IMG/VR virus record: IMGVR_UViG_3300035670_000245
Coordinates: 1-58,119 of that record
DNA: 58,119 bases
Strand: one strand, 5' to 3'
From: a virus
Position 1 is the stretch's first letter. Each line of letters starts with the position of its first letter. The notes under the pieces were generated by a model that saw only the letters and a list, made by a program, of their open reading frames with translations, did no database searches and was not told the DNA's origin. A program made the position numbers and the translations under genes. Shown here piece by piece: positions 1 through 58,119 of this stretch.

Positions 1-127
1 AAACCCAATGAAAGGAAATTGAAAATGAGATCAATCGCCGCTACTTTCGCCTTGTTTTTCATCCTCATGGCTTTGCCATGCTTTGCCATTGCAGCAGTAC
101 TGCCTTTCGGCAGTGCTGAGTCATTGT
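1..127. repeat. Left copy of 127-bp terminal direct repeat
   Basis: These bases are identical to the last 127 bases of the window (57,993-58,119). A perfect end overlap of exactly 127 bases equals a k-mer size widely used by short-read assemblers. It is therefore best read as the overlap left when a circular or circularly permuted genome is assembled, not as a biological terminal repeat. Removing one copy gives a 57,992-bp circle and joins the control region to the first gene. Confidence 0.93.
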
Positions 128-192
128 TGTTTCTCTGCCTTGCCATTGGTCATGTTTTTCTAGCCTTTTCCGCTTCCATTGCTGCACATTAA
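25..192 (+). CDS. Small membrane or exported protein (55 aa), first left-arm gene
   Basis: A 55-codon frame starts at ATG after AAAGGA, 9 nt upstream. The product has an Arg near the N-terminus, a hydrophobic run (residues 4-26) with an AxA-like signal-peptidase site around residues 21-24, and a second hydrophobic stretch (33-54). It could be a two-pass membrane peptide or a secreted peptide. It is the first gene right of the control region. Its ribosome binding site lies in the base of the large stem-loop at 57,910-58,007 (circular numbering), which suggests translational control. Two strong hairpins (66-80 and 95-118) lie inside the frame. Its first 103 bases recur at 58,017-58,119 only because of the assembly overlap. 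I do not recognise the family. Confidence 0.6.
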   Translation: MRSIAATFALFFILMALPCFAIAAVLPFGSAESLLFLCLAIGHVFLAFSASIAAH

Positions 193-225
193 TTTCATCC
201 CACACAATCCTGAAAGGATCACACC

Positions 226-960
226 ATGAAATCGAACCTCGCAATCATCGAAGATGCCGCCAAGTTTAACCTCGCCAAGTCTGACCCGAAACCGAAGGTT
301 CAGACAGTCGCTCAGGGAGTGAAACTCCCTGTCCTGAAAGAAACCAACCCGATCTTCGATCGGCCTTTCGGAAAAGATGGTCACACTCTAGGGGAAGCCC
401 TAGAGCATCAGGCATCAGTTTACAAGTCCCTTGTAAAACAGCGCAAAAATCAGCTTGAAAAGCTGAAGGAAATCGGCTTAGTCCTCTTGGAGCTTCGCTC
501 TGTATCCGGGGCTTCAAACAAAGATTATGGCATCCTGGTGTCGAAGACACCACTTTCCATAATGTCTCGCCAAGATCGGTACGATGCCTTGTGGCTTGCC
601 GAAAACTGGACTAATGTCCAGTCATACATGAAGGAGATGGATATCTCCTCGGGATCTGCCGCTTATCTTCGTCAGAAAATGACGAAGAAGACAGATGCTG
701 AACCGAAGGTTCAAAATGAGGTAAAGACTGATGCGAAGCCTTCGGCTGGTACGCAGTCTTCAGAGAAACCGGCTATCGACGAAGCTTCGTCAATACCTAC
801 CGAAGGTAAGACCGAAAACAAGACCTCTACCGAAGGTAGTGACTCGGCTGAGGTTTCGGTGGATAACGAAGAAGACTTTGCTTTGAGCATGGCTCAAATC
901 GTGGAGCAGTCCGGCCTTGACCTTAAAAAGGTCATTAACGCTCTTTTGAAACTTGCCTAA
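226..960 (+). CDS. Hypothetical protein (244 aa) whose gene is studded with hairpins
   Basis: ATG follows an AAAGGA ribosome site that itself lies in a 5-bp GAA-loop hairpin (207-219). The N-terminal 150 residues look like a folded, mainly helical domain with a charged helix around residues 65-90. Residues 155-215 are low complexity and rich in Lys, Glu, Ser and Thr, with repeats of the type TEGKTE. The last 30 residues form an acidic then hydrophobic tail. No family is recognised. About twenty short hairpins lie within the frame, several encoding repeated KxK, TEG or SEK patterns, so part of the amino-acid sequence may be a by-product of nucleic-acid structure. The frame is long, open and has a good start, so it is probably translated. 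Confidence 0.7.
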   Translation: MKSNLAIIEDAAKFNLAKSDPKPKVQTVAQGVKLPVLKETNPIFDRPFGKDGHTLGEALEHQASVYKSLVKQRKNQLEKLKEIGLVLLELRSVSGASNKDYGILVSKTPLSIMSRQDRYDALWLAENWTNVQSYMKEMDISSGSAAYLRQKMTKKTDAEPKVQNEVKTDAKPSAGTQSSEKPAIDEASSIPTEGKTENKTSTEGSDSAEVSVDNEEDFALSMAQIVEQSGLDLKKVINALLKLA

Positions 961-971
961 TGGTAAGGTAT

Positions 972-1037
972 CCACGGGGGCTTTCAGCCCCTTGTGGGTA
1001 CATTTAAGGGCATCCGTGAGGGTGCCTTTACATGTAC
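972..1037 (+). other. Two adjacent strong stem-loops in an intergenic leader
   Basis: The first (972-997) has CCAC/GTGG outside a perfect GGGGCT-TTC-AGCCCC hairpin. The second pairs GTACAT (998-1003) with ATGTAC (1032-1037), then after a 1x1 mismatch pairs 1005-1015 with 1020-1030, closing on a GTGA (GNRA-type) tetraloop. Neither is followed by a T-run, so they are not typical terminators. They sit just 5' of the small gene at 1,063 and could control its translation or stabilise the transcript. Confidence 0.75.
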
Positions 1038-1062
1038 CTACACATCACAGGAGGATGTACAC

Positions 1063-1215
1063 ATGCGTATGCTCATACATGTCATACAAATGGTGGCACT
1101 GGCACATATGCTTTTGCTCACAGTCATGGCAGAGATGCACTGGCTCGCTCCCGCTCTCGTACTCGCTCTCATGGGCCTGTATGTCATACGGTATGCACTG
1201 GAATCAGAAGACTAG
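1063..1215 (+). CDS. Small membrane protein (50 aa)
   Basis: The start is chosen because CAGGAGG lies 9 nt upstream; earlier in-frame codons run through the preceding stem-loop. The product is almost entirely hydrophobic from residue 4 to 43, enough for one long or two short membrane segments, and ends in the acidic tail ESED. The ATG lies inside a weak hairpin (1,061-1,082). Early phage membrane peptides of this size often alter host membrane functions or exclude other phages, but nothing here shows which. Confidence 0.6.
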   Translation: MRMLIHVIQMVALAHMLLLTVMAEMHWLAPALVLALMGLYVIRYALESED

Positions 1216-1399
1216 GACTACTGTACAAATTGCCATTAGGGTTATCCCTAGGAAAATTTATTTCGTTTGTTTTCAATGACTTGCTGCACTGCACCACAGA
1301 GTTGGCACGATTCTTTCCCCTTTCTATAGGAGGGGGCCAGTTTTTTGCTGACCCTGATTTTACCGACGAACCTTCGTCAATAACCTTAGGAGTGTGTAT
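1216..1399 (+). other. Intergenic leader with hairpins upstream of the GP88-like gene
   Basis: This gap has no convincing gene. It holds a hairpin TAGGG-TTAT-CCCTA with outer AAATT/AATTT pairing (1,227-1,259), a CCCCT/AGGGG stem (1,317-1,335) and the repeated palindrome (1,365-1,378). No near-consensus sigma-70 promoter is visible. Confidence 0.6.
1365..1378 (+). repeat. Palindromic repeat, copy upstream of the GP88-like gene
   Basis: GACGAA-CC-TTCGTC followed by AATAA, ending 21 nt before the start codon. It belongs to a family of six related sites in the first 3.4 kb and the control region. Confidence 0.85.
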
Positions 1400-2119
1400 A
1401 TGAAGCTTTTGTCTATCGATGCAAATTCCAAGCTTGCCAAGACCAATAAGGTAGTCGGTCAGGATTACCTGTATGCTGGCCTGTCCATGATGCCTGACCC
1501 GATCCTGTGCCCTGGTAGCAAGGCCGCACAATGCATGGATGCTTGCCTGAAGACCTCCGGTCTGGGTGGGGTTTTCCCTGCCATTGCACTGGCTAGACAG
1601 GCCAAGACCGACTGGTTCCATCGTGACATGACCGAGTTTGTGGAGGTACTAGTCAAAGATCTTCAGGCACTGGTACGCAAGGCCAATAAACTCGGCAAGA
1701 AGACTAGGGTCAGACTGAATGTCTTGTCAGACATTGCCTGGGAGAATGTCGAATGCTTCCGACTTGGCTCATGGCATGAGGGTATCCCCCAGGCTTTTCC
1801 TGAGATTGAGTTTTACGATTACACAAAACGGGCTGATCGTATCGGCAAGACTCCATCCAATTATCGCCTGACATTCTCCTACTCTGGTGTGCAATCGTAT
1901 GCTCGTCAGGTAATCAAGGCACAGTCTGCCGGGGCTAATATGGCTGTCGTTTTCCATGTTAAGAAGGGTCAGCCATTGCCGAAGTCCTGGCAAGGTAAGA
2001 CTGTCATTGATGGTGACGAGCATGATGCCCGTTACGATGACCCCCAGGGTGTGATTGTCGGTCTTCGGGCCAAGGGTAAAGCAATCAAGGACACAACCGG
2101 TTTTGTGGTGGCAGTTTAA
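1400..2119 (+). CDS. GP88-family phage protein
   Basis: The start is the ATG 7 nt after TAGGAG; an upstream in-frame GTG (1,394) has no better site. The product (239 aa) has the GP88 layout known from mycobacteriophage and other phage genomes: an N-terminal LS-NSKL element, CPGSKAAQCMDACL with its cysteines (about residues 35-48), then ALARQAKTDWF, and VRLNVLSDIAWE in the middle (about 100-111). The family has no established biochemical role; the conserved cysteines hint at metal or Fe-S binding, which is inference. It follows the repeated palindrome. A short diverged duplicate of its 3' end lies downstream at 2,376-2,416. Confidence 0.75.
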   Translation: MKLLSIDANSKLAKTNKVVGQDYLYAGLSMMPDPILCPGSKAAQCMDACLKTSGLGGVFPAIALARQAKTDWFHRDMTEFVEVLVKDLQALVRKANKLGKKTRVRLNVLSDIAWENVECFRLGSWHEGIPQAFPEIEFYDYTKRADRIGKTPSNYRLTFSYSGVQSYARQVIKAQSAGANMAVVFHVKKGQPLPKSWQGKTVIDGDEHDARYDDPQGVIVGLRAKGKAIKDTTGFVVAV

Positions 2120-2144
2120 TTTTATAGGCACAGGAGAATTGACC

Positions 2145-2372
2145 ATGTTTTTTATCTACGATTGTAATGATCAAGTTGCAGGTAATCCTAAAGGCTATCG
2201 TACATTCCGGGGTGCTAATCAGCAGGCTAATGGCAGGAAGTCTAAGCTTTATCGCACACTATGGGACAGGTATTATGCCAAGCGTGAAGCCGACCCTGAG
2301 TGCAGACTAGTTAATCGCATTACGATTCAAGAGGAAGTAGAAAGTTCTACTTTCTTTTCACCGAAAGTTTAA
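2145..2372 (+). CDS. Hypothetical protein (75 aa)
   Basis: ATG preceded by CACAGGAG with good spacing, 25 nt after the GP88-like gene. A small basic protein with an N-terminal FFIYDCND strand, a central NQQANGRKSKLYRTLWDRYYAK helix and a polar C-terminus. Not recognised. It lies between the full GP88-like gene and a duplicate of that gene's 3' end, which suggests it arrived with a duplication or insertion. Confidence 0.65.
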   Translation: MFFIYDCNDQVAGNPKGYRTFRGANQQANGRKSKLYRTLWDRYYAKREADPECRLVNRITIQEEVESSTFFSPKV

Positions 2373-2375
2373 TGA

Positions 2376-2416
2376 CAAGCAAGGATACAACCGGCTTTGT
2401 GGTGAGTGTGCAGTAG
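2376..2416 (+). pseudogene. Relic of a second GP88-like gene 3' end
   Basis: Read from base 2,381 this encodes KDTTGFVVSVQ then a stop, matching KDTTGFVVAV at the C-terminus of the intact gene (end 2,119). The DNA is similar over about 35 bases with synonymous changes. There is no open frame upstream to support a full second copy, so this is a remnant of a duplication or of a replaced paralogue. Confidence 0.75.
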
Positions 2417-2420
2417 TTAG

Positions 2421-2459
2421 CAATTATGTGCCAGTTTTACTGGCACTTTAATTGCCTTT
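2421..2459 (+). terminator. Hairpin, possible terminator
   Basis: GTGCCAGT-TTT-ACTGGCAC (2,428-2,446) is perfect, with an outer GCAATTA/TAATTGC pairing and a T-rich 3' side. It could be a weak intrinsic terminator after the gene at 2,145 or another member of the hairpin array. Confidence 0.5.
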
Positions 2460-2490
2460 ACAAATAAAAACAAATGTATGTACACACCTT

Positions 2491-2544
2491 AGGGATAGTA
2501 TTTACCCCTTGAACCGAAGGTGAAAGGGGAGTAAATACATCCCT
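2491..2544 (+). promoter_or_regulatory. Structured element, second copy of the control-region stem-loop
   Basis: AGGGAT pairs with ATCCCT, GTATTTAC with GTAAATAC, and CCCTT with AAGGG; the apical loop holds a mini-hairpin ACC-GAA-GGT. The loop-proximal sequence (ACCCCTTGAA and GGTGAAAGGGG) is almost the same as in the stem-loop at 57,910-58,007, while the outer stems differ but still pair. CCCTGAAGGG just 3' could form an alternative hairpin that competes with the outer stem. The next gene starts 58 nt downstream. A cis-acting RNA regulator is likely. Confidence 0.7.
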
Positions 2545-2566
2545 GAAGGGTAGCAGTGAACGGCAA

Positions 2567-2582
2567 TGACGAACATTCGTCA
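2567..2582 (+). repeat. Palindromic repeat copy
   Basis: TGACGAA-CA-TTCGTCA followed by ATAAC, ending 20 nt before the next start codon. The centre differs (CA for CC) while both 7-bp arms are intact. Confidence 0.85.
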
Positions 2583-2602
2583 ATAACTTGAAAGGAATCG
2601 CC

Positions 2603-2995
2603 ATGCAAGTAAAGATCATCCGCAATTCCCACCATGTGATCTTCTCACAGATCCACAAGCAAGCCCATGAGGCTGGCATGAAGGCTGGAACCGATGCCCT
2701 CCCCTCCCCTATGGTAGTGAGTGAGGCTGACATCCAGGGTAACCCTGTCGGCAAGTCCTGGTTTGTGTCTGAGGGTGCCTGTGGATTTGCCTGGGTAGCA
2801 TTCAAGGGCAATACAGCCTGGGGCAAGTGGGCGAAGAAGCAGGGCATTGCTAGCACTGCCTACCCCACAGGGTTACAGATCTGGGTTCACCAGTTTAACC
2901 AGAGCATGGCTCGTAAGGAGGCGTATGCCAGGGCATATGCTGGTGTATTGCGAGAGGCTGGCATCGATGCATATTCCGGTTCCCGTATGGATTAA
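2603..2995 (+). CDS. Hypothetical phage protein (130 aa)
   Basis: The start is the ATG after GAAAGGAA; an in-frame TTG 15 nt earlier overlaps the ribosome site. A soluble protein with an N-terminal strand, a His/Lys-rich helix (residues 8-27), a GACGFAWVAFKGNT core near the middle, and a long basic helix around residues 92-122. I recognise no family. It is preceded by the stem-loop at 2,491 and a palindrome copy. Confidence 0.7.
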   Translation: MQVKIIRNSHHVIFSQIHKQAHEAGMKAGTDALPSPMVVSEADIQGNPVGKSWFVSEGACGFAWVAFKGNTAWGKWAKKQGIASTAYPTGLQIWVHQFNQSMARKEAYARAYAGVLREAGIDAYSGSRMD

Positions 2996-3011
2996 TGACG
3001 AACCTTCGTCA
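2996..3011 (+). repeat. Palindromic repeat copy
   Basis: TGACGAACCTTCGTCA begins directly after the TAA of the preceding gene and ends 20 nt before the next ATG. Confidence 0.9.
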
Positions 3012-3031
3012 ACAAAAAGGAGACACACACA

Positions 3032-3388
3032 ATGGCTAAGATCTTTACTGACACTGGCGTGGCTGAGGCACCTAACACTGACGCATACAAAAGATGGGTT
3101 ATCTGTGATGTGTGCGAAGGGGAAGGGAAGCACTCCCATTCTTTTGGGTGCATAACATCGTCCGAGATGGACGAATGGAGTGACGAGGAGCAGTCCCGTT
3201 ACTTTGCTGGCAAGTATGACCGGCGGTGTTCCGATTGTGATGGCAAGGGCAAGGTGAAAGTATACGCCGAAGGTGCGCCCTTTTGGGTGCGTAGGATATG
3301 GGCCAAGGAACGCTGCTATGCGCAGGTGTCTTTTGAATTGGCACAGGAATACGCCAAGGAGCGGAGAATGCTTGGCGGTGGGTATTAA
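3032..3388 (+). CDS. Small zinc-ribbon protein with DnaJ-type CxxCxGxG motifs (118 aa)
   Basis: ATG after AAAAAGGAG. It carries two CxxCxGxG motifs of the DnaJ zinc-finger type, CDVCEGEG (about residues 29-36) and CSDCDGKG (about 70-77), separated by a His/Cys-containing loop, so it probably binds one zinc ion. The C-terminal part is a basic helix. The same motif type forms the insert in this phage's DNA polymerase. Partner and function are unknown. Confidence 0.7.
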   Translation: MAKIFTDTGVAEAPNTDAYKRWVICDVCEGEGKHSHSFGCITSSEMDEWSDEEQSRYFAGKYDRRCSDCDGKGKVKVYAEGAPFWVRRIWAKERCYAQVSFELAQEYAKERRMLGGGY

Positions 3389-3394
3389 TTTTAA

Positions 3395-3410
3395 TGACGA
3401 ACCTTCGTCA
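3395..3410 (+). repeat. Palindromic repeat copy
   Basis: TGACGAACCTTCGTCA followed by ATAGGAG. Here the ribosome binding site abuts the palindrome and the ATG is 15 nt away. Confidence 0.9.
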
Positions 3411-3425
3411 ATAGGAGAAACGCAA

Positions 3426-3629
3426 ATGGCTCGTTACATATACATGGTGCAAGGGTGTGATCACAAATTCACCACCAAGCAAGAGGCACAGGACTATGCC
3501 TCGTTTGATCGGTGTATTGAGTTCATGCATGGTAAGGCACCTTCGATAACCATAATATCCCGGCTCACACCCAAGCAGTACAAACAAATGCAGGCTCGTA
3601 AACAACTGGCACAGGAGGCACAGCAATGA
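3426..3629 (+). CDS. Hypothetical protein (67 aa)
   Basis: ATG after ATAGGAGAAACGCAA; the upstream in-frame extension runs through the previous gene and the palindrome, so it is rejected. A short basic protein with an N-terminal strand (ARYIYMVQG), a TTKQEAQDYA helix and a C-terminal Lys/Gln-rich helix. Its stop overlaps the next start (ATGA), which suggests translational coupling. Confidence 0.65.
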   Translation: MARYIYMVQGCDHKFTTKQEAQDYASFDRCIEFMHGKAPSITIISRLTPKQYKQMQARKQLAQEAQQ

Positions 3630-3919
3630 AAGGCATCACAGTAACCCGTAACCCGCAGATCAAGCTAACCCTGACTGCCGACGATTGGCAGTTATATGAT
3701 GACGAAGACCACCCTGCCAGGGTTATGGTTGCCCTTGACCTGAACGCTAACATTCAACGGATATTAAATAATCCTTCCTTGCCAGACAGCATGAAAAGGA
3801 GGGCTTGCCGGAATTACCTGCGTGTTTATGACAATTATGGTGCGTCAGATACTGAAGGCAGGGATATGTTAGACACGATTTTTTCTGAGTTCTTTGGCCC
3901 TGAATATGAGGAGGCCTGA
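3626..3919 (+). CDS. Hypothetical protein (97 aa)
   Basis: Coupled to the previous gene by a 4-bp overlap, with GGAGG upstream. An acidic C-terminus (FFGPEYEEA) and a helical middle. No motif recognised. Confidence 0.65.
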   Translation: MKGITVTRNPQIKLTLTADDWQLYDDEDHPARVMVALDLNANIQRILNNPSLPDSMKRRACRNYLRVYDNYGASDTEGRDMLDTIFSEFFGPEYEEA

Positions 3920-3921
3920 TC

Positions 3922-4200
3922 ATGAAATTCTACGGTTCGTATGGCAATCAGTACAGGTACAACAAGTTCGGAGATAAGGTGCCCTTGGCACAGCCCTCCC
4001 CTCCCCCGGTTGTGTCTGATGAGTACCAGATCAAGGTGTACATTCGGGAAGTGTACGGGAATACCCTGATCTATCCAGCCTGCAATAAGGCAAAACTCTT
4101 TGCTAAAATTGCAGGTACAAAAACCCTGTTGCCTAATGTATTGGAGAGTATCAAGGCACTGGGCTATACCGTAACCACAATAGTTAATCGGGAGGTTTAA
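3922..4200 (+). CDS. Hypothetical protein (92 aa)
   Basis: Starts 2 nt after the previous stop, with GGAGG in the end of that gene. The N-terminus is Tyr/Asn/Gly-rich (FYGSYGNQYRYNKFG), then a Pro-rich linker and a small alpha/beta domain. No family recognised. Confidence 0.6.
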   Translation: MKFYGSYGNQYRYNKFGDKVPLAQPSPPPVVSDEYQIKVYIREVYGNTLIYPACNKAKLFAKIAGTKTLLPNVLESIKALGYTVTTIVNREV

Positions 4201-4202
4201 TC

Positions 4203-4496
4203 ATGCAACGCAACATGATTGGCAATGTAATCCGGGTCTATCCACCTGATGCACCACAAGAATATGTTGACTGCCTACTGGCACAGGTGGAACCCAACCT
4301 TGTCTGTGCCATATGCCTGGACACTGGCAACAGGCTAGATGACCCGTGTTTTGTACGCAATACCATGAACCTGACCAGCGAGGACATGGACAGGATACTA
4401 GGGAAGGGTGCCTGCTTTGATCTGCTGAAGGAAGCAAAGCACCCCAAGTGGCTAACAGATATGATGGTTAAACTTAAACCAGACTGGCCTTTTTAA
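4203..4496 (+). CDS. Hypothetical protein (97 aa) with a Cys pair
   Basis: Follows the previous gene by 2 nt with GGGAGG upstream. It contains CAICLDTGNRLDDPCF (about residues 35-50), which looks like part of a metal site or a disulphide, and a C-terminal helix. Not recognised. Confidence 0.6.
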   Translation: MQRNMIGNVIRVYPPDAPQEYVDCLLAQVEPNLVCAICLDTGNRLDDPCFVRNTMNLTSEDMDRILGKGACFDLLKEAKHPKWLTDMMVKLKPDWPF

Positions 4497-4506
4497 GGAT
4501 ATAAAA

Positions 4507-4662
4507 ATGAGTGACAACGAAGCAGTGACCCTGGCATTCGACTTGCTAGAGGGTGCCGAGGTAGTGCAAGTATATGATGACACCCTGTGGATTAAGGTAG
4601 ACAGGGGTTCGTACAATGCACTGTATCAACACATGTACCCACAACAATTCACAGAGGAGTAA
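4507..4662 (+). CDS. Small acidic protein (51 aa)
   Basis: ATG follows AAGGATATAAAA, and the frame ends at TAA just before the next start. A compact acidic protein with a helix then a VVQVYDDTLWIKV beta pair. It fits the tight cluster of same-strand early genes. No family recognised. Confidence 0.55.
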   Translation: MSDNEAVTLAFDLLEGAEVVQVYDDTLWIKVDRGSYNALYQHMYPQQFTEE

Positions 4663-4667
4663 TAACT

Positions 4668-4838
4668 ATGCTTATCGTATTCAAACTGATGTCCCTGGTG
4701 GTGTTCCTGATGTCTGCTTTGAGTCTGGTCTATGTCAACAGCTATGACATCTTTCCCCCGGCTCAGGCACTGGTACTCTCGGCAGGGTTCGCCGTGTCCC
4801 TGGTCTATGGTGTTTTAGGTGCAATCAGATCCAAGTAA
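4668..4838 (+). CDS. Small two-pass membrane protein (56 aa)
   Basis: ATG after GAGGAGTAATAACT; the ribosome site lies in the end of the preceding gene. Hydrophobic segments at about residues 2-23 and 32-52 with a short polar link (NSYDIFPP) and a basic C-terminus (IRSK). It resembles small inner-membrane proteins or holin-like peptides, but its early position argues against lysis. Confidence 0.6.
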   Translation: MLIVFKLMSLVVFLMSALSLVYVNSYDIFPPAQALVLSAGFAVSLVYGVLGAIRSK

Positions 4839-4847
4839 GGAGGCATT

Positions 4848-5063
4848 ATGTTACCCACAGATTACCAACCCATGACGGTATGCTGGCGGTTCAGCAATGG
4901 TCACGACTGGTCTAAGGAATTCCCTAACGAACAGGAGGCATACCAGTTTATCCAGACCTGTGACCTGCAAGGGCATCCGAGTGTTACTCTTGTGGGTACA
5001 ATCACAACAGGTAAGGCTGGCACCAAGATTAACTACCTCAAGGGAGGGGACAACCATGCGTAA
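4848..5063 (+). CDS. Hypothetical protein (71 aa)
   Basis: Strong AAGGAGG site. A small alpha/beta protein with WRFSNGHDW and EQEAYQFIQTC segments; it resembles single-domain phage early proteins without known function. It overlaps the next gene by 8 bp. Confidence 0.65.
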   Translation: MLPTDYQPMTVCWRFSNGHDWSKEFPNEQEAYQFIQTCDLQGHPSVTLVGTITTGKAGTKINYLKGGDNHA

Positions 5064-5424
5064 GGTATTTGTCTACCGTAATCTGCACAAGGATTGCTGG
5101 TCTGTTAAGGCACTGGACGGGGAGTTCAAGGGCAGGGTTATCTACCATGCCAAAGAGATCCCCCTCTGGGACTGCAAGTTCAAGGTCAGTGAGGCTGGCA
5201 GACAGCGGGTCTTGCGTGAGAGATCCAAGAATGTACATGCTGGTGTGGTTGGCTACATGTACGATGACATGCTGGCACCGGCAGTGCAGGCACCAATCCG
5301 TATTACCTACAATCCATACAGGTACAACTCTTTCGTAACTGCCGAAGGATTACAGGCAGTGGGCACAGCGGAGTATGTGTGCATGAAGAATGACAAGTCT
5401 GTGTGGGCATGGGCAACTCGTTAG
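5056..5424 (+). CDS. Hypothetical protein (122 aa)
   Basis: Start at the ATG after GGGAGGGGAC within the end of the previous gene; the upstream in-frame extension is a shadow of that gene. A basic, beta-rich N-terminal half (VFVYRNLHKDCWSVKAL...). Related small phage proteins are common in podoviruses with no assigned role. Confidence 0.65.
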   Translation: MRKVFVYRNLHKDCWSVKALDGEFKGRVIYHAKEIPLWDCKFKVSEAGRQRVLRERSKNVHAGVVGYMYDDMLAPAVQAPIRITYNPYRYNSFVTAEGLQAVGTAEYVCMKNDKSVWAWATR

Positions 5425-5434
5425 GAGAACTGAA

Positions 5435-5569
5435 ATGTACGATCACAATCGTAAGAATTCTTTACTCATTATTTTAGGTACAAGTCTGGCAGTGGTAGGA
5501 TTTGTAGGTATAATCTGGTTCACGGCACTACTCTTTGCCGCATTCGGAGTACAGATGGGAGGTATCTAA
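5435..5569 (+). CDS. Small single-pass membrane protein (44 aa)
   Basis: ATG after TAGGAGAACTGA. A polar basic N-terminus (residues 1-9) then an uninterrupted hydrophobic segment (10-38). Probably inserted in the inner membrane. Function unknown. Confidence 0.6.
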   Translation: MYDHNRKNSLLIILGTSLAVVGFVGIIWFTALLFAAFGVQMGGI

Positions 5570-5977
5570 TTGTCTTTCAGACCATTCACCCAAACCAAGA
5601 TGCTAATCAACAACCCCAAAGGGAGGAAGCTAAACAAGTATGGTGCCCCGGAAGATATCGTTAGTCACCAATGGGTGCATACCAATGCACGGTTCACTCA
5701 CGGTTGCCCCGAGGTCAAGCAAGCATTCAGTACAGAGACACCCTTCAAGGCACTGGGCTGGGAAGTAAAGCCTGGGTGTCCGACAGAGTCGGTCTATGTC
5801 TGGTGGTATGCCGACTGCCCTGTGTCTGATGACCTTATGTTGTCTATCGAAACCAACAAGGAAATGCCACACAAGTTCCTAGATTTTGTAGCTAAGAAGT
5901 ACAATGTGCAGGTGAAGTATGAGCAGTACAATCCATCGCAGTCCCTTTATCCAACAGCATCAACCATCAATCCTTAA
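5570..5977 (+). CDS. Hypothetical protein (135 aa), TTG start
   Basis: The frame opens with TTG directly after the preceding stop, and GGGAGG lies 8 nt upstream. An internal ATG (codon 11) is possible but lacks a ribosome site. A soluble protein rich in aromatic residues (VYVWWYADCP near the middle). Family not recognised. Confidence 0.65.
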   Translation: MSFRPFTQTKMLINNPKGRKLNKYGAPEDIVSHQWVHTNARFTHGCPEVKQAFSTETPFKALGWEVKPGCPTESVYVWWYADCPVSDDLMLSIETNKEMPHKFLDFVAKKYNVQVKYEQYNPSQSLYPTASTINP

Positions 5978-5988
5978 GGAGATTTACC

Positions 5989-6885
5989 ATGTATACATCT
6001 GACCTCATTGCCAACCTTGACAATGTCCTTCCCGCCCTGCCCCAGGAGTTGAACTTCACCCCGGTGCATGAACCACAGATCCGCAATGGCACTATGATTG
6101 GCAATGCATTCTGGGTTGTCAATCCCACCAATGATATGGTGATTGGCAATGGCAAGTCTGTCCACCGTACCGCTAACTTCGCTACCCTCTGGGATGCACT
6201 GCGTGAAGGGTTGGTCAAGGCTAACATCGACACCGGGAATGCCCAGGTAAAGTTCCATGCACTGGGTAATGGTGCCGCTATGTCTGCCGAGATAATACTC
6301 AAGAAGTACGATTTCGAGAAGAAGCTTGGCGAGGCCGCACAGTTGCGTATGCTGGTGCGTGACTCACACGATCAGTCCATCAAGCGTCAGGTACAGGCTA
6401 TGGTCTACCGTCTGGCCTGCCTGAATGGCATGATCTCAATGCGTGAACGGGTTGGTGTGGCTGAGAAGCACACCCTCAATGCTGATGCCGAGGTGCTGGG
6501 TAAGGTAGCTTCCGAGTTCCCTATCCGTCTGGAGAATGAGGCTACCCTCATGTCTAACATGCGTCGCATTGGCACTGACCGTGACCAAGACATCGACTTC
6601 TTCCGTAGGAATGTAGCTACCTACCGTACCAAGTCTGGTGTCAAGATCAACAACAAGTTCTTGGAGCGGGTTGTAGGTATCTACGATAATTACCGTGACC
6701 TGGGGCAGAATGCCTATCGTGTCTACAATACTCTGACACACCTGTCTACCCATGTGGAAGCACAGCGTGATGGCACAGAGGTAGAGCGTAAGCGTATCCG
6801 CATTGAGCAGGACATCGAAGGGGTTATTCATGGCGAAGAGTTCCGGGCACGGTACCTCCCAGATTCCCTGCTTCTTGCGGCTTAA
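5989..6885 (+). CDS. DUF932-like phage protein (298 aa)
   Basis: ATG after TAAGGAG. The length, the helical second half and the central AQLRMLVRDSH...CLNGMISM region fit the DUF932 / plasmid-like phage family, which is widespread on phages and plasmids and has no settled function. Residues 1-100 are beta-rich; the rest is mostly helical, with a final RARYLPDSLLLAA tail. It is the largest early gene and likely acts in early host takeover or DNA maintenance. Confidence 0.65.
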   Translation: MYTSDLIANLDNVLPALPQELNFTPVHEPQIRNGTMIGNAFWVVNPTNDMVIGNGKSVHRTANFATLWDALREGLVKANIDTGNAQVKFHALGNGAAMSAEIILKKYDFEKKLGEAAQLRMLVRDSHDQSIKRQVQAMVYRLACLNGMISMRERVGVAEKHTLNADAEVLGKVASEFPIRLENEATLMSNMRRIGTDRDQDIDFFRRNVATYRTKSGVKINNKFLERVVGIYDNYRDLGQNAYRVYNTLTHLSTHVEAQRDGTEVERKRIRIEQDIEGVIHGEEFRARYLPDSLLLAA

Positions 6886-7018
6886 GCCAGACTACAAGAC
6901 CCGGAACTGGGTGGCGAAGTATGCCCTCAGATCCGGGGCTGGCAAGCACAAGGCAGGTAAGCAGAAACCAAAACATAAACTGAAGGAGATACAAAATGAG
7001 ACTGAAGATTCTGACTAG
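6830..7018 (+). CDS. Small basic protein (62 aa) overlapping the DUF932-like gene
   Basis: An alternative frame that starts inside the end of the preceding gene (56-bp overlap) and overlaps the next start. The middle reads TRNWVAKYALRSGAGKH and is followed by a Lys-rich tail, a pattern seen in small basic T7-like phage proteins. There is no clear ribosome site. The Lys/His composition suggests nucleic-acid contact if it is translated. Confidence 0.45.
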   Translation: MAKSSGHGTSQIPCFLRLKPDYKTRNWVAKYALRSGAGKHKAGKQKPKHKLKEIQNETEDSD

Positions 7019-7202
7019 AGATGACATGAATAACATCATGGACACCCTCAATGATCAAGACAGGACTATGTCTGTGGAACAGGATGTAGACGGGTCTGTG
7101 ATGCTGGACATGGGTAATTTTCTGACTGCCTATGCCAATGCCACAGTGTCTTATGTAGCTAAACAAAAAGAGTTCAAGGCTATTCTTGAGGAGGCACAAT
7201 GA
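6996..7202 (+). CDS. Hypothetical protein (68 aa)
   Basis: ATG after AAGGAGATACAAA. An acidic, mainly helical small protein. Its end overlaps the next start (ATGA). Not recognised. Confidence 0.65.
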   Translation: MRLKILTRDDMNNIMDTLNDQDRTMSVEQDVDGSVMLDMGNFLTAYANATVSYVAKQKEFKAILEEAQ

Positions 7203-7471
7203 ACATGGCTAAGATACAGACCACAATAACCAAAGAGGTTACTGGTAACGAGCGGTTCTGGATCGGTATGATCTTCGGTATCTTTTGTACCGTCTTGGTG
7301 GTCTTATCTTTGGATAAGATCTTTGGTGATAACTATCTGCCCTCTGCACTGGACATGCCCAAGGATGTCATCACTGCCTACAATATGGGTATCAAGGATG
7401 CACTGGTGGTGAACCCACCTAGTGCTGACCTTGAGAATGTCTGTGCCGCACTGTGGTCTAATAAACAATAG
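7199..7471 (+). CDS. Membrane protein (90 aa)
   Basis: Starts in the stop of the preceding gene with GAGGAGG upstream. One membrane segment (about residues 19-38, FWIGMIFGIFCTVLVVLSLD) follows a short basic cytoplasmic N-terminus; the remaining 50 residues are soluble. Function unknown. Confidence 0.65.
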   Translation: MNMAKIQTTITKEVTGNERFWIGMIFGIFCTVLVVLSLDKIFGDNYLPSALDMPKDVITAYNMGIKDALVVNPPSADLENVCAALWSNKQ

Positions 7472-7481
7472 GAGAATGGAC

Positions 7482-7691
7482 ATGGTTAAAGTATCTGGTG
7501 TGCCCTACGATGTAGAGTTACCCAACAAAGATCCCTTCAATGCTCTTGCAGATAAGATGTTCGATACTGGGTACAACACTGCATTAGAACTGTGTGTTTC
7601 GTACTTAGAACAGATGCATCAGCAACATAAAGAGATGCATAACTACTATCGGGTAGCGGCAGAGAACTTGAAACTTAAACTTAGGAATTGA
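7482..7691 (+). CDS. Hypothetical protein (69 aa)
   Basis: The start is the second of two nearby ATGs, 7 nt after TAGGAG. Mostly one long helix (residues 20-66) with a His/Met-rich section. It may be a small coiled-coil protein. It precedes the recombinase. Confidence 0.6.
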   Translation: MVKVSGVPYDVELPNKDPFNALADKMFDTGYNTALELCVSYLEQMHQQHKEMHNYYRVAAENLKLKLRN

Positions 7692-7715
7692 TAACTTAAG
7701 AATGGGAGCAGTGCC

Positions 7716-8642
7716 ATGCCTAGGAAGAATGGTATAGGTCTGACCGACTTAATCGATGAGTACTATCAAAGCCTAGACTACCGAAGCCTTAGTCCTGCTA
7801 CCCAGCGGGACTACAGGTACTGCCTCAATGCCCTGCTAGAGATCAAGCATAGGAACACAGTCTTTAGCAGGGCTGGAATCCAGACAATCAAACCACCCAA
7901 TGCACAGTTTGCCTACAATACCTGGGCAGAGAAGGGTGTGCCCTGGGCTAACCATTGTCAGGCAGTGGCTAGTAAGGTCTGGAACTATGCTATCAGCCTG
8001 GGGTATACAGAAGCTAACCCCTTCAGCAAGCTATCTAAAAGGCCACACAACCCCCGCAAGAATGTCTGGACTAGGGAGGATGTCAGGCTATTTCTAGACA
8101 CCGCCTACAGCAGGTTTCAGTGGCGGTCTGTGGGGCTGGTAGTACAGATGGCATATGAGTGGTGCCAGAGGCTGGGTGATATGGCTAACCTGACCTGGGA
8201 CAAGTACAATTTTGACCAGAAGGTGTGCAAGCTAGAGCAGTCTAAGCGTAGGGCAAGGGTAGAGTTACCTGCCACAGATGAACTACATGCTATGCTGGTT
8301 CAGCAGTTCGATGAGGTAGGGCACCAGAAGTATATATGCCCAAAGGTATATATGAATATTATCATAAATGATAATCCCTACAGTAAGTGTGAACTGCGTA
8401 GGGTAGCTAGGATAATCATGGATGCGGCAGGGTTACCCCAGCACTACCAGATCATGGACATGCGTAGGACAGGCACTGTCGAGATGGTCGATGCAGGTGT
8501 GCCCTTGGCACAGATCATGTCAGTCACTGGACACGCCAACCCTCAGTCGGTTAAGCCGTACCTTAAGAATACCTTAGCTTCAGCTACATCAGCGTTAAGA
8601 AATCGTTATGAATATAAACTTGCCAACGGTAGAAATCCATGA
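7716..8642 (+). CDS. int: Tyrosine recombinase / phage integrase
   Basis: A 308-residue protein with an N-terminal SAM-like core-binding domain (about residues 8-95) and a catalytic domain. Box I Arg lies in CQRLGD (about 151), the Lys region at SKRRAR, box II reads MDMRRTG (about 247) where most relatives have HxxR, the second His is in TGHANP (about 272), and the Tyr in KPYL (about 282). The first box II His is thus replaced by Met, a change tolerated in some members. Tyrosine recombinases carry out site-specific integration or resolve genome multimers. I see no excisionase, repressor or att site, so a temperate life cycle is not shown. Confidence 0.85.
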   Translation: MPRKNGIGLTDLIDEYYQSLDYRSLSPATQRDYRYCLNALLEIKHRNTVFSRAGIQTIKPPNAQFAYNTWAEKGVPWANHCQAVASKVWNYAISLGYTEANPFSKLSKRPHNPRKNVWTREDVRLFLDTAYSRFQWRSVGLVVQMAYEWCQRLGDMANLTWDKYNFDQKVCKLEQSKRRARVELPATDELHAMLVQQFDEVGHQKYICPKVYMNIIINDNPYSKCELRRVARIIMDAAGLPQHYQIMDMRRTGTVEMVDAGVPLAQIMSVTGHANPQSVKPYLKNTLASATSALRNRYEYKLANGRNP

Positions 8643-8693
8643 TAGCCTACTGCCAGGGCGCACCGAGGGTGAAGTATCAAAAGGAGAAGTGAC

Positions 8694-8960
8694 ATGAGTA
8701 TCGCAGCTATGAAGCAAGCATTACAGGCACTAGACCTGATAGACAAAGACATTGAGTGGCACGACAAATCACCGACTAGGAAATTCTGCAATCAAGCCGC
8801 ACACTTTTTACGACAAGCCATAGAGCAGGAAGAGGACGCAGTAGCGGCAGAGCGTGAGGCGTGTGCGAGGTTAGTTGAGGCCGATGGTCTGGCCCGTGGT
8901 GCAGAGGGGTATATGTTGACCAAAGCCGCAACAAGAATTAGAGCAAGGGGTGAGACATGA
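8694..8960 (+). CDS. Hypothetical modular protein (88 aa)
   Basis: ATG after AAAAGGAG. A helical, charged protein with ALRQAIEQ-type helices and AAEREACARLVEADG, a composition typical of modular accessory genes in Burkholderiales and enteric phages and prophages. It overlaps the next gene by 4 bp. Confidence 0.65.
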   Translation: MSIAAMKQALQALDLIDKDIEWHDKSPTRKFCNQAAHFLRQAIEQEEDAVAAEREACARLVEADGLARGAEGYMLTKAATRIRARGET

Positions 8961-9544
8961 TTAAAACATGGCAAGAGCGATGCGAAGAACACCCAGACCA
9001 CGAGGGCATTGTGACTGAGCAGATGATTCGTGACCGTATGCAAGAGGAAATTGACGCACTACGCCAAGCCATAGAGCAGGCAGAGAAGCAAGAGCCTGTG
9101 GCGTGGTTTACTGATGACCACCGGGAAGACAAGTCAGCAACTACATACAGCAAAAGAATGGCTGAAAGATGGAAAGAAAAAGGCTGGCCTGTAACGCCCC
9201 TTTACACCTCACCTGTACACGCCAGCGACATATCGCAAGAACGTGTCGATGAAACGGGGAAAGAACGACATGAGCCTGTGGCGTGGATGATGATTAACCC
9301 GTCGCATCTATCAGGCAGCCGCAGTCTGCACTGGGAGCCGCAACAGTGGCATATCACCTGGGAGGCAGTGCCCCTCTATGTCGCACCACCAAAGCGTGAA
9401 TGGGTTGGGCTGACGGATGAAGCAGTTTGGTTGGAGTATCAGCAACTTTGGCCTTTCCATCCAGAAGAAGAGCCGACACTGGCTAAAGACATTGCGAAGT
9501 TTGCCCGAGCCATCGAAGCGAAGTTGAAGGAGAAGAACACATGA
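8957..9544 (+). CDS. Accessory protein with two EPVAW modules (195 aa)
   Basis: After an N-terminal coiled region (IDALRQAIEQAEKQ), it carries two copies of a module that begins EPVAW and ends PLYTSP or PLYVAP (about residues 48-88 and 106-148), then KREWVGLTDEA and a C-terminal amphipathic helix. The DNA encoding the two EPVAW starts is nearly the same, which points to recent module duplication. These modules are common in phage and prophage accessory genes and have no known function. Confidence 0.65.
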   Translation: MIKTWQERCEEHPDHEGIVTEQMIRDRMQEEIDALRQAIEQAEKQEPVAWFTDDHREDKSATTYSKRMAERWKEKGWPVTPLYTSPVHASDISQERVDETGKERHEPVAWMMINPSHLSGSRSLHWEPQQWHITWEAVPLYVAPPKREWVGLTDEAVWLEYQQLWPFHPEEEPTLAKDIAKFARAIEAKLKEKNT

Positions 9545-9825
9545 ACGACTACGACAAAAGCATACACAGCAACCCAGACGCACAAGCATGGGCTAGATTT
9601 TTTATTGACACAATGGCAGAGCAAAGCTGGCGCATAGAAGACATCGACGAAGGGCTAATGACTGGGTGGTTTGCAAACGCAATGATGGCGATGCACGACC
9701 ATGTAAAGCGTGAGTGGGTTGGGCTGACTGATGATGACTATGAAGAACTGCTAGAGACTAAAGACTGGGGCGGTTCTTTAATTTACGCTGTTGAAAACAA
9801 ACTAAAGGAGAAGAACAATGGATAG
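9541..9825 (+). CDS. Accessory protein with KREWVGLTD module (94 aa)
   Basis: Overlaps the previous gene by 4 bp. The N-terminal half (DYDKSIHSNPDAQAWARFF) is a recognisable phage small-protein domain; the second half starts with KREWVGLTD, shared with the preceding gene at DNA level. Shuffling of such modules is typical. Function unknown. Confidence 0.65.
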   Translation: MNDYDKSIHSNPDAQAWARFFIDTMAEQSWRIEDIDEGLMTGWFANAMMAMHDHVKREWVGLTDDDYEELLETKDWGGSLIYAVENKLKEKNNG

Positions 9826-10213
9826 GGATAGACAATGCCCGAGTTGTGGTGGTTTTTGTAAGAGGTCTGGGTGTGAACGAGAGAATGTCAACTCACAGAG
9901 TGAACTGGCTATGCAAGAGATGGTGGCTGAGAACCAAAGGCTAGGTTTCTATGATGATGCCCCACCAACTTGTCAAGATAACCGACAGGTTGAATTAAAG
10001 AATGCTTTAGAATTACAGGAGGTTGTTAAAGAGTTCTTTAATAAGTTCCTCAACCGAGTAGAAGACAGTGACGAGGGCAAGCCCTTCAATCCTGTCATCG
10101 TTAGTTGCTGCCGTGCCCTGATGGTTCAGCCCTTGTCAGATATATTAGAGCGTATGCGTGTGCTGTCTGGTGCTAACCCTAACCCACTGTATGAGGAGAA
10201 AGACAATGCCTGA
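9818..10213 (+). CDS. Hypothetical protein with N-terminal Cys cluster (131 aa)
   Basis: ATG after GGAGAAGAACA, 8-bp overlap with the gene before. CPSCGGFCKRSGC near the N-terminus is a likely zinc knuckle; the rest is helical. It resembles phage accessory proteins with a zinc ribbon and a coiled coil. No role assigned. Confidence 0.6.
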   Translation: MDRDRQCPSCGGFCKRSGCERENVNSQSELAMQEMVAENQRLGFYDDAPPTCQDNRQVELKNALELQEVVKEFFNKFLNRVEDSDEGKPFNPVIVSCCRALMVQPLSDILERMRVLSGANPNPLYEEKDNA

Positions 10214-10385
10214 CATTACGATGTGCATGGGTGGAGACTGCCCACTAAAACAAGACTGTTATAGATACACAGCCAACCCGTCACCTTACTTACAGAGTTA
10301 CTTTGGTGAGATCCCGTATGACAATGAAGCAAAAGAGTGTGATAGTTTCTTAGACAACAGAATACAGGAGGAGAACAACAAGTGA
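10206..10385 (+). CDS. Small Cys-rich phage protein (59 aa)
   Basis: The start is the ATG after GAGGAGAAAGACA, overlapping the previous gene by 8 bp. The pattern CMGGDCPLKQDCYRYTA, QSYFGEIPYD and ECDSF is a common small phage family. The four cysteines probably bind a metal. Function unknown. Confidence 0.7.
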   Translation: MPDITMCMGGDCPLKQDCYRYTANPSPYLQSYFGEIPYDNEAKECDSFLDNRIQEENNK

Positions 10386-10624
10386 CCATACCCCGTGAAC
10401 GGGCTAATGCTGTGCTGAATACAGAGCAGTTTCTTATCCAGCTACTAAACCCACAGCTAACACCCAAGGTACCTAAACCCATACGCCAAATGGCAGGCCG
10501 GTTGCTGAAGCACTACCCCACTAGGTTTGACCTGGAGATGGTGCAATTGCACTGGACTAATGGCCTTATGGACTGCCCCTTCCAGCTAGACGATAGCCCC
10601 TTTGAAAGTGATGACAATGAGTGA
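10382..10624 (+). CDS. BPSL0761-like protein (80 aa), GTG start
   Basis: GTG start overlapping the previous stop, with GGAGGAG upstream. The layout PRERANAVLNTEQFL...VPKPIRQMAGRLLKHYP matches the BPSL0761 family found mainly in Burkholderiales chromosomes and phages. It supports a proteobacterial host. The C-terminal extension is acidic. Confidence 0.65.
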   Translation: MTIPRERANAVLNTEQFLIQLLNPQLTPKVPKPIRQMAGRLLKHYPTRFDLEMVQLHWTNGLMDCPFQLDDSPFESDDNE

Positions 10625-11240
10625 TGTAAAATTAATCTGGTCTACCCCTGATGCCGAGAATCTTATTGCCTACATGGCACGGGTATCTAACCCTGAGAAC
10701 CAGGACAACCCCGACTATGAACGATTGCTTCGTTACCTAATGAAACACCAGCACTGGTCACCCTTTGAAATGGTCAATGTCTGCATGGAGATTGAAACCA
10801 CCAGGGATATAGCCCGACAGATTCTTAGGCACAGAAGCTTTAGCTTCCAAGAGTTTAGCCAACGATATGCCAAGGTAGATCTCTGGTCTTTACCTAACAC
10901 AGTACGGTTGCAGGATGAGAAAAACAGACAGAACTCTATAGAGATAGATGACCCTGAACTGCAACAGTGGTGGGAAGATGAGCAGGTGAAGGTGATACGA
11001 CAGGCTAACCAGACCTACAATGAGGCACTGAGTAAAGGGGTAGCCAAAGAGGTAGCCAGGAAGGTGCTTCCCGAGGGTCTGGTGCTGAGTAAGATGTACA
11101 TGAATGGTACCCTCAGATCTTGGATACACTATGTACAGTTGAGGTGTGGGCCAGAGACACAGAAGGAACACCGAGAGGTAGCAGAGCAATGCAAGACAAT
11201 CCTGCAAGAGATCTACCCGACAGTAATGAAAAGCCTGTAA
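10617..11240 (+). CDS. thyX: Flavin-dependent thymidylate synthase ThyX
   Basis: ThyX methylates dUMP to dTMP with methylene-tetrahydrofolate and FAD. The signature RHRxxSxxxxSxRY is present as RHRSFSFQEFSQRY (about residues 71-84), and length (207 aa) is normal. The start is the ATG 8 nt after GAAAG, overlapping the previous gene; ATG 10,611 is an alternative. Together with the ribonucleotide reductase it would supply dNTPs for replication when host pools run low. Confidence 0.92.
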   Translation: MSDVKLIWSTPDAENLIAYMARVSNPENQDNPDYERLLRYLMKHQHWSPFEMVNVCMEIETTRDIARQILRHRSFSFQEFSQRYAKVDLWSLPNTVRLQDEKNRQNSIEIDDPELQQWWEDEQVKVIRQANQTYNEALSKGVAKEVARKVLPEGLVLSKMYMNGTLRSWIHYVQLRCGPETQKEHREVAEQCKTILQEIYPTVMKSL

Positions 11241-11395
11241 CCCCTTGTCTACGGGTCTGTAACTACGATAAGGTAAGGGAAGTATGCGTTACATGTAACA
11301 GGACTAAGCAAGATCTGATAGCCTGGGGCAGTATGACAAACGAGCAGCGACTTAAACGAATGAAGGAGATTGAAAATGAAAGTTTACATAAGTAA
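11189..11395 (+). CDS. DUF1289-like Cys protein (68 aa)
   Basis: Overlaps the end of thyX in another frame. TPCLRVCNYDKVREVCVTCNRTKQDLIAW fits the DUF1289 pattern with four conserved cysteines, a probable Fe-S or zinc site. The start is the ATG before QDNPARDL; an upstream extension would lie wholly inside thyX. The family is common in Proteobacteria and their phages; function unknown. Confidence 0.7.
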   Translation: MQDNPARDLPDSNEKPVTPCLRVCNYDKVREVCVTCNRTKQDLIAWGSMTNEQRLKRMKEIENESLHK

Positions 11396-11909
11396 CTATC
11401 GGTATCACTGGTACTCCCCTTATCCTCTTGTGGCTAAGATATTCAGGACGGATGACTGGGAAGATCCACGGGTAGAGAAGTGGGCTGAAAGCAGACTGCT
11501 TCAGGGAATATCCAAAGGAATAGAGAAGTTTCTAGATTTCATTCACCCCCGTATCATCTATGTCAAGATAGACAGGTACGACACATGGAATATGGATTCA
11601 ACCTTGAAGCACATCATTGTGCCTATGCTTAAGCAGCTAAAAGAAACAAAGCATGGTGCCCCTTTTGTGGACGATGAGGATGTACCAGAGGAATTAAAAT
11701 CTACCAGCGCACCTCCGAAGAAGGATGACTGGGATGTAGATGACAACCATTTCAAACGGTGGGATTATGTACTGGATGAAATGATCTATGGCTTTGAGAC
11801 TGACCCTGACCTAGAGAACATTAGCATGGAGGAATACAGAAAGATCAATGAGAAAAAGCAAAAGGGTTATTTACTGTTCGGTAAATATTACCAATGTTTG
11901 TGGGACTAA
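11376..11909 (+). CDS. Conserved phage protein (177 aa)
   Basis: ATG after AAGGAGATTGAA. It contains MKVYISNYRYHWYSPY at the start and HFKRWDYVLDEMIYGFE near residue 125, a combination found in many podo- and myoviruses without known role. It lies between nucleotide and replication genes. Confidence 0.7.
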   Translation: MKVYISNYRYHWYSPYPLVAKIFRTDDWEDPRVEKWAESRLLQGISKGIEKFLDFIHPRIIYVKIDRYDTWNMDSTLKHIIVPMLKQLKETKHGAPFVDDEDVPEELKSTSAPPKKDDWDVDDNHFKRWDYVLDEMIYGFETDPDLENISMEEYRKINEKKQKGYLLFGKYYQCLWD

Positions 11910-11975
11910 CCTACTAAAATGTACCGTTCGGTAAACATACAGATATAACCGCTTATCCATTTTAAAGGTGCAGAT
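11910..11975 (+). other. Short intergenic spacer with GTTCGGTAAA repeat
   Basis: GTTCGGTAAA occurs at the end of the preceding gene and again here about 50 bp later (CCGTTCGGTAAACAT). It may be a binding site or a chance duplication. No good promoter is seen. Confidence 0.3.
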
Positions 11976-12749
11976 ATGTACGCTAATCAATTCGTCAAAG
12001 AACTGGATCTAGCTGAGGGCTACACCTACAGGGGTGACTGCCCTGTGTGTGGTAGGAAGAATACTTTCACAGCCAAGAATGACATGGGTAATCTGGTGTG
12101 GAACTGCTACTCGCATAGCTGCAAGACATCCGGGGGTACCCGTACTAACCTGACAGTGGAGGATATAAAGAGACTTATTCTCAGACAAGAGGACAACCAG
12201 GATATAGAAATATTTTCCTTACCCCCCTATGTTGTAGTGAATTACAACAATGAACACCTAGCCAATGTCTGTGATGCCTATGGTCTGAATGCGACATTGC
12301 TGGATCTCAGGTATGACATCAAGGAATCTAGGGTTGTGTTTCCTATCTACCAGAATGGATTGATTGTGGATGCAGTAGGCAGGGGTAAGGCTAACTCCGG
12401 GGCACCCAAGTGGAAGAGGTATGGCAAGGCCAGGACAGCCTATGTCAGGGGCACACACCCTGTGGCAGTTGTTGTAGAAGATGCAATATCTGCCGCTGTG
12501 GTAGAGACTCTTGGTGGCACTGGCTTTGCCATCCTGGGTACCCAACTACTAGATGAGCATGTTCAGATGCTACGGGCTTATGAGCGGGTCATTGTTGCAC
12601 TAGATCCTGATGCAGCTACAAAGACTATCCAGTACAAGCGAGAATTGTTCTCCAATGGCATTGACTCCTTCGCCATGAACCTGTATGATGACCTGAAGTA
12701 CCGGACTGTAGATGATACAGAGTCTCTTAAAAAACTATTAGCGAGATAA
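11976..12749 (+). CDS. DNA primase (zinc ribbon + TOPRIM)
   Basis: A 257-residue primase. The N-terminal zinc ribbon is GDCPVCGRKNTF...WNCYSHSC (about residues 20-50). A TOPRIM domain follows, with the acidic residue in VVVEDAIS (about 168) and the DxD of ALDPDAA (about 210). It corresponds to the primase half of T7 gp4, here a separate gene just upstream of the helicase. It would lay down primers at the fork and bind the helicase. Confidence 0.88.
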   Translation: MYANQFVKELDLAEGYTYRGDCPVCGRKNTFTAKNDMGNLVWNCYSHSCKTSGGTRTNLTVEDIKRLILRQEDNQDIEIFSLPPYVVVNYNNEHLANVCDAYGLNATLLDLRYDIKESRVVFPIYQNGLIVDAVGRGKANSGAPKWKRYGKARTAYVRGTHPVAVVVEDAISAAVVETLGGTGFAILGTQLLDEHVQMLRAYERVIVALDPDAATKTIQYKRELFSNGIDSFAMNLYDDLKYRTVDDTESLKKLLAR

Positions 12750-12755
12750 TCACAC

Positions 12756-13979
12756 ATGGAACATGCACTATTAAAGTCGTTGATGCATAAAGAATTTTAT
12801 GATGACACAAGAGGTAACCGCTGTCCCGAGAAGATCTTCAGCAAGGATCTACGCAAGGTCAAGTCCATTATCGATAAGGCAATGGATACCTACCAGCGTG
12901 ACCTATCCTTAGATGAGATCAAGGCACTATTCTTTACCGAGAATCCCACACTCACTACTGCACAGAAGCAGCAGTACGAACTGCAATTCCAGAAGATTAA
13001 AACCTCCGAGACAATCGGTGCTGATGTAGCTTCCGAGATCCTGAGCAATATGTTCAGGCAAGTTGTCGGTGAGGAGGTAGCTAACCTTGGGTTTCAGTAT
13101 GTCAATGGTGAGCAGTCAAGCATGGAACCGTTGCGTAACATTCTGGAGCAATACCAGGATGACTTTACCCCTAGCATCCGAATCAATTATGTAGACAACA
13201 GCATCGACAACCTGATTCAGTCTGCATCCAACAGCACCAAGTGGCAGTTCAATATCCACAGCCTACACAGTGCAGTACCTGGGCTGGATAACGGTATGCT
13301 CTTTGTCATTGGGGCACGGTCTAATGTGGGTAAGAGTTCATTCCATGCCAACATATGTGCTGCCCCGAATGGCTGGGCACACCAGGGTGCCAAGATCCTT
13401 GTGCTATGTAACGAAGAGAAACCAGAGCGGGTAGCTAGCCGGTACATGACAGCAGCTACAGGCATGACGATGGCACAGATTGTAGCCAACAAACCCCAGG
13501 CACACAGACTCTATGACCCTATCAAAGATAACATCAAGTTTGTCGATGCTACAGGTAAGAACATGGGCTGGGCTGAGGCAGTGATTAAGAATCACAAGCC
13601 TGACATAGTCGTGCTAGATATTGGCAGTAAGTTTGCAGAGGATGGTGCAGCTAGTAATAACCATGAGACATTGAAGGCCAATGCAATCTATGCCCGTAAC
13701 CTGGGAAAGATGTATGGCTGTCTGGTGGTGTACTGCACCCAGCTATCTGCTGAAGCTGAGGGCAAGGTCATACTGTCACAGTCTATGATTGAGGGTAGCA
13801 AGACAGGACTGGCAGGGGAATCAGACCTTATGATTCTGATTGCTAGGAACCCCCCGCTTCAGGATCAAACGGATGACGATGGTCTTCGTTATCTAAACAT
13901 TACCAAGAATAAGATTACCGGCGTACACAGAATAGTCAACTGTGAGTTTGACTACCACACTGGCGTATACTCATCGTGA
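12756..13979 (+). CDS. Replicative DNA helicase, DnaB-like
   Basis: A 407-residue RecA-fold helicase. Walker A is GARSNVGKSS (about residues 186-195), Walker B DIVVLDIGS, and a sensor-like VVYCTQLSAEAEG follows. The N-terminal 150 residues are helical and may contact the primase. Its stop overlaps the GTG start of polA. It unwinds DNA ahead of the polymerase as a ring. Confidence 0.88.
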   Translation: MEHALLKSLMHKEFYDDTRGNRCPEKIFSKDLRKVKSIIDKAMDTYQRDLSLDEIKALFFTENPTLTTAQKQQYELQFQKIKTSETIGADVASEILSNMFRQVVGEEVANLGFQYVNGEQSSMEPLRNILEQYQDDFTPSIRINYVDNSIDNLIQSASNSTKWQFNIHSLHSAVPGLDNGMLFVIGARSNVGKSSFHANICAAPNGWAHQGAKILVLCNEEKPERVASRYMTAATGMTMAQIVANKPQAHRLYDPIKDNIKFVDATGKNMGWAEAVIKNHKPDIVVLDIGSKFAEDGAASNNHETLKANAIYARNLGKMYGCLVVYCTQLSAEAEGKVILSQSMIEGSKTGLAGESDLMILIARNPPLQDQTDDDGLRYLNITKNKITGVHRIVNCEFDYHTGVYSS

Positions 13980-16033
13980 AGACCCTGATATTAGACATAG
14001 AGAATACAGTATCGAATAGAAACGGAAGGAAGCACCTAGACCCATTTGAGCCAGACAATACTCTGGTAATGATTGGGTGTAAGTGGGTGGATAAAGAGGT
14101 GTGTGTCTACACCTTTGACCATGCAGAGGTTACGAATTCGTCAGAGACTATCAACGAATACCGACAGTCTGTACAGTCTCTGCTTGATGCGGCTGATCTG
14201 CTGGTGGGGCACAACCTGTCCCACGATCTTGTCTGGTTGTGGGAGTCCGGGTTTACCTACGATGGTAAGATATTCGACACCATGCTAGGTGAGTATGTCT
14301 TACTGCGTGGTCAGAACCTGCCACTAGATCTTGGTTCTGTAGCTGAAAGATATGGCACAGTACAGAAGCAAGATACCCTGAAGGAATACTTTAAGAAAGG
14401 TTATAGCACCCGTGAGATACCCTTCATGGAGTTGCAGGAGTATCTCATTCACGACATCCATGCGACCCAGGGAATATTTGAGAAGATATATGCTAGGTTG
14501 GAGACAGTCCAGGATGAGGGTCTACAAAAGACAATTGAGTTAAGTAACGAAGTTGCTGTCGTACTGTCTCGCATATACCAGACAGGATTTAAGGTAGACA
14601 CCATTGCCCTGGAAGATGTGCGTAAAGAGTTTGAGACAGAGAAGGCAGACCTAGAGCGTACCCTAAACGAGTATGTTCGTACCCTCATGGGTGATACCCC
14701 TATCAATCTCAACAGCCCAGAGCAGCTATCCTGGATTGTGTTCTCCCGTAAACCCAAAGACAAGGCAGCATGGGCCAAGGCATACACACCCTACATGCCT
14801 GATGCAGACTTCAAAGATGCAGTCAAGCGACACTTCATTACATTGTTTAAGACCAAGGCAGTACAGTGCCCGACATGCAAGGGCTTAGGTTCCATACAAA
14901 AGGTCAAGAAGGATGGCTCGTTATTTAAAAAGAGTAGTAAGTGCAGCGATTGCAGCGGGGGTTATAACTTCGTACCAACGAAAGAGGTTGCTGGTCTTAA
15001 GTTCACGCCGCCTTCTGTTAAGTGGGCCAGTGCCAACGGATTCGGAACTGACAAAGGGAACCTGGAGATATTGGAACGGGTTGCCACCAGTAAGAGTATG
15101 GAAGAAGCTAGCCGATTCCTGAAGGGACTAAGAAGACTCTCTGCCCTAGATAGTTATCTAAGTTCTTTTGTGGGTGGCATATCCGATTACCTAAAGCCCA
15201 CAGGTTTGCTACATGCCAAACTGAATCAGCACATTACAGCTACGGGTAGATTCTCTGGTAGCAACCCTAACTTCCAGAACTTCCCACGGGGTAAGACCTT
15301 TCCAATCAAACGGGTATTCGTATCCAGGTGGGAGGGTGGCAAGATTATGGAAGCAGACTTCGCACAGCTAGAGTTTCGGGTGGCTGCATTCCTTAGCCAA
15401 GATCCAGTGGCTATGAAGGAAGTGTCTGAAGGTTTCGATGTCCACAGCTACACCGCTAGGATTATCACAGAGGCTGGGCAGGAGACTTCCAGGCAGGTAG
15501 CCAAGACCCATACCTTTGCCCCTCTGTATGGCGCTACAGGCTACGGTAGAACCCCTGCTGAGGCAGCGTACTACTCACACTTCATGGAGAAGTACAAGGG
15601 CGTAGCAAAGTGGCACAAGACCCTAGCTACCCAGGCTATAGGGTATAAGTACATCAAGATACCTAGTGGCAGGGAGTATGCCTTTCCGAATGTACAAAGG
15701 AAGAGAGACGGGTCAGTTACTTTCTTTACCCAAATAAAAAATTATCCGGTGCAGGGTTTTGCTACGGCAGACATTGTGCCCCTGGCTTTGGTGGAGATCT
15801 TTAATAGATTGAAACCGTACAGTAGTTGTGTAGTAAACTCTGTGCATGATTCAATCGTTATTGATGTGCATCCAGAGGAAGTAAATAAAGTTGTAGAAGT
15901 AGTTGACAGTGTGCAAGAAGATCTGATAGGCTTGATTAACAGTCGATGGAACATAGATTTTAATGTCCCGCTTGCACTGGAAGCAAAGATAGGTGTAAAC
16001 TGGTTAGAACAAAACGAACTTGAAAGGAAATAG
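13976..16033 (+). CDS. polA: DNA polymerase I family with DnaJ-type zinc insert
   Basis: A 685-residue family A polymerase starting at GTG in the helicase stop. The 3'-5' exonuclease motif ILDIEN is at residues 5-10. Between the exonuclease and polymerase domains lies a zinc insert, CPTCKGLG...CSDCSGG (about 298-330), like the DnaJ central domain. Motif A is DFAQLEFR (about 461), motif B RQVAKTHTFAPLYG (about 507) and motif C VHDS (about 623). The position equivalent to E. coli Phe762 is Phe, reported for fast-replicating phages. The insert is the published hallmark of HMO-2011-type podoviruses. This is the replicative polymerase. Confidence 0.95.
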   Translation: MKTLILDIENTVSNRNGRKHLDPFEPDNTLVMIGCKWVDKEVCVYTFDHAEVTNSSETINEYRQSVQSLLDAADLLVGHNLSHDLVWLWESGFTYDGKIFDTMLGEYVLLRGQNLPLDLGSVAERYGTVQKQDTLKEYFKKGYSTREIPFMELQEYLIHDIHATQGIFEKIYARLETVQDEGLQKTIELSNEVAVVLSRIYQTGFKVDTIALEDVRKEFETEKADLERTLNEYVRTLMGDTPINLNSPEQLSWIVFSRKPKDKAAWAKAYTPYMPDADFKDAVKRHFITLFKTKAVQCPTCKGLGSIQKVKKDGSLFKKSSKCSDCSGGYNFVPTKEVAGLKFTPPSVKWASANGFGTDKGNLEILERVATSKSMEEASRFLKGLRRLSALDSYLSSFVGGISDYLKPTGLLHAKLNQHITATGRFSGSNPNFQNFPRGKTFPIKRVFVSRWEGGKIMEADFAQLEFRVAAFLSQDPVAMKEVSEGFDVHSYTARIITEAGQETSRQVAKTHTFAPLYGATGYGRTPAEAAYYSHFMEKYKGVAKWHKTLATQAIGYKYIKIPSGREYAFPNVQRKRDGSVTFFTQIKNYPVQGFATADIVPLALVEIFNRLKPYSSCVVNSVHDSIVIDVHPEEVNKVVEVVDSVQEDLIGLINSRWNIDFNVPLALEAKIGVNWLEQNELERK

Positions 16034-16034
16034 T

Positions 16035-16937
16035 ATGAGCGATCTAGTGACCCTCAATGATAGTGCCAACTTTGCAGCAATGGCAGCAGCTATGGGTATG
16101 AATGCAGATGTAAAGAAGGAAGGTAAGAAGTCAGCCTTGGCCCGGTTAAAAATTGACCACTCAGGTGTGATGGGTGAAGAGGAAATCAAGGGCAAGCTGA
16201 AGAAGGTACAGGTAATTGATGCTGGTAACTACTGCCTCAGTGTACCGTCTGGTGATGCAGACAAGAAAGTTTATTGCAGTGCCCCTTTGATTCGCCTGTT
16301 CAATCAGCGTTTTATGTACAAGCGTTTCATCAAAGAAGGTGACACAGGCCGGTTCGTCAAGACCCTGATGGCTACGGATCTTAAGGCTGATCTCCGGGAC
16401 ACAGACGGTGGCTTTAACTGCGGTAAACCGGGAGGCTGGGTTGAGGATTACAAGGCACTGCCCGAGGACATGAAGAACCTGATCAAGTCCATCAAGCGTG
16501 TGCGTGTTTTGTTTGGCACAGTGACCATGCCTGATGCAGTTAATGAGGATGGATCACCTGCTGATCCTGTTGTTGATGTCCCGTTCATCTGGGAAGTAGA
16601 CAACAAGACTAGCTTCAAGGATATGGGTGCCCCGATTACCCAGCTAGCGAAGAACAATCGCCTGCTGCCTCAGCACAATATCCTGTTGTCTACCAAAGAG
16701 AACCCCCTGCCTAACGGTAGTGCATTCTGGACTGCTGTCCCAGCCCTGGATCTCTCGGTGACCCTACCGCTGACTGACAAGGATCAAGAGATCTTTGCTT
16801 CATTCAACCAGTGGATCAAAGACTACAACGAGTATGTAGCTAATGCACACAAGGAAGCACAGAACCTTACAGAGGACGATGCTTTGAAGGATGTAGTCGA
16901 TGAGTTTGTAGACGTAGAAGTACAGGAAGCTGCCTAA
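16035..16937 (+). CDS. Single-stranded DNA-binding protein (probable)
   Basis: ATG after GAAAGGAAATAGT; an in-frame TTG upstream lies in the end of polA. The product (300 aa) has a Lys-rich N-terminus, a beta-rich core with paired Cys/Gly loops, and a strongly acidic C-terminal tail (VVDEFVDVEVQEAA), which phage SSBs use to recruit replication enzymes. The place between polymerase and exonuclease matches T7-like gene order. Assignment rests on position and tail more than on clear motifs. Confidence 0.65.
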   Translation: MSDLVTLNDSANFAAMAAAMGMNADVKKEGKKSALARLKIDHSGVMGEEEIKGKLKKVQVIDAGNYCLSVPSGDADKKVYCSAPLIRLFNQRFMYKRFIKEGDTGRFVKTLMATDLKADLRDTDGGFNCGKPGGWVEDYKALPEDMKNLIKSIKRVRVLFGTVTMPDAVNEDGSPADPVVDVPFIWEVDNKTSFKDMGAPITQLAKNNRLLPQHNILLSTKENPLPNGSAFWTAVPALDLSVTLPLTDKDQEIFASFNQWIKDYNEYVANAHKEAQNLTEDDALKDVVDEFVDVEVQEAA

Positions 16938-17791
16938 TGAATCACCCTGCCGAGATTAAAGTACACCAGTACCTGTCCAATGTACAGGCCGGTGAGGCTA
17001 CACTGAGTGATGAGGTCATTGACCAGATCACCACAGATGTACGCAATGCCCTGGTGAAACAATTCTCTAAGAGAGATAAAAACTTTCGATTGAGAATGTC
17101 TAATATCGGCAGGGATTACTGCCAGCTATGGTTCGACAAGAACGATCCAGATGCAGCAGTGCCATTCTCTACAAACTTTATCATCAACATGATGATAGGG
17201 GATATTGTAGAGGCAGTCTTCAAAGGGTTGTTAGTTCAATCGGGTGTGTCCTTCACCAACGGTGAGAAGGTTGTATGGGATCTAGGATCTGTCGCAATAG
17301 AGGGCACACCCGACCTCATTATGGATGGCAAGGTAGACGATGTTAAGTCTGCTAGCCCCTGGTCTTACGAAAATAAGTTTAAAGACTACGCCACATTGGC
17401 AGAGAAAGATTCCTTTGGTTATGTGGCCCAGCTTGTAGGATATGCCGAAGCTGCCAAGGTACAGCCTGGAGGCTGGTGGGTAGTCAACAAAGCTAACGGC
17501 GAGTTCAAGTATGTATCTGCTGAAGGTGCCGAGGTTGCACCTGTTGCGGAGAATACAAAGGCATTAGCCGCAAAGCTTGCGGAGAATAAGTTTGAACGGT
17601 GCTATGAGGCACAGGAAGAAACCTACCGCAAGAAACCTACAGGCAACATGATACTAGGTAGGGATTGTCAATGGTGTAGCTACAGATACAAGTGCTGGCC
17701 TGGATTGAAAGAGATGCCTAGCCTTGTGTCCCAGGCTGAAGACAAACCCATTGTTGCTTATGTAAAGATTGACGAGAAGTATGCCGTATAA
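16937..17791 (+). CDS. PD-(D/E)XK exonuclease with a probable 4Fe-4S cluster
   Basis: A 284-residue nuclease of the RecB/Cas4 kind. The core reads GTPDLIMDG (about residues 122-130) then DDVKSA (about 133-138). Four cysteines fit a Cas4/AddB-type iron-sulphur cluster: one in DYCQLW (about 60) and three in DCQWCSYRYKC (about 242-252). It takes the place of the T7 gp6 exonuclease and may process 5' ends in recombination or degrade host DNA. It is coupled to the SSB gene (ATG in its stop). Confidence 0.8.
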   Translation: MNHPAEIKVHQYLSNVQAGEATLSDEVIDQITTDVRNALVKQFSKRDKNFRLRMSNIGRDYCQLWFDKNDPDAAVPFSTNFIINMMIGDIVEAVFKGLLVQSGVSFTNGEKVVWDLGSVAIEGTPDLIMDGKVDDVKSASPWSYENKFKDYATLAEKDSFGYVAQLVGYAEAAKVQPGGWWVVNKANGEFKYVSAEGAEVAPVAENTKALAAKLAENKFERCYEAQEETYRKKPTGNMILGRDCQWCSYRYKCWPGLKEMPSLVSQAEDKPIVAYVKIDEKYAV

Positions 17792-18227
17792 GAAAAAGAA
17801 TCATTGGTCTGCTGTGAAGAAGTCTGCGTTCCGCAGTGGGCTGGAAGAAAAGGTACAAAAGTATCTCACTGATAATGGTGTCTCTTTTAGGTACGAGACT
17901 ACCAAGATCCAATGGGAAGACAGAATGATTCGGAAATACACACCTGACTTCATTCTGCCTAACGGGATTATCATAGAGACAAAAGGTTTATTCACACCAG
18001 CAGACAGGAGGAAACACAAAGAGATTAAGAGGCAGCACCTATTCTTGGAGATCCGGTTTGTATTTGAGAATAGTAAACGCAAGATAAGCAAGCATAGTAA
18101 AACTACCTATGCTGACTGGTGTGATCAACAAGGTATTATATGGGCCGACAAAGTAGTGCCACTAGAATGGGCATTGGAAGAAGGCCACTGGGAAAATTTA
18201 TTTGACTACGAAGGAGTAAGAGTATGA
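17781..18227 (+). CDS. Endonuclease I (Holliday junction resolvase)
   Basis: Like T7 gp3. The active site pattern is present: Glu in FRSGLEEKV (about residue 20), PDF (about 55), then ETKG (about 65-68). Length (148 aa) matches T7 endonuclease I. ATG is chosen over an upstream TTG in the preceding gene. It resolves branched replication DNA before packaging and can digest host DNA. Confidence 0.9.
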   Translation: MPYKKKNHWSAVKKSAFRSGLEEKVQKYLTDNGVSFRYETTKIQWEDRMIRKYTPDFILPNGIIIETKGLFTPADRRKHKEIKRQHLFLEIRFVFENSKRKISKHSKTTYADWCDQQGIIWADKVVPLEWALEEGHWENLFDYEGVRV

Positions 18228-18550
18228 CAACGCCCCACCTGCAGAACGATGATATGGCTTTGGTTGTTCGACCCAACATCACCAATGGTAAATGGAATAG
18301 CACAGTAGATGTACAGCTTGTGGTTATGCCCAAGAAGAACATGTCTACTGAAAGTATGGAAGAAGTCTTCTACATTATGCATGGTCTTGTAGCTGCATTT
18401 AATCTTATGAACTCTGATGAAAACTTTGCCGGAATGGTAAGTGCAGAATTAGAGCGGATGGCTGAGGCAGGCGAGTTGATTAGTCACCCAGGATCTACGG
18501 ACAATGTAATCTCAATCGATCAATGGACTAAGACAAAGGGTAACGCATGA
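18224..18550 (+). CDS. Hypothetical protein (108 aa)
   Basis: Overlaps the endonuclease stop by 4 bp with GGAG upstream. Mixed alpha/beta with an internal VDVQLVVMPKKN strand and a helical C-terminal half. No family recognised; it travels with replication genes. Confidence 0.6.
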   Translation: MTTPHLQNDDMALVVRPNITNGKWNSTVDVQLVVMPKKNMSTESMEEVFYIMHGLVAAFNLMNSDENFAGMVSAELERMAEAGELISHPGSTDNVISIDQWTKTKGNA

Positions 18551-18903
18551 ACGCACCGGCTGAGAAGAAGTCTATAGATGATGCCGCACCTGAAGACTGG
18601 CACCGTACTGTCTTCAAGCATAGCTGGACCAAGGGCATTGAGAATAGTTTCAATCAAACCCTGGACAAGTTCGATGAGGTATCTAAACCACAGCACTACA
18701 ACTTTGGTAAGTTTGAAACCATCGATGTAATTGTAGATACACTAGGTGAGTTTGATGCCGTCAGTTACTGTCATGGCAATGTACTTAAGTATGTCATTCG
18801 TTCCAGGCACAAAGGTAAACCCATCCAGGATCTAGAGAAAGCTATCTGGTATCTAAATAAGATGGTTGAACTCTTGAATAAAACCAAGGGGGTAAACTGG
18901 TAA
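18547..18903 (+). CDS. DUF3310 protein
   Basis: The C-terminal 65 residues (HYNFGKFETIDVI...YCHGNVLKYVIRS...DLEKAIWYLNKMV) are a clear DUF3310 domain, often labelled nucleotide kinase-like without proof. Such domains are common near phage replication genes and are found fused or alone. It overlaps neighbours by 4 bp and 1 bp. Confidence 0.8.
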   Translation: MNAPAEKKSIDDAAPEDWHRTVFKHSWTKGIENSFNQTLDKFDEVSKPQHYNFGKFETIDVIVDTLGEFDAVSYCHGNVLKYVIRSRHKGKPIQDLEKAIWYLNKMVELLNKTKGVNW

Positions 18904-19088
18904 TGAAAACGAATGTCATTGTCGAGGTTTCTTTTGAGACAATCTTTGATGCTGACGAAATGCCTAGTTCCTATACAGAGCCAGACTACTTGGAGGAAGT
19001 TATCAAGGAGGCTGTAGAGGATGCTATGACCGATCTCGGTGCCAAGGATACCAAGGGTATCAACATAGCAATAGAGGGTCTTGAGTGA
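18903..19088 (+). CDS. Small acidic protein (61 aa)
   Basis: ATG overlaps the previous stop (TAATG). An acidic, mainly helical protein with a beta start (NVIVEVSFETIFD). The next gene overlaps it. Not recognised. Confidence 0.6.
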   Translation: MKTNVIVEVSFETIFDADEMPSSYTEPDYLEEVIKEAVEDAMTDLGAKDTKGINIAIEGLE

Positions 19089-19519
19089 CCGCTAAGAGGT
19101 TTTCCAGGGATCTCTTTGAGGAGAATGACACCCTCGCCCGTGCAGCCGGTAAAAGATACTGGCGATCTAGAGGTTGCACTGTCGAGGATAACCCCAATAG
19201 ATATGGCCCTGACTTAATAGTAAGCACACACTATGAGAAACACTACTGCGAAGTCGAAATCAAAAGGGTCTGGTCAGGTAAAGACTTTCAGTATCCCACC
19301 CTACAGATCCCGGCGAGGAAACAAAAGAACCTTCTACTCGACTTGCCATGCTGCTTTATTGTCTTTAACAATGAACAAACACATGGATTTCTTTGTACGC
19401 ACTTTGAACTTATTCGTGCCCCTATAGTTGAGGTAGCTAACAAGTATGTGTACTCTGGTGAAAAGTTTTTTCAGTTACCTATCGAAGACCTTGAACTGAT
19501 AGAGGTGCCAAGTGAGTAG
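19085..19519 (+). CDS. PD-(D/E)XK nuclease-like protein (144 aa), GTG start
   Basis: The core GPDLIV (about residues 42-47) followed by CEVEIKRVW (about 57-65) gives a D...ExK signature of restriction-like nucleases. The C-terminal half is beta-rich. Similar single-domain nucleases occur in replication modules of aquatic podoviruses. Substrate unknown. Confidence 0.65.
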   Translation: MTAKRFSRDLFEENDTLARAAGKRYWRSRGCTVEDNPNRYGPDLIVSTHYEKHYCEVEIKRVWSGKDFQYPTLQIPARKQKNLLLDLPCCFIVFNNEQTHGFLCTHFELIRAPIVEVANKYVYSGEKFFQLPIEDLELIEVPSE

Positions 19520-19781
19520 CATAAACATTACTTGCATTGAGGTTATTGAATGGTACGATGCCCAGGTTGAGAACTCTTGGGATGACAATACAAAAGCTAA
19601 CTTAGCTGAATGTATAACTGTTGGTTTTCTTGTGGATGAGAACAAACAAGCTATATGTTTAGCATTAACTGTTGCAGAATCCCACACCTGTGGTAGGATG
19701 CACATACCAAAGAAGTGGATTAAGTCCCGTAAATCTTTTATGATAAAGGAAGAAGCAGATGGACAAACAAAAGCTGACTGA
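19512..19781 (+). CDS. Hypothetical protein (89 aa), GTG start
   Basis: Overlaps its neighbour by 8 bp. An acidic N-terminal region and a basic middle (HIPKKWIKSRKSF) ending in an acidic tail. Not recognised. Confidence 0.55.
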   Translation: MSSINITCIEVIEWYDAQVENSWDDNTKANLAECITVGFLVDENKQAICLALTVAESHTCGRMHIPKKWIKSRKSFMIKEEADGQTKAD

Positions 19782-20214
19782 ATATGCGGAGTTGTTAGAT
19801 GACATTGCTGGAAATATTATTTACAATCATCGCCTTAACAGCGGGGTTGTTAATTTGTTACGACATAGTGTTGACAGCAACGATAATTATGACTTTGTCA
19901 TAGTGGATACAAAAGACATTGACTCTTGTTTTTCTGTTGTAAACAATTACAATGAGACTATCAAAAAACATCTTGAGGAGTTATCTGATGCTATCGGAAA
20001 AGTATATAAGCTTGCTTACGGGGATGAAATGTCCGACACAGATGGGTGGTACTCCACCGAAGGGGATGAGCATGGAGAGGTACCTGTGGCCTTTCAAGAC
20101 GGAGAAGGAATTGAAATTACTAGCGACCCACTATGGGAAGAAGAGTACAACATCCTTAAAGGATCTGCCCCCGGCACTACTGTAACCATAAGGAGTAGGG
20201 AAGATGGTAAGTAA
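19759..20214 (+). CDS. Acidic hypothetical protein (151 aa)
   Basis: ATG after AAGGAAGAAGCA inside the end of the preceding gene. Helical N-terminal half, acidic beta-like C-terminal half with DTDGWYSTEGDEHGE. Not recognised. Confidence 0.6.
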   Translation: MDKQKLTEYAELLDDIAGNIIYNHRLNSGVVNLLRHSVDSNDNYDFVIVDTKDIDSCFSVVNNYNETIKKHLEELSDAIGKVYKLAYGDEMSDTDGWYSTEGDEHGEVPVAFQDGEGIEITSDPLWEEEYNILKGSAPGTTVTIRSREDGK

Positions 20215-20608
20215 AAAGATATTTGAATACCGATTTGATCTTGAACAAGAGATACTTCGTGTCTGGGGTTTGAAGGAAGACCTTGAACTCTTCCATGAAA
20301 AGTATCTTGATAGCCCTACCCCTATGTCAGAAGACGAGGTATCTAACACCATAGCTGGCCTAATAACCCTGACGGATTTACGGTGTGAGAAAGCGTTCAA
20401 CACATTTGAGAAATGGTGTTCTGCTGACTATGATAGGCAGAAAGAGTTTGATAATGTACTAGAAATTGCAGCTAATATAGCTATGACTGAAGGGTTAAAC
20501 GATGTTACCGTACCGCATGAAGACTTTAGGACACGGATTGCCAGGAAGATCCGCTCCCTTAAGGTGCGTAATATAAGTGAAGAAGATTATCATAACGATA
20601 CATTTTAA
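20204..20608 (+). CDS. Hypothetical protein (134 aa)
   Basis: ATG after AAGGAGTAGGGAAG, 11-bp overlap. A helical, charged protein. It is the last gene of the replication operon before an intrinsic terminator. Not recognised. Confidence 0.6.
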   Translation: MVSKKIFEYRFDLEQEILRVWGLKEDLELFHEKYLDSPTPMSEDEVSNTIAGLITLTDLRCEKAFNTFEKWCSADYDRQKEFDNVLEIAANIAMTEGLNDVTVPHEDFRTRIARKIRSLKVRNISEEDYHNDTF

Positions 20609-20651
20609 CTATTAGACTTTAACCATACCTTCTGGTATAACTACAGATTCC

Positions 20652-20675
20652 GGGGCACTCGTTGCCCCTTTTTTT
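20652..20675 (+). terminator. Rho-independent terminator
   Basis: GGGGCA-CTCGT-TGCCCC followed by seven T. It ends the replication operon. A small TTCT-loop hairpin (ATACC/GGTAT) lies about 25 nt upstream. Confidence 0.9.
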
Positions 20676-20729
20676 ACCACTGTTGTTTCTGTTGTTTGTT
20701 TTATCTTTTAACTTTACTTAGGAGTTTTT

Positions 20730-21740
20730 ATGACACCATACTCGACTTACATAGCCAAGTCCCGCTACTCTCGTTTCCTTAACACAGAGAACCGGCGGGA
20801 GAACTGGAACGAAACTGTAACCCGTTACTTCAACTTTATGGAGGATCACCTAGCTAAAAATTATAGCTATAATTTAACCCGTGATCTTCGTACCAAACTA
20901 GAGAATGCCGTACTAAACCTGGAAGTAATGCCCAGCATGAGGGCACTAATGACTGCAGGTAAGGCACTTGAACGGGACAACACTGCCGGTTACAATTGTT
21001 CATACATCCCTATTGATGACCCCAAAGCTTTCGATGAAGCTATGTACATTTTACTATGTGGAACGGGCGTAGGTTTCTCTGTGGAGCAGAAGTATGTCAA
21101 TCAATTACCTGAAGTACCCGATCAACTTTTTGATAGTCAAACTACTATCGTGGTTTCCGATTCAAAGGAAGGGTGGGCTAAAGCACTACGACAGCTACTG
21201 GCTCTTCTTTATTCTGGTGAAGTTGCAAAGTGGGATCTATCGAAGGTTAGGCCAGCGGGTGCTAGACTTAAGACATTTGGAGGACGAGCCAGTGGCCCCG
21301 CCCCACTGGAAGAGTTATTTAAATTTACCATCGCTAAATTCCGAGGTGCATTGGGTCGCCGTCTCACTTCGATTGAATGCCATGATATTCTGTGCAAGAT
21401 CGGGGAAGTTGTTGTGGTTGGCGGGGTGCGTAGATCGGCAATGATCTCTCTGTCGGATCTTGAGGATGACAAGATGCGGCACTGTAAGTCCGGTGCATGG
21501 TGGGAACAGAACGGGCAACGGGCACTAGCAAATAACTCAGCTACATATGTACAGAAACCTGACACAAGTCAGTTCCTGCATGAGTGGACAAGCTTATATG
21601 ATTCACACAGTGGTGAGCGAGGTATCTTTAGTCGTGAGGCATCGATTAAGCAAGCCGCTAAAAACGGGCGTAGGAACCCTGACTACGAGTTTGGTACCAA
21701 TCCATGCTCAGAGATCATATTGCGGCCTTACCAATTCTGT
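20730..21740 (+). CDS. nrdJ: Class II ribonucleotide reductase, exon 1
   Basis: First part of a monomeric B12-dependent ribonucleoside-triphosphate reductase, which makes dNTPs from NTPs. It holds the N-terminal ATP-cone-less core, the SMR(A)L substrate-binding region (about residues 72-78), the GTGVGFSVE loop (about 111-119) and the active-site NPCSEI (about 325-330). The frame meets a stop just inside the intron, so unspliced RNA would give a truncated protein of 337 aa. Joined to exon 2 at Cys337/Asn338 the product reads PYQFCNLTEVV and is 629 aa. ATG follows TTAGGAG. Confidence 0.92.
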
Positions 21741-22486
21741 TAATTTTAGCAGCCTTACATAGTAATATGTATTGCAAACCGTGTGAATTCAGGGGAAGTC
21801 CAGACCGGATAATCCTGACCCAAGTTAAATCGGGGGCAACGACTAGTCGAAAGACGTACACTCAAGCGAGTGGAAGCGCACGGCACCCTCATGGGGTGAT
21901 GATATAGTCTAAGCTGCATAGGAATATGCAGATGGGTGTTGACTAACAAACTTTGTTGTGATATAACTAATGTGTAAACTTTAAAAGTTACAGAACTCAA
22001 AGGAGGTTAGTCAGGTGGAAAGAAATAGAGAAGGTTACTTGGTTTCAGATACGCATAGAGAGTGTACTAATTGCAAGTGCATATTTGAAAAGACAAGTAA
22101 AATGACGTTGTGTAAAACGTGTAACAGTGAAAGAGTTAAGTCACAGACACCAGAGTGGAAAATGCACCAAAGGGCAAAACAGCGGAGTAAAGAAACTGGC
22201 AGGGAATTCAGCTTGTTGGTTTCTGATATAGTAATACCCGATGTCTGCCCCATATTGGGGATTAAATTGAATATGAATTCTGGTAAATCTGGTGCTTATA
22301 GAAACTCACCTTCACTTGATCGCATAGACAATAGTAGAGGCTACACTAAAGATAACATTCAAGTTATCTCTCAGTTAGCAAATGCAATGAAATGTCATGC
22401 GACTAACTCTGAGTTACATATGTTTGCACAATGGGTTCTTTCCAATGTCCCTGCCGCAGAGTAGCGAACTGCGGTGAATACAACTG
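21741..22486 (+). ncRNA. Group I intron in the ribonucleotide reductase gene
   Basis: A 746-nt insert. The 5' exon ends in U and the intron ends in G, as group I splicing needs. Core elements are visible: AATTCAGGGGAAGTCC (P/Q region), AACGACTAG (R region, P7 5') and GATATAGTCTAA (S region, P7 3'). Removing it restores the reading frame exactly. It sits next to a conserved active-site sequence, as is typical for phage introns, and carries an HNH homing endonuclease in its 3' half. Confidence 0.9.
22015..22464 (+). CDS. Intron-encoded HNH homing endonuclease
   Basis: GTG start after AAAGGAGG. The 149-residue product has an N-terminal CTNCKC...CKTC zinc ribbon (about residues 17-40) and an HNH-type core, CPILGIKLN, then SLDRIDNSRGYTKDNIQVIS (about 98-117). 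Such proteins cut intronless alleles near the insertion site to spread the intron. The core ends before the intron 3' splice site, so it is fully inside the intron. Confidence 0.88.
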   Translation: MERNREGYLVSDTHRECTNCKCIFEKTSKMTLCKTCNSERVKSQTPEWKMHQRAKQRSKETGREFSLLVSDIVIPDVCPILGIKLNMNSGKSGAYRNSPSLDRIDNSRGYTKDNIQVISQLANAMKCHATNSELHMFAQWVLSNVPAAE

Positions 22487-23365
22487 AATCTTACAGAAGT
22501 AGTCATTAGAGCAATGGACACTGTAGAAGATGTAGCCCGTAAGGTTGAGATTGCTACAATCTTAGGTACATTCCAATCAACCATGACACATTTCCCTTAC
22601 CTGCGTAAGATCTGGCAGAAGAATACAGAGGAAGAAAGGTTGCTGGGTGTATCCTTTACTGGTATTCTAGATAACGAATGGATGGGGAAAGTAAGCGATG
22701 AAACTGCAAAGAACTTGGAACAACTTAAGAGTGTCGCCGTGGATACCAACCTTCAGTTTAGCAATCTGCTTGGGATTCCCCAGTCGGCTGCGATCACTTG
22801 TGTCAAACCTAGCGGTACTGTGTCTCAGCTTGTTGATTCTGCCTCTGGCATTCATACTCGACATAGCGATTATTATATTCGTAGGGTTAGAGGAGATAAG
22901 AAAGACCCTCTCACGGCTTTTCTAACCAAGGCAGGCATCCCTACAGAAGATTGTGTCATGCGGCCTGAGAGTACGGCAGTATTCTCATTCCCAATGAAAG
23001 CGCCAGAAGGTGCCCGAACACGGGAAGATCTGACAGCTATCCAGCATCTGGATCTGTGGCTAATGTATCAGCGTCATTGGTGTGAGCATAAGCCGTCTGT
23101 CACCATCTCTGTGAAAGAAGATGAGTGGATGGATGTAGGTGCCTGGGTGTGGAAGAACTTCAGTGAGATATCTGGCGTGTCTTTCTTGCCGTATGATGGT
23201 GGCACCTATCGTCAGGCACCATATGAGGAATGCACAAAGGAGCAGTACGAAGAACTGTTGGCAAAAATGCCAACAACTATTGACTGGGATTCTCTGATAG
23301 AATATGATGATAATGTCGAGGGAGTGCAGACATTAGCTTGTACAGGTTCTTCTTGCGAAATCTAG
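22487..23365 (+). CDS. nrdJ: Class II ribonucleotide reductase, exon 2
   Basis: Continues the reductase from AAT (NLTEVVIRAMD...). It carries the KPSGTVSQL phosphate-binding region (about residue 98 of this part) and ends CTGSSCEI, the C-terminal Cys pair that re-reduces the active site. Taken alone it would seem to begin at the ATG at 22,514, but the sequence before it is coding after splicing. Confidence 0.92.
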   Translation, partial: NLTEVVIRAMDTVEDVARKVEIATILGTFQSTMTHFPYLRKIWQKNTEEERLLGVSFTGILDNEWMGKVSDETAKNLEQLKSVAVDTNLQFSNLLGIPQSAAITCVKPSGTVSQLVDSASGIHTRHSDYYIRRVRGDKKDPLTAFLTKAGIPTEDCVMRPESTAVFSFPMKAPEGARTREDLTAIQHLDLWLMYQRHWCEHKPSVTISVKEDEWMDVGAWVWKNFSEISGVSFLPYDGGTYRQAPYEECTKEQYEELLAKMPTTIDWDSLIEYDDNVEGVQTLACTGSSCEI

Positions 23366-23373
23366 GAGGTAGT

Positions 23374-23547
23374 ATGGAGCAGCAAATAAAAAAGGATCGT
23401 CAACCCCCTTTGCCAATCCAGTTTGATAAAGGCAAGTACGCCTTTAAAAAGGGATGGCTAGGGAATCCATACGATCCTAGTACTGTCCAGGGTAAAGAGT
23501 GGCAGCGAGGTTTTAATGCTGCCTACTTTGAGAACCTAAGCAAGTAG
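23374..23547 (+). CDS. Small Rmf-like protein (57 aa)
   Basis: ATG after AGGAGG, 8 nt from the reductase stop. KYAFKKGWLGNPYDPSTVQG then EWQRGFNAAY is a widespread small phage pattern, distantly like ribosome modulation factor. If real, it may bind RNA or ribosomes, but this is inference. Last gene of the left arm. Confidence 0.65.
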   Translation: MEQQIKKDRQPPLPIQFDKGKYAFKKGWLGNPYDPSTVQGKEWQRGFNAAYFENLSK

Positions 23548-23552
23548 CCCAA

Positions 23553-23599
23553 GGGGCACACCGGCACCGAGTAGGGTGTCCCCGCACACGGTAAGCGGG
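23553..23599. terminator. Hairpins between convergent arms
   Basis: GGGG-ACACC (with one bulged C) pairs with GGTGT-CCCC; an overlapping alternative pairs CCCGC with GCGGG. No long T-run follows on either strand. Position between converging operons suggests a bidirectional transcription stop. Confidence 0.45.
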
Positions 23600-23600
23600 A

Positions 23601-26600
23601 CTATCTATACTTACTTAGCAAGGCTTGATACTTGTGTACCTGATCATACGCCTTGTCTTCATCTAGTGTACGCCCTTCATTATTCTCTGCGTACAATTCA
23701 TTAATAGCTTTCCGATCACGCTGCGGCATGTTGAAGAAAGTCATCTTATTAACCCTGGCCCTGTCTTCCATAGTCATCTCAGCTTGAGATAGATTTCTGC
23801 CTATGCTCATTGCATAGCGCATGTTAGCTGTAATAGCCAGCTTCCTCTGAGCAGGGGTCATCTCCTGATACCGATCAGAGTCAATAAGCTTACCTACAAA
23901 CTTATCTATGTATGGACCGCTCTTCATAATCAGAGTGCGGTCATACACCTTATCACCACTTGTACCATAGAAAGTAAACGGGTCTAAACTAAGAGACTTG
24001 AATTCTCTTTCTATTTTATTTACAGCAGGCACAACACGCACACCTGATAAGACATTAAAAAACTCACCGGCACGGGTACGAACTTCTTGTTCATTGCGTA
24101 AGTATTGTAGTGCTTCAGGTAATTCCTCTTTCCATCCTGGCACTTTAACTTGCACACGATTGATAGCAGATTCAGTTACAAGGTCATCACTCATTAGAAC
24201 ATTCGGATCTCTTGCAATCTGTGCTTCTTCATCAAACATATCCAAGAAAGCAAACACGGGTTGTGCAGGCTGTACGAACCTTCCAGCAACATCGCCAATG
24301 ACCTTACCAATAGCTTTCTCAAATCGTTCTGCTTCTTTTCCTTCTTCTGCAGCTACAAGTTCTGGTATGCTATTTAATATACTAGCTTGTGCCCCGGCTG
24401 GCATCTTCATACCTGCAATAGCTTCAAGCATTTCAGTTACATTAGCCTCTGCTACTTTGCCCAACTTCAACTTTGCAATGAAGTCACCGACTGCAAGATA
24501 AGGGCCAATAGGGAATATAGCCCTCATGTCTGCAGTAGAACCGTCTTCATTCTCAATGTTAAACCACTCAGTGCCCTGGTTTTCTAATCGATATTTGTAA
24601 GCAGCGTAAATTGCGCTTGTTCCTATTACACCTTTAGAAAACTTTTCTAGCCCTTCCCTGTACAAACGATTAGCTTGGTCTGGGTCTTTTGAAAACTTAG
24701 CAGCAGCCATGAGCATATCTGACATACCAGACGTAGCACCTAAAGGGCTGTACTTATACTGGAATGCCATAGCATTAGTCATAAATCTTGGGAAGGTAAC
24801 AAGCAAGCTACCCCCAGGAAGGTTCTCAAAGAACCGCACAAAGCCATTGGCAAGACCTTCTACCTTAGCTTCTACAGTATTCTGCCCCTTCTTGGCTGGC
24901 TTAGGCATGTAAGAGAAGGTTCCCTTAAGTGCATCGTCAGCAGCGTTCTTAAGTATGTCTGGTGGTATATTTTTACCGTCAGCCATAATCTGGTACATGT
25001 CCATGCCTACCCTGCGTAGCTGCCTTTCAACGCTAGCAGTGAAGATTGCTCTACGGAAGTAAACGTCTTGTGCTACGTTAAGTGTGTTTACAAACTTAGC
25101 TACACGGCTTAAATCTTCTGTACCACTTTCTTGTAGGGCATGGAATATAGTGTTCTTTAAATTAGGATTATGGGCCAGAAGCTTATCAGTTACTTCAGCC
25201 GTTATACCTGCATTAGTAAGGTAGGTAAAAGTATTTAAAGTGTCACGCACCATAGTGTTAAGCCCTGTGCCCAACTCCTTGACACCTGACTTAACACCGC
25301 CGTTAACTGCAGCCTTTAGTGCAGATCCTGTAGCAAATAACGTGCCTTCTATTATGCGAGAAGCTGCTTCCATAGTAAGGCCAGCAGTAGTACCATATGC
25401 GTTACGTACAGTTGTAGCTATACTAGAAACAACCAATGCTTTTGATTCTCGTTCTAGTCTTTTAATCCCGTCAGCAAGATAACCCATGACACTGGTTACC
25501 TCTTGATCCCTGCCGTACATTTTCTTAACCAGCCTCTCAGCCTCTGGATCAAGCTGTACAGCCCTCTTGAGTACCTTGGCAAGGGTGGAGTACCCCTGCA
25601 TGATAGAAGCGGCATCAGCGACCGTTGTGCGGGTTGCCTGACCAAACTCTTTGAGTGTCAGTCCTGTTTTGTTCAAGGCAGCATCAAGCACATCTTCGTC
25701 TATTGAATCGATAGACATAAAGACATCTTTAACTGCATCAGAAACCTTTTGTTGACCGGCAGCTACCCGTTGCTTTACCTGGGAGAAGTTTGGGTCTACA
25801 GTAAGAATGTACCTAGCTACATTAATTGCACGGGTATTAATATCTTTACGAACTTCTGCCTGTGTCAATGCTGTCTGTGGTGACACCGCATCTAATATTT
25901 CTCTACCCTCAAAGATATCAAACTTAGTAAGAGTGTCTTCCATGTCAGCATCAAAAGCTTCCACAAGCTTCTGTGTCTGTACGTCTTCTGGTGTCTTAAT
26001 ACGTGAAGCTAAAACTTTTTCTAGGTCTTCTTTGGTAGTCAGCTTTGGTTTACGGAAAGCGGTAGCTGCCTCAGCAGCACCAAACACAGCACTAACTGCA
26101 GCACCCAGTGCTACCCGTGTTGGATCTATAGTTCTTTCTTGGTTATCCATTTCAGAAAGATCTATATCTGCAACTAATGCATCGTACCTTTCTTGATCAA
26201 TGATTCCAAACTCTAAAGCTTCTTGCGCTTCTTGTTTTTCTTTTTCAAGGTTGTCCGTTACAAGTGCTTTATCTAGTTTCAATTCACGCTGTAAATCTGC
26301 CGCACTGGCAGCAGCACCAACGGCACCTTCAGTAACAGCACCGGCAGTAGCAGCTTTAATACGATTTTTTATTGCGCCTTTGATTCCCTCCCGTGCAGCT
26401 TTATATCTAGCAAATGCACCTACACCAAAGCCCAGCAAGTTAGACGGGTCAGAGGCCATAGACAATGCAGCCTCAGCAAAAGGTCTTATCCCAGGCTGAC
26501 CGCCCTTCTCGTACCAGTCAGGTACTTTCTCATACAACTCATGGGCCTTGGCTGCTTTAAGTACATCTTCTTTCTTTGCGTTATAGATCCAGTTAAGTTC

Positions 26601-27029
26601 TGGCACACCATTCATTGTGGTGTTCCACTCAACCTGACGCATAGCAGTCATCCAACGCTTTACATACTCTTCGTCAGTTTCGTTTTGTTGTTGTTCACCC
26701 GCCTTACCAAATCTAACAACGGCATAGTCCTTAATAGTTTTAAGGTTCTCTGGCTTTGTCAGATTCTTAAAGTCAACAATTTCTTTAGGTGGTAATTCTT
26801 TGACCGGTTCAGCAGGTTCTTCTACAGTAGGCGCAGCCATACCCGTCTCTAATTCAAACTGAGAGGGAGCAGGACTAAAAGCTTCTTTAGTTTGTTTAGC
26901 AACAGACTTTGCAACAGGTGCAGATGGTAAAGCAAACTCCTCATCTTCCGACTTAAACTTAGAAGATGTTGGTGCCTTGTAGGGTTTAGTTAAATCAAAC
27001 TCATCATCTACATTAATTGTAGCTGCCAT
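23601..27029 (-). CDS. Large internal virion / ejection protein (1,142 aa)
   Basis: The last gene of the late operon. A long, mostly helical protein with a Pro/Lys/Glu-rich N-terminal tail (residues 1-90), Ala-rich segments around 215-250 and 300-320 that could insert into a membrane, and many charged helices. Length, place after the lysis genes and next to other helical virion proteins match the ejection (core) proteins of T7-like phages, which form a channel through the host envelope. No enzyme motif is evident. Confidence 0.65.
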   Translation of the reverse strand: MAATINVDDEFDLTKPYKAPTSSKFKSEDEEFALPSAPVAKSVAKQTKEAFSPAPSQFELETGMAAPTVEEPAEPVKELPPKEIVDFKNLTKPENLKTIKDYAVVRFGKAGEQQQNETDEEYVKRWMTAMRQVEWNTTMNGVPELNWIYNAKKEDVLKAAKAHELYEKVPDWYEKGGQPGIRPFAEAALSMASDPSNLLGFGVGAFARYKAAREGIKGAIKNRIKAATAGAVTEGAVGAAASAADLQRELKLDKALVTDNLEKEKQEAQEALEFGIIDQERYDALVADIDLSEMDNQERTIDPTRVALGAAVSAVFGAAEAATAFRKPKLTTKEDLEKVLASRIKTPEDVQTQKLVEAFDADMEDTLTKFDIFEGREILDAVSPQTALTQAEVRKDINTRAINVARYILTVDPNFSQVKQRVAAGQQKVSDAVKDVFMSIDSIDEDVLDAALNKTGLTLKEFGQATRTTVADAASIMQGYSTLAKVLKRAVQLDPEAERLVKKMYGRDQEVTSVMGYLADGIKRLERESKALVVSSIATTVRNAYGTTAGLTMEAASRIIEGTLFATGSALKAAVNGGVKSGVKELGTGLNTMVRDTLNTFTYLTNAGITAEVTDKLLAHNPNLKNTIFHALQESGTEDLSRVAKFVNTLNVAQDVYFRRAIFTASVERQLRRVGMDMYQIMADGKNIPPDILKNAADDALKGTFSYMPKPAKKGQNTVEAKVEGLANGFVRFFENLPGGSLLVTFPRFMTNAMAFQYKYSPLGATSGMSDMLMAAAKFSKDPDQANRLYREGLEKFSKGVIGTSAIYAAYKYRLENQGTEWFNIENEDGSTADMRAIFPIGPYLAVGDFIAKLKLGKVAEANVTEMLEAIAGMKMPAGAQASILNSIPELVAAEEGKEAERFEKAIGKVIGDVAGRFVQPAQPVFAFLDMFDEEAQIARDPNVLMSDDLVTESAINRVQVKVPGWKEELPEALQYLRNEQEVRTRAGEFFNVLSGVRVVPAVNKIEREFKSLSLDPFTFYGTSGDKVYDRTLIMKSGPYIDKFVGKLIDSDRYQEMTPAQRKLAITANMRYAMSIGRNLSQAEMTMEDRARVNKMTFFNMPQRDRKAINELYAENNEGRTLDEDKAYDQVHKYQALLSKYR

Positions 27030-27032
27030 TAT

Positions 27033-28370
27033 TTATTTTACCTTTTGCCAGCTTGTTCCATTCCATATACGGACAGCACCACTTTCACTTTGATAAGCTG
27101 CACCAGCTTCTAACTTATCTACATCGATAGTGTTGTCTGGTTTCCTGGGTATTGGTTTAGCATTAACTGCAGCAGCAGCAGCAGGTTGTGCAGTCTGCCT
27201 ACGGGCAGGGGCACCCCTAGCTGCACCACCCCCACCAGCCTGGGGTTCTACAGGTACAGGGGGTCCACCTACAGGTTCCCCGCCTCTAGGCGCACCAGCA
27301 ACCTGCCTCCAGCCCCTAACAGTCAATGTGTCGTAATCAACCTCAGCAAACGGACTGATAGCATCTGCCACGTTTCTGTCTATTACTCGATTACCACGAA
27401 GCAGACCGGCATTCTCAAAGACATCCCTAGCTACGTCTTGACGCATACGCAAGAATCTTTTAGCCTCATCTGATCCAGGTATTGTAACTACAAAGTCCTG
27501 TAGGTTAGGGTCAAATGTAATCTCTTTAAACTGCAGAGGTGCAATCTCTTCTTGCAACCGTGTATTAACAAGCTTACGAATCTGTTCAGCACTACGGGGC
27601 TTAAGAGTTTCATCCTTCTCTGTCTTAGCCTTACGTTGTGCCTCAAGGAATACACGCCCAGCAATCTGTGCCTGAAGCTTTTTACCTTCAGGTGTCCTAA
27701 CTGCATTAGCCATTTTCTCTGCTGTAGTCTTGCCTTCCATACCTTGGGCTATATCTGACAGTTTGTTTTCTAGTTCAATAACACCCTTAGACTTTTCATC
27801 CTCTGCAAATACACTGAAGTCAAAAGGCGTAGCAGTCAACGGAATCTCTGGCATTTCAGTGGCTTCAAGTTCTTCTTGTGACATGCCGGTAGTAGCAAGG
27901 AATTCTTTTGTAGCACGTTCTCCGGCCCGAGACGGAAGACCAAACGCACCTTCCATTTCTTTAGCTATCGGCATACGAGTTGTAGACTTAACAGGTGTAG
28001 ACAGCCGTTTGATAATAGAATCAAGTGCCTCACTCGGACGTTCACCACTACGCTCACCAAGGAACTGGGTAATCTTTTCTGGGCTTAGTGTACCAGCTAC
28101 AGCTTCTTTCTGCAGAAGTTCTGTGATAGTTTCTGAATCACCAGAGGTAATAATCTCACCAATAGCTGCATCAGGGATACCATAACCACGAAGCTGACTA
28201 GCAGTCTTCTTTAGTTCATCTCGGCGTGTCTCTGCAGTCTGCAGTGCTTTCTGCCTGGACTTATACATCTCACTAAGCTGGACTTTGAGATTGTCTTGAA
28301 TCTCCTTATCCCGCTCTTCAATAAGTTCTGTGGCCTTGGTAGCAAAGCCAGTGACAAATGCTGACCACAT
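27033..28370 (-). CDS. Internal virion protein candidate (445 aa)
   Basis: The N-terminal 100 residues form a coiled coil (KATELIEERDKEIQDNLKV...), the middle is helical, then a Gly/Pro/Ala-rich linker (about residues 365-400) leads to a C-terminal 45-residue domain ending RIWNGTSWQKVK. It lies between two other virion candidates by 3-4 bp. Probably an ejection or core component. Confidence 0.55.
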   Translation of the reverse strand: MWSAFVTGFATKATELIEERDKEIQDNLKVQLSEMYKSRQKALQTAETRRDELKKTASQLRGYGIPDAAIGEIITSGDSETITELLQKEAVAGTLSPEKITQFLGERSGERPSEALDSIIKRLSTPVKSTTRMPIAKEMEGAFGLPSRAGERATKEFLATTGMSQEELEATEMPEIPLTATPFDFSVFAEDEKSKGVIELENKLSDIAQGMEGKTTAEKMANAVRTPEGKKLQAQIAGRVFLEAQRKAKTEKDETLKPRSAEQIRKLVNTRLQEEIAPLQFKEITFDPNLQDFVVTIPGSDEAKRFLRMRQDVARDVFENAGLLRGNRVIDRNVADAISPFAEVDYDTLTVRGWRQVAGAPRGGEPVGGPPVPVEPQAGGGGAARGAPARRQTAQPAAAAAVNAKPIPRKPDNTIDVDKLEAGAAYQSESGAVRIWNGTSWQKVK

Positions 28371-28371
28371 A

Positions 28372-28914
28372 TTAGACTTCCTCCGACATAGGTTTAGCCA
28401 TTAAGCCACGGCGAGGCATAGGTGCTTCAGCTTCCATGGGTGCTTCTTCTCTTGGCCCACTGGGCAGAGGGGGCACCTTACCAGCATCCATCTCTTTAGC
28501 TACCTCTTCTACAATCTTACGTGCCTCATGGGCGGGAATACGTTTCTGCTTGTCTAGTTCTTCAAATGAATCTGTGTACTTAACACCGTTAGCATCACCA
28601 ACATACCTAAACATTTCCTGGATTACAGGATTAATTAACACAGCCAAGTCGATTGTATGTATACCATCCATGACAGCAGAGGTAGTAATCATGTCTGCCA
28701 TAGACTCAATAGAAATATCCTCAGCAAATGCATTTAAGATTGCATCTTGCTTTTCAGGATCAAGAATCTTATCTGCATAAAACTCTACAGCATCTTCAAT
28801 CTTTACAATCTGTGGAGGATTCTCCCAAGGACGGTTCCCCGGCTCTGTCGTAAGAGACATGCCAGGGACTGGGCCACTGAGATTACCTGCATCTACTTGA
28901 GGTAAACGAATCAT
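28372..28914 (-). CDS. Virion-associated protein candidate (180 aa)
   Basis: Acidic helical middle and a Pro/Met-rich C-terminal tail (PMPRRGLMAKPMSEEV). 4-bp overlap with the upstream gene. Found in the ejection-protein block; function unknown. Confidence 0.5.
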   Translation of the reverse strand: MIRLPQVDAGNLSGPVPGMSLTTEPGNRPWENPPQIVKIEDAVEFYADKILDPEKQDAILNAFAEDISIESMADMITTSAVMDGIHTIDLAVLINPVIQEMFRYVGDANGVKYTDSFEELDKQKRIPAHEARKIVEEVAKEMDAGKVPPLPSGPREEAPMEAEAPMPRRGLMAKPMSEEV

Positions 28915-29204
28915 TCTATAATTCCTTGTGTGTTTTTAGCTTTAAGTTTTTCTACCTTCTCTGCTTCAATTACACCACGGGGGTTGGTAGACATCTCTAA
29001 TCGTTTAGCACGAATAGTATTTACGTAGTTAGCTATACGCTTTGTGAAGTCTTCTTGACCAGTCCCAGGCATCTCTTGTGCAGGATTCTTCCTAGCCAAT
29101 AGACCACGGGTGTCCCGCTTGGCAGACTTCTTATTTCTCTCAGCGTCAATGATACTGTCTACTCGCTTGGAGAATTTACGCATTTGTGCATATTGATTTA
29201 CCAT
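28911..29204 (-). CDS. Small basic protein (97 aa)
   Basis: A Lys/Arg-rich, helical protein (MRKFSKRVDSIIDAERNKKS...). ATG after GGAGAATAACAA. A likely virion component in the internal-protein block, not recognised. Confidence 0.55.
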   Translation of the reverse strand: MVNQYAQMRKFSKRVDSIIDAERNKKSAKRDTRGLLARKNPAQEMPGTGQEDFTKRIANYVNTIRAKRLEMSTNPRGVIEAEKVEKLKAKNTQGIIE

Positions 29205-29218
29205 TTGTTATTCTCCTG

Positions 29219-32200
29219 TTACTCCGTTGGGAATATGTAATTGTCTTCTTGGATGCTCATGTCTGGGGCTTCGCCATACCCATAATTATCTTGATTTGGG
29301 TTATCTAAAAACTCAAAGTTAGGTTGATTATACCCAGAAGAACCGTACCCATAGTTATAATCTTGCTCCACGCCGTTATAGTATGTAGTACCGTCAGGCG
29401 CTATTTTTATGTCATTTTTACCGTCAGAAGCATATGTCCACCCATACCCAGTTTCTCCTGCTTTTGCATTATTGGGCAGTATTGTATAACCAGTAGAAGA
29501 CCCTGTTATTGCATTCTTAATTCCCATAAACCCGCCAGCTACAACACCTGCCGCCCCTTGAATTAATCCACCAATGCTAGCAGCAATGCCTCCCTTATCA
29601 AATACCTGAGCAGCTAGGCTACCAAGTGCCTGATATTTAGCTGCCTCAATCTGAAACTTAGCAGCTTCAATTGTAGCTTGTTTTGCCAGAACCTGTCTAG
29701 CTAATTCATTCTCACGATCAAGTGCATTCTCACCTGTCTTCCAGGCATACTCAATCTGGTCACGATAAGACTGCCACAGATTATTATACTCAATCGTGGT
29801 AATACCCAGTGCAGCAGTAGCATTAACTTCATTAGCCCTGTTAATAGCAGCCGTATCAGCCAGTGCAATATTCCTACGCCACTCAGCATTAGATTGATCA
29901 ATGATCCTACGGTACTCAGCATTAAACTGATCCCGTGCATTCTGCTGACTAGCATTAAACTCAGCTACAGAATTAATCTGGCTAACATTAAACTGGTTCA
30001 TTGCATTAGCTTGTGTCGCATTGAACTGTTTAATCTGTGCAGTCAATCCATCATAGAACTGATTAACCTGATTCTCACTAGCTGCATTAAACTGTCGTGC
30101 AGCATTCTCAGCAGCCTGATCCGACAGAATAGACTGGATCATAGACTGTGACTTAAACAAAGCAGTCTGTTGCTGGTTGCTGAGATTGGTAAGATCCATC
30201 TGCAAGAATGCCTGTGCGTTAAGCACATTGGCTTGCTGACGGTTGTTCAGGTTAGCTGTCTCTAGCGTAGCAATCTGGGCAGCATTAGCCATCACCAGTG
30301 CTTGCCGGTTATTCAGGTTAGCTAGATTTACAGACTCAGTAAGCCGTGCATTCTCTAAAGCAATCTGTTGCTTTGCACTAAAGTTAAGATTAGCAATCTC
30401 AGAAATTGTAGCTGCATTAGTGACCCTGGTTTGGAATGCTTGATCAAACTCTTGTCCAAGGAATGCAGCCCGTTGTTGTGCAGACAACACAGCCATCTGT
30501 TGCTTATTGGTGAGATTCTGAATACCCATCTCACGGTAGATCTGTGCATCAGCAGAGGCAATCGGCAGGGCAGACTCAATGGTAGCTTGTATCAATGCCT
30601 GCCCAGCTAGACTAGAAGCAGCCAGACCCCGTTGTGCCATAACAGCAGTGGCATTACGTAATGCACCAGCAGCCCATGCCGGGGGATTGTTAGCCTCAAA
30701 GTTAGTGGTCAGTTTAGCAAGCTGACCCTGCACAGTCATGTCCTCAGTGACTACACCCTGGGCAGCTTCATTCTTAGCAAGGGTAGCTTCTACAGCAGCC
30801 CTGTCAACCGTTGGACCTTCGATCAATTCCCCTGCTACAAGTTCCCGTGTAGGTGCCCCAGTAACCTGTCCAGCAACCCCTTGAGCAGCCTGCAATCCAG
30901 CCAAGGCAGTACTGGTAGGTTCCATTGTTTCTGGCTTAACCTGAGCCTGCTGAGACACAGCACCTTGTGCAGGTTGTAATCCAGCTAGTTCACCAGACAC
31001 GGCACCAGTGGCTGTAGCAGCCTCCATAGTGGCAGCAGCCTGGGGTGCAGTAGGGGTGACCTGTGCCACGCCAGGAACGGTAGCACCGGCAATCTGAGCA
31101 GCTTGAGCCGGGGCACCAGTGGGTGACACAATCTGCCCAGGTTCAGTAGGTACTGTAGCTGCAGTAACCTGTGGGATATTAACCCGTGGTACGGTATTAG
31201 TTGTAGGTATATTTGCCATTTGTGTTCCTGTCATACCCCCAGTTGTAGTGGGGGTTGTAGTGCCTGTAGTACCCGTGGTAGGTATTTGTGGGGTGGTGGT
31301 AGCCGTTGTCTCAGTCCCGCCCCCTGTAGTACCTCCTGTTGGGGTAGTAGTAACCGGCGTAGTAACCGGCGTAGTGGTGGGCGTAGTGGTGGGCGTAGTG
31401 GTGGGCGTAGTTGTAGTTGGGGTAGTAGTATCACTAGCACCAGCACCAGGAATAGTTACAGGCGCAGTTGTAGTAGGCGTAGGTGACGGGGTTGTCCGTG
31501 TCTCAAGTGCCCTCAAAGCCTCATACGCCCTATCAACACCAGGGACTTGCTCACCAAAAGTTACCCAGGGTTTTGCTTCTTCACCACCAGCCTCTTGTGT
31601 AGGTGCAGCTTGACTAGTTTGTTGAAGAGGTTGTAAATATAAATCCCTTCTTACGCTTGTATTTTTGTTAGACAATTCAAGATACTTATCCCGATTTATG
31701 TCTCTTTCTTCTTGTGTTTGATAAGGCGCACTAAGATACCCCAATGCTTCATCGATTAATCTTTTATCTTCTTGTTTAATACGCTTTAAAACCTCTGGCG
31801 TATAAATCTTTTGGAAAGAGTTTAAGTCTGCTAACTCCGGGGGCAAAGACATGCCCATGTCTCTTAATGCTTTTTCTGCTTCATTTTTATGGATTGCTAA
31901 TTGTTGCTGCCACCCCTCTTCATTAACAACATAGTTATGACTTTGAGGGCCAAATTTATCAGCAACGTCTTTTGCCTGTAAAAGAACATCGCCTGTTCTG
32001 TTTATATAACCACTAATAATATCTTTACGTGCTTGTTCTACCCGATTGTTTTCTGACACATAAGCATTGTTTAATTGCTTTTTTAAATTTTCAAGAGACG
32101 AACTTAATCCTTCTACAAAACCTTTTGCAGAAGGGTCATTTGGGTTTTTTTCTAAGGCTGCTTTCCAAGGAGCAAGCTGGCTTTCTGTACTTTTAATAGC

Positions 32201-32452
32201 ATTAGAAAGACCTAACTCAAGCATTGTCCTAGGTTCAAAGTTATCAGGCAGTGCAGATGCAGTCACAGCACCGCCTTCTTGGTACTTTTTAACCATGCCG
32301 CCACGGGCCATATACTTTTCAACAACAGTGCTGTACTTCCGCTCCATTGCTGGATCAGACTTTACAAATTGATCAAACATATTCATTGGCCCTTCGTAGC
32401 CAAGCTTACGGGCCAAGACTTCACGTTGTTGTTTAGTAAATTTTTTAGACAT
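29219..32452 (-). CDS. Large repetitive internal virion protein (1,077 aa)
   Basis: The N-terminal 60 residues contain YMARGGMVKKYQEGG, a motif shared with other proteins here. A Thr/Pro linker of about 60 residues (TTPTTTTPTT type) near residues 310-400 is followed by a Gln/Ala/Asn-rich region in which LNNRQ-type and QFN(A/V)SQ-type short repeats recur (about 640-860). The C-terminal 150 residues are Gly/Tyr/Asn-rich. Repeats of this kind give long coiled coils or fibrous rods. Probably an ejection-channel protein. Confidence 0.6.
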   Translation of the reverse strand: MSKKFTKQQREVLARKLGYEGPMNMFDQFVKSDPAMERKYSTVVEKYMARGGMVKKYQEGGAVTASALPDNFEPRTMLELGLSNAIKSTESQLAPWKAALEKNPNDPSAKGFVEGLSSSLENLKKQLNNAYVSENNRVEQARKDIISGYINRTGDVLLQAKDVADKFGPQSHNYVVNEEGWQQQLAIHKNEAEKALRDMGMSLPPELADLNSFQKIYTPEVLKRIKQEDKRLIDEALGYLSAPYQTQEERDINRDKYLELSNKNTSVRRDLYLQPLQQTSQAAPTQEAGGEEAKPWVTFGEQVPGVDRAYEALRALETRTTPSPTPTTTAPVTIPGAGASDTTTPTTTTPTTTPTTTPTTTPVTTPVTTTPTGGTTGGGTETTATTTPQIPTTGTTGTTTPTTTGGMTGTQMANIPTTNTVPRVNIPQVTAATVPTEPGQIVSPTGAPAQAAQIAGATVPGVAQVTPTAPQAAATMEAATATGAVSGELAGLQPAQGAVSQQAQVKPETMEPTSTALAGLQAAQGVAGQVTGAPTRELVAGELIEGPTVDRAAVEATLAKNEAAQGVVTEDMTVQGQLAKLTTNFEANNPPAWAAGALRNATAVMAQRGLAASSLAGQALIQATIESALPIASADAQIYREMGIQNLTNKQQMAVLSAQQRAAFLGQEFDQAFQTRVTNAATISEIANLNFSAKQQIALENARLTESVNLANLNNRQALVMANAAQIATLETANLNNRQQANVLNAQAFLQMDLTNLSNQQQTALFKSQSMIQSILSDQAAENAARQFNAASENQVNQFYDGLTAQIKQFNATQANAMNQFNVSQINSVAEFNASQQNARDQFNAEYRRIIDQSNAEWRRNIALADTAAINRANEVNATAALGITTIEYNNLWQSYRDQIEYAWKTGENALDRENELARQVLAKQATIEAAKFQIEAAKYQALGSLAAQVFDKGGIAASIGGLIQGAAGVVAGGFMGIKNAITGSSTGYTILPNNAKAGETGYGWTYASDGKNDIKIAPDGTTYYNGVEQDYNYGYGSSGYNQPNFEFLDNPNQDNYGYGEAPDMSIQEDNYIFPTE

Positions 32453-32455
32453 GTG

Positions 32456-32959
32456 TTAGCTTAGATATAAAAGTTTTTCATCGGTGCGTCTTTTGACTAA
32501 TCCTGGCAGAACTTTACCCCCGCCCTTAACCCAGGTCATAAATGCTTCAGCAGCACCTTCATGGTCACCACGATTGGCCTTCATTCGTATAGAAGACCTT
32601 TGCAGATTTCCTAACCCAGCATTGAAGGCAAAAGATACAAGAGCGTCAAACCTGCCTTGACTGCCAGCACTATTGGGAACAAGTCGAAGAACACCACGTT
32701 CAAAAGTGCAGACATCTTCTGCGAATAGTTTCTCAATTTCTTCTTTTGACCAGACACGATTGTCCTCTGGCTTTAATGCGTACTCTTTACGCAACAGCCC
32801 CATGTACCCTTCTTTACGAACTACAGGTAATTTAATCTGCTCTTGGTACAGAACATGCCCGTATCCAATAGTCCAGATATGTGCAGGGCAAAGGTAAGGT
32901 TTGTTTCTGTATCCTTCATACTTGTGCATTAAATCTGCACCAGCCTTACTTAACTTCAC
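32456..32959 (-). CDS. Endolysin, T4-type lysozyme (GH24)
   Basis: The GH24 pattern is clear: Glu in KYEGYRNKPYLC (about residue 15), then Cys in place of the catalytic Asp, then Thr in WTIGYGH, as in many E-C-T members. RFDALVSFAFNAGLGNLQRS and GLVKRRTDEKLLYL complete the family. The 167-residue length is normal. No signal peptide, so it needs the adjacent holin. It cleaves the peptidoglycan sugar backbone. Confidence 0.92.
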   Translation of the reverse strand: MKLSKAGADLMHKYEGYRNKPYLCPAHIWTIGYGHVLYQEQIKLPVVRKEGYMGLLRKEYALKPEDNRVWSKEEIEKLFAEDVCTFERGVLRLVPNSAGSQGRFDALVSFAFNAGLGNLQRSSIRMKANRGDHEGAAEAFMTWVKGGGKVLPGLVKRRTDEKLLYLS

Positions 32960-33459
32960 TTCTTACTCCATGCCCTAGACCCAAACCAAAAGCCTATAAT
33001 ACCTCCGAGCATAGCCATTTCATCTGCACTAAAGATTATATCAGCATACAATAGTATATCAGAAATGTCTTTAATCAAGTGGGGATTAGTAAATAAAAAG
33101 TAAACAAGTGCTGTGTTAATAAGTACAAGTTCTAGTACAAAAATGTAAGTCACTGTAGGGCGAACTGTGCCAATGTAATTAGCCACCCACTTGCTAGACC
33201 GATCAAGAATCTTCTCATCATGCTTAAGAGCAGCCTCAGTCATCTGAGCATCTGTCTGTAACGCAACCTGTTCAGTTTTAATTTCTTCAATGCGTTGCTG
33301 GGCAATAAAGCCTTCACGCATCATCTGAACATCACGTTCGTTTTGTAGCTTAGATAATTCTAATTCATGTTTCTTATCCTGCTTGTCTTGAAAAAAGTCA
33401 AGCAGCTTTGGTAGACCAGACATTAAAATACCACCAAGTGTAGATAACAAAGACAGCAT
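32956..33459 (-). CDS. Holin-like membrane protein (167 aa)
   Basis: Next to the endolysin with a 4-bp overlap. A hydrophobic N-terminus (residues 1-22), a charged coiled coil (25-85), then two C-terminal membrane segments (about 98-118 and 140-160) around RPTVTYIFVLELVL. The layout fits the 3-TM holin family first described in gene-transfer agents. It would permit endolysin release. Confidence 0.7.
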   Translation of the reverse strand: MLSLLSTLGGILMSGLPKLLDFFQDKQDKKHELELSKLQNERDVQMMREGFIAQQRIEEIKTEQVALQTDAQMTEAALKHDEKILDRSSKWVANYIGTVRPTVTYIFVLELVLINTALVYFLFTNPHLIKDISDILLYADIIFSADEMAMLGGIIGFWFGSRAWSKK

Positions 33460-33926
33460 TAGAATTTACCTTTCATTGAGTACAGCCATGCAGAACCTAC
33501 TAGTATGCCAGTTACTATTACAGCTAAGACAGTAATCCAGAAACCGAGTAAGATACTTTCTATAATATCTTTTCTTTTCTGTTTCTTTTCTTGTGCCAGC
33601 TTTATGGCCTCTCTAGCTGCTTCTTCCCTTCTGTGTCTGGCCTGTACTTGAAATTGTTGCCAGTCATCCCACAGCCCAGGTCTTCCCTGGTATATAAACA
33701 TCTCTTTTAATTCTTGCTCTTGCTTTTTTAATTGTTCTAAAGCAAAGAACTCCTCAATATCAGATCTCTTGTGATCCGGTGTAGCTACAACTTTTTCTTG
33801 TATCTTTGATTTATTATCGAAGTAATCAAAGACAGCCTTACCGGCTTGTATTAATTCACCAGAGTTTTGTACAGCCTCTTTGATTACAGCAAACGCTGCA
33901 TTTGCTGCTGCTAACTCTAGTAGCAT
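33459..33926 (-). CDS. Membrane-anchored coiled-coil protein (155 aa)
   Basis: An N-terminal Ala-rich helix, a long charged coiled coil with WDDWQQFQVQARHRREEAA, and one C-terminal membrane segment (about residues 127-150). Place in the lysis cluster suggests a spanin-like or holin-accessory role, but there is no lipoprotein partner beside it. Confidence 0.55.
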   Translation of the reverse strand: MLLELAAANAAFAVIKEAVQNSGELIQAGKAVFDYFDNKSKIQEKVVATPDHKRSDIEEFFALEQLKKQEQELKEMFIYQGRPGLWDDWQQFQVQARHRREEAAREAIKLAQEKKQKRKDIIESILLGFWITVLAVIVTGILVGSAWLYSMKGKF

Positions 33927-33928
33927 TA

Positions 33929-34123
33929 TTATCCTTTAGGCAGTGATCCATGCGAAGCTAGCCACATAAATAAACCAATGATAGCAACACCAGTAATCCA
34001 TGCTACTTTCTTTAGCACAGACTTACCCACCTCTGTGTAAACTTTTTCTAATGCTCTCTCAGCAGCTTTCTCTGCAATGAGTTCTAGTTGAGCGTCTGTT
34101 AATGGGAGTTCTTTGTCAGCCAT
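33929..34123 (-). CDS. Small membrane protein of the lysis cluster (64 aa)
   Basis: A charged amphipathic helix (residues 8-38) then one membrane segment (39-57) and SHGSLPKG. It may be a holin, an antiholin or a virion inner-membrane protein. The ATG follows a short gap after the assembly chaperone-like gene. Confidence 0.55.
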   Translation of the reverse strand: MADKELPLTDAQLELIAEKAAERALEKVYTEVGKSVLKKVAWITGVAIIGLFMWLASHGSLPKG

Positions 34124-34127
34124 TTAT

Positions 34128-34580
34128 TTACTCTGGTTTAGAAGGCCATGTAACGGACCAAGGAAAGCCAGCTTGAACAGTGATATCACGCAATGCTTGG
34201 CAATAGTCAATCCATGCTTGACTAGGATTCATGTCACTGCGAAAACGCCAATCTGTTTCTGCCAATAAACGATTACGTTCATTTCTAATATCGTTTTCCT
34301 TAGCTTGTTTTATGTTTTGCTGTTCTTCAGTAGACAGAGCCACTGTCTGCCATGTGTGTGTCCATTGTCCATTTGTAAGGACAGGAGTCCCCCACACAAG
34401 GCGCTGTGTAGCAGCGTTATAACTAGGCTCTGCTGTAGAAACTACAGGGTACACACCCCATTCAGCAAGTGTTTGATCACTTGGGTTTTTAGGGAATGAA
34501 ACATTTGGGTTGTCTTTCCGAAGCTGACCGATTGAGTACGGATATGTCTCGACCGCTCCGTTGGTTACTTTGACGTACAT
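34128..34580 (-). CDS. Tail fibre assembly chaperone-like protein (150 aa)
   Basis: A C-terminal domain NERNRLLAETDWRFRSDMN...WIDYCQALRDI (about residues 100-135) matches the phage tail assembly chaperone domain. The N-terminal half (VKVTNGAVETYPYSIGQLR) is typical too. Position after the fibre and propeller genes fits a chaperone for one of them. Confidence 0.75.
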   Translation of the reverse strand: MYVKVTNGAVETYPYSIGQLRKDNPNVSFPKNPSDQTLAEWGVYPVVSTAEPSYNAATQRLVWGTPVLTNGQWTHTWQTVALSTEEQQNIKQAKENDIRNERNRLLAETDWRFRSDMNPSQAWIDYCQALRDITVQAGFPWSVTWPSKPE

Positions 34581-34581
34581 T

Positions 34582-34818
34582 TTATTTCTCCAATTGAGAT
34601 TGAATTACTTCCAACATAATTTTGGCTTTACTTTGCTCATAAAGACTTGTTTTTAATAAATTTTCTAATTGATTTTTGAAGTCTACAAAATATTCATCGT
34701 TTTTTATTTTGTTAATTGCCAAACGAAAATTGTCTATATTTACTTGATACTCTGTCACCTCTTTAATTCGTGTTTCAAAAGCTTTTTTTAACAATTCATT
34801 TTTGTATTGTTCATCCAT
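34582..34818 (-). CDS. Hypothetical helical protein (78 aa)
   Basis: Starts at ATG 34,818, after the propeller gene. Almost entirely helical and charged, likely a coiled-coil accessory to the fibre genes. Not recognised. Confidence 0.55.
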   Translation of the reverse strand: MDEQYKNELLKKAFETRIKEVTEYQVNIDNFRLAINKIKNDEYFVDFKNQLENLLKTSLYEQSKAKIMLEVIQSQLEK

Positions 34819-34827
34819 TGTCTATCC

Positions 34828-35895
34828 TTATTGTTCTTGAGCTAAAAAAAGCTGTCTAAAGCTGTCGGTAGATGATGCGTTTGAATATTTAGACCCAAAT
34901 CCACTGCTACTCCACGCATATGCTTCAATTGCATTAGATCCAGACATTATTATTGCATCATCATCAATTGAAAAAGTTACGCCACCTGACCCGCTTGCTG
35001 GCAATGTTGCTGGGTCAGAATATTTTGTACCAAACCCTGTGCTATCAGACCAAGGATATACTATTATATAAGGAGATGAATTAGACAAGACAGCGACGTA
35101 GTCCCCAGCGTGGCTAAAACATAAACCGTTACAAGATCCAGGTGGCACGGTGCTTGGGTTTGAAAAGGCACTACCAAAACCTGTGCTATACGCCCAAGGA
35201 TAAACTCTTATGTAAGGAGAACCAAACCCACTATCGCTTGTATGGGCAACAGAACTTCCAGACGGTGAAACGGCTACTTTTGGTTGACCCCCTGAAGAAA
35301 TTGCAGATCCAGGATCAGAATATTTTGTGCCAAATCCTGTGCTATCGCTCCACTGATATGCATGCAAAGCTGCCCCAAAAAAACCCCCATCCCTACAAAA
35401 AAATATAACATCGTTGTTTGGGTGAAAAACAACAGATCTCCAACTGTTGTCAGATGTGGCTGGGTTAGCGTATTTTGTACCAAATCCAGAGCCAGACCAT
35501 GCCCATGCCATAGATCCGTTACTTTCTGCCCCAGCCACTCCTAAAACAGTTTGATTGGGGTTCCAAGCCATACCATAACAAGTACCAGTCGGTAAAGTAG
35601 ATGGATTAGAAAATTTAGTTCCTATTGTTCCACTTGTAAAAGGCCATGTATGTATATAAGGAGAAGAGTCACTACAACCCGCAATTACAGTTGCATCTGG
35701 GGATATTGCACAACCCCATGCCTCTGACGAAAGTGAACTATTGGCTGTTGATATTAATGATCCAAACCCACTACCAGAATCCCACTCATATACAACCAAT
35801 CTATCATTAGTAGTATCGGCGCTTACCAACCATTGCGGTTTTGCCCCGCCAGCAGAACCAGCAGTAGCCTGTAATTGATTAGTTATATCAGCCAT
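34828..35895 (-). CDS. Beta-propeller repeat protein, probable receptor-binding or tail tip component (355 aa)
   Basis: Six clear repeats of about 40-50 residues share the pattern xxV(A/S)FSPxxxxxAxxxxxSPYIxVYPWxxxxGFG followed by (K/A)YSxPxxxP (first from residue 56). An N-terminal strand set (LVVYEWDSGSGFG) can close with the C-terminal FRQLFLAQEQ strand, so a seven-bladed propeller with a velcro closure is likely. No enzyme motif. It overlaps the tail fibre stop, so it is probably a host-recognition or adaptor subunit. Confidence 0.65.
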   Translation of the reverse strand: MADITNQLQATAGSAGGAKPQWLVSADTTNDRLVVYEWDSGSGFGSLISTANSSLSSEAWGCAISPDATVIAGCSDSSPYIHTWPFTSGTIGTKFSNPSTLPTGTCYGMAWNPNQTVLGVAGAESNGSMAWAWSGSGFGTKYANPATSDNSWRSVVFHPNNDVIFFCRDGGFFGAALHAYQWSDSTGFGTKYSDPGSAISSGGQPKVAVSPSGSSVAHTSDSGFGSPYIRVYPWAYSTGFGSAFSNPSTVPPGSCNGLCFSHAGDYVAVLSNSSPYIIVYPWSDSTGFGTKYSDPATLPASGSGGVTFSIDDDAIIMSGSNAIEAYAWSSSGFGSKYSNASSTDSFRQLFLAQEQ

Positions 35896-37439
35896 TATTT
35901 AATATCCAAGCCAGCAACAAAACCAAACCAAATAGTACCCCCGTCTCTTGTTGTAAACACAAGCTGATCTTTACCGGAGGCTGTAAGAGTAGGCGCAGTT
36001 CCTCCAGGCCAATCGACAGAAGCAGGCCACGTAATTGCGAATGCTCCACCATTAGTTAGTTCTAACACAAACGTGCCGAAATCGCCTGATCCAGGGGGGT
36101 TGCTAAAAGTAAATGTACAGGCTTGATCTAGTGTGGCTGAAAAGAAATTTGCGTTTGTCAGATCAAAGGTTTCTGTTGATCCTGTATTACCTACCGCAGA
36201 TCCTTCAACCGCATAGTCTTTAAGTACAGAACGAGTAAGAAGATTGTCTGCCATTGCAATAGCAGCGGTCGTTACTGTCCCTGTAAAGGTGGGAGAGGCT
36301 GAAAGAACTACAGAGCCTGTTCCTGTGGAAGAAGTTACGCCTGTACCACCATTAGCAACGGGAAGAGTTCCAGTGACACCTGGAGTAATATTAGCAGACC
36401 CATTAAACGAAGCTGACGATGTGCTTGCTAGGTTAGTTTGGATAGTTCTAGCAGTAGTAAGCGTGGCTGCTGATCCTGTAGTATTCTGATTAAGTGTAGG
36501 AACGTCACCAGCTTGAATCGTTGACATCACTACGTTAGAACCATTACCCCGCAAATATGAACCACTGGTAGTTGCACCAGCAAAAGCATTCATTGCAGCC
36601 TGGGCTGTAGTTTGCCCAGATCCACCGTTAGCTATAGGCAGAGTGCCCGTAACTCCGGTTGAAAGAGGTAGTCCAGTAGCATTAGTCAGAGTTCCAGAAG
36701 ACGGGGTACCTAAAGCACCTCCGTTAGTAACAAATGCCCCAGAAGACCCTACATTGACTGCCAGTGCCGTTGCTACGTTGCTCCCTAACCCAGATACACC
36801 GGTTGAAATCGGAAGCCCTGTAGCGTTTGTAAGGGTGCCTGACGATGGTGTTCCAAGGGCACCGCCAGAAAACAAAGCTGCTGCCCCGTTTACTTGTACT
36901 GTGCCAGAACCTTTAGACACAAGGTTCAGTGAAATGTTTGTGTCAGTTCCTGTAGCTGCAATACTAGGTGTTCCAGTAGCTGCTGCGTTGGTTACAGTTA
37001 TTTCGTTTACTGCAGAACCAGTAGCTGTAAATAGTACAATCTCATTGCCGTTTGTATCTAACAGCCCAGTAGTAATCCTGGGGGTTGTGATAGTTACCCC
37101 GTCAATAGTTCCACCGTTGATGTCTGCAGTGTCAGCGACAAGGCTATCAATGTTAGCAGTGCCATCAATGTAGAGATCTTTAAACTCGTAGCTAGAAGTA
37201 CCCAGATCTAGTGTGTTATCTGTCTTAGGTACAAGAGCAGAAGAGGTAACCTCTAAAGCCTGAGATGGGCCTACCTTAGTAATAGCCGCACCTTCAGCAG
37301 CAGTGCCGTCATGTGTGTGTCCGGTGCTTGCATTAAATGCATTTACAATGGCATCAAACTCACCATCAAGGTCAGACGCATTAATAACATTACCTGTAGC
37401 AATGTTATTAGTACTGTCATTACGAACGTAGCCTGTCAT
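35895..37439 (-). CDS. Tail fibre protein with tandem GALGTPSSG repeats (514 aa)
   Basis: The N-terminal 60 residues (NDSTNNIATGNVINASDLDGEFDAI-type, then HTHDG) match the tail-attachment region of podovirus fibres. Then come two near-identical protein repeats GGALGTPSSGTLTNATGLP (about residues 193 and 241) and GTLPIANGGSGQTT / TLPVANGGTGVTS repeats (about 268 and 361). The C-terminal 120 residues are beta-rich. The repeats suggest a trimeric beta-rich shaft. Confidence 0.8.
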   Translation of the reverse strand: MTGYVRNDSTNNIATGNVINASDLDGEFDAIVNAFNASTGHTHDGTAAEGAAITKVGPSQALEVTSSALVPKTDNTLDLGTSSYEFKDLYIDGTANIDSLVADTADINGGTIDGVTITTPRITTGLLDTNGNEIVLFTATGSAVNEITVTNAAATGTPSIAATGTDTNISLNLVSKGSGTVQVNGAAALFSGGALGTPSSGTLTNATGLPISTGVSGLGSNVATALAVNVGSSGAFVTNGGALGTPSSGTLTNATGLPLSTGVTGTLPIANGGSGQTTAQAAMNAFAGATTSGSYLRGNGSNVVMSTIQAGDVPTLNQNTTGSAATLTTARTIQTNLASTSSASFNGSANITPGVTGTLPVANGGTGVTSSTGTGSVVLSASPTFTGTVTTAAIAMADNLLTRSVLKDYAVEGSAVGNTGSTETFDLTNANFFSATLDQACTFTFSNPPGSGDFGTFVLELTNGGAFAITWPASVDWPGGTAPTLTASGKDQLVFTTRDGGTIWFGFVAGLDIK

Positions 37440-37447
37440 ATTAATTC

Positions 37448-39427
37448 CTATCGTCTATCAAAGAGAGCGTACTCAAGGGTTGCAGCATCCAAAGAAAAAG
37501 AAGGGTTAGTGTCATTGCTTGTGTATTCCAGTGAAGCATTAAACCCTGAACCAATAACTTGCGTCATGAACATATTGGTAAACTTACCACCGTATACTGT
37601 AGTGCCATAAGAAGTGGAAGAGTTATCATATAAACCCCCACTAGTCAGTGTGTTAATTAAATTTATAGAGTTTGGCTGTATAATATTTACTTGGTCAAGA
37701 TCTAACTTAAGATTAAACTTAATATTAACAGAACCTTCAGGGTCTGTGTACAAAGTCATCTTATAAAAAGTCTTTCTTAACTGCGGATCTTGTACTGGAA
37801 TAAAAGGTGTAGCAAAAATAGCTTGAATGTTTGCACCATCAAAGCTGTACCCATCTTCCATTTGGTACACATACCCAGAATCATTTGCAAATAAGATAGT
37901 TTCTGTTTTGCTTTTATACAAGTAGTCAGATACATAAGACTTAATACCACGGATATCTGCCCAACCGTAATAAACACCACCTTCACCGATAAGCTGTGTG
38001 CCTATGATACCTGCAGCAGAAGATGAAGTAATGTTATTTGCATAGCCAAATATACGGTACTGCGACTTGCTTTTAATTACAACAGAAGAAAACGATGTAC
38101 TGTTTTGCGTAATATCTGTAATTTCTTTTTGTATTTGTTTAGACACACTGGCAATATTAAAGTCACCAATCTTATCTGTTGCACTCAATAGCCTCAGACC
38201 ATCTGGCCCAAGAAACATAATGTCACTGCCGACTTCTTGAATTGTATCTTCGTCAACGCAACCAATGTTTTCTGTAATTGGCTGCAACACAAAATCAGCA
38301 AGTGTGTTTCCTGTAAGCCTACTTATTTTATTTTCACTAAATATAATAAGCTGTTCACGGAAAGTAATTATACCTGTAATTCTACTACCTACAGAAATAA
38401 CACCTGCACCGTTTGCTACATTAAAGTCTGTATCTGTATACGGGGCAGTAAATGAAAGCTTGTCGCCTTTAGCAAAAAACATTTGGTTCTTATGAAAGAC
38501 CACATGTGCTGCTGCATATACATCTGACGGTGCGCTATTTAATTGAGTGTATGTAGTGCCATCCCAAATAAAAGGGTAATTAGCCCCGTCTACACTTACA
38601 ATCTTTTCAGTAGTAGCAATTCTATACTTAAAAAATCTAGACTTGTTTGTAGTTGTTCTATTGGCTGTCAGAAATGTTATTACTGCATTATCTGCTGGGC
38701 TACTGTCTAAATTAGGGCTAATAGAAATTGTAGCAGCACCAGCAGTTACAGTAGGTGTAGCAGTTACTGTGTATATTAAATCTACACCAGCTATTGTAAA
38801 AGTGTCACCGGCTTGTGGTACTGCAGTTAATCCATCTGCAGCAAGGGTTCCTCCAGTCTGAGATCCACCTGCTACTAATACAGTACCATACGAAGGTACG
38901 TTAATCCGGGTCCAAGAGGTGCCAGTAGAAGAATAGACATTGTTGTTCCGTACAGCAATGCCGTATGTTTCCCAGGCAGCTACACCCCTAATCAACCCAG
39001 TATTTGTTGTAAAACTAATAGCAGCTTTATCTGTAGGGCTGCTATCTAAAGAGGTAGTTAAAGTTAAAGTAGCCCGTTTAGTAGCAGAGTCATACGAAAC
39101 ACCACCAGTTGCAATTGTATATGTACCAGTAACCCCTGCTATAGTAAACGAATCGCCAACAGATGGTGCTAAATACAGATTGGCAATAACTAAAGTAGTC
39201 CCAGTCTGACTGCCACCATGTACTAAAGGACTGCCATAAGACGGCACAATAGAAGAGCTAAACTTAGTGTAACCTAGTATCTTTTTATAACCGCCATCGA
39301 CAGATGGTTCAAAGTTACGCAGTATCCTTGCAGATCCTGGCGCTTGAATACCATGCTGCAAAGGAGACAGGTTGGTAATCAACCCACCAGAAAACTGAAT
39401 CGGTAGTGTCTGCCAACCGTCAGCCAT
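37448..39427 (-). CDS. Tail tube protein B / nozzle
   Basis: A 659-residue protein starting GWQTLPIQFSGGLITNLSPL then GSARILRNFEPSVDGGYKK, the classical start of T7 gp12-like nozzle proteins. Two beta domains repeat the pattern SYG(S/T)xLVxGGSQTGxTL (about residues 63 and 180). It forms the distal tail tube with protein A. Confidence 0.85.
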   Translation of the reverse strand: MADGWQTLPIQFSGGLITNLSPLQHGIQAPGSARILRNFEPSVDGGYKKILGYTKFSSSIVPSYGSPLVHGGSQTGTTLVIANLYLAPSVGDSFTIAGVTGTYTIATGGVSYDSATKRATLTLTTSLDSSPTDKAAISFTTNTGLIRGVAAWETYGIAVRNNNVYSSTGTSWTRINVPSYGTVLVAGGSQTGGTLAADGLTAVPQAGDTFTIAGVDLIYTVTATPTVTAGAATISISPNLDSSPADNAVITFLTANRTTTNKSRFFKYRIATTEKIVSVDGANYPFIWDGTTYTQLNSAPSDVYAAAHVVFHKNQMFFAKGDKLSFTAPYTDTDFNVANGAGVISVGSRITGIITFREQLIIFSENKISRLTGNTLADFVLQPITENIGCVDEDTIQEVGSDIMFLGPDGLRLLSATDKIGDFNIASVSKQIQKEITDITQNSTSFSSVVIKSKSQYRIFGYANNITSSSAAGIIGTQLIGEGGVYYGWADIRGIKSYVSDYLYKSKTETILFANDSGYVYQMEDGYSFDGANIQAIFATPFIPVQDPQLRKTFYKMTLYTDPEGSVNIKFNLKLDLDQVNIIQPNSINLINTLTSGGLYDNSSTSYGTTVYGGKFTNMFMTQVIGSGFNASLEYTSNDTNPSFSLDAATLEYALFDRR

Positions 39428-40149
39428 TAAGAAATCCTAAATGAATATGCGGTACGCCTATTTTGTTGTATCGCTGTTGAACGGACATACTCATATCTGT
39501 TGATAAGTATAGTCCTCATGTTTTTAATCCCAGCTTCAAACTTACGCATTGCTATTGCCGCAGCTTGCTCATTACTACGAAACATATAAGCATGGTACAT
39601 AGCACCTTCAACAATTACATGCCGATAAATCTCAGGTATTGTAGGTACGTCCGTAGCACCAATTAACTCTACCGTTGTAGAGTAATATTCATACACAATT
39701 TTGTATGCTTTATCAGGTGCGGGTACTATACCAAATTCTAGCCCAGGGGAACGAAAAACGTACCTGGGTAAATCCCGCAAGCTTGTGTCTGTATTATACT
39801 CTTGGTCTACAAACTTTTCAAGATAATCTTCGTAGTTAAGTACTTTTAATTTTTCAGTTCTGTTGTCTAACGTATCATCATGCTTAATGCGAAACGTGTC
39901 TATGTCAATAGTCCGAGCATAGGTAGGAAAGGCATAACGAGTTGTGCCAGGAGTTAAAGTTTCTTCTGTCTCTACGTAATTAAAGGGCCATTCAAACTGC
40001 TGTTGATTAATATCTTGAATGGCAGAATTAACAGCGTCTTTGGCCTGGGAATAAAAACCAGTGGCGTTAGCAAAGTTAGACTCAGTCAACTCGACTTCAT
40101 TAAGCCGTTTGTTAACGTCATTGACAAGCCCTAAAAAGTTATAAGCCAT
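39427..40149 (-). CDS. Tail tube protein A / adaptor
   Basis: A 240-residue, helix-rich protein of the T7 gp11 type: N-terminal DVNKRLNEVEL, FEWPFNYVETEETLTPGTTRYAFP (in two parts), and a C-terminal helix with FEAGIKNMRTILI. It connects portal and nozzle. Its stop overlaps the nozzle start. Confidence 0.85.
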   Translation of the reverse strand: MAYNFLGLVNDVNKRLNEVELTESNFANATGFYSQAKDAVNSAIQDINQQQFEWPFNYVETEETLTPGTTRYAFPTYARTIDIDTFRIKHDDTLDNRTEKLKVLNYEDYLEKFVDQEYNTDTSLRDLPRYVFRSPGLEFGIVPAPDKAYKIVYEYYSTTVELIGATDVPTIPEIYRHVIVEGAMYHAYMFRSNEQAAAIAMRKFEAGIKNMRTILINRYEYVRSTAIQQNRRTAYSFRIS

Positions 40150-40466
40150 TAGTATTCCTTAACCCGTAATTTAACAGTACGTTCAGATACAGTACCTGTG
40201 CTGTCTGTTATATTACAATAAAATTTATATTCTGTGTTATTAGTACCGAGGCCCAGGTTAATAGTAGTTACTTGGCCTGAAGTTGTAGGTGCAACATTTT
40301 GTATGCCATTAACAACGGCACCAGAAGGTATTAAAGTTTTTGTCCCGGTTGCATCATCGACATACCAGGATACATTTGTAATAGATGCAGAGCCAAGGTA
40401 CCTAGACCAGTCTATACTGTAGTCTAGCGTTTCGTCTGGATCTTTATTAGGCCATCTAAAAGACAC
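40149..40466 (-). CDS. Fibre-tail adaptor-like protein (105 aa)
   Basis: MSFRWPNKDPDETLDYSIDW is a typical start of the phage fibre-tail adaptor family, followed by an immunoglobulin-like beta fold (YKFYCNITDSTGTVSERTVK). It couples to tube A by a shared stop/start. A role in attaching fibres to the tail is known for relatives; here it is inferred. Confidence 0.7.
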   Translation of the reverse strand: MSFRWPNKDPDETLDYSIDWSRYLGSASITNVSWYVDDATGTKTLIPSGAVVNGIQNVAPTTSGQVTTINLGLGTNNTEYKFYCNITDSTGTVSERTVKLRVKEY

Positions 40467-40480
40467 AATGAATCCTTTAT

Positions 40481-41140
40481 TTATTGTCCAGCAGGAACAA
40501 TAACTGTACGCTCTTTTGAAGAAGGTTTTCTTGGAACATATGCAGTTCTATTTCTGCTATATTGAGATGCTACAGAGTTAAAATTAAAAGAGGTAGTTGT
40601 TATTGTAAGATTGCCTGCAATTAATACCGCTATGTTTGTAGGTGAAGTAATAACTTCATTTTCTAATATTACGACAGTGCCTACATTAGTTGTACCAAAA
40701 ACACCTGTTAGAGTTACAGTAGCCTTAGCAATAACATTAACAGAGCCGACAAATCCTGTAGCGACAAAGCCTGAAACATCTATGTAGTTATTTGTCTCTA
40801 GCGTTACAGTGCCTACCTCAGCAGTACCAAAAACACCAGTTAAAGGTACGGTGTTATTTGTTTTTTGTGTTACTGTACCTATAGACCCAGTAGCTTCTGC
40901 TCCCGTAGGTACAACAATTGCCTCAGCACTTACACTAACATTGCCTACAAAACTATCTAATGGATCTGTGTTTGGTGTATCAATTAAATGTAATGCATCA
41001 GCTTGTATTTCTAAAGTATCATTTAAAACAAAACTAGCATTAACACCATCAACAAATACAGTTACGCTAGCAACTCCGTACTGCGAAGTTCCATATATAC
41101 CTATGCCATATACAGCACCAGATCCTATAGAACTAGGCAC
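40481..41140 (-). CDS. Repetitive structural protein (219 aa)
   Basis: A short Gly/Tyr-rich start (GAVYGIGIYGTSQYG) then four to five beta repeats of about 32 residues with the pattern (V/L)TGVFGTxxVGTVxxxxN. The DNA of two repeats is similar too (around 40,680 and 40,810). A basic C-terminal tail ends it. Probably a virion surface or tail component. Confidence 0.55.
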   Translation of the reverse strand: MPSSIGSGAVYGIGIYGTSQYGVASVTVFVDGVNASFVLNDTLEIQADALHLIDTPNTDPLDSFVGNVSVSAEAIVVPTGAEATGSIGTVTQKTNNTVPLTGVFGTAEVGTVTLETNNYIDVSGFVATGFVGSVNVIAKATVTLTGVFGTTNVGTVVILENEVITSPTNIAVLIAGNLTITTTSFNFNSVASQYSRNRTAYVPRKPSSKERTVIVPAGQ

Positions 41141-41148
41141 AGTTGTCC

Positions 41149-41592
41149 TTAAGCAATACGAATGATTGCGTTAGAAGCGTCAGCAGTAGGGAATTGAATT
41201 ACAAAGTCACCGGCAGTAGATGTTTTATCCCCACCAAAAGCAAGCACACAAACGGCATCTGTAGTGCCTGTGCCACCAGCAGTAGTGGTATTATAAATCA
41301 AAGCACCATTTGCAGTAATGGTAGCAGTTGACCAAGTAACATCAGCAAAGTCTACATAGCCGGTAGTGCCACTAGTACTTACCCCGTTATTAGTAAGTGC
41401 ATTGCCACCAGCACTGTAACCTACGCCACTTACCTCGTTAGTGACAGAGTAGTCCGTAGTGCTTGCACCTAGCGTAGCAGAACTGGTGTAGAGGGCAATT
41501 TTAAAACTATGCCCAGTTGAAGCAGAAAAATTATGTTTCCCCTCAAGGAGTTCTCCCTTGAAAGAAGTACACATTGCTGTGGTAATTGCCAC
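41149..41592 (-). CDS. Virion structural protein candidate (147 aa)
   Basis: Beta-rich, Thr/Ser/Gly-rich, with CTSFKGELLEGKHNF near the start and YNTTTAGGTGTTDAVCVLAFGG-like core in two strands. Such proteins lie near head or tail genes of many podoviruses. Function unknown. Confidence 0.6.
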   Translation of the reverse strand: MAITTAMCTSFKGELLEGKHNFSASTGHSFKIALYTSSATLGASTTDYSVTNEVSGVGYSAGGNALTNNGVSTSGTTGYVDFADVTWSTATITANGALIYNTTTAGGTGTTDAVCVLAFGGDKTSTAGDFVIQFPTADASNAIIRIA

Positions 41593-41594
41593 TG

Positions 41595-41831
41595 TTATCT
41601 CCTTGAAAGTAAATACCGTTCGTTAGATTGAACGGCTTGCGTTATATAATACTCAATAACTTTTTGAATATTATTCTTAAAGGCTACTGCTTGATCTCGT
41701 ATTGGACCCTCAGTCTTATCGCCTACATACATTATTTTATCTGCAGCTAATTTAGCCCACTGCTCTGCAGATAAAGGGCCATTACTACTAGCCATCACAT
41801 TGATTGAACCTACTTGAAAATCACCGAGCAT
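41595..41831 (-). CDS. Hypothetical protein (78 aa)
   Basis: Start overlaps the cytidylyltransferase stop (TAATG). An internal ATG (codon 13, MASSNGPLSAEQ) is possible. AEQWAKLAADKIMYVG and a C-terminal helix resemble small phage head-tail region proteins. Confidence 0.6.
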   Translation of the reverse strand: MLGDFQVGSINVMASSNGPLSAEQWAKLAADKIMYVGDKTEGPIRDQAVAFKNNIQKVIEYYITQAVQSNERYLLSRR

Positions 41832-42493
41832 TATATATTCGCCATTGCATTTGCAAGTTTAAGATCATACGGAGTATTTATATCAATTGCTTCTAACTCA
41901 GAAGTCTTAAACAAATAGGGACGCTTGCCGAAAAAGTAACTATTATTCTTCATAGCTTGATGGGGCTGTATAAAAAATGCCCCTGTCTGCTTGTAGTAAG
42001 CTGGTAGTTCTTTGGCAAGCGTGTGTTTTTCTTTGTATGGATTATAGTTTAACGGGTAGTAATTAGGTGTCCATAAATGTTCTTGGATAGCTAACACCGA
42101 TACTAAACTATCAAACCCTTTTAACTGTTCATTTAAAAAAGTTTTAATGGCACTGTCGTATGTAGCACCTCCAACAAATGGGTTTGTTACATGTACCCAT
42201 ACGACAATGTCAGCATCTACTCTTTTAACAAAATCTGCAATCATCATGTTTGCTGATGCCACAGACTCGTCACAGCATACTGGATCTCTGTATACTACGT
42301 TTACTTTATGCTTGTCAGCTTCTCTAGCTAACTCGTCACCGTCTGTGCCAACGTATATATCTGTTATAAACTTAGACTCTTTTAACTGAAATAGTTTCCT
42401 GCCCAATAAAGTTTCAGCACCTATTCTGCATAAATTCTTATTAGGTATTCGTGTGCTACCTTTTCTTACAGGAACTAACGCAGCTATTTTCAT
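41831..42493 (-). CDS. CMP-sugar synthetase (acylneuraminate cytidylyltransferase family)
   Basis: A 220-residue nucleotidyltransferase with the family's PVRKGSTRIPNKNL start (residues 8-21), VGTDGDELAREA (about 47-58), and VWVHVTNPFV (about 96-105). It activates a nine-carbon or eight-carbon acid sugar (sialic acid-like or KDO) with CTP. It lies inside the virion gene operon, between capsid decoration and tail genes, so it might serve modification of virion or host surface glycans. It overlaps the ParB-like gene by ATGA. Confidence 0.82.
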   Translation of the reverse strand: MKIAALVPVRKGSTRIPNKNLCRIGAETLLGRKLFQLKESKFITDIYVGTDGDELAREADKHKVNVVYRDPVCCDESVASANMMIADFVKRVDADIVVWVHVTNPFVGGATYDSAIKTFLNEQLKGFDSLVSVLAIQEHLWTPNYYPLNYNPYKEKHTLAKELPAYYKQTGAFFIQPHQAMKNNSYFFGKRPYLFKTSELEAIDINTPYDLKLANAMANI

Positions 42494-42855
42494 TTATCTA
42501 CAGAAGAATCCATCATTCTAGAGTACTGCACTATTTGCAATTTATCCCATGAGGTTTCTACAAAGATTGCTGATATCCTTTTGTACCCATGTTTAATTGC
42601 ATAATCTACTCTTGTATTACCTATATAACACTTATACTTCTTTATAGTCCCTGGCTTTATTATAATAGGCCATTTCATTCCACCAGAATCTATTGATTCT
42701 TTTAGACGAACTAAACAATCAGGGTCAGCTTTGGCATACCTGTCTAGTTCTGTTTCTAAGTCCTGGATATTTACTAACTCTATTTTCCACCCAGGTACTA
42801 TGCATCTACAAACTAAATCCACAATATAAATAGGGTGACCCCTTGTGAGGGCCAC
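42490..42855 (-). CDS. ParB-like nuclease-domain protein (up to 121 aa)
   Basis: LVRLKESIDSGGMKWPIIIK then YIGNTRVDYAIKHGYKRIS fit the ParB/Srx N-terminal fold (about residues 48-102), which in some members binds CTP. The listed GTG start lies in a terminator-like hairpin; a GTG at 42,822 is an alternative. Coupled to the CMP-sugar synthetase. A regulatory or CTP-dependent role is speculative. Confidence 0.6.
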   Translation of the reverse strand: MALTRGHPIYIVDLVCRCIVPGWKIELVNIQDLETELDRYAKADPDCLVRLKESIDSGGMKWPIIIKPGTIKKYKCYIGNTRVDYAIKHGYKRISAIFVETSWDKLQIVQYSRMMDSSVDK

Positions 42856-42857
42856 CC
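42833..42857 (-). terminator. Hairpin terminator after capsid decoration gene
   Basis: On the - strand GGGTGGCCC pairs with GGGTCACCC (one G-T) around a 7-nt loop, followed by TATTTATATT. It would stop or weaken transcription from the capsid genes into the ParB-like gene. Confidence 0.65.
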
Positions 42858-42871
42858 CAAGTTGCTAGCTA

Positions 42872-43393
42872 TTAAGCAAGCTGGTCACGATCTACTTCAT
42901 CGGTAGCGGCTTGAATGCTATTGCAATCAACAACAATTGCAAACACACGAAGCTTACCGGTAGTTACGTTACCCGTTACAGCCAGCTTAACGTCAATCGT
43001 GTCAGCGGTAGTGACAAACTGCGTGTAAGCAGGGCTGCTAGTGCCGATAACAGTACCGTTAGTACCACCAGCAAGGTAGCCGGTAGAAGAAACAGACTGA
43101 CCGTCAACAATGTCATCGCCAGCAGCGAAGTCAATGTCTACGGTGGGGCTAGTGCCGTTGAATGCCGTAAGAACTTCTGCACCAGCAGCAACAACCAGCG
43201 TACCGGCAGGTACCGTAAGCAGTTCAAAAATATCGCCAGTAACTGCGGCAGAAAAAGCACCTGCACGAACCAGCTTGGCAATATCAAGAGTTGCTTCAAT
43301 CATGTAAGTCTGGTTCCGTACATCAGGGTACGTACCGGCAGTTTCTTTGCCGCCCCCTGCAACAGTACCGTTGGTTAGGTTATAAGTAGCCAT
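42872..43393 (-). CDS. Head decoration or capsid-associated protein candidate (173 aa)
   Basis: Directly follows the major capsid gene. Beta-rich with Gly/Thr-rich loops, no cysteine cluster. Size and place match capsid decoration proteins. Not assigned to a family. Confidence 0.6.
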   Translation of the reverse strand: MATYNLTNGTVAGGGKETAGTYPDVRNQTYMIEATLDIAKLVRAGAFSAAVTGDIFELLTVPAGTLVVAAGAEVLTAFNGTSPTVDIDFAAGDDIVDGQSVSSTGYLAGGTNGTVIGTSSPAYTQFVTTADTIDVKLAVTGNVTTGKLRVFAIVVDCNSIQAATDEVDRDQLA

Positions 43394-43411
43394 TTTCTAA
43401 ATTCCTCCTAA

Positions 43412-44488
43412 TTAAACACCAAGGTTGTAACGAGCAACGGTCAGACCTTCAGGACGTAGAATCTTACGTCCATACAGGTGCATACCACGCACAATGTCAG
43501 CAAAGCTGTCGGGATCACGATAGCTTTCAGTCTTGGTGATCTGCTGCGCCGAAGCAACAGCACTGGAGTGACCAGCAACAATAATACCGTAGTTGGAGGA
43601 CTGAGCGCCAGCATTGCTGGTGGACGGGCCAGTACCAACCTTGGGAAGGCTGTTAGAAACATAGACTTTGAAGCCATGCAGATTGTTAAGAACAAGACCA
43701 TTCTGCAGACCCGATCCACCGAAATCACCATTCAGAAGACGGCTATCCTCATCCTTAAGGATCTCGTAGAACACAGGGTCAATAACCAACCAGCGACCAG
43801 CCTGATCGACAAACTGGGTATCCAGCAAGCGGCTCATACGAGCAATAACTTGCAGGGGGCTAACCAGCGTAGCCGACAGAGTGGTTTCGCCAGGAAGGCG
43901 GGGGCCAAGGGGAATCGAATCACCAGCAGTACCATCAGTGGTAAGCTGACCAGCAAAGCTAGTACGATCCAACTTCATGGAAGAAAGCAGTTCATCCGAA
44001 CCAGCAGAAGCTACAGCCTTCGTTCCAGGGGCCGTAGTACGTGCCGTAGAAGCGGGGGCATTCTTAGCAGACTGTTGGAAGCCGCAGAGATAGCCAAGGA
44101 TGTCAGCGTCAAACTGGTCACGCAAGCGATAAGCAGCACGATCAGAGGCCAGCGACATGAAGTTCACATGGCTGTGAGCAGCCTCAATGTCATCAATCTT
44201 AAAGGCAAAGTAGTTTGCCTGATCGACAACCAGGGTGAAATCCTCGTCATCCAGATCCTGAGCCGTGATTTGCGTACCACGTGCATAGTTCTTAACGGTG
44301 ATCTCAGGCTCTTTGATGATCTTAACAGAGTCACCAAAGTTAGAAATCTCACCGAAGTAATCGGAGTTAGTAATAGCTTCTACAACGGAAGCACGGCGAA
44401 ACGCAAGCTGTACTTGCTTGGAATAAATGACTGGCGAAAAGTTGCCATTGGGTAGATTGCCGTATCCTGCGGCGGTGGGAAATGCCAT
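43412..44488 (-). CDS. Major capsid protein
   Basis: A 358-residue protein in the usual place after the scaffold. It has a short Gly/Pro N-terminus, a region with IKEPEITVKNYARG then DEDFTLVVDQANYFAFKIDD (about residues 60-105) typical of HK97-fold podovirus capsids, and a C-terminal RDPDSFADIVRGMHLYGRKILRPEG. It has its own strong promoter and a 5' leader, as expected for the most abundant protein. GGAGGA precedes the ATG. Confidence 0.85.
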   Translation of the reverse strand: MAFPTAAGYGNLPNGNFSPVIYSKQVQLAFRRASVVEAITNSDYFGEISNFGDSVKIIKEPEITVKNYARGTQITAQDLDDEDFTLVVDQANYFAFKIDDIEAAHSHVNFMSLASDRAAYRLRDQFDADILGYLCGFQQSAKNAPASTARTTAPGTKAVASAGSDELLSSMKLDRTSFAGQLTTDGTAGDSIPLGPRLPGETTLSATLVSPLQVIARMSRLLDTQFVDQAGRWLVIDPVFYEILKDEDSRLLNGDFGGSGLQNGLVLNNLHGFKVYVSNSLPKVGTGPSTSNAGAQSSNYGIIVAGHSSAVASAQQITKTESYRDPDSFADIVRGMHLYGRKILRPEGLTVARYNLGV

Positions 44489-44755
44489 GATATTTGTCCT
44501 CCTAAGACAATGTAAAAGATAAAATAATCTTAAGCTATTCTAAGATAGCCTAAATTAAAATACGCTTACACACTTACTACAGAGGCTGGCATCATTTGGT
44601 GCGTTTATACTTGAGCGCCCCCAAGCATAATACGGGCAAATATGTTACAGGTAATTCTGTGTTCGTTGTTTTGCGTTACAAGTTTTAAATTTGCCGGGGG
44701 CCATTACTGGGGCGGCATCGGGAGCAAAGATGTATGCCTACACCTTTGTCCCGTA
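44489..44755 (-). promoter_or_regulatory. Long structured 5' leader of the capsid mRNA
   Basis: About 260 nt of untranslated leader. It has no gene. On the transcribed strand GCCCCC pairs with a downstream GGGGGC and GGCAAAT with ATTTGCC, making a large stem near its middle, and GCTAT pairs with ATAGC about 25 nt before the ribosome site. The length is unusual for a phage operon; it may stabilise the mRNA or regulate translation. Confidence 0.55.
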
Positions 44756-44784
44756 GTTATACCTACTTATTTAGATTTGTCAAG
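44756..44784 (-). promoter_or_regulatory. Sigma-70 promoter for the capsid gene
   Basis: TTGACA then a 16-nt spacer then TATAAC on the - strand, continuing ACTACGG-like. It is nearly consensus and shares the core TTGACAAA...GTATAACTAC with the promoter at 57,181. Transcription would start about 7 nt downstream of the -10 box. Confidence 0.8.
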
Positions 44785-44787
44785 TAC

Positions 44788-45657
44788 TTATCGTGCAGAA
44801 CCTGATAAATCGTAAATAAACTTACCAGACTTGATTGCAGCCACAATTTCTTCCTGCCTTGATTCATACTCACGGGCAGACATCCGTTCTACGTCTGACT
44901 CTTTAATGTAGCCTGAACCCTCCTTCTGACTCGGTGATGATCCACGGGAAGGCATCACACTCTTAGCTGCATCCCGAGAGTTAGGCTGGTCTTTCCGTTT
45001 CTTATCAATCCCCATGTCTGCCTTATACAAATCAATTGCACGGGCAGCGGATCTGGCATCTGTTTCATTCTCATACAAAGCCTGCTGAACCCAGTTAGGT
45101 TGCTTGTCCACCCACTCATGGAAATCGTCTGTGTCCCGAATAACGTCAAAGTCAGGGTGCAACCGCATCAGTTCAGCCTCAGCCTTTTCTTTCTTGGCTG
45201 TATAGGCCATGTTGTCAATCTCTTTTAGCCGATCCTCAATGGTCTTAGCTTGTTCCTGGGCTTTCTTGATTGCAATTGTTTCTACAATCTTAGCTACATC
45301 AGGGTATTCTTTAGCCCACTGCTCTAGTTCTTCTTCAGACTTAGGCAGCTTAATTTGCTGCTTAGTGGACATCTCAAGCTGAGATTTTAATTCGTCAATC
45401 TGTTTCTGTAGTTCTGCTTCTTTCTTTTGGGAGTGCCGCCGAAGATCTCCATATCGTTTCTTAAAATTTCCTTCTTCTTTGTTGGCAGGATCTTCGTCTT
45501 CCTCTTCAGCCTGGGTATTCTTTGAGGTTTCAATTAGACTCTTTAACTCCTCTTCCTCTTTTTTAATGCGCTCTTCAAGAGCAGAACGAGTAGCAAAACC
45601 AGTATTGGGTTTAATAGCTACAGCCTTGGGTGTAGTATCTACGACAGCTTCAGTCAT
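44788..45657 (-). CDS. Capsid scaffolding protein
   Basis: A 289-residue, highly charged helical protein. Long Glu/Lys coiled coils (residues 25-180) and a C-terminal helix-turn-helix-like tail (SDVERMSAREYESRQEEI...). Position between portal block and capsid gene is classical. It guides procapsid assembly and leaves the mature head. Confidence 0.8.
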   Translation of the reverse strand: MTEAVVDTTPKAVAIKPNTGFATRSALEERIKKEEEELKSLIETSKNTQAEEEDEDPANKEEGNFKKRYGDLRRHSQKKEAELQKQIDELKSQLEMSTKQQIKLPKSEEELEQWAKEYPDVAKIVETIAIKKAQEQAKTIEDRLKEIDNMAYTAKKEKAEAELMRLHPDFDVIRDTDDFHEWVDKQPNWVQQALYENETDARSAARAIDLYKADMGIDKKRKDQPNSRDAAKSVMPSRGSSPSQKEGSGYIKESDVERMSAREYESRQEEIVAAIKSGKFIYDLSGSAR

Positions 45658-45763
45658 CTTCTTTCCTTTTTAATGGGGCTTACCGTAGCCGGTCCTTCCG
45701 GGGGATCAGGTTGCCATATCGGGGATTAAGTTAGTATACCAGTCAGCCCCGCCTGACAGGGTA
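45658..45763 (-). promoter_or_regulatory. Leader with hairpin and possible weak promoter
   Basis: On the - strand TACC-GTCAG pairs with CTGAC-GGTA around GCGGGG, and TATACT directly follows, which could be a -10 box without a good -35. The scaffold ribosome site AAAGGAAAG lies at the end. Confidence 0.4.
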
Positions 45764-47656
45764 TTAATCTTTTTTGTTAGCCAGTATATTTACTGTCTGA
45801 CCTATTGCCCTACCTTGCAGATAAGGGGCAACTCTAGCAATTGCAGTTTCTATATCTTCACCACGGACTGCGGCCCGAGCAGTGGCTTGAAGCATAATTT
45901 TTGTATTACTTTGAATAGCTGCTATTGCTTTTGGACTCATTGTACCTTTTAAGCTATCCCTTACAGCATTTGCTCCAGACTGACTGACACCTTGTACTAT
46001 TAAACTTTCTGTAAAGGCATCCATAAAACTCTGGTTCTTAACTATTGAGTTAACTGACCCGCTGGCTAATGCCCCAGTAAATATACGTTGGGTTTGTTTA
46101 ACATCCAGGTTTAGTGTTTTAGATAATGACGCTACGTTTTCTGCGCCACCAAATACCGTATTAGTAATAGTAGACGCATTAGCATTTAAACCACCAGAAA
46201 TCGCACCAGTGAGCATAGCATCACTTACGTCCTGGCCTGTAGCTGCTGCTACAAATCCGTTGAATCCTGCGTTAACTACAGCGTTACCTAGTGTGTTAGC
46301 AACGCCAGCAGAGATAGCACCACCAGAAGCTGCCTGTATGCTAGTGCCTAAAGCATCGCCATAGGTATTGAGTTCGGCACCAACTGAGGCAGTGGCATAC
46401 GATACGGTTGCAGCTTTAAGAACATCTCCAGGAGAACCGCCAGAGCCAGATACCTGCGCTGCTTTTGCTACCGCATATACCGTTGGGTTACCTCCGCTAG
46501 CAATAAATGCAATCTCTGGGCCATACGGAATTTTCGCAAAAGCCTGAGTAACATCTTGAATAGCCCCTCTTATACCACCATAATCTTTTGGTGCAGTAGT
46601 AATTGTTCCACTAATAGTACCTTCTTTGTTTATTACTAAATTGTGAAACGTATCCCTACCTCGCTGCCAGTTATCTTTTATATAAACTAACTCATCCCCC
46701 CTAGCACCTATACCTAAAATAGGAGTTGTGTCGTATACCTCATTCCCATATCCATAAGTATTATGGTACTTACCACTTAAATAAGTATTTTCAAAATCTC
46801 TAAACTGATCTTTTGTAAATAAAAAACCCCTGCCATTTCCTAGTTCTGACGGGTGTGGTAGTCCTTGTGCAGCGACGGCACCTTTTAATTGTATATCTTT
46901 TAATGAAGAAATATCAATAGGCTGTGTTTCATTGTACAAATACTGCAATGTATCTTTATTTAAAAAACCACTATTAAATATTTTTGCATCGCCCCAGTCT
47001 TTGCCTTTCATAACATAAGTCTCGGGCAAAAATACATATTCATTAAAGCCGTCATCTCTTATCATGTAAGAGAAACTTTCATGCTCTTTAACAGGGCCGT
47101 CTATAGAAGCATTCCATTGTGTTATGCCGACCTGTCTATTTTGTTCTATCCGTGCGTTATTAAAAGACAACTCACCAAATTTAGTTTCAAACTTCTTTTC
47201 ACTAAACTGGGGTAAATCGTATCTATAATTCTTAACAAACTCTTGTTCTTTTTTAAGCAGATCTTCTTCTGCTTTTGTAGCTATGTCTGTAATCTTTTGT
47301 TGTTGCCTAAAAATTGCCTGTTCTTTTCTATAGTCTTCAAGAATGCTGGCAGCAGAAATACCTTCAGCATCCAATATACTTTCTGGCTTTTCAAAGTAAG
47401 TAGAACGAAGAACATCTTTAGCAGAGGTTATGCCTGCACCTTGCAATATATCAGAAGCAGGTCTTTGCTTTGGCTGAACACCAGCACTTTGCAATATGTC
47501 TAAAGAAGATCTAGGTAGCTGTGGCTGTGCCGTTGTTGTTACGGGCTGAGTTTCCGTTACATTAGTAGTAGTTACTGGAGCAGCACCCTCTTCCTTATTT
47601 TCAAAGGCAGAGTACATCTGATACTCTAAAGGATTCTGGTAACCAGACACAGCCAT
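45764..47656 (-). CDS. Virion protein of unknown function (630 aa)
   Basis: The N-terminal 110 residues repeat SxxDILQxAG(V/I) (SSLDILQSAGV, ASDILQGAGI, and diverged SILDAEGI, SAASILEDY), then a charged coiled region (about 110-150), a soluble beta part, and a C-terminal Ala/Gly/Ser-rich half (about 400-630) with possible membrane-active helices. Lies between the portal block and scaffold. Might be an internal head or ejection protein. Confidence 0.55.
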   Translation of the reverse strand: MAVSGYQNPLEYQMYSAFENKEEGAAPVTTTNVTETQPVTTTAQPQLPRSSLDILQSAGVQPKQRPASDILQGAGITSAKDVLRSTYFEKPESILDAEGISAASILEDYRKEQAIFRQQQKITDIATKAEEDLLKKEQEFVKNYRYDLPQFSEKKFETKFGELSFNNARIEQNRQVGITQWNASIDGPVKEHESFSYMIRDDGFNEYVFLPETYVMKGKDWGDAKIFNSGFLNKDTLQYLYNETQPIDISSLKDIQLKGAVAAQGLPHPSELGNGRGFLFTKDQFRDFENTYLSGKYHNTYGYGNEVYDTTPILGIGARGDELVYIKDNWQRGRDTFHNLVINKEGTISGTITTAPKDYGGIRGAIQDVTQAFAKIPYGPEIAFIASGGNPTVYAVAKAAQVSGSGGSPGDVLKAATVSYATASVGAELNTYGDALGTSIQAASGGAISAGVANTLGNAVVNAGFNGFVAAATGQDVSDAMLTGAISGGLNANASTITNTVFGGAENVASLSKTLNLDVKQTQRIFTGALASGSVNSIVKNQSFMDAFTESLIVQGVSQSGANAVRDSLKGTMSPKAIAAIQSNTKIMLQATARAAVRGEDIETAIARVAPYLQGRAIGQTVNILANKKD

Positions 47657-48208
47657 TTAGTCTTCCTCTTCTTCGTTTTCTTCAGACTCTTCAGCTTCTA
47701 CTTTTTTAATAATGTCATCTATCTCTGACTCAAACTCCCCCGTGTCATCCATTGTAGCTTCTTCAGAGTTACCCATCTGGCCCATAGCTTCCATCTTGGC
47801 TAACCCTTCTTTAGCAGCTTGTCGTAGCTGCATAAGTTTTTCTAAGCCAATGTAACGAACTACGTCAGCCGGGAAAACAAACTCACCCTCACTAAGTTGG
47901 GCAGGGATATCGTCTCGCACTTCTTCTTGTAGTGATCCTGTAGGCACCTCATTACCAGAGACAGGGTCTACCGTGCCCCCTTCCTGAAGCATACCGCCAG
48001 TCTGCATTAATACACCGCCTTTAGCCATAGCTGGCTTAGACTTCATGTGCATACCAGGAGGAGACTTTATATTATTGGGGGTAGCTGATGTTGCTTTTGC
48101 TGAAGGTGTTGGGATATCCCCCGGCCTATATTTAACCACAGGATCATAAGGAAGTACGATCTGCTTTTTCATTTCCTCCGCTTTTTTAACAGCGTCACTT
48201 GGCCCCAT
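47657..48208 (-). CDS. Phage structural protein with AKGG motif (183 aa)
   Basis: Pro/Lys-rich N-terminus, KPAMAKGGVLMQTGGMLQEGG (about residues 58-78, in two parts), then DDIPAQLSEGEFVFPADVV and a helix. The GEFVFPADVVRYIG pattern is common in aquatic phage head-neck regions. Acidic C-terminus. Exact function unknown. Confidence 0.65.
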   Translation of the reverse strand: MGPSDAVKKAEEMKKQIVLPYDPVVKYRPGDIPTPSAKATSATPNNIKSPPGMHMKSKPAMAKGGVLMQTGGMLQEGGTVDPVSGNEVPTGSLQEEVRDDIPAQLSEGEFVFPADVVRYIGLEKLMQLRQAAKEGLAKMEAMGQMGNSEEATMDDTGEFESEIDDIIKKVEAEESEENEEEED

Positions 48209-48422
48209 TTACTTCTTCCTTTAAGTATTTTAATTTACGTAAAGCTGTAATAGCACCCTGTGCTTTAAACAACTCCTTCTCATCTGCACTTTGTTCTAGT
48301 GTCTTTTGATGAAATAGGATATGGTTATCTAATACAGCATTGAAAGCGTCCCACTTATTCTTTTTATTTACAAGGTCGGTAAGTTGATAGTAATAATCAA
48401 CAATAGATTTAGTAACTGCCAT
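48195..48422 (-). CDS. Small helical protein next to portal (75 aa)
   Basis: A widely distributed phage small protein type (HILFHQKTLEQSADEKEL then QGAITALRKLKYLKE). It overlaps the downstream gene by 14 bp. Possibly involved in portal or head assembly. Confidence 0.65.
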   Translation of the reverse strand: MAVTKSIVDYYYQLTDLVNKKNKWDAFNAVLDNHILFHQKTLEQSADEKELFKAQGAITALRKLKYLKEEVNGAK

Positions 48423-48425
48423 GTG

Positions 48426-50513
48426 TTATTGCATCCTTGGTTGAGGTTGTGGGGGTGCGGCAGAGAACCCTTGTTCTCCGGGCACAGGAGCAGCCCCTAC
48501 GCCGATGTTACCACCGCCAGCACCCGTCATATCTTGAACGCCAGGAACCCCAGGTGCGCCCTGTTGTGGGCCTTGCTGGGCAGGTGCAGGAGCGGGTGGC
48601 ATTAAGGCCTGTTGTCTTGCAGCCTCTTCCAGATTGTTAGTTACTTTCTCTGGATCAAGATCCATTGCCTTGGCGATCTCCCGGATTATATACGGAAACT
48701 TAGCAAAAGGCAATAGGGCTTGATTACCTGCAGTAATCTGTAGGAACTGCATAAGCCGTTGGCTACGTACTTCGTTAGCCATAAGACTTTCGGTACCCCG
48801 TGCTTTAACTTCCAGGTCACCTTTAATCTCAGGATCAAAGTCAAACTGCATATTAAAGCTGAAGAAAGCCTCACCAATCGGGCGTAGCAGGTAGTCATCA
48901 ATATTCTTAATAACTGTCTTAATACCGCCAGCAGCAGCATTCATAAGCATACTAATGCCGCTAGCCGTTCTACCTACGCCACTGACACCCGTTTGACCGT
49001 GGGCAAATGAAGGCATACCAGTAGCTTCGTCAGCAAGTACCCGTGCCTTATCAAACATCTGCAGGTTTTCTTGGGTAACATTAGGAAACTTGGTACCAAA
49101 CAAAGCCTGTCCTGGTGCCCCACCCTGCCGTCTGAATACCTTTCCTGGGTACACCGACATGTCTTGTCCTGGTACTAGGTTGGTTTCATCTATCTCAAAA
49201 ATGAGATTTCCAGAAAGCACACCGTTGTCTACAGCCATACGCATAAACCCGTTCATCAGGGTTTGCGTATCGTCCATGTTCTCGGCAATGCCTACACCGA
49301 AGATAGAGTAGGGGTTAAGTTCGTAGGGTACAGCGTAGTAAGGAATACGGGTGGGCTTAAACGGATTAAGCACCAAGCGAATAATCCTGCCGTTACATAG
49401 CCAAATGTTAGCCTGCAACTCATCTAACTCTTCCATGTCTACAGGAATAGTTATGTCGTTGTCTTCTAATAGTTCTTTGTTTACGACACCCCAGTACTCA
49501 AGAACCTCAAACCGATCAATGTCTTGGTTGGGCTGATAGTCACTAAGATCATCTTCCCAGTACTTCTTAATATAAGTCTCACCGTAGTCAATTACTTCTT
49601 CAATTACATTGGCCCGGAACATAGGGCGCTTCTTTAATGCCCGAAGCTGGCTACGGCTTAACTTGTGCCTTTCAATAACATACTGAACCTCATCCATATT
49701 GACCGCATCTGGGTCAGGATAAAAGTTCCATACACTAACATGTGAACTGGAAGGAACTGTTTTAATTGTTGGATTATATGCACCATCCTCTTTCCAATCT
49801 GGGTACTCTTTGTCGATAGCAAACGGGCCTTTCATAACCCCTGTACCAAACAAAGCCATCTCAAATGCCATTGACCGTAGTTGCTTTGAAGCATTGCTTT
49901 CTTCAAGCTGGTCTTTAATTTTCTTTTCCATCTTTTTAGCTGCAACTTGTGCAGGGCTAAATGTGACAGATGACGGAGTTAAACCTGGGCCTTCTTTCAG
50001 CCCAACAATATCCCGTAGTTTATTTTTTAGTGGGCCAAGACGATCCATTAACGTCTTTTGCGTAGCCCCCGGAATGTTTTCTCTACCATCACCAGGGAAT
50101 CCATAAGGTGATTCCATGCCAGCGTCTTGGTTCTTATTTGCTGGATCGAAGTGGACACTTTCAGCTACACCCTCCGGTAGAGTGGTAGGTTCAATGCTAA
50201 TCGGAAATGTATTGTTAGCAAACAGTACGTCTACAATCTGACCATACGCAGCTAGTGTTTTTGTTTTAGTTACTTTAATAAATACACGGGACTTTTCTGC
50301 TTCAGTAAACTGCACTTCAGGGCCATAGATCCCCCGGTAATTCCGGTAAGATTTTAACCACCGCTCTTCATCATTCCTGCGGGAGTTTTCTGCTTTGACA
50401 TACTTCTCATTTACGTATTCGACAAGGGCAGAAACAGAAGCAGCCTCATCCGAAGCTGTCTCTACATCATCAAGCATTACGCTTTCTTTTTCTATGAAAC
50501 CTGAATTAGCCAT
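48426..50513 (-). CDS. Portal protein
   Basis: A 695-residue protein directly after TerL. The N-terminal KYVKAENSRRNDEERWLKSYRNYRG part, a central crown-like region, GIAENMDDTQTLMNGFMRMAV, and a Gly/Pro/Gln-rich tail fit podovirus portals. It forms the dodecameric DNA gate to which the terminase docks. Confidence 0.88.
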   Translation of the reverse strand: MANSGFIEKESVMLDDVETASDEAASVSALVEYVNEKYVKAENSRRNDEERWLKSYRNYRGIYGPEVQFTEAEKSRVFIKVTKTKTLAAYGQIVDVLFANNTFPISIEPTTLPEGVAESVHFDPANKNQDAGMESPYGFPGDGRENIPGATQKTLMDRLGPLKNKLRDIVGLKEGPGLTPSSVTFSPAQVAAKKMEKKIKDQLEESNASKQLRSMAFEMALFGTGVMKGPFAIDKEYPDWKEDGAYNPTIKTVPSSSHVSVWNFYPDPDAVNMDEVQYVIERHKLSRSQLRALKKRPMFRANVIEEVIDYGETYIKKYWEDDLSDYQPNQDIDRFEVLEYWGVVNKELLEDNDITIPVDMEELDELQANIWLCNGRIIRLVLNPFKPTRIPYYAVPYELNPYSIFGVGIAENMDDTQTLMNGFMRMAVDNGVLSGNLIFEIDETNLVPGQDMSVYPGKVFRRQGGAPGQALFGTKFPNVTQENLQMFDKARVLADEATGMPSFAHGQTGVSGVGRTASGISMLMNAAAGGIKTVIKNIDDYLLRPIGEAFFSFNMQFDFDPEIKGDLEVKARGTESLMANEVRSQRLMQFLQITAGNQALLPFAKFPYIIREIAKAMDLDPEKVTNNLEEAARQQALMPPAPAPAQQGPQQGAPGVPGVQDMTGAGGGNIGVGAAPVPGEQGFSAAPPQPQPRMQ

Positions 50514-50521
50514 AATTATCC

Positions 50522-52162
50522 TTAGTATCCCATGATTGCATCAGCGGGTTTAAAGCCAGACGATTGCGTACCTGGAGTGTAGTCCCATATACTAAACCTA
50601 GGTCTACTCATTATACCATACCGCAATGCGTCATATAAGTGGTCAAAATTGACTTTAGTGTCAATATCCTCTGGATTGTTTTTGTCCAAAGGCAGTACCG
50701 GTAGCTGGGCAATAAGGTTAGTACAGTTGTCTGTAATAACTAATCGGGGTTCTTCAGTGAATTCATCTATCTGAAGTCTCCGGTGTATCTCGTTTTTACC
50801 TGCTACCCTAGATCCCGCAGACCTATCTGATGGCCTCCACCTACATCCTTCAGATATCATCTGCTCTGCTAGTGATGGGCCTGTATCTCCCCGCTTATGC
50901 CAGCAAGAAGAGTCCAATACTCCGTACTTAATCTGCCCATCTCCCTGCTCTACTTCTAAAATCATACGTGCTAGGTCTTTAGCTAGCACCTTGCTGACAT
51001 AAAGTTCCCGGTAAACAATAAGTTGCTCAGAAGGAGAAACAGCAAACCAGAGAACAGCAGAATAAGAGCCATATCCATAATCACAAGCCCTAAATTTGAC
51101 CCAGTTTTTGGGTATTTCACAGGCCGGGATAACATGCTCTTTTCGATTGAACTCAGGAAAAGCCGCTCCCTCTGCAACATCCCAGTTTCCCTCCAACAAT
51201 TGCTTGCGTTGATGCTCAGGTAGAGACAAAAGCATCGTCTCATAGTCCCCTTGATCCGCAAGGTAGGGGTTATCTGTCAGCAAAGCAGGTATAAACCTAC
51301 GTTTGAACAGGGGTTGCCCCTCTTTACTGTGTCCTTTGGGGTACACCAACGTCTCATTGGTGTCTATATCGGTAGCCCAGAAGCTATTTCCTGGCCTAGA
51401 GGGGTCAATAAACATCTTTTTAACCCATGCATGACCCGGACCCCCTGGGTTTGTGGTAGCCCTCATAAAGATAGGCAGGTCTGGGGCGGTACTCCGTAGC
51501 CGTGAACGCATATAGTTCCAGGCAAACGGGGTAGACCACTGGGTTAACTCGTCAAAACCTACCCAACTAAAGGCCAAACCCTGATACCGTAGTACGTCCT
51601 CGTCCCTATCGAGGTAGGAAAACCATAATCTACCACCCTGTGGGGTAACCCATTGCATTTTTCTCTCTGACCACTTGATGCCTGGGTAGATTTTGGGGTA
51701 CATCTCTTGGGACTTCCATATGAGTTCCCGTAATTCTTCTGTTGTATGTCGTAATAGCAAGCCACTAAACTGCGGATGACCCATGTAACGTAGTGGATCT
51801 GCCAACATGGCGTAGCTTTTGCCTCCTCCTGCTGCTCCTCCGTAGAGAACTTCACGTTCTCCCGCTGCAAGAAATGCTGTCTGTGGGCCAGGGTTTGGTT
51901 TAAAGATGACATTTTGTGTCTCTAGTACCTGCTCAAGTTCGGAGTTCTGCCGGTTCTCCTCCTGGGCTATCACTTCCTCTATCGATATTTCTCTTATTTC
52001 TGGGTTTATTAACTCGCTCTGCTGCTTCTGCAAGTTTTTTTGCCTTCTCGACTCCCCTGCTGCCTTTGCGATTTTCGTACTTTTCTGCAAGCTCAATCGC
52101 CTTTTTGTACCTGATGGCCCAGGACCAGTAGCTTGAGGAGATGCTTTGGTTTTTTTGTTCAC
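50522..52162 (-). CDS. terL: Terminase large subunit
   Basis: A 546-residue packaging motor. The ATPase Walker A is GGAAGGGKS (residues 108-116), Walker B is VGFDE (about 183), with a motif III TTNPGG later. The nuclease part has Asp in RACDYGYGSY (about 365), VLDSS, and DHLYDALRYG near the C-terminus. The N-terminal 77 residues are Lys/Gln-rich and overlap the preceding gene in another frame. ATG is the furthest upstream; a later start would remove the overlap but also the N-terminal tail. Confidence 0.93.
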   Translation of the reverse strand: MNKKTKASPQATGPGPSGTKRRLSLQKSTKIAKAAGESRRQKNLQKQQSELINPEIREISIEEVIAQEENRQNSELEQVLETQNVIFKPNPGPQTAFLAAGEREVLYGGAAGGGKSYAMLADPLRYMGHPQFSGLLLRHTTEELRELIWKSQEMYPKIYPGIKWSERKMQWVTPQGGRLWFSYLDRDEDVLRYQGLAFSWVGFDELTQWSTPFAWNYMRSRLRSTAPDLPIFMRATTNPGGPGHAWVKKMFIDPSRPGNSFWATDIDTNETLVYPKGHSKEGQPLFKRRFIPALLTDNPYLADQGDYETMLLSLPEHQRKQLLEGNWDVAEGAAFPEFNRKEHVIPACEIPKNWVKFRACDYGYGSYSAVLWFAVSPSEQLIVYRELYVSKVLAKDLARMILEVEQGDGQIKYGVLDSSCWHKRGDTGPSLAEQMISEGCRWRPSDRSAGSRVAGKNEIHRRLQIDEFTEEPRLVITDNCTNLIAQLPVLPLDKNNPEDIDTKVNFDHLYDALRYGIMSRPRFSIWDYTPGTQSSGFKPADAIMGY

Positions 52163-52469
52163 TTCGTATTCTTTTCAACAGCCCTAAGTGGGATATGTAC
52201 CTACCTGTAACTTTATGCAGCCATGCTGCTACATGCCTACTAGAGTACCTTCTTAAATAATCCTTGGCTTTATCTAGTGCTTCTAGTTCTAGCGGGATAG
52301 GATCAAGCACATATGGATCTTCTTCGTTCTCTTTATACCCAAATGGTACCCTTGTTCTAGTACTCAGTCTTGGTATTTGTACAAACTCCCCTTCCTTTGT
52401 TACAGATTTAGGTTGAGGTAAGATCCATCTTCCTGCTGATTCTTTTACTGGTAGTGCTTTATTCCACAT
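51933..52469 (-). CDS. Conserved phage protein overlapping TerL (178 aa)
   Basis: Between TerS and TerL. It contains LDKAKDYLRRYSSRHVAAWL then HKVTGRYISHLGLLKRI, a helix-turn-helix-like basic region found upstream of TerL in related phages. It shares about 230 bp with TerL in another frame. A role in packaging or DNA recognition is likely but not shown. Confidence 0.7.
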   Translation of the reverse strand: MWNKALPVKESAGRWILPQPKSVTKEGEFVQIPRLSTRTRVPFGYKENEEDPYVLDPIPLELEALDKAKDYLRRYSSRHVAAWLHKVTGRYISHLGLLKRIRSEQKNQSISSSYWSWAIRYKKAIELAEKYENRKGSRGVEKAKKLAEAAERVNKPRNKRNIDRGSDSPGGEPAELRT

Positions 52470-52827
52470 CCTTGTCTTTAGGCGGTAGGATCATAAGACC
52501 ATTACTAGCCTCCACCTGTACCTTTTCAGTTTTAACCAGCCCGACCCTATCAAGCAGGTCTTTAGCTGCACTCAGCTTCTCACGAAGACCCAACTCTGTA
52601 GGATCAACCATCCCACTAACAAGGGACATTGCGGCACGGGGAGCGTTACGAGCCATATATAGCTGGGTTCGCTCCATGATTTCTTCTTTAATTCCTTTAA
52701 TGATTTCGGTAGTTGAAACATTTTCAGAGTATCCCGCAAGTATTTTAGCACGAACAACATCCCCTCCAGCTTCATCGAAGAGGACATCTAAAAATTTTTG
52801 TTGTCTTTCAGTCAGATTTCTTGCCAT
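52459..52827 (-). CDS. terS: Terminase small subunit (probable)
   Basis: A 122-residue protein starting ARNLTERQQKFLDVLFDEAGGDVV then AGYSENVSTTEIIKG, a helix-turn-helix DNA-binding start seen in small terminases. Position two genes before TerL supports it. Confidence 0.8.
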   Translation of the reverse strand: MARNLTERQQKFLDVLFDEAGGDVVRAKILAGYSENVSTTEIIKGIKEEIMERTQLYMARNAPRAAMSLVSGMVDPTELGLREKLSAAKDLLDRVGLVKTEKVQVEASNGLMILPPKDKDVE

Positions 52828-52835
52828 ATCAATCC

Positions 52836-53051
52836 TTAAATTATTTTCTTTTTGTCTTCGTATTCTACGCAGCCATAATGAAGATCTCCAAAAATGCCTT
52901 GTTCTTCCATCTGTTCAATCAAGACATCTGCCATTTCTTCTGCGAATACTTCACACTTTTCTTTGTCGGTGTAGATCTTACTATCTTTTAATGTTGCTTC
53001 GTTGCAGCCACCAAACAGAATTGAACAGAGAACAAATTTGGCGACCCACAT
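52836..53051 (-). CDS. Small lipoprotein candidate (71 aa)
   Basis: A hydrophobic N-terminus ending LFGGC (residues 12-16) is a lipobox-like signal, followed by an acidic soluble domain with two more cysteines. It may be a lipoprotein in the outer or inner membrane. Its role in the late operon is unclear; superinfection exclusion is one option. Confidence 0.55.
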   Translation of the reverse strand: MWVAKFVLCSILFGGCNEATLKDSKIYTDKEKCEVFAEEMADVLIEQMEEQGIFGDLHYGCVEYEDKKKII

Positions 53052-53059
53052 AATTTTTC

Positions 53060-53395
53060 CTAGAATTGTTTAGGTATAAAATGTTCTTTTACATAAACAG
53101 TTATTACCACACTACTGTCTATGTTTGCAGAACCTTTAAGGCTTTCTCCCTTTACCAACCACAAAGGGGTAGTAGCCTGGATGATTGCATTGCCTTCGAT
53201 CTCTACATTGTATGCCAATGCTACGTCAGAAGCTGTAGTTGAATTGTACCACTCCAGTGTAAAGGTACGCTTACTAGCTGCTGCATTGGAAATAATAATA
53301 CTCTGTACCTCTGTCTCATAGTTTGTAGGTACGCTGTATATTGTTCCACCGCCGGTAGTTAACTCCAGGGCTACGGTTCTGTTTTTAGTTTCCAT
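53060..53395 (-). CDS. Structural protein candidate (111 aa)
   Basis: Beta-sandwich composition with IIISNAAASKRTFTLEWYN in the middle. Shares its stop/start region with the larger structural protein upstream, so the two may work together on the virion surface. Confidence 0.6.
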   Translation of the reverse strand: METKNRTVALELTTGGGTIYSVPTNYETEVQSIIISNAAASKRTFTLEWYNSTTASDVALAYNVEIEGNAIIQATTPLWLVKGESLKGSANIDSSVVITVYVKEHFIPKQF

Positions 53396-54624
53396 TATGT
53401 AAGATCGTAAAATTCCATAGTTCCTACTATATCATCCGTCCCTGAAGTTACCCTAGCAGCTAATGTGAATGTGTCACTTGTGCCGCCAATAGTTCTGCCA
53501 AGTTGTAATCCAAAATTATAAGAACCATTAACGTCTAACTGGGCACTAGCTTGATTAGTACCACTTACATATTCTGATCTAAGTATTGTGCCCCCGGATA
53601 AAGCTGTAGCCGTAATATCAAAGTCTACAGATGCAAATGTAGTTGTATCATAAGAAGCACCTGTTAACGTAGTATTTTTAATTAGTGCTATTTCATACAG
53701 AGAATTACCAGTGATTGTTGCTGAATATTTGTTTAATAAAATTACAGCATCTAGTCTATCACTAGCAAGGCGTATTGTTACAAGAGGTTCAAAAGAAGTG
53801 CCTACCGTTGTAGTACCTGTCATTCTAGCTACAAGAGGGGCTACCTTTCTTTCATATCCTCCCTCAGACAATACAGTACTACATATCTGTTTTAATACAG
53901 AAGCAGAAGCTGTACTTGCGGTATTAGTTATTTCGTATCGTATTGGCAGTGTAGCAGTTGTCATATAGACACTGTCTAGCACATTGGCATGATGGAACGT
54001 ATGGGCTACATAGTATTCACCGTTTATAATAAATCCACAGCGAACAGACCCTACACCTAACCACTCAACATCTATCCAAAATATTTGGGACTTGGTTAGG
54101 TCTAGAGTCAAACCACTATCTCCAGTCCCGTTTAGCTTGTCTCCATTCCAGCTAGCTTGCGCTACTTTTGTATCTACGGCTGAACCAGATATGTAAGATC
54201 TTTTTACAAGATTAACTGTTGTACCGTCTTGCTCAAGAAATATACCATTGTTAGCACCAAAGAAACCTACCCTTTGTCGTAGCCCTGTCTTAGCTGCATT
54301 AAATACAAAAGTATTTAGAATGAGCAGGCTTTTTCCAGGCTGGTAAGAAAATACTCGTTTAGTCTCACGGATAACCTGATTCCCAGATCCGGTATCTACA
54401 TTTAACGAGACTGTGCTTGTGTCTGCAGAATGAGTTGCAGAAGCTGTGCCTGATGTAGCTGTATCGAACAAACCATTGTCAGCATAGCGGTGGCTGCTAT
54501 CAAACAGTGTGAAAGGCTCACTAACCCGAATCCGTCCAAAGGCATCCAGGGCGGTTCCATAGAAGTTGACATTGCCTTGCCCCTCTTTAATACGGACATA
54601 TTCAGGATAATGGGTTATGGACAT
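53395..54624 (-). CDS. Virion structural protein, beta-rich (409 aa)
   Basis: Starts SITHYPEYVRIKEGQG and contains AFGRIRVSEPFTLFDSSHRY (about residues 28-47), then a jelly-roll-like core (WNGDKLNGTGDSGLTLDLTK). This family is frequent in aquatic phages as a structural or decoration protein. Confidence 0.7.
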   Translation of the reverse strand: MSITHYPEYVRIKEGQGNVNFYGTALDAFGRIRVSEPFTLFDSSHRYADNGLFDTATSGTASATHSADTSTVSLNVDTGSGNQVIRETKRVFSYQPGKSLLILNTFVFNAAKTGLRQRVGFFGANNGIFLEQDGTTVNLVKRSYISGSAVDTKVAQASWNGDKLNGTGDSGLTLDLTKSQIFWIDVEWLGVGSVRCGFIINGEYYVAHTFHHANVLDSVYMTTATLPIRYEITNTASTASASVLKQICSTVLSEGGYERKVAPLVARMTGTTTVGTSFEPLVTIRLASDRLDAVILLNKYSATITGNSLYEIALIKNTTLTGASYDTTTFASVDFDITATALSGGTILRSEYVSGTNQASAQLDVNGSYNFGLQLGRTIGGTSDTFTLAARVTSGTDDIVGTMEFYDLT

Positions 54625-55010
54625 TAGTCTCTAAACTTTTTTACTTTTTTAGCAACTGCTTTAGGTTGGCTGACAAATTGCTTACCTGCCTTTGTGCCTT
54701 CCCTTTTAGCTTTCGTAGTAGCTGCATATTCTTTCGATGACAGTGACTTGATAGCTTTCTCAGGTAGATACCTCTCTCCAGTTGCGCCTGGACCAATAGT
54801 TGACGGCTTACCACTCTTTGTTCTCCATTTTTGTTTAGTCCATTCAGAAAGAGATTTTTGTTCCTTGGTCTTGCTACCAGTGTAACCGCCCCCCTTATCC
54901 TTATAGATCTTTCCTGCTAATTGCATAGCCCTGGCGGAGTGCTTACCACCCATCTTAGCCTTGGCCTCTGCCTTGGCTTTCTCCCAAAGCTGTGGGTTAC
55001 TTCTTCCCAT
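54624..55010 (-). CDS. DUF5872-like basic protein (128 aa)
   Basis: The core [20 protein letters not shown] and [20 protein letters not shown] fits the DUF5872 type, a small basic family shared by cellular genomes and aquatic phages. The N-terminal [19 protein letters not shown] part is a phage-specific extension. Lys-rich, so it may bind nucleic acid. Confidence 0.7.
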
Positions 55011-55143
55011 TCTTTTTAGGCCGTGCCTTGCCTGCAGAACTTAAAGCAATAGCGATAGCCTGCTTCTGTGGCTTACCCCGTTTCATCTCCGCTTTAATGT
55101 TCTGGGAGATTACTTTTTCACTAGAACCTTTTTTAAGAGGCAT
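54997..55143 (-). CDS. Small basic protein, DUF6496-like (48 aa)
   Basis: A 48-codon frame, [20 protein letters not shown], then [20 protein letters not shown] and a basic tail, matches a recurrent phage micro-protein type. It overlaps the start of the downstream gene by 14 bp. No clear ribosome site beyond AAAGGCTGA. Confidence 0.75.
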
Positions 55144-55145
55144 AA

Positions 55146-55418
55146 TCAGCCTTTCTTGGCTTTCTTGGCAGGTGCCTTAGCCATCTTAACCGGAATGACC
55201 AGCATCCCCACAGCAGACTTTTTAGACCCCTTGCTGGGGGTTTTAGCTAGACATTTACCTGCTGCCTTACACTTAGCAGGAGAGGGGCACATATCACAAG
55301 CTTTAAACTTCTTAGCTACCCCACCCTTAGCCATATACCCCATCTTGTTACGAACTTCCTGGGGCAACTTAGCAAGGCCAGGGTTAGCTGCTTTGTCTAC
55401 TGGTTTCATTCCGGGCAT
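55146..55418 (-). CDS. Lys/Cys-rich basic protein with AKGG motif (90 aa)
   Basis: Contains [18 protein letters not shown] and a second CKAAGKC, so up to four cysteines may bind zinc, then a Lys-rich tail [13 protein letters not shown] resembling histone H1 tails. Likely a virion DNA-binding or head protein. Function unknown. Confidence 0.6.
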
Positions 55419-55429
55419 GATGGTTTCCT

Positions 55430-55936
55430 TTACTTGTTACGGCTACCGCCAGAGGCTTTTACAGAAGCACCACAGTTAGCCATACCCCCCTTGGCATAAT
55501 TCTTAGCCATGCCACCGCCCATCATCTTCTTGGTGCCCATGCCACCTGCAGCATACTTCTTAGCCATACCACCTTTAGCCATTGCACTACGGCCCACTTC
55601 CCCAAGTTTCTTTTTAAGTGCCCTACGCTCTGCAGGAGAGTAACCTTCTTCAACTTCTTCCAGGGTACGCTTAGTATTCTTAGCACTACCCATGTTATCT
55701 AGTTCTTCCTGAATAGCTTTCTTTTCTGCTGCAGTAAGACCCTTTTCTTTAGCCTTACCCTTTTCTTTCAGGGAAGCCTGCATGTCAGCCTTTTCTTTTT
55801 CAGTCAGGCGTACACTCTTTTCTTTCTTACCTGCATCTTCAGGCTGACCAAACATACTTTTCTTAGCTGCCTTGTCCATCTGTTCTACATTCTTAGGTCC
55901 AAGACGCTTTAGTACTTTACTCAATGCTGCTGCCAT
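55430..55936 (-). CDS. Basic protein with repeated AKGGMAK motifs (168 aa)
   Basis: Start at the ATG after AAAGGAATTTGAA; the longer frame lies in the upstream gene. A charged helical part (residues 1-125, with EKEKADMQASLKEKGKAKEK) and a C-terminal 45-residue tail in which Gly-Gly-Met-Ala-Lys recurs (MAKGGMAKKYAAGGMG, GGGMAKNYAKGGMANCG). Not recognised as an enzyme. Confidence 0.6.
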   Translation of the reverse strand: MAAALSKVLKRLGPKNVEQMDKAAKKSMFGQPEDAGKKEKSVRLTEKEKADMQASLKEKGKAKEKGLTAAEKKAIQEELDNMGSAKNTKRTLEEVEEGYSPAERRALKKKLGEVGRSAMAKGGMAKKYAAGGMGTKKMMGGGMAKNYAKGGMANCGASVKASGGSRNK

Positions 55937-55937
55937 T

Positions 55938-56255
55938 TCAAATTCCTTTCGTGTGTTTTTGGGATTTAGGGGGCAACTTCTTAGAACCTGACGGACCTGC
56001 CCACAGTCGCTTATCAGCCCAATATGCCGCAGATAATTTACCCTTGGCAATATTCTTTCCATGTCTTGCTTTAAAACTCTTCCTAGCCTCTTCACTGTAG
56101 TTATGCCCCATAGTGGCATCACCATAGTGAATCAACTTAACCTTGTCACCTTCCTTGGCTACAACCATTTCCTTTTTGCCAGGACGGTTAGACTTCTTGG
56201 GCTGGTTGTAACCAGTAAATCCCAGTTTCTTGTATCGTTCAGGGAATTCAGCCAT
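55938..56255 (-). CDS. DUF6321-like conserved phage protein (105 aa)
   Basis: The pattern AEFPERYKKLGFTGYNQPKK, then VVAKEGDKVKLIHYGD and SFKARHGKNIAKGKLSAAYW is a well-known basic phage family. It usually lies near terminase or structural genes; role unknown. Confidence 0.75.
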   Translation of the reverse strand: MAEFPERYKKLGFTGYNQPKKSNRPGKKEMVVAKEGDKVKLIHYGDATMGHNYSEEARKSFKARHGKNIAKGKLSAAYWADKRLWAGPSGSKKLPPKSQKHTKGI

Positions 56256-56256
56256 G

Positions 56257-56712
56257 TTACTTTTTCTTGGGTGCAGGCTTTTTAGCTACTGGTTTTTTAG
56301 CTACAGGCTTTTTAACTGCTGGTTTCTTTTTGACCATCCCGCCTTTGGCAAAGTCTTCACCAGTAGCCCGACTGTATTCATTGGCAATAGAATCCCGCAT
56401 ATCGTCTGAACTTTGTAGCTTACGCTTATTTGCATTAATACGATTCTTAAGAGACTTGTCAGACATTAAACCAGGAAATTTTTTCTGCCTTTCTTTTAAC
56501 TCTTTGACCATTTCTTTGTTGCCAGTGCGCCGGTCTAGTTCTTGTTTGGCATAGTGCTTTTCGTCAGAAGTTCCGCTCTTAGCAGCTTTTTCTAACTCAT
56601 CTTTTTTCATTCTTTCAACTTTACGTTGAACTTCAGCTTCTTCAACTACTCTTTTTGTGTAACCACTTTTATCTTTTTTAGCTAACTTTGCTGCAAATTT
56701 ACCGAGCGACAT
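56257..56712 (-). CDS. Lys-rich protein with histone-like tail (151 aa)
   Basis: Start at MSLGKF after GGAGGAAGTGAA. A charged helical body, then DFAKGGMVKKKP and a tail of KKPVAKK repeats like that of histone H1. It probably binds DNA or packs with it. Confidence 0.6.
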   Translation of the reverse strand: MSLGKFAAKLAKKDKSGYTKRVVEEAEVQRKVERMKKDELEKAAKSGTSDEKHYAKQELDRRTGNKEMVKELKERQKKFPGLMSDKSLKNRINANKRKLQSSDDMRDSIANEYSRATGEDFAKGGMVKKKPAVKKPVAKKPVAKKPAPKKK

Positions 56713-56713
56713 T

Positions 56714-56923
56714 TCACTTCCTCCATCCAAGGGAACGCATAGAAGACTCTACCTGAGCCAAAGAAAAAAGTATTCCTGTCCGTTCCTTCAAGGCAACACG
56801 AACAAAGAATACATCCGAGTGGGGTACATGTAGATTGTCTAGATAGTTCCCTACAAGTGCTTCATAGAAATCTTCTAGTACAAAATTATCACGTAGGTAT
56901 ACAGTTTTTTTAGATTTAGTCAA
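56714..56923 (-). CDS. Small protein at the head of the late operon (69 aa)
   Basis: The first gene after the late promoter at 57,181. A mixed alpha/beta protein (VYLRDNFVLEDFYEALVG...). Ends just before the start of the Lys-rich gene. Not recognised. Confidence 0.6.
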   Translation of the reverse strand: MTKSKKTVYLRDNFVLEDFYEALVGNYLDNLHVPHSDVFFVRVALKERTGILFSLAQVESSMRSLGWRK

Positions 56924-57105
56924 GCTATTTCTGCAGTTTCAAAGGTACAGATAGAAACTACACATTTAGGGGATACAGATAGTATCTATGTAGGTGTGTC
57001 ACTTTAGGTGTGACACTTAAGTGAGTGTGTGTTTTTTAGGGGTAGTCCTAAGTTTATATATGTAATGTGTTAATTACTTTATTTTATAAACTTTAAATAC
57101 ATTAC

Positions 57106-57150
57106 AGTTATATAGTTTTTTATAGTTATAATATTATATAGTTATAGTAT
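57106..57150. other. AT-only tract with TATAGTT repeats
   Basis: About 45 bases with almost only A and T, with TATAGTT repeated about four times. It would melt easily and could be the DNA-unwinding element of an origin next to the iterons. Confidence 0.5.
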
Positions 57151-57180
57151 TAAACACTCTCACACTTTCCCTTAACGGTA

Positions 57181-57209
57181 GTTATACACACGTTTTAGTG
57201 TTTTGTCAA
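57181..57209 (-). promoter_or_regulatory. Late-operon sigma-70 promoter
   Basis: On the - strand TTGACA, a 17-nt spacer, then TATAAC with TACCG after it. Near-perfect consensus. It reads into the right arm, whose first gene starts at 56,923. A second TTGACA lies 13 bp upstream. The -10 context GTATAACTAC equals that of the capsid promoter. Confidence 0.85.
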
Positions 57210-57428
57210 GACTTATGTCAATAAAACCTAAAATAAATATTTCTGTACATCTTCTTGACGTTTAAGATTTTAGCATATTTTCTGTCCCGTGTCAAATCAC
57301 TAAGCATATGCGTCTACCGATATATGAAAACCAGTGTTAACATTTGTGTGTGATAAGGCATGTTAGTGATTACTAACTAATACTAAAAACCTGATCTGTG
57401 TAAGAGTCCATATACATATAACGCCAGA

Positions 57429-57456
57429 CCCCCCGGTGGCCCAGGCCCGGCCCCCC
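57429..57456 (-). other. G-quadruplex motif
   Basis: On the - strand GGGGGG-CC-GGG-CCT-GGG-CCACC-GGGGGG. Four G-runs with loops of 2, 3 and 5 nt make a canonical quadruplex motif, rare in a genome of moderate GC content. Confidence 0.75.
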
Positions 57457-57457
57457 T

Positions 57458-57526
57458 CGCATGATGCACGGGCGCAGGATGTCACATACGCATGATGCGA
57501 TCACGACATCACGGATAGCGCATGAT
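57458..57526 (+). repeat. Three iterons CGCATGATGC
   Basis: CGCATGATGC (57,458), CGCATGATGCG (57,489) and CGCATGAT (57,519) are spaced 31 and 30 bp, about three helical turns, so a protein could bind them on one face. Typical of origin or repressor-binding arrays. Confidence 0.65.
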
Positions 57527-57548
57527 ATTTGCTATGCAAATCAAGGGG

Positions 57549-57870
57549 TTAGATCTAAGGTTATACTGATTTCATATCAGTATCTGGTCAAAAATCGAAA
57601 GTGAACCGGGCCGATTCCGACAGGTGGTCAAAGATTGACCAGTCGGTGCATCAATTGCCCCTTTTCATTTTACAAATGAAGGGGTGGGGTCTGGTCATTG
57701 CCGAACCTTCGTCAATAAGTTTGGCTATGCCAAAAAGCTAGTTTGACCCCTTGCCAATGTAATTGGCACGGTCTGTGCTTCTGGTCGATTCCCCGAAACC
57801 GAGTCGGCTTTGCCTTGCCTCATCACATACGAAACTTCCCGTCAGCCTTTGGCTTCCTGCGTGGAAGTTT
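57549..57870 (+). repeat. Dense hairpin array (right part, joins the left part across the circle)
   Basis: Stems (bp, loop): 57,549-57,558 palindrome; 57,563-57,583 (8, TTCAT); 57,617-57,646 (5+7, AGA); 57,658-57,684 (CCCCTT and CATTT stems, TAC loop); 57,702-57,711 (degenerate palindromic repeat); 57,720-57,734 (6, TAT); 57,752-57,768 (7, GTA); 57,832-57,870 (8 outer, nested 4, TTT). It continues into the large stem-loop and then the left part. Confidence 0.85.
57702..57711 (+). repeat. Degenerate copy of the palindromic repeat
   Basis: CGAACCTTCG then TCAATAAG, matching the 3' half and AATAA flank of the repeats at 1,365-3,410, with a mismatched outer left arm. Confidence 0.65.
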
Positions 57871-57909
57871 TGGCATGGCCTTTGCTGGGGGTCAAAATCG
57901 ACCGGCAGA

Positions 57910-58007
57910 CCTTTCATGGGTTTCATGGGGACTAGTAAATTACCCCTTGAAGCTTTGGTGAAAGGGGAATAATTTACAGTCCCCTTCTTATGAAACCCAA
58001 TGAAAGG
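57910..58007 (+). promoter_or_regulatory. Large stem-loop sequestering the first gene's ribosome binding site
   Basis: CCTTTCAT pairs with ATGAAAGG, GGGTTTCAT with ATGAAACCC, GGGGACT with AGTCCCC, GTAAATT with AATTTAC, and CCCCTT with AAGGGG: about 37 bp in a 98-nt element with small bulges. The loop is GAAGCTTTGGTGA. The 3' base contains the ribosome site of the first gene, whose ATG is 10 nt away. A close relative lies at 2,491-2,544. Confidence 0.85.
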
Positions 58008-58119
58008 AAATTGAAAATGAGATCAATCGCCGCTACTTTCGCCTTGTTTTTCATCCTCATGGCTTTGCCATGCTTTGCCATTGCAGCAGTACTGCCTTTC
58101 GGCAGTGCTGAGTCATTGT
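57993..58119. repeat. Right copy of 127-bp terminal direct repeat
   Basis: Identical to the first 127 bases; see the left copy. It contains the duplicated start of the first gene (58,017 onward). Confidence 0.93.

Follow-up and report, generated by a model that had tools for sequence, protein, structure and literature searches.

Why should the start of a phage's early operon, coding sequence included, be crowded with perfect inverted repeats? The question is raised by a viral contig of 58,119 bases (the window, meaning the whole stretch that was analyzed), in which an earlier note, made from the letters alone, had described a hairpin-saturated region running across the circle junction and through a gene. 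The first and last 127 bases of the contig overlap exactly (57993-58119 and 1-127), so the genome unit is 57,992 bp, and since this overlap is the circle junction, the hairpins listed at 66 and 99 simply repeat those at about 58,058 and 58,091. Judged by its gene order and by its terminase and DNA polymerase, which are 77% and 60% identical, respectively, to those of Puniceispirillum phage HMO-2011, the window is an HMO-2011-type phage. The next closest phages by these two proteins are the Roseobacter phages CRP-1, CRP-2, and CRP-345. HMO-2011-type phages have been reported as a dominant and widely distributed marine viral group (PMC9038755). The late genes of the window run leftward from about 57.0 kb and the early genes rightward from about 57.5 kb, and the hairpin zone is the beginning of the early side. 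Elsewhere in the genome, the ribonucleotide reductase gene (20730-23365) is interrupted by a group I intron (RF00028, 21731-21931), the only Rfam match in the window, and inside this intron lies an endonuclease VII/HNH-like open reading frame (ORF) (22015-22464) that probably encodes a homing endonuclease. Another endonuclease (17769-18227) is related to Holliday-junction resolvases (phrog_945 and phrog_9019) and is a candidate actor on cruciform DNA.

We counted perfect hairpins with stems of at least 6 bp and loops of 2 to 5 nt. The coding sequence at 226-960 has 13 of them, while synonymous-codon shuffles averaged 1.2 and never exceeded 5 (0 of 1,000 reached 13); with stems of at least 7 bp, the count is 10 against 0.5 expected. 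The leader, from 57300 across the junction to 225, has 9 against 0.9 in dinucleotide shuffles (0 of 500). Chance or base composition as the source of the array is ruled out by these two kinds of shuffle, and the codon-preserving control proposed in the earlier note falls far short of the observed density. No hairpin excess over shuffles was found in the Gp88 gene (1394-2119), at 12.8 to 16.0 kb, or at 52.2 to 57.0 kb; the excess is weak at 2.1 to 4.5 kb, and most of the remaining genome is near background. Some 25 short inverted repeats, all perfect, make up the array, which runs through the early operon's leader and first gene; typically they have a 7-bp stem, a 3-nt loop, and a closing pair made of a 5' pyrimidine and a 3' purine. 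The saturated region is real, with an excess in both the leader and the gene, but its limits differ from the 57,549 to 1,378 first given: the array extends from about 57,527, directly downstream of a conserved block (57,390-57,545), to about 991, and the feature at 1365 is one of the isolated palindromes that lie beyond it (1365, 2567, 2996, and 3395).

In the leader, simple hairpins lie at 57527-57541 (atttgc-TAT-gcaaat), 57563-57583 (atactgat-TTCAT-atcagtat, the stem of which is retained with changes in relatives), 57625-57641 (tggtcaa-AGA-ttgacca), 57664-57680 (ttcattt-TAC-aaatgaa), 57720-57734 (tttggc-TAT-gccaaa), and 57752-57768 (tgccaat-GTA-attggca, identical in L103 and L106). They are followed by an 85-nt composite hairpin (57917-58001, plus strand) in the leader that precedes the first early genes. 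A small hydrophobic ORF of 55 amino acids (25-192, plus strand; also 58017 to the end) lies within the leader, before the first gene, and contains hairpins at 66-80 and 99-114; it is absent in L102, and similar ORFs are present in L103 and L105. Inside the gene, the eight triloop hairpins named in the earlier note are all present, with stems of 6 to 8 bp: 313-331 (cagggagt-GAA-actccctg), 349-363 (ccgatc-TTC-gatcgg), 419-437 (tttacaag-TCC-cttgtaaa), 450-466 (tcagctt-GAA-aagctga), 536-552 (tggtgtc-GAA-gacacca), 699-713 (tgaacc-GAA-ggttca), 882-898 (tttgagc-ATG-gctcaaa), and 918-934 (tgacctt-AAA-aaggtca). Others are found at 386-405 (ctctaggg-GAAG-ccctagag), 605-622 (actggac-TAAT-gtccagt), 632-649 (aggagat-GGAT-atctcct), and 666-688 (tcttcgtca-GAAAA-tgacgaaga), and one follows the gene end at 977-991 (ggggct-TTC-agcccc), where L102 has a different GC-rich hairpin in the same place. 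Relatives differ in both arms at once: at 349, L102 and L104 have cctatc-TTC-gatagg, a compensatory and synonymous change; at 450, L103 has tcaactt..aagttga; at 699, L102 has ctgagtc-AAA-gactcag; and at 918, L107 has tgatctt-GCA-aagatca.

The gene at 226-960 (plus strand) is the first sizeable early gene. Its product of 244 amino acids is predicted, in a model that is partly of low confidence, to have a helical core (residues 42-157), modeled with confidence, a disordered linker (158-211), and a pair of C-terminal helices (215-243). No fold match and no informative protein family was found for it, and no relatives of the gene were found by nucleotide or protein BLAST of the phage collection or in prokaryote genomes. 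Homologs are present in viral contigs (43 to 100% identity), with more distant ones in L079, L014, and L091 (30 to 39% identity to the window family, E ~1e-20), and profile alignment joins HMO-2011 gp74 and CRP-1 gp01 with the family (probability 97.5, E 8e-12).

The array is not unique to the window phage. Five of the six non-identical homologs of the window gene contain 11 to 14 hairpins against 0.9 to 1.5 expected (0 of 500 shuffles each). The homolog in L106 (5001-5687, 52% identity) has zero in-gene hairpins and retains the block and the leader hairpins. L106 keeps the protein without them, so having the gene does not strictly entail the array; stems decaying while the protein is kept, which the earlier note had set as evidence against its idea, are seen in this one case, and the five other differing homologs keep their arrays. 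The genes of L079, L014, and L091 are denser still, with 21 hairpins against 2.0 in the L079/G002 gene. Among cultured phages, HMO-2011 gp74 has 9 against 0.85, CRP-1 gp01 has 11 against 1.6, and CRP-345 gp01 has 5 against 0.8, all in the same genomic place. A second, GC-rich phage group without the gene (L017/G001, L206, and L067) has an array over the amidoligase/amidotransferase region (25 to 35 kb in L017/G001), reaching 20 hairpins per kb, and its terminase is only 24 to 28% identical to those of the best-listed phages in the collection. No array was found in the stretches read at the record ends of CRP-2, CRP-207, CRP-603, and HTVC033P or across the whole genome of phiM6.

What is conserved in these hairpins is structure. 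Among hairpins that stayed in place, the gene family shows 82 pairs with compensatory change, compared with 5 GT and 3 AC pairs, and the figures for G002-G004 are 82, compared with 17 GT and 16 AC; the counts are pairwise and so non-independent. The covariation that the earlier note had suggested looking for is there: stem changes affect both arms, and pairing is kept. Innermost loops in the gene family are most enriched at 3 nt (38 against 1.4 expected) and 4 nt (12 against 1.5), then at 2 nt (10 against 2.0) and 5 nt (4 against 1.2), and no excess over expectation is seen for loops of 6 to 14 nt. The commonest stem length is 7 bp in both the HMO-type and the GC-rich group, and in the former stems seldom exceed 8 bp. 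Triloops of the form GNA number 77 against 25 expected and those of the complement TNC 71 against 22; GAA and TTC loops are enriched, as first noticed in the window. The 5' base closing the loop is C or T in 240 of the 276 cases (C, 180; T, 60; A, 19; G, 17). Generic hairpins share no interior sequence with one another.

An RNA helix would tolerate G-U pairs and prefer one strand for its loops. G-U was not tolerated above A-C in evolving stems (17:16, 5:3, and 61:49); stems with one mismatch comprise 61 GT (51 expected) and 49 AC (53 expected), next to 371 perfect stems. Because pairing is Watson-Crick only, loops are tiny, stem lengths are modal, and GNA triloops are overrepresented on both strands, the hairpins look DNA-level rather than RNA-level. 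In these respects they are similar to DNA mini-hairpins and to N4 promoters. We therefore disfavor the folded early RNA that had been one of the roles first suggested, and we consider it unlikely that the array works in the early transcript, by nuclease protection, by blocking Rho or R-loops, or by polymerase pausing. Such a reading would fit the layout of the HMO-type array, which lies downstream of the block, along early transcription, and fades through the operon, as well as the good RNA fold of the composite leader hairpin (z of -7.3) and the somewhat greater frequency of purine loops on the coding strand of this group (AAA, 23; TTT, 5). It fits poorly with the lack of a clear G-U excess, the unenriched loops of 6 to 14 nt, and the equal enrichment of TNC and GNA; the purine bias is reversed in the GC-rich group, and in G001 the array also spans a divergently transcribed gene (34532-35119, with 8 hairpins against 0.9).

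Two elements in the region differ from the generic hairpins. In the composite hairpin at 57917-58001, 15 of the 33 pairs show double compensatory changes among seven phages, and its alignment holds 27 double-change cells against 2 one-sided ones. Its core, CCCCTTGAA..GTGAAAGGGG, can likewise be seen ahead of the start codon in HMO-2011 and G003. A second copy lies between early genes, at 2491-2543 in the window (plus strand, shorter) and at 2827-2885 in L102, and a terminator-like hairpin (2428-2446) precedes the window copy. The other element is a palindrome specific to each genome. The window form, GACGAANNTTCGTC, occurs once in the first gene (778-791) and otherwise between genes, upstream of the Gp88 gene as GACGAACCTTCGTC (1365-1378) and at 2567-2582, 2996-3011, and 3395-3410. 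There are 4 to 6 copies per genome, and the sequence differs between phages (GACGAANNTTCGTC, GTCGAANNTTCGAC, GTCCAANNTTGGAC, and TAGTCCGACAGCGGACTA). The palindrome is also present in G005, CRP-1, and HMO-2011, and within each phage the copies are altered in concert. It looks like a protein-binding site, likely that of a co-evolving regulator. Mycobacteriophage extended start-associated sequences are likewise genome-specific palindromes upstream of start codons, and they resemble only this repeated palindrome, not the generic hairpins. The reading as sequence-specific operators, in which the palindromes bind a dimeric regulator, is probably true for the subset with 4 to 6 copies per genome; as an account of the whole array, we find it very unlikely, as the remaining hairpins have no common interior sequence. 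Decoy binding of a host or phage protein, also among the roles first proposed, is disfavored when taken as sequence specific, because stem and loop sequences vary freely.

The position of the array suggests a tie to replication. It starts just downstream of the conserved block in the window, L103, L105-L107, HMO-2011, and G003. The block has the form CCTRATCTGTGTA-(spacer)-ATATAACG or a near variant, and in most cases a C-rich tract and GCAT-type repeats come next; in the window (57390-57545, plus strand), it comprises CCTRATCTGTGTA..TACATATAACGC, the C-rich tract, and CGCATGATGC repeats at 57458-57467 and 57489-57498. It lies close to a 90% AT stretch (57081-57140), a candidate unwinding element, and the GC- and AT-skew minima lie at 56,816 and 57,959. 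A promoter-like TTGACA-17-TAAAAT of the leftward late operon (57267-57295, minus strand) has 11 of 12 matches, and promoter-like sites in the region are no more numerous than in shuffles. The nearby AT-rich stretch, the CGCATGATGC repeats, and the GC-skew minimum suggest that the block is a putative replication origin or early control core. The skew minimum, AT-rich element, repeats, and conserved block expected of an origin region are all present, confounded by the coding-strand switch; the assignment is circumstantial, as the skew minima fall where the coding strand switches, and the block could be an early promoter instead.

We searched viral contigs for the block with the pattern ATCTGTGTAN{6,12}TACATATAACGC, which is blind to hairpins. 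Every newly found contig that extends far enough downstream, four in number (L225, L226, L228, and L233), carries an array, and the short contigs L231 and L232 have 4 to 6 hairpins within the first 500 nt. First genes in the contigs found in this way hold 6 to 13 hairpins against 0.9 to 1.6, and upstream counts, past the adjacent 500 nt, are at background. Hairpin density declines downstream, away from the block, and the gradient is one-sided. For the G002 genes taken from the start, the ratios to synonymous shuffles are 10.3, 7.1, 5.7, 12.1, 6.7, 7.8, 5.0, 3.8, 0, and 1.0, while the genes on the other side of the start have ratios of 0 and 1.0.

Our preferred reading, held tentatively and at a little below even probability, is that of an origin-proximal DNA hairpin or cruciform array serving replication initiation. 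What selection would keep is the capacity of this DNA to form mini-hairpins or cruciforms when the duplex near the origin becomes single-stranded or comes under negative supercoiling. At initiation, the folded strands would hinder re-annealing of the opened DNA, and the hairpins may offer replication or recombination proteins sites that are recognized by structure and independent of sequence, with the first-gene product, SSB, primase, and the phage's Holliday-junction-type nuclease as candidate partners. The computation shows the enrichment, the DNA-type rules, the structural conservation, and the position of the array, and from these we infer extrusion, the origin, and a protein partner. The DNA-type spectra, the relatives, and the origin-like neighborhood support single-strand or hairpin DNA at replication initiation as a candidate role, and the suggestion in the earlier note of a constraint on the nucleic acid itself is backed by the shuffles, the relatives, and the loop and stem spectra. 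Synonymous sites within stems mostly evolve no more slowly than those outside (the difference is significant in 2 of 12 comparisons), which fits a constraint on pairing and not on sequence.

The array could also be a mutational by-product, arising without selection from template switching or hairpin correction in single-stranded DNA near the origin. Template switching is able to generate hairpins and to maintain them (PMC8794818), and the turnover of sites, double changes without wobble intermediates, the gradient from the presumed origin, and a few inverted loops (8 among the 105 that changed) would be consistent with it. We regard it as quite unlikely: differences are not concentrated in one arm, where template switching would leave them (cases with all differences in one arm, 10 against 11.4 and 15 against 18.4 expected), the gene of a conserved protein holds extensive arrays, and stem lengths peak at 7 bp instead of showing a geometric tail, a modal length that argues for selection.

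The presence of the array in this phage and many relatives, even in a protein gene, suggests that DNA shape itself has a job that has yet to be described. We found no description in the open-access literature of a generic hairpin array running through coding sequence with an origin gradient. The hairpins may represent an undescribed class of element, namely, dozens of structure-specific, sequence-free DNA mini-hairpins arrayed near the origin, synonymously encoded in coding sequence and fading from the origin, in HMO-2011-type phages and one or more unrelated groups of phages; we put this at just short of an even chance. If such a DNA-structure code is true, protein genes are under a constraint from how their own DNA folds, to an extent for which we found no description, and the array would give a handle on replication start or cell takeover in HMO-2011-type phages and a route to locating origins in uncultured phages. 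Cultured members of this dominant marine group have the array, and selection versus mutation for DNA hairpins becomes directly testable in a growable phage.

Single functional DNA hairpins are already known from single-strand initiation sites, N4 promoters, and diversity-generating retroelement (DGR) targets. Single-strand initiation sites, the G4-type or n'-pas hairpin origins, are origin-proximal DNA hairpins recognized by shape in replication; they are few, of defined sequence, and noncoding, whereas here there are many, within coding sequence and with a gradient. The early promoters of the N4 virion RNA polymerase are C-GNA-G DNA hairpins that extrude at physiological supercoiling (PMC4496689), and many array hairpins have the same geometry of a 5- to 7-bp stem, C-G closing, and a 3-nt GNA loop. 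N4, however, relies on a small number of oriented promoters in which certain bases are required, and the array has dozens of hairpins in either orientation, 13 of them in a single gene. No N4-type virion RNA polymerase of about 3,500 amino acids was found, the longest ORF being 1,142 amino acids, and neither this protein nor the second largest, of 1,077 amino acids, has a PHROG or Pfam match, polymerase families included, so that hairpin promoters for such an enzyme are extremely unlikely. The DGR of BPP-1 requires a cruciform in which the structure of the stem counts and not its sequence (PMC3240598). Its target is likewise a short perfect DNA inverted repeat (7- to 10-bp stem, small loop), but with one hairpin per target, beside a variable repeat, and a GRNA tetraloop, whereas the loops of the array have a mode of 3 nt and its tetraloops are mixed. 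Palindromes in coding sequence are known from Nematomorpha mitochondria, in which perfect inverted repeats of up to 284 bp lie in functional protein genes (PMC6649704). Those palindromes are long and mitochondrial, whereas the array hairpins are short, have a modal stem length, and follow a gradient from an origin-like block.
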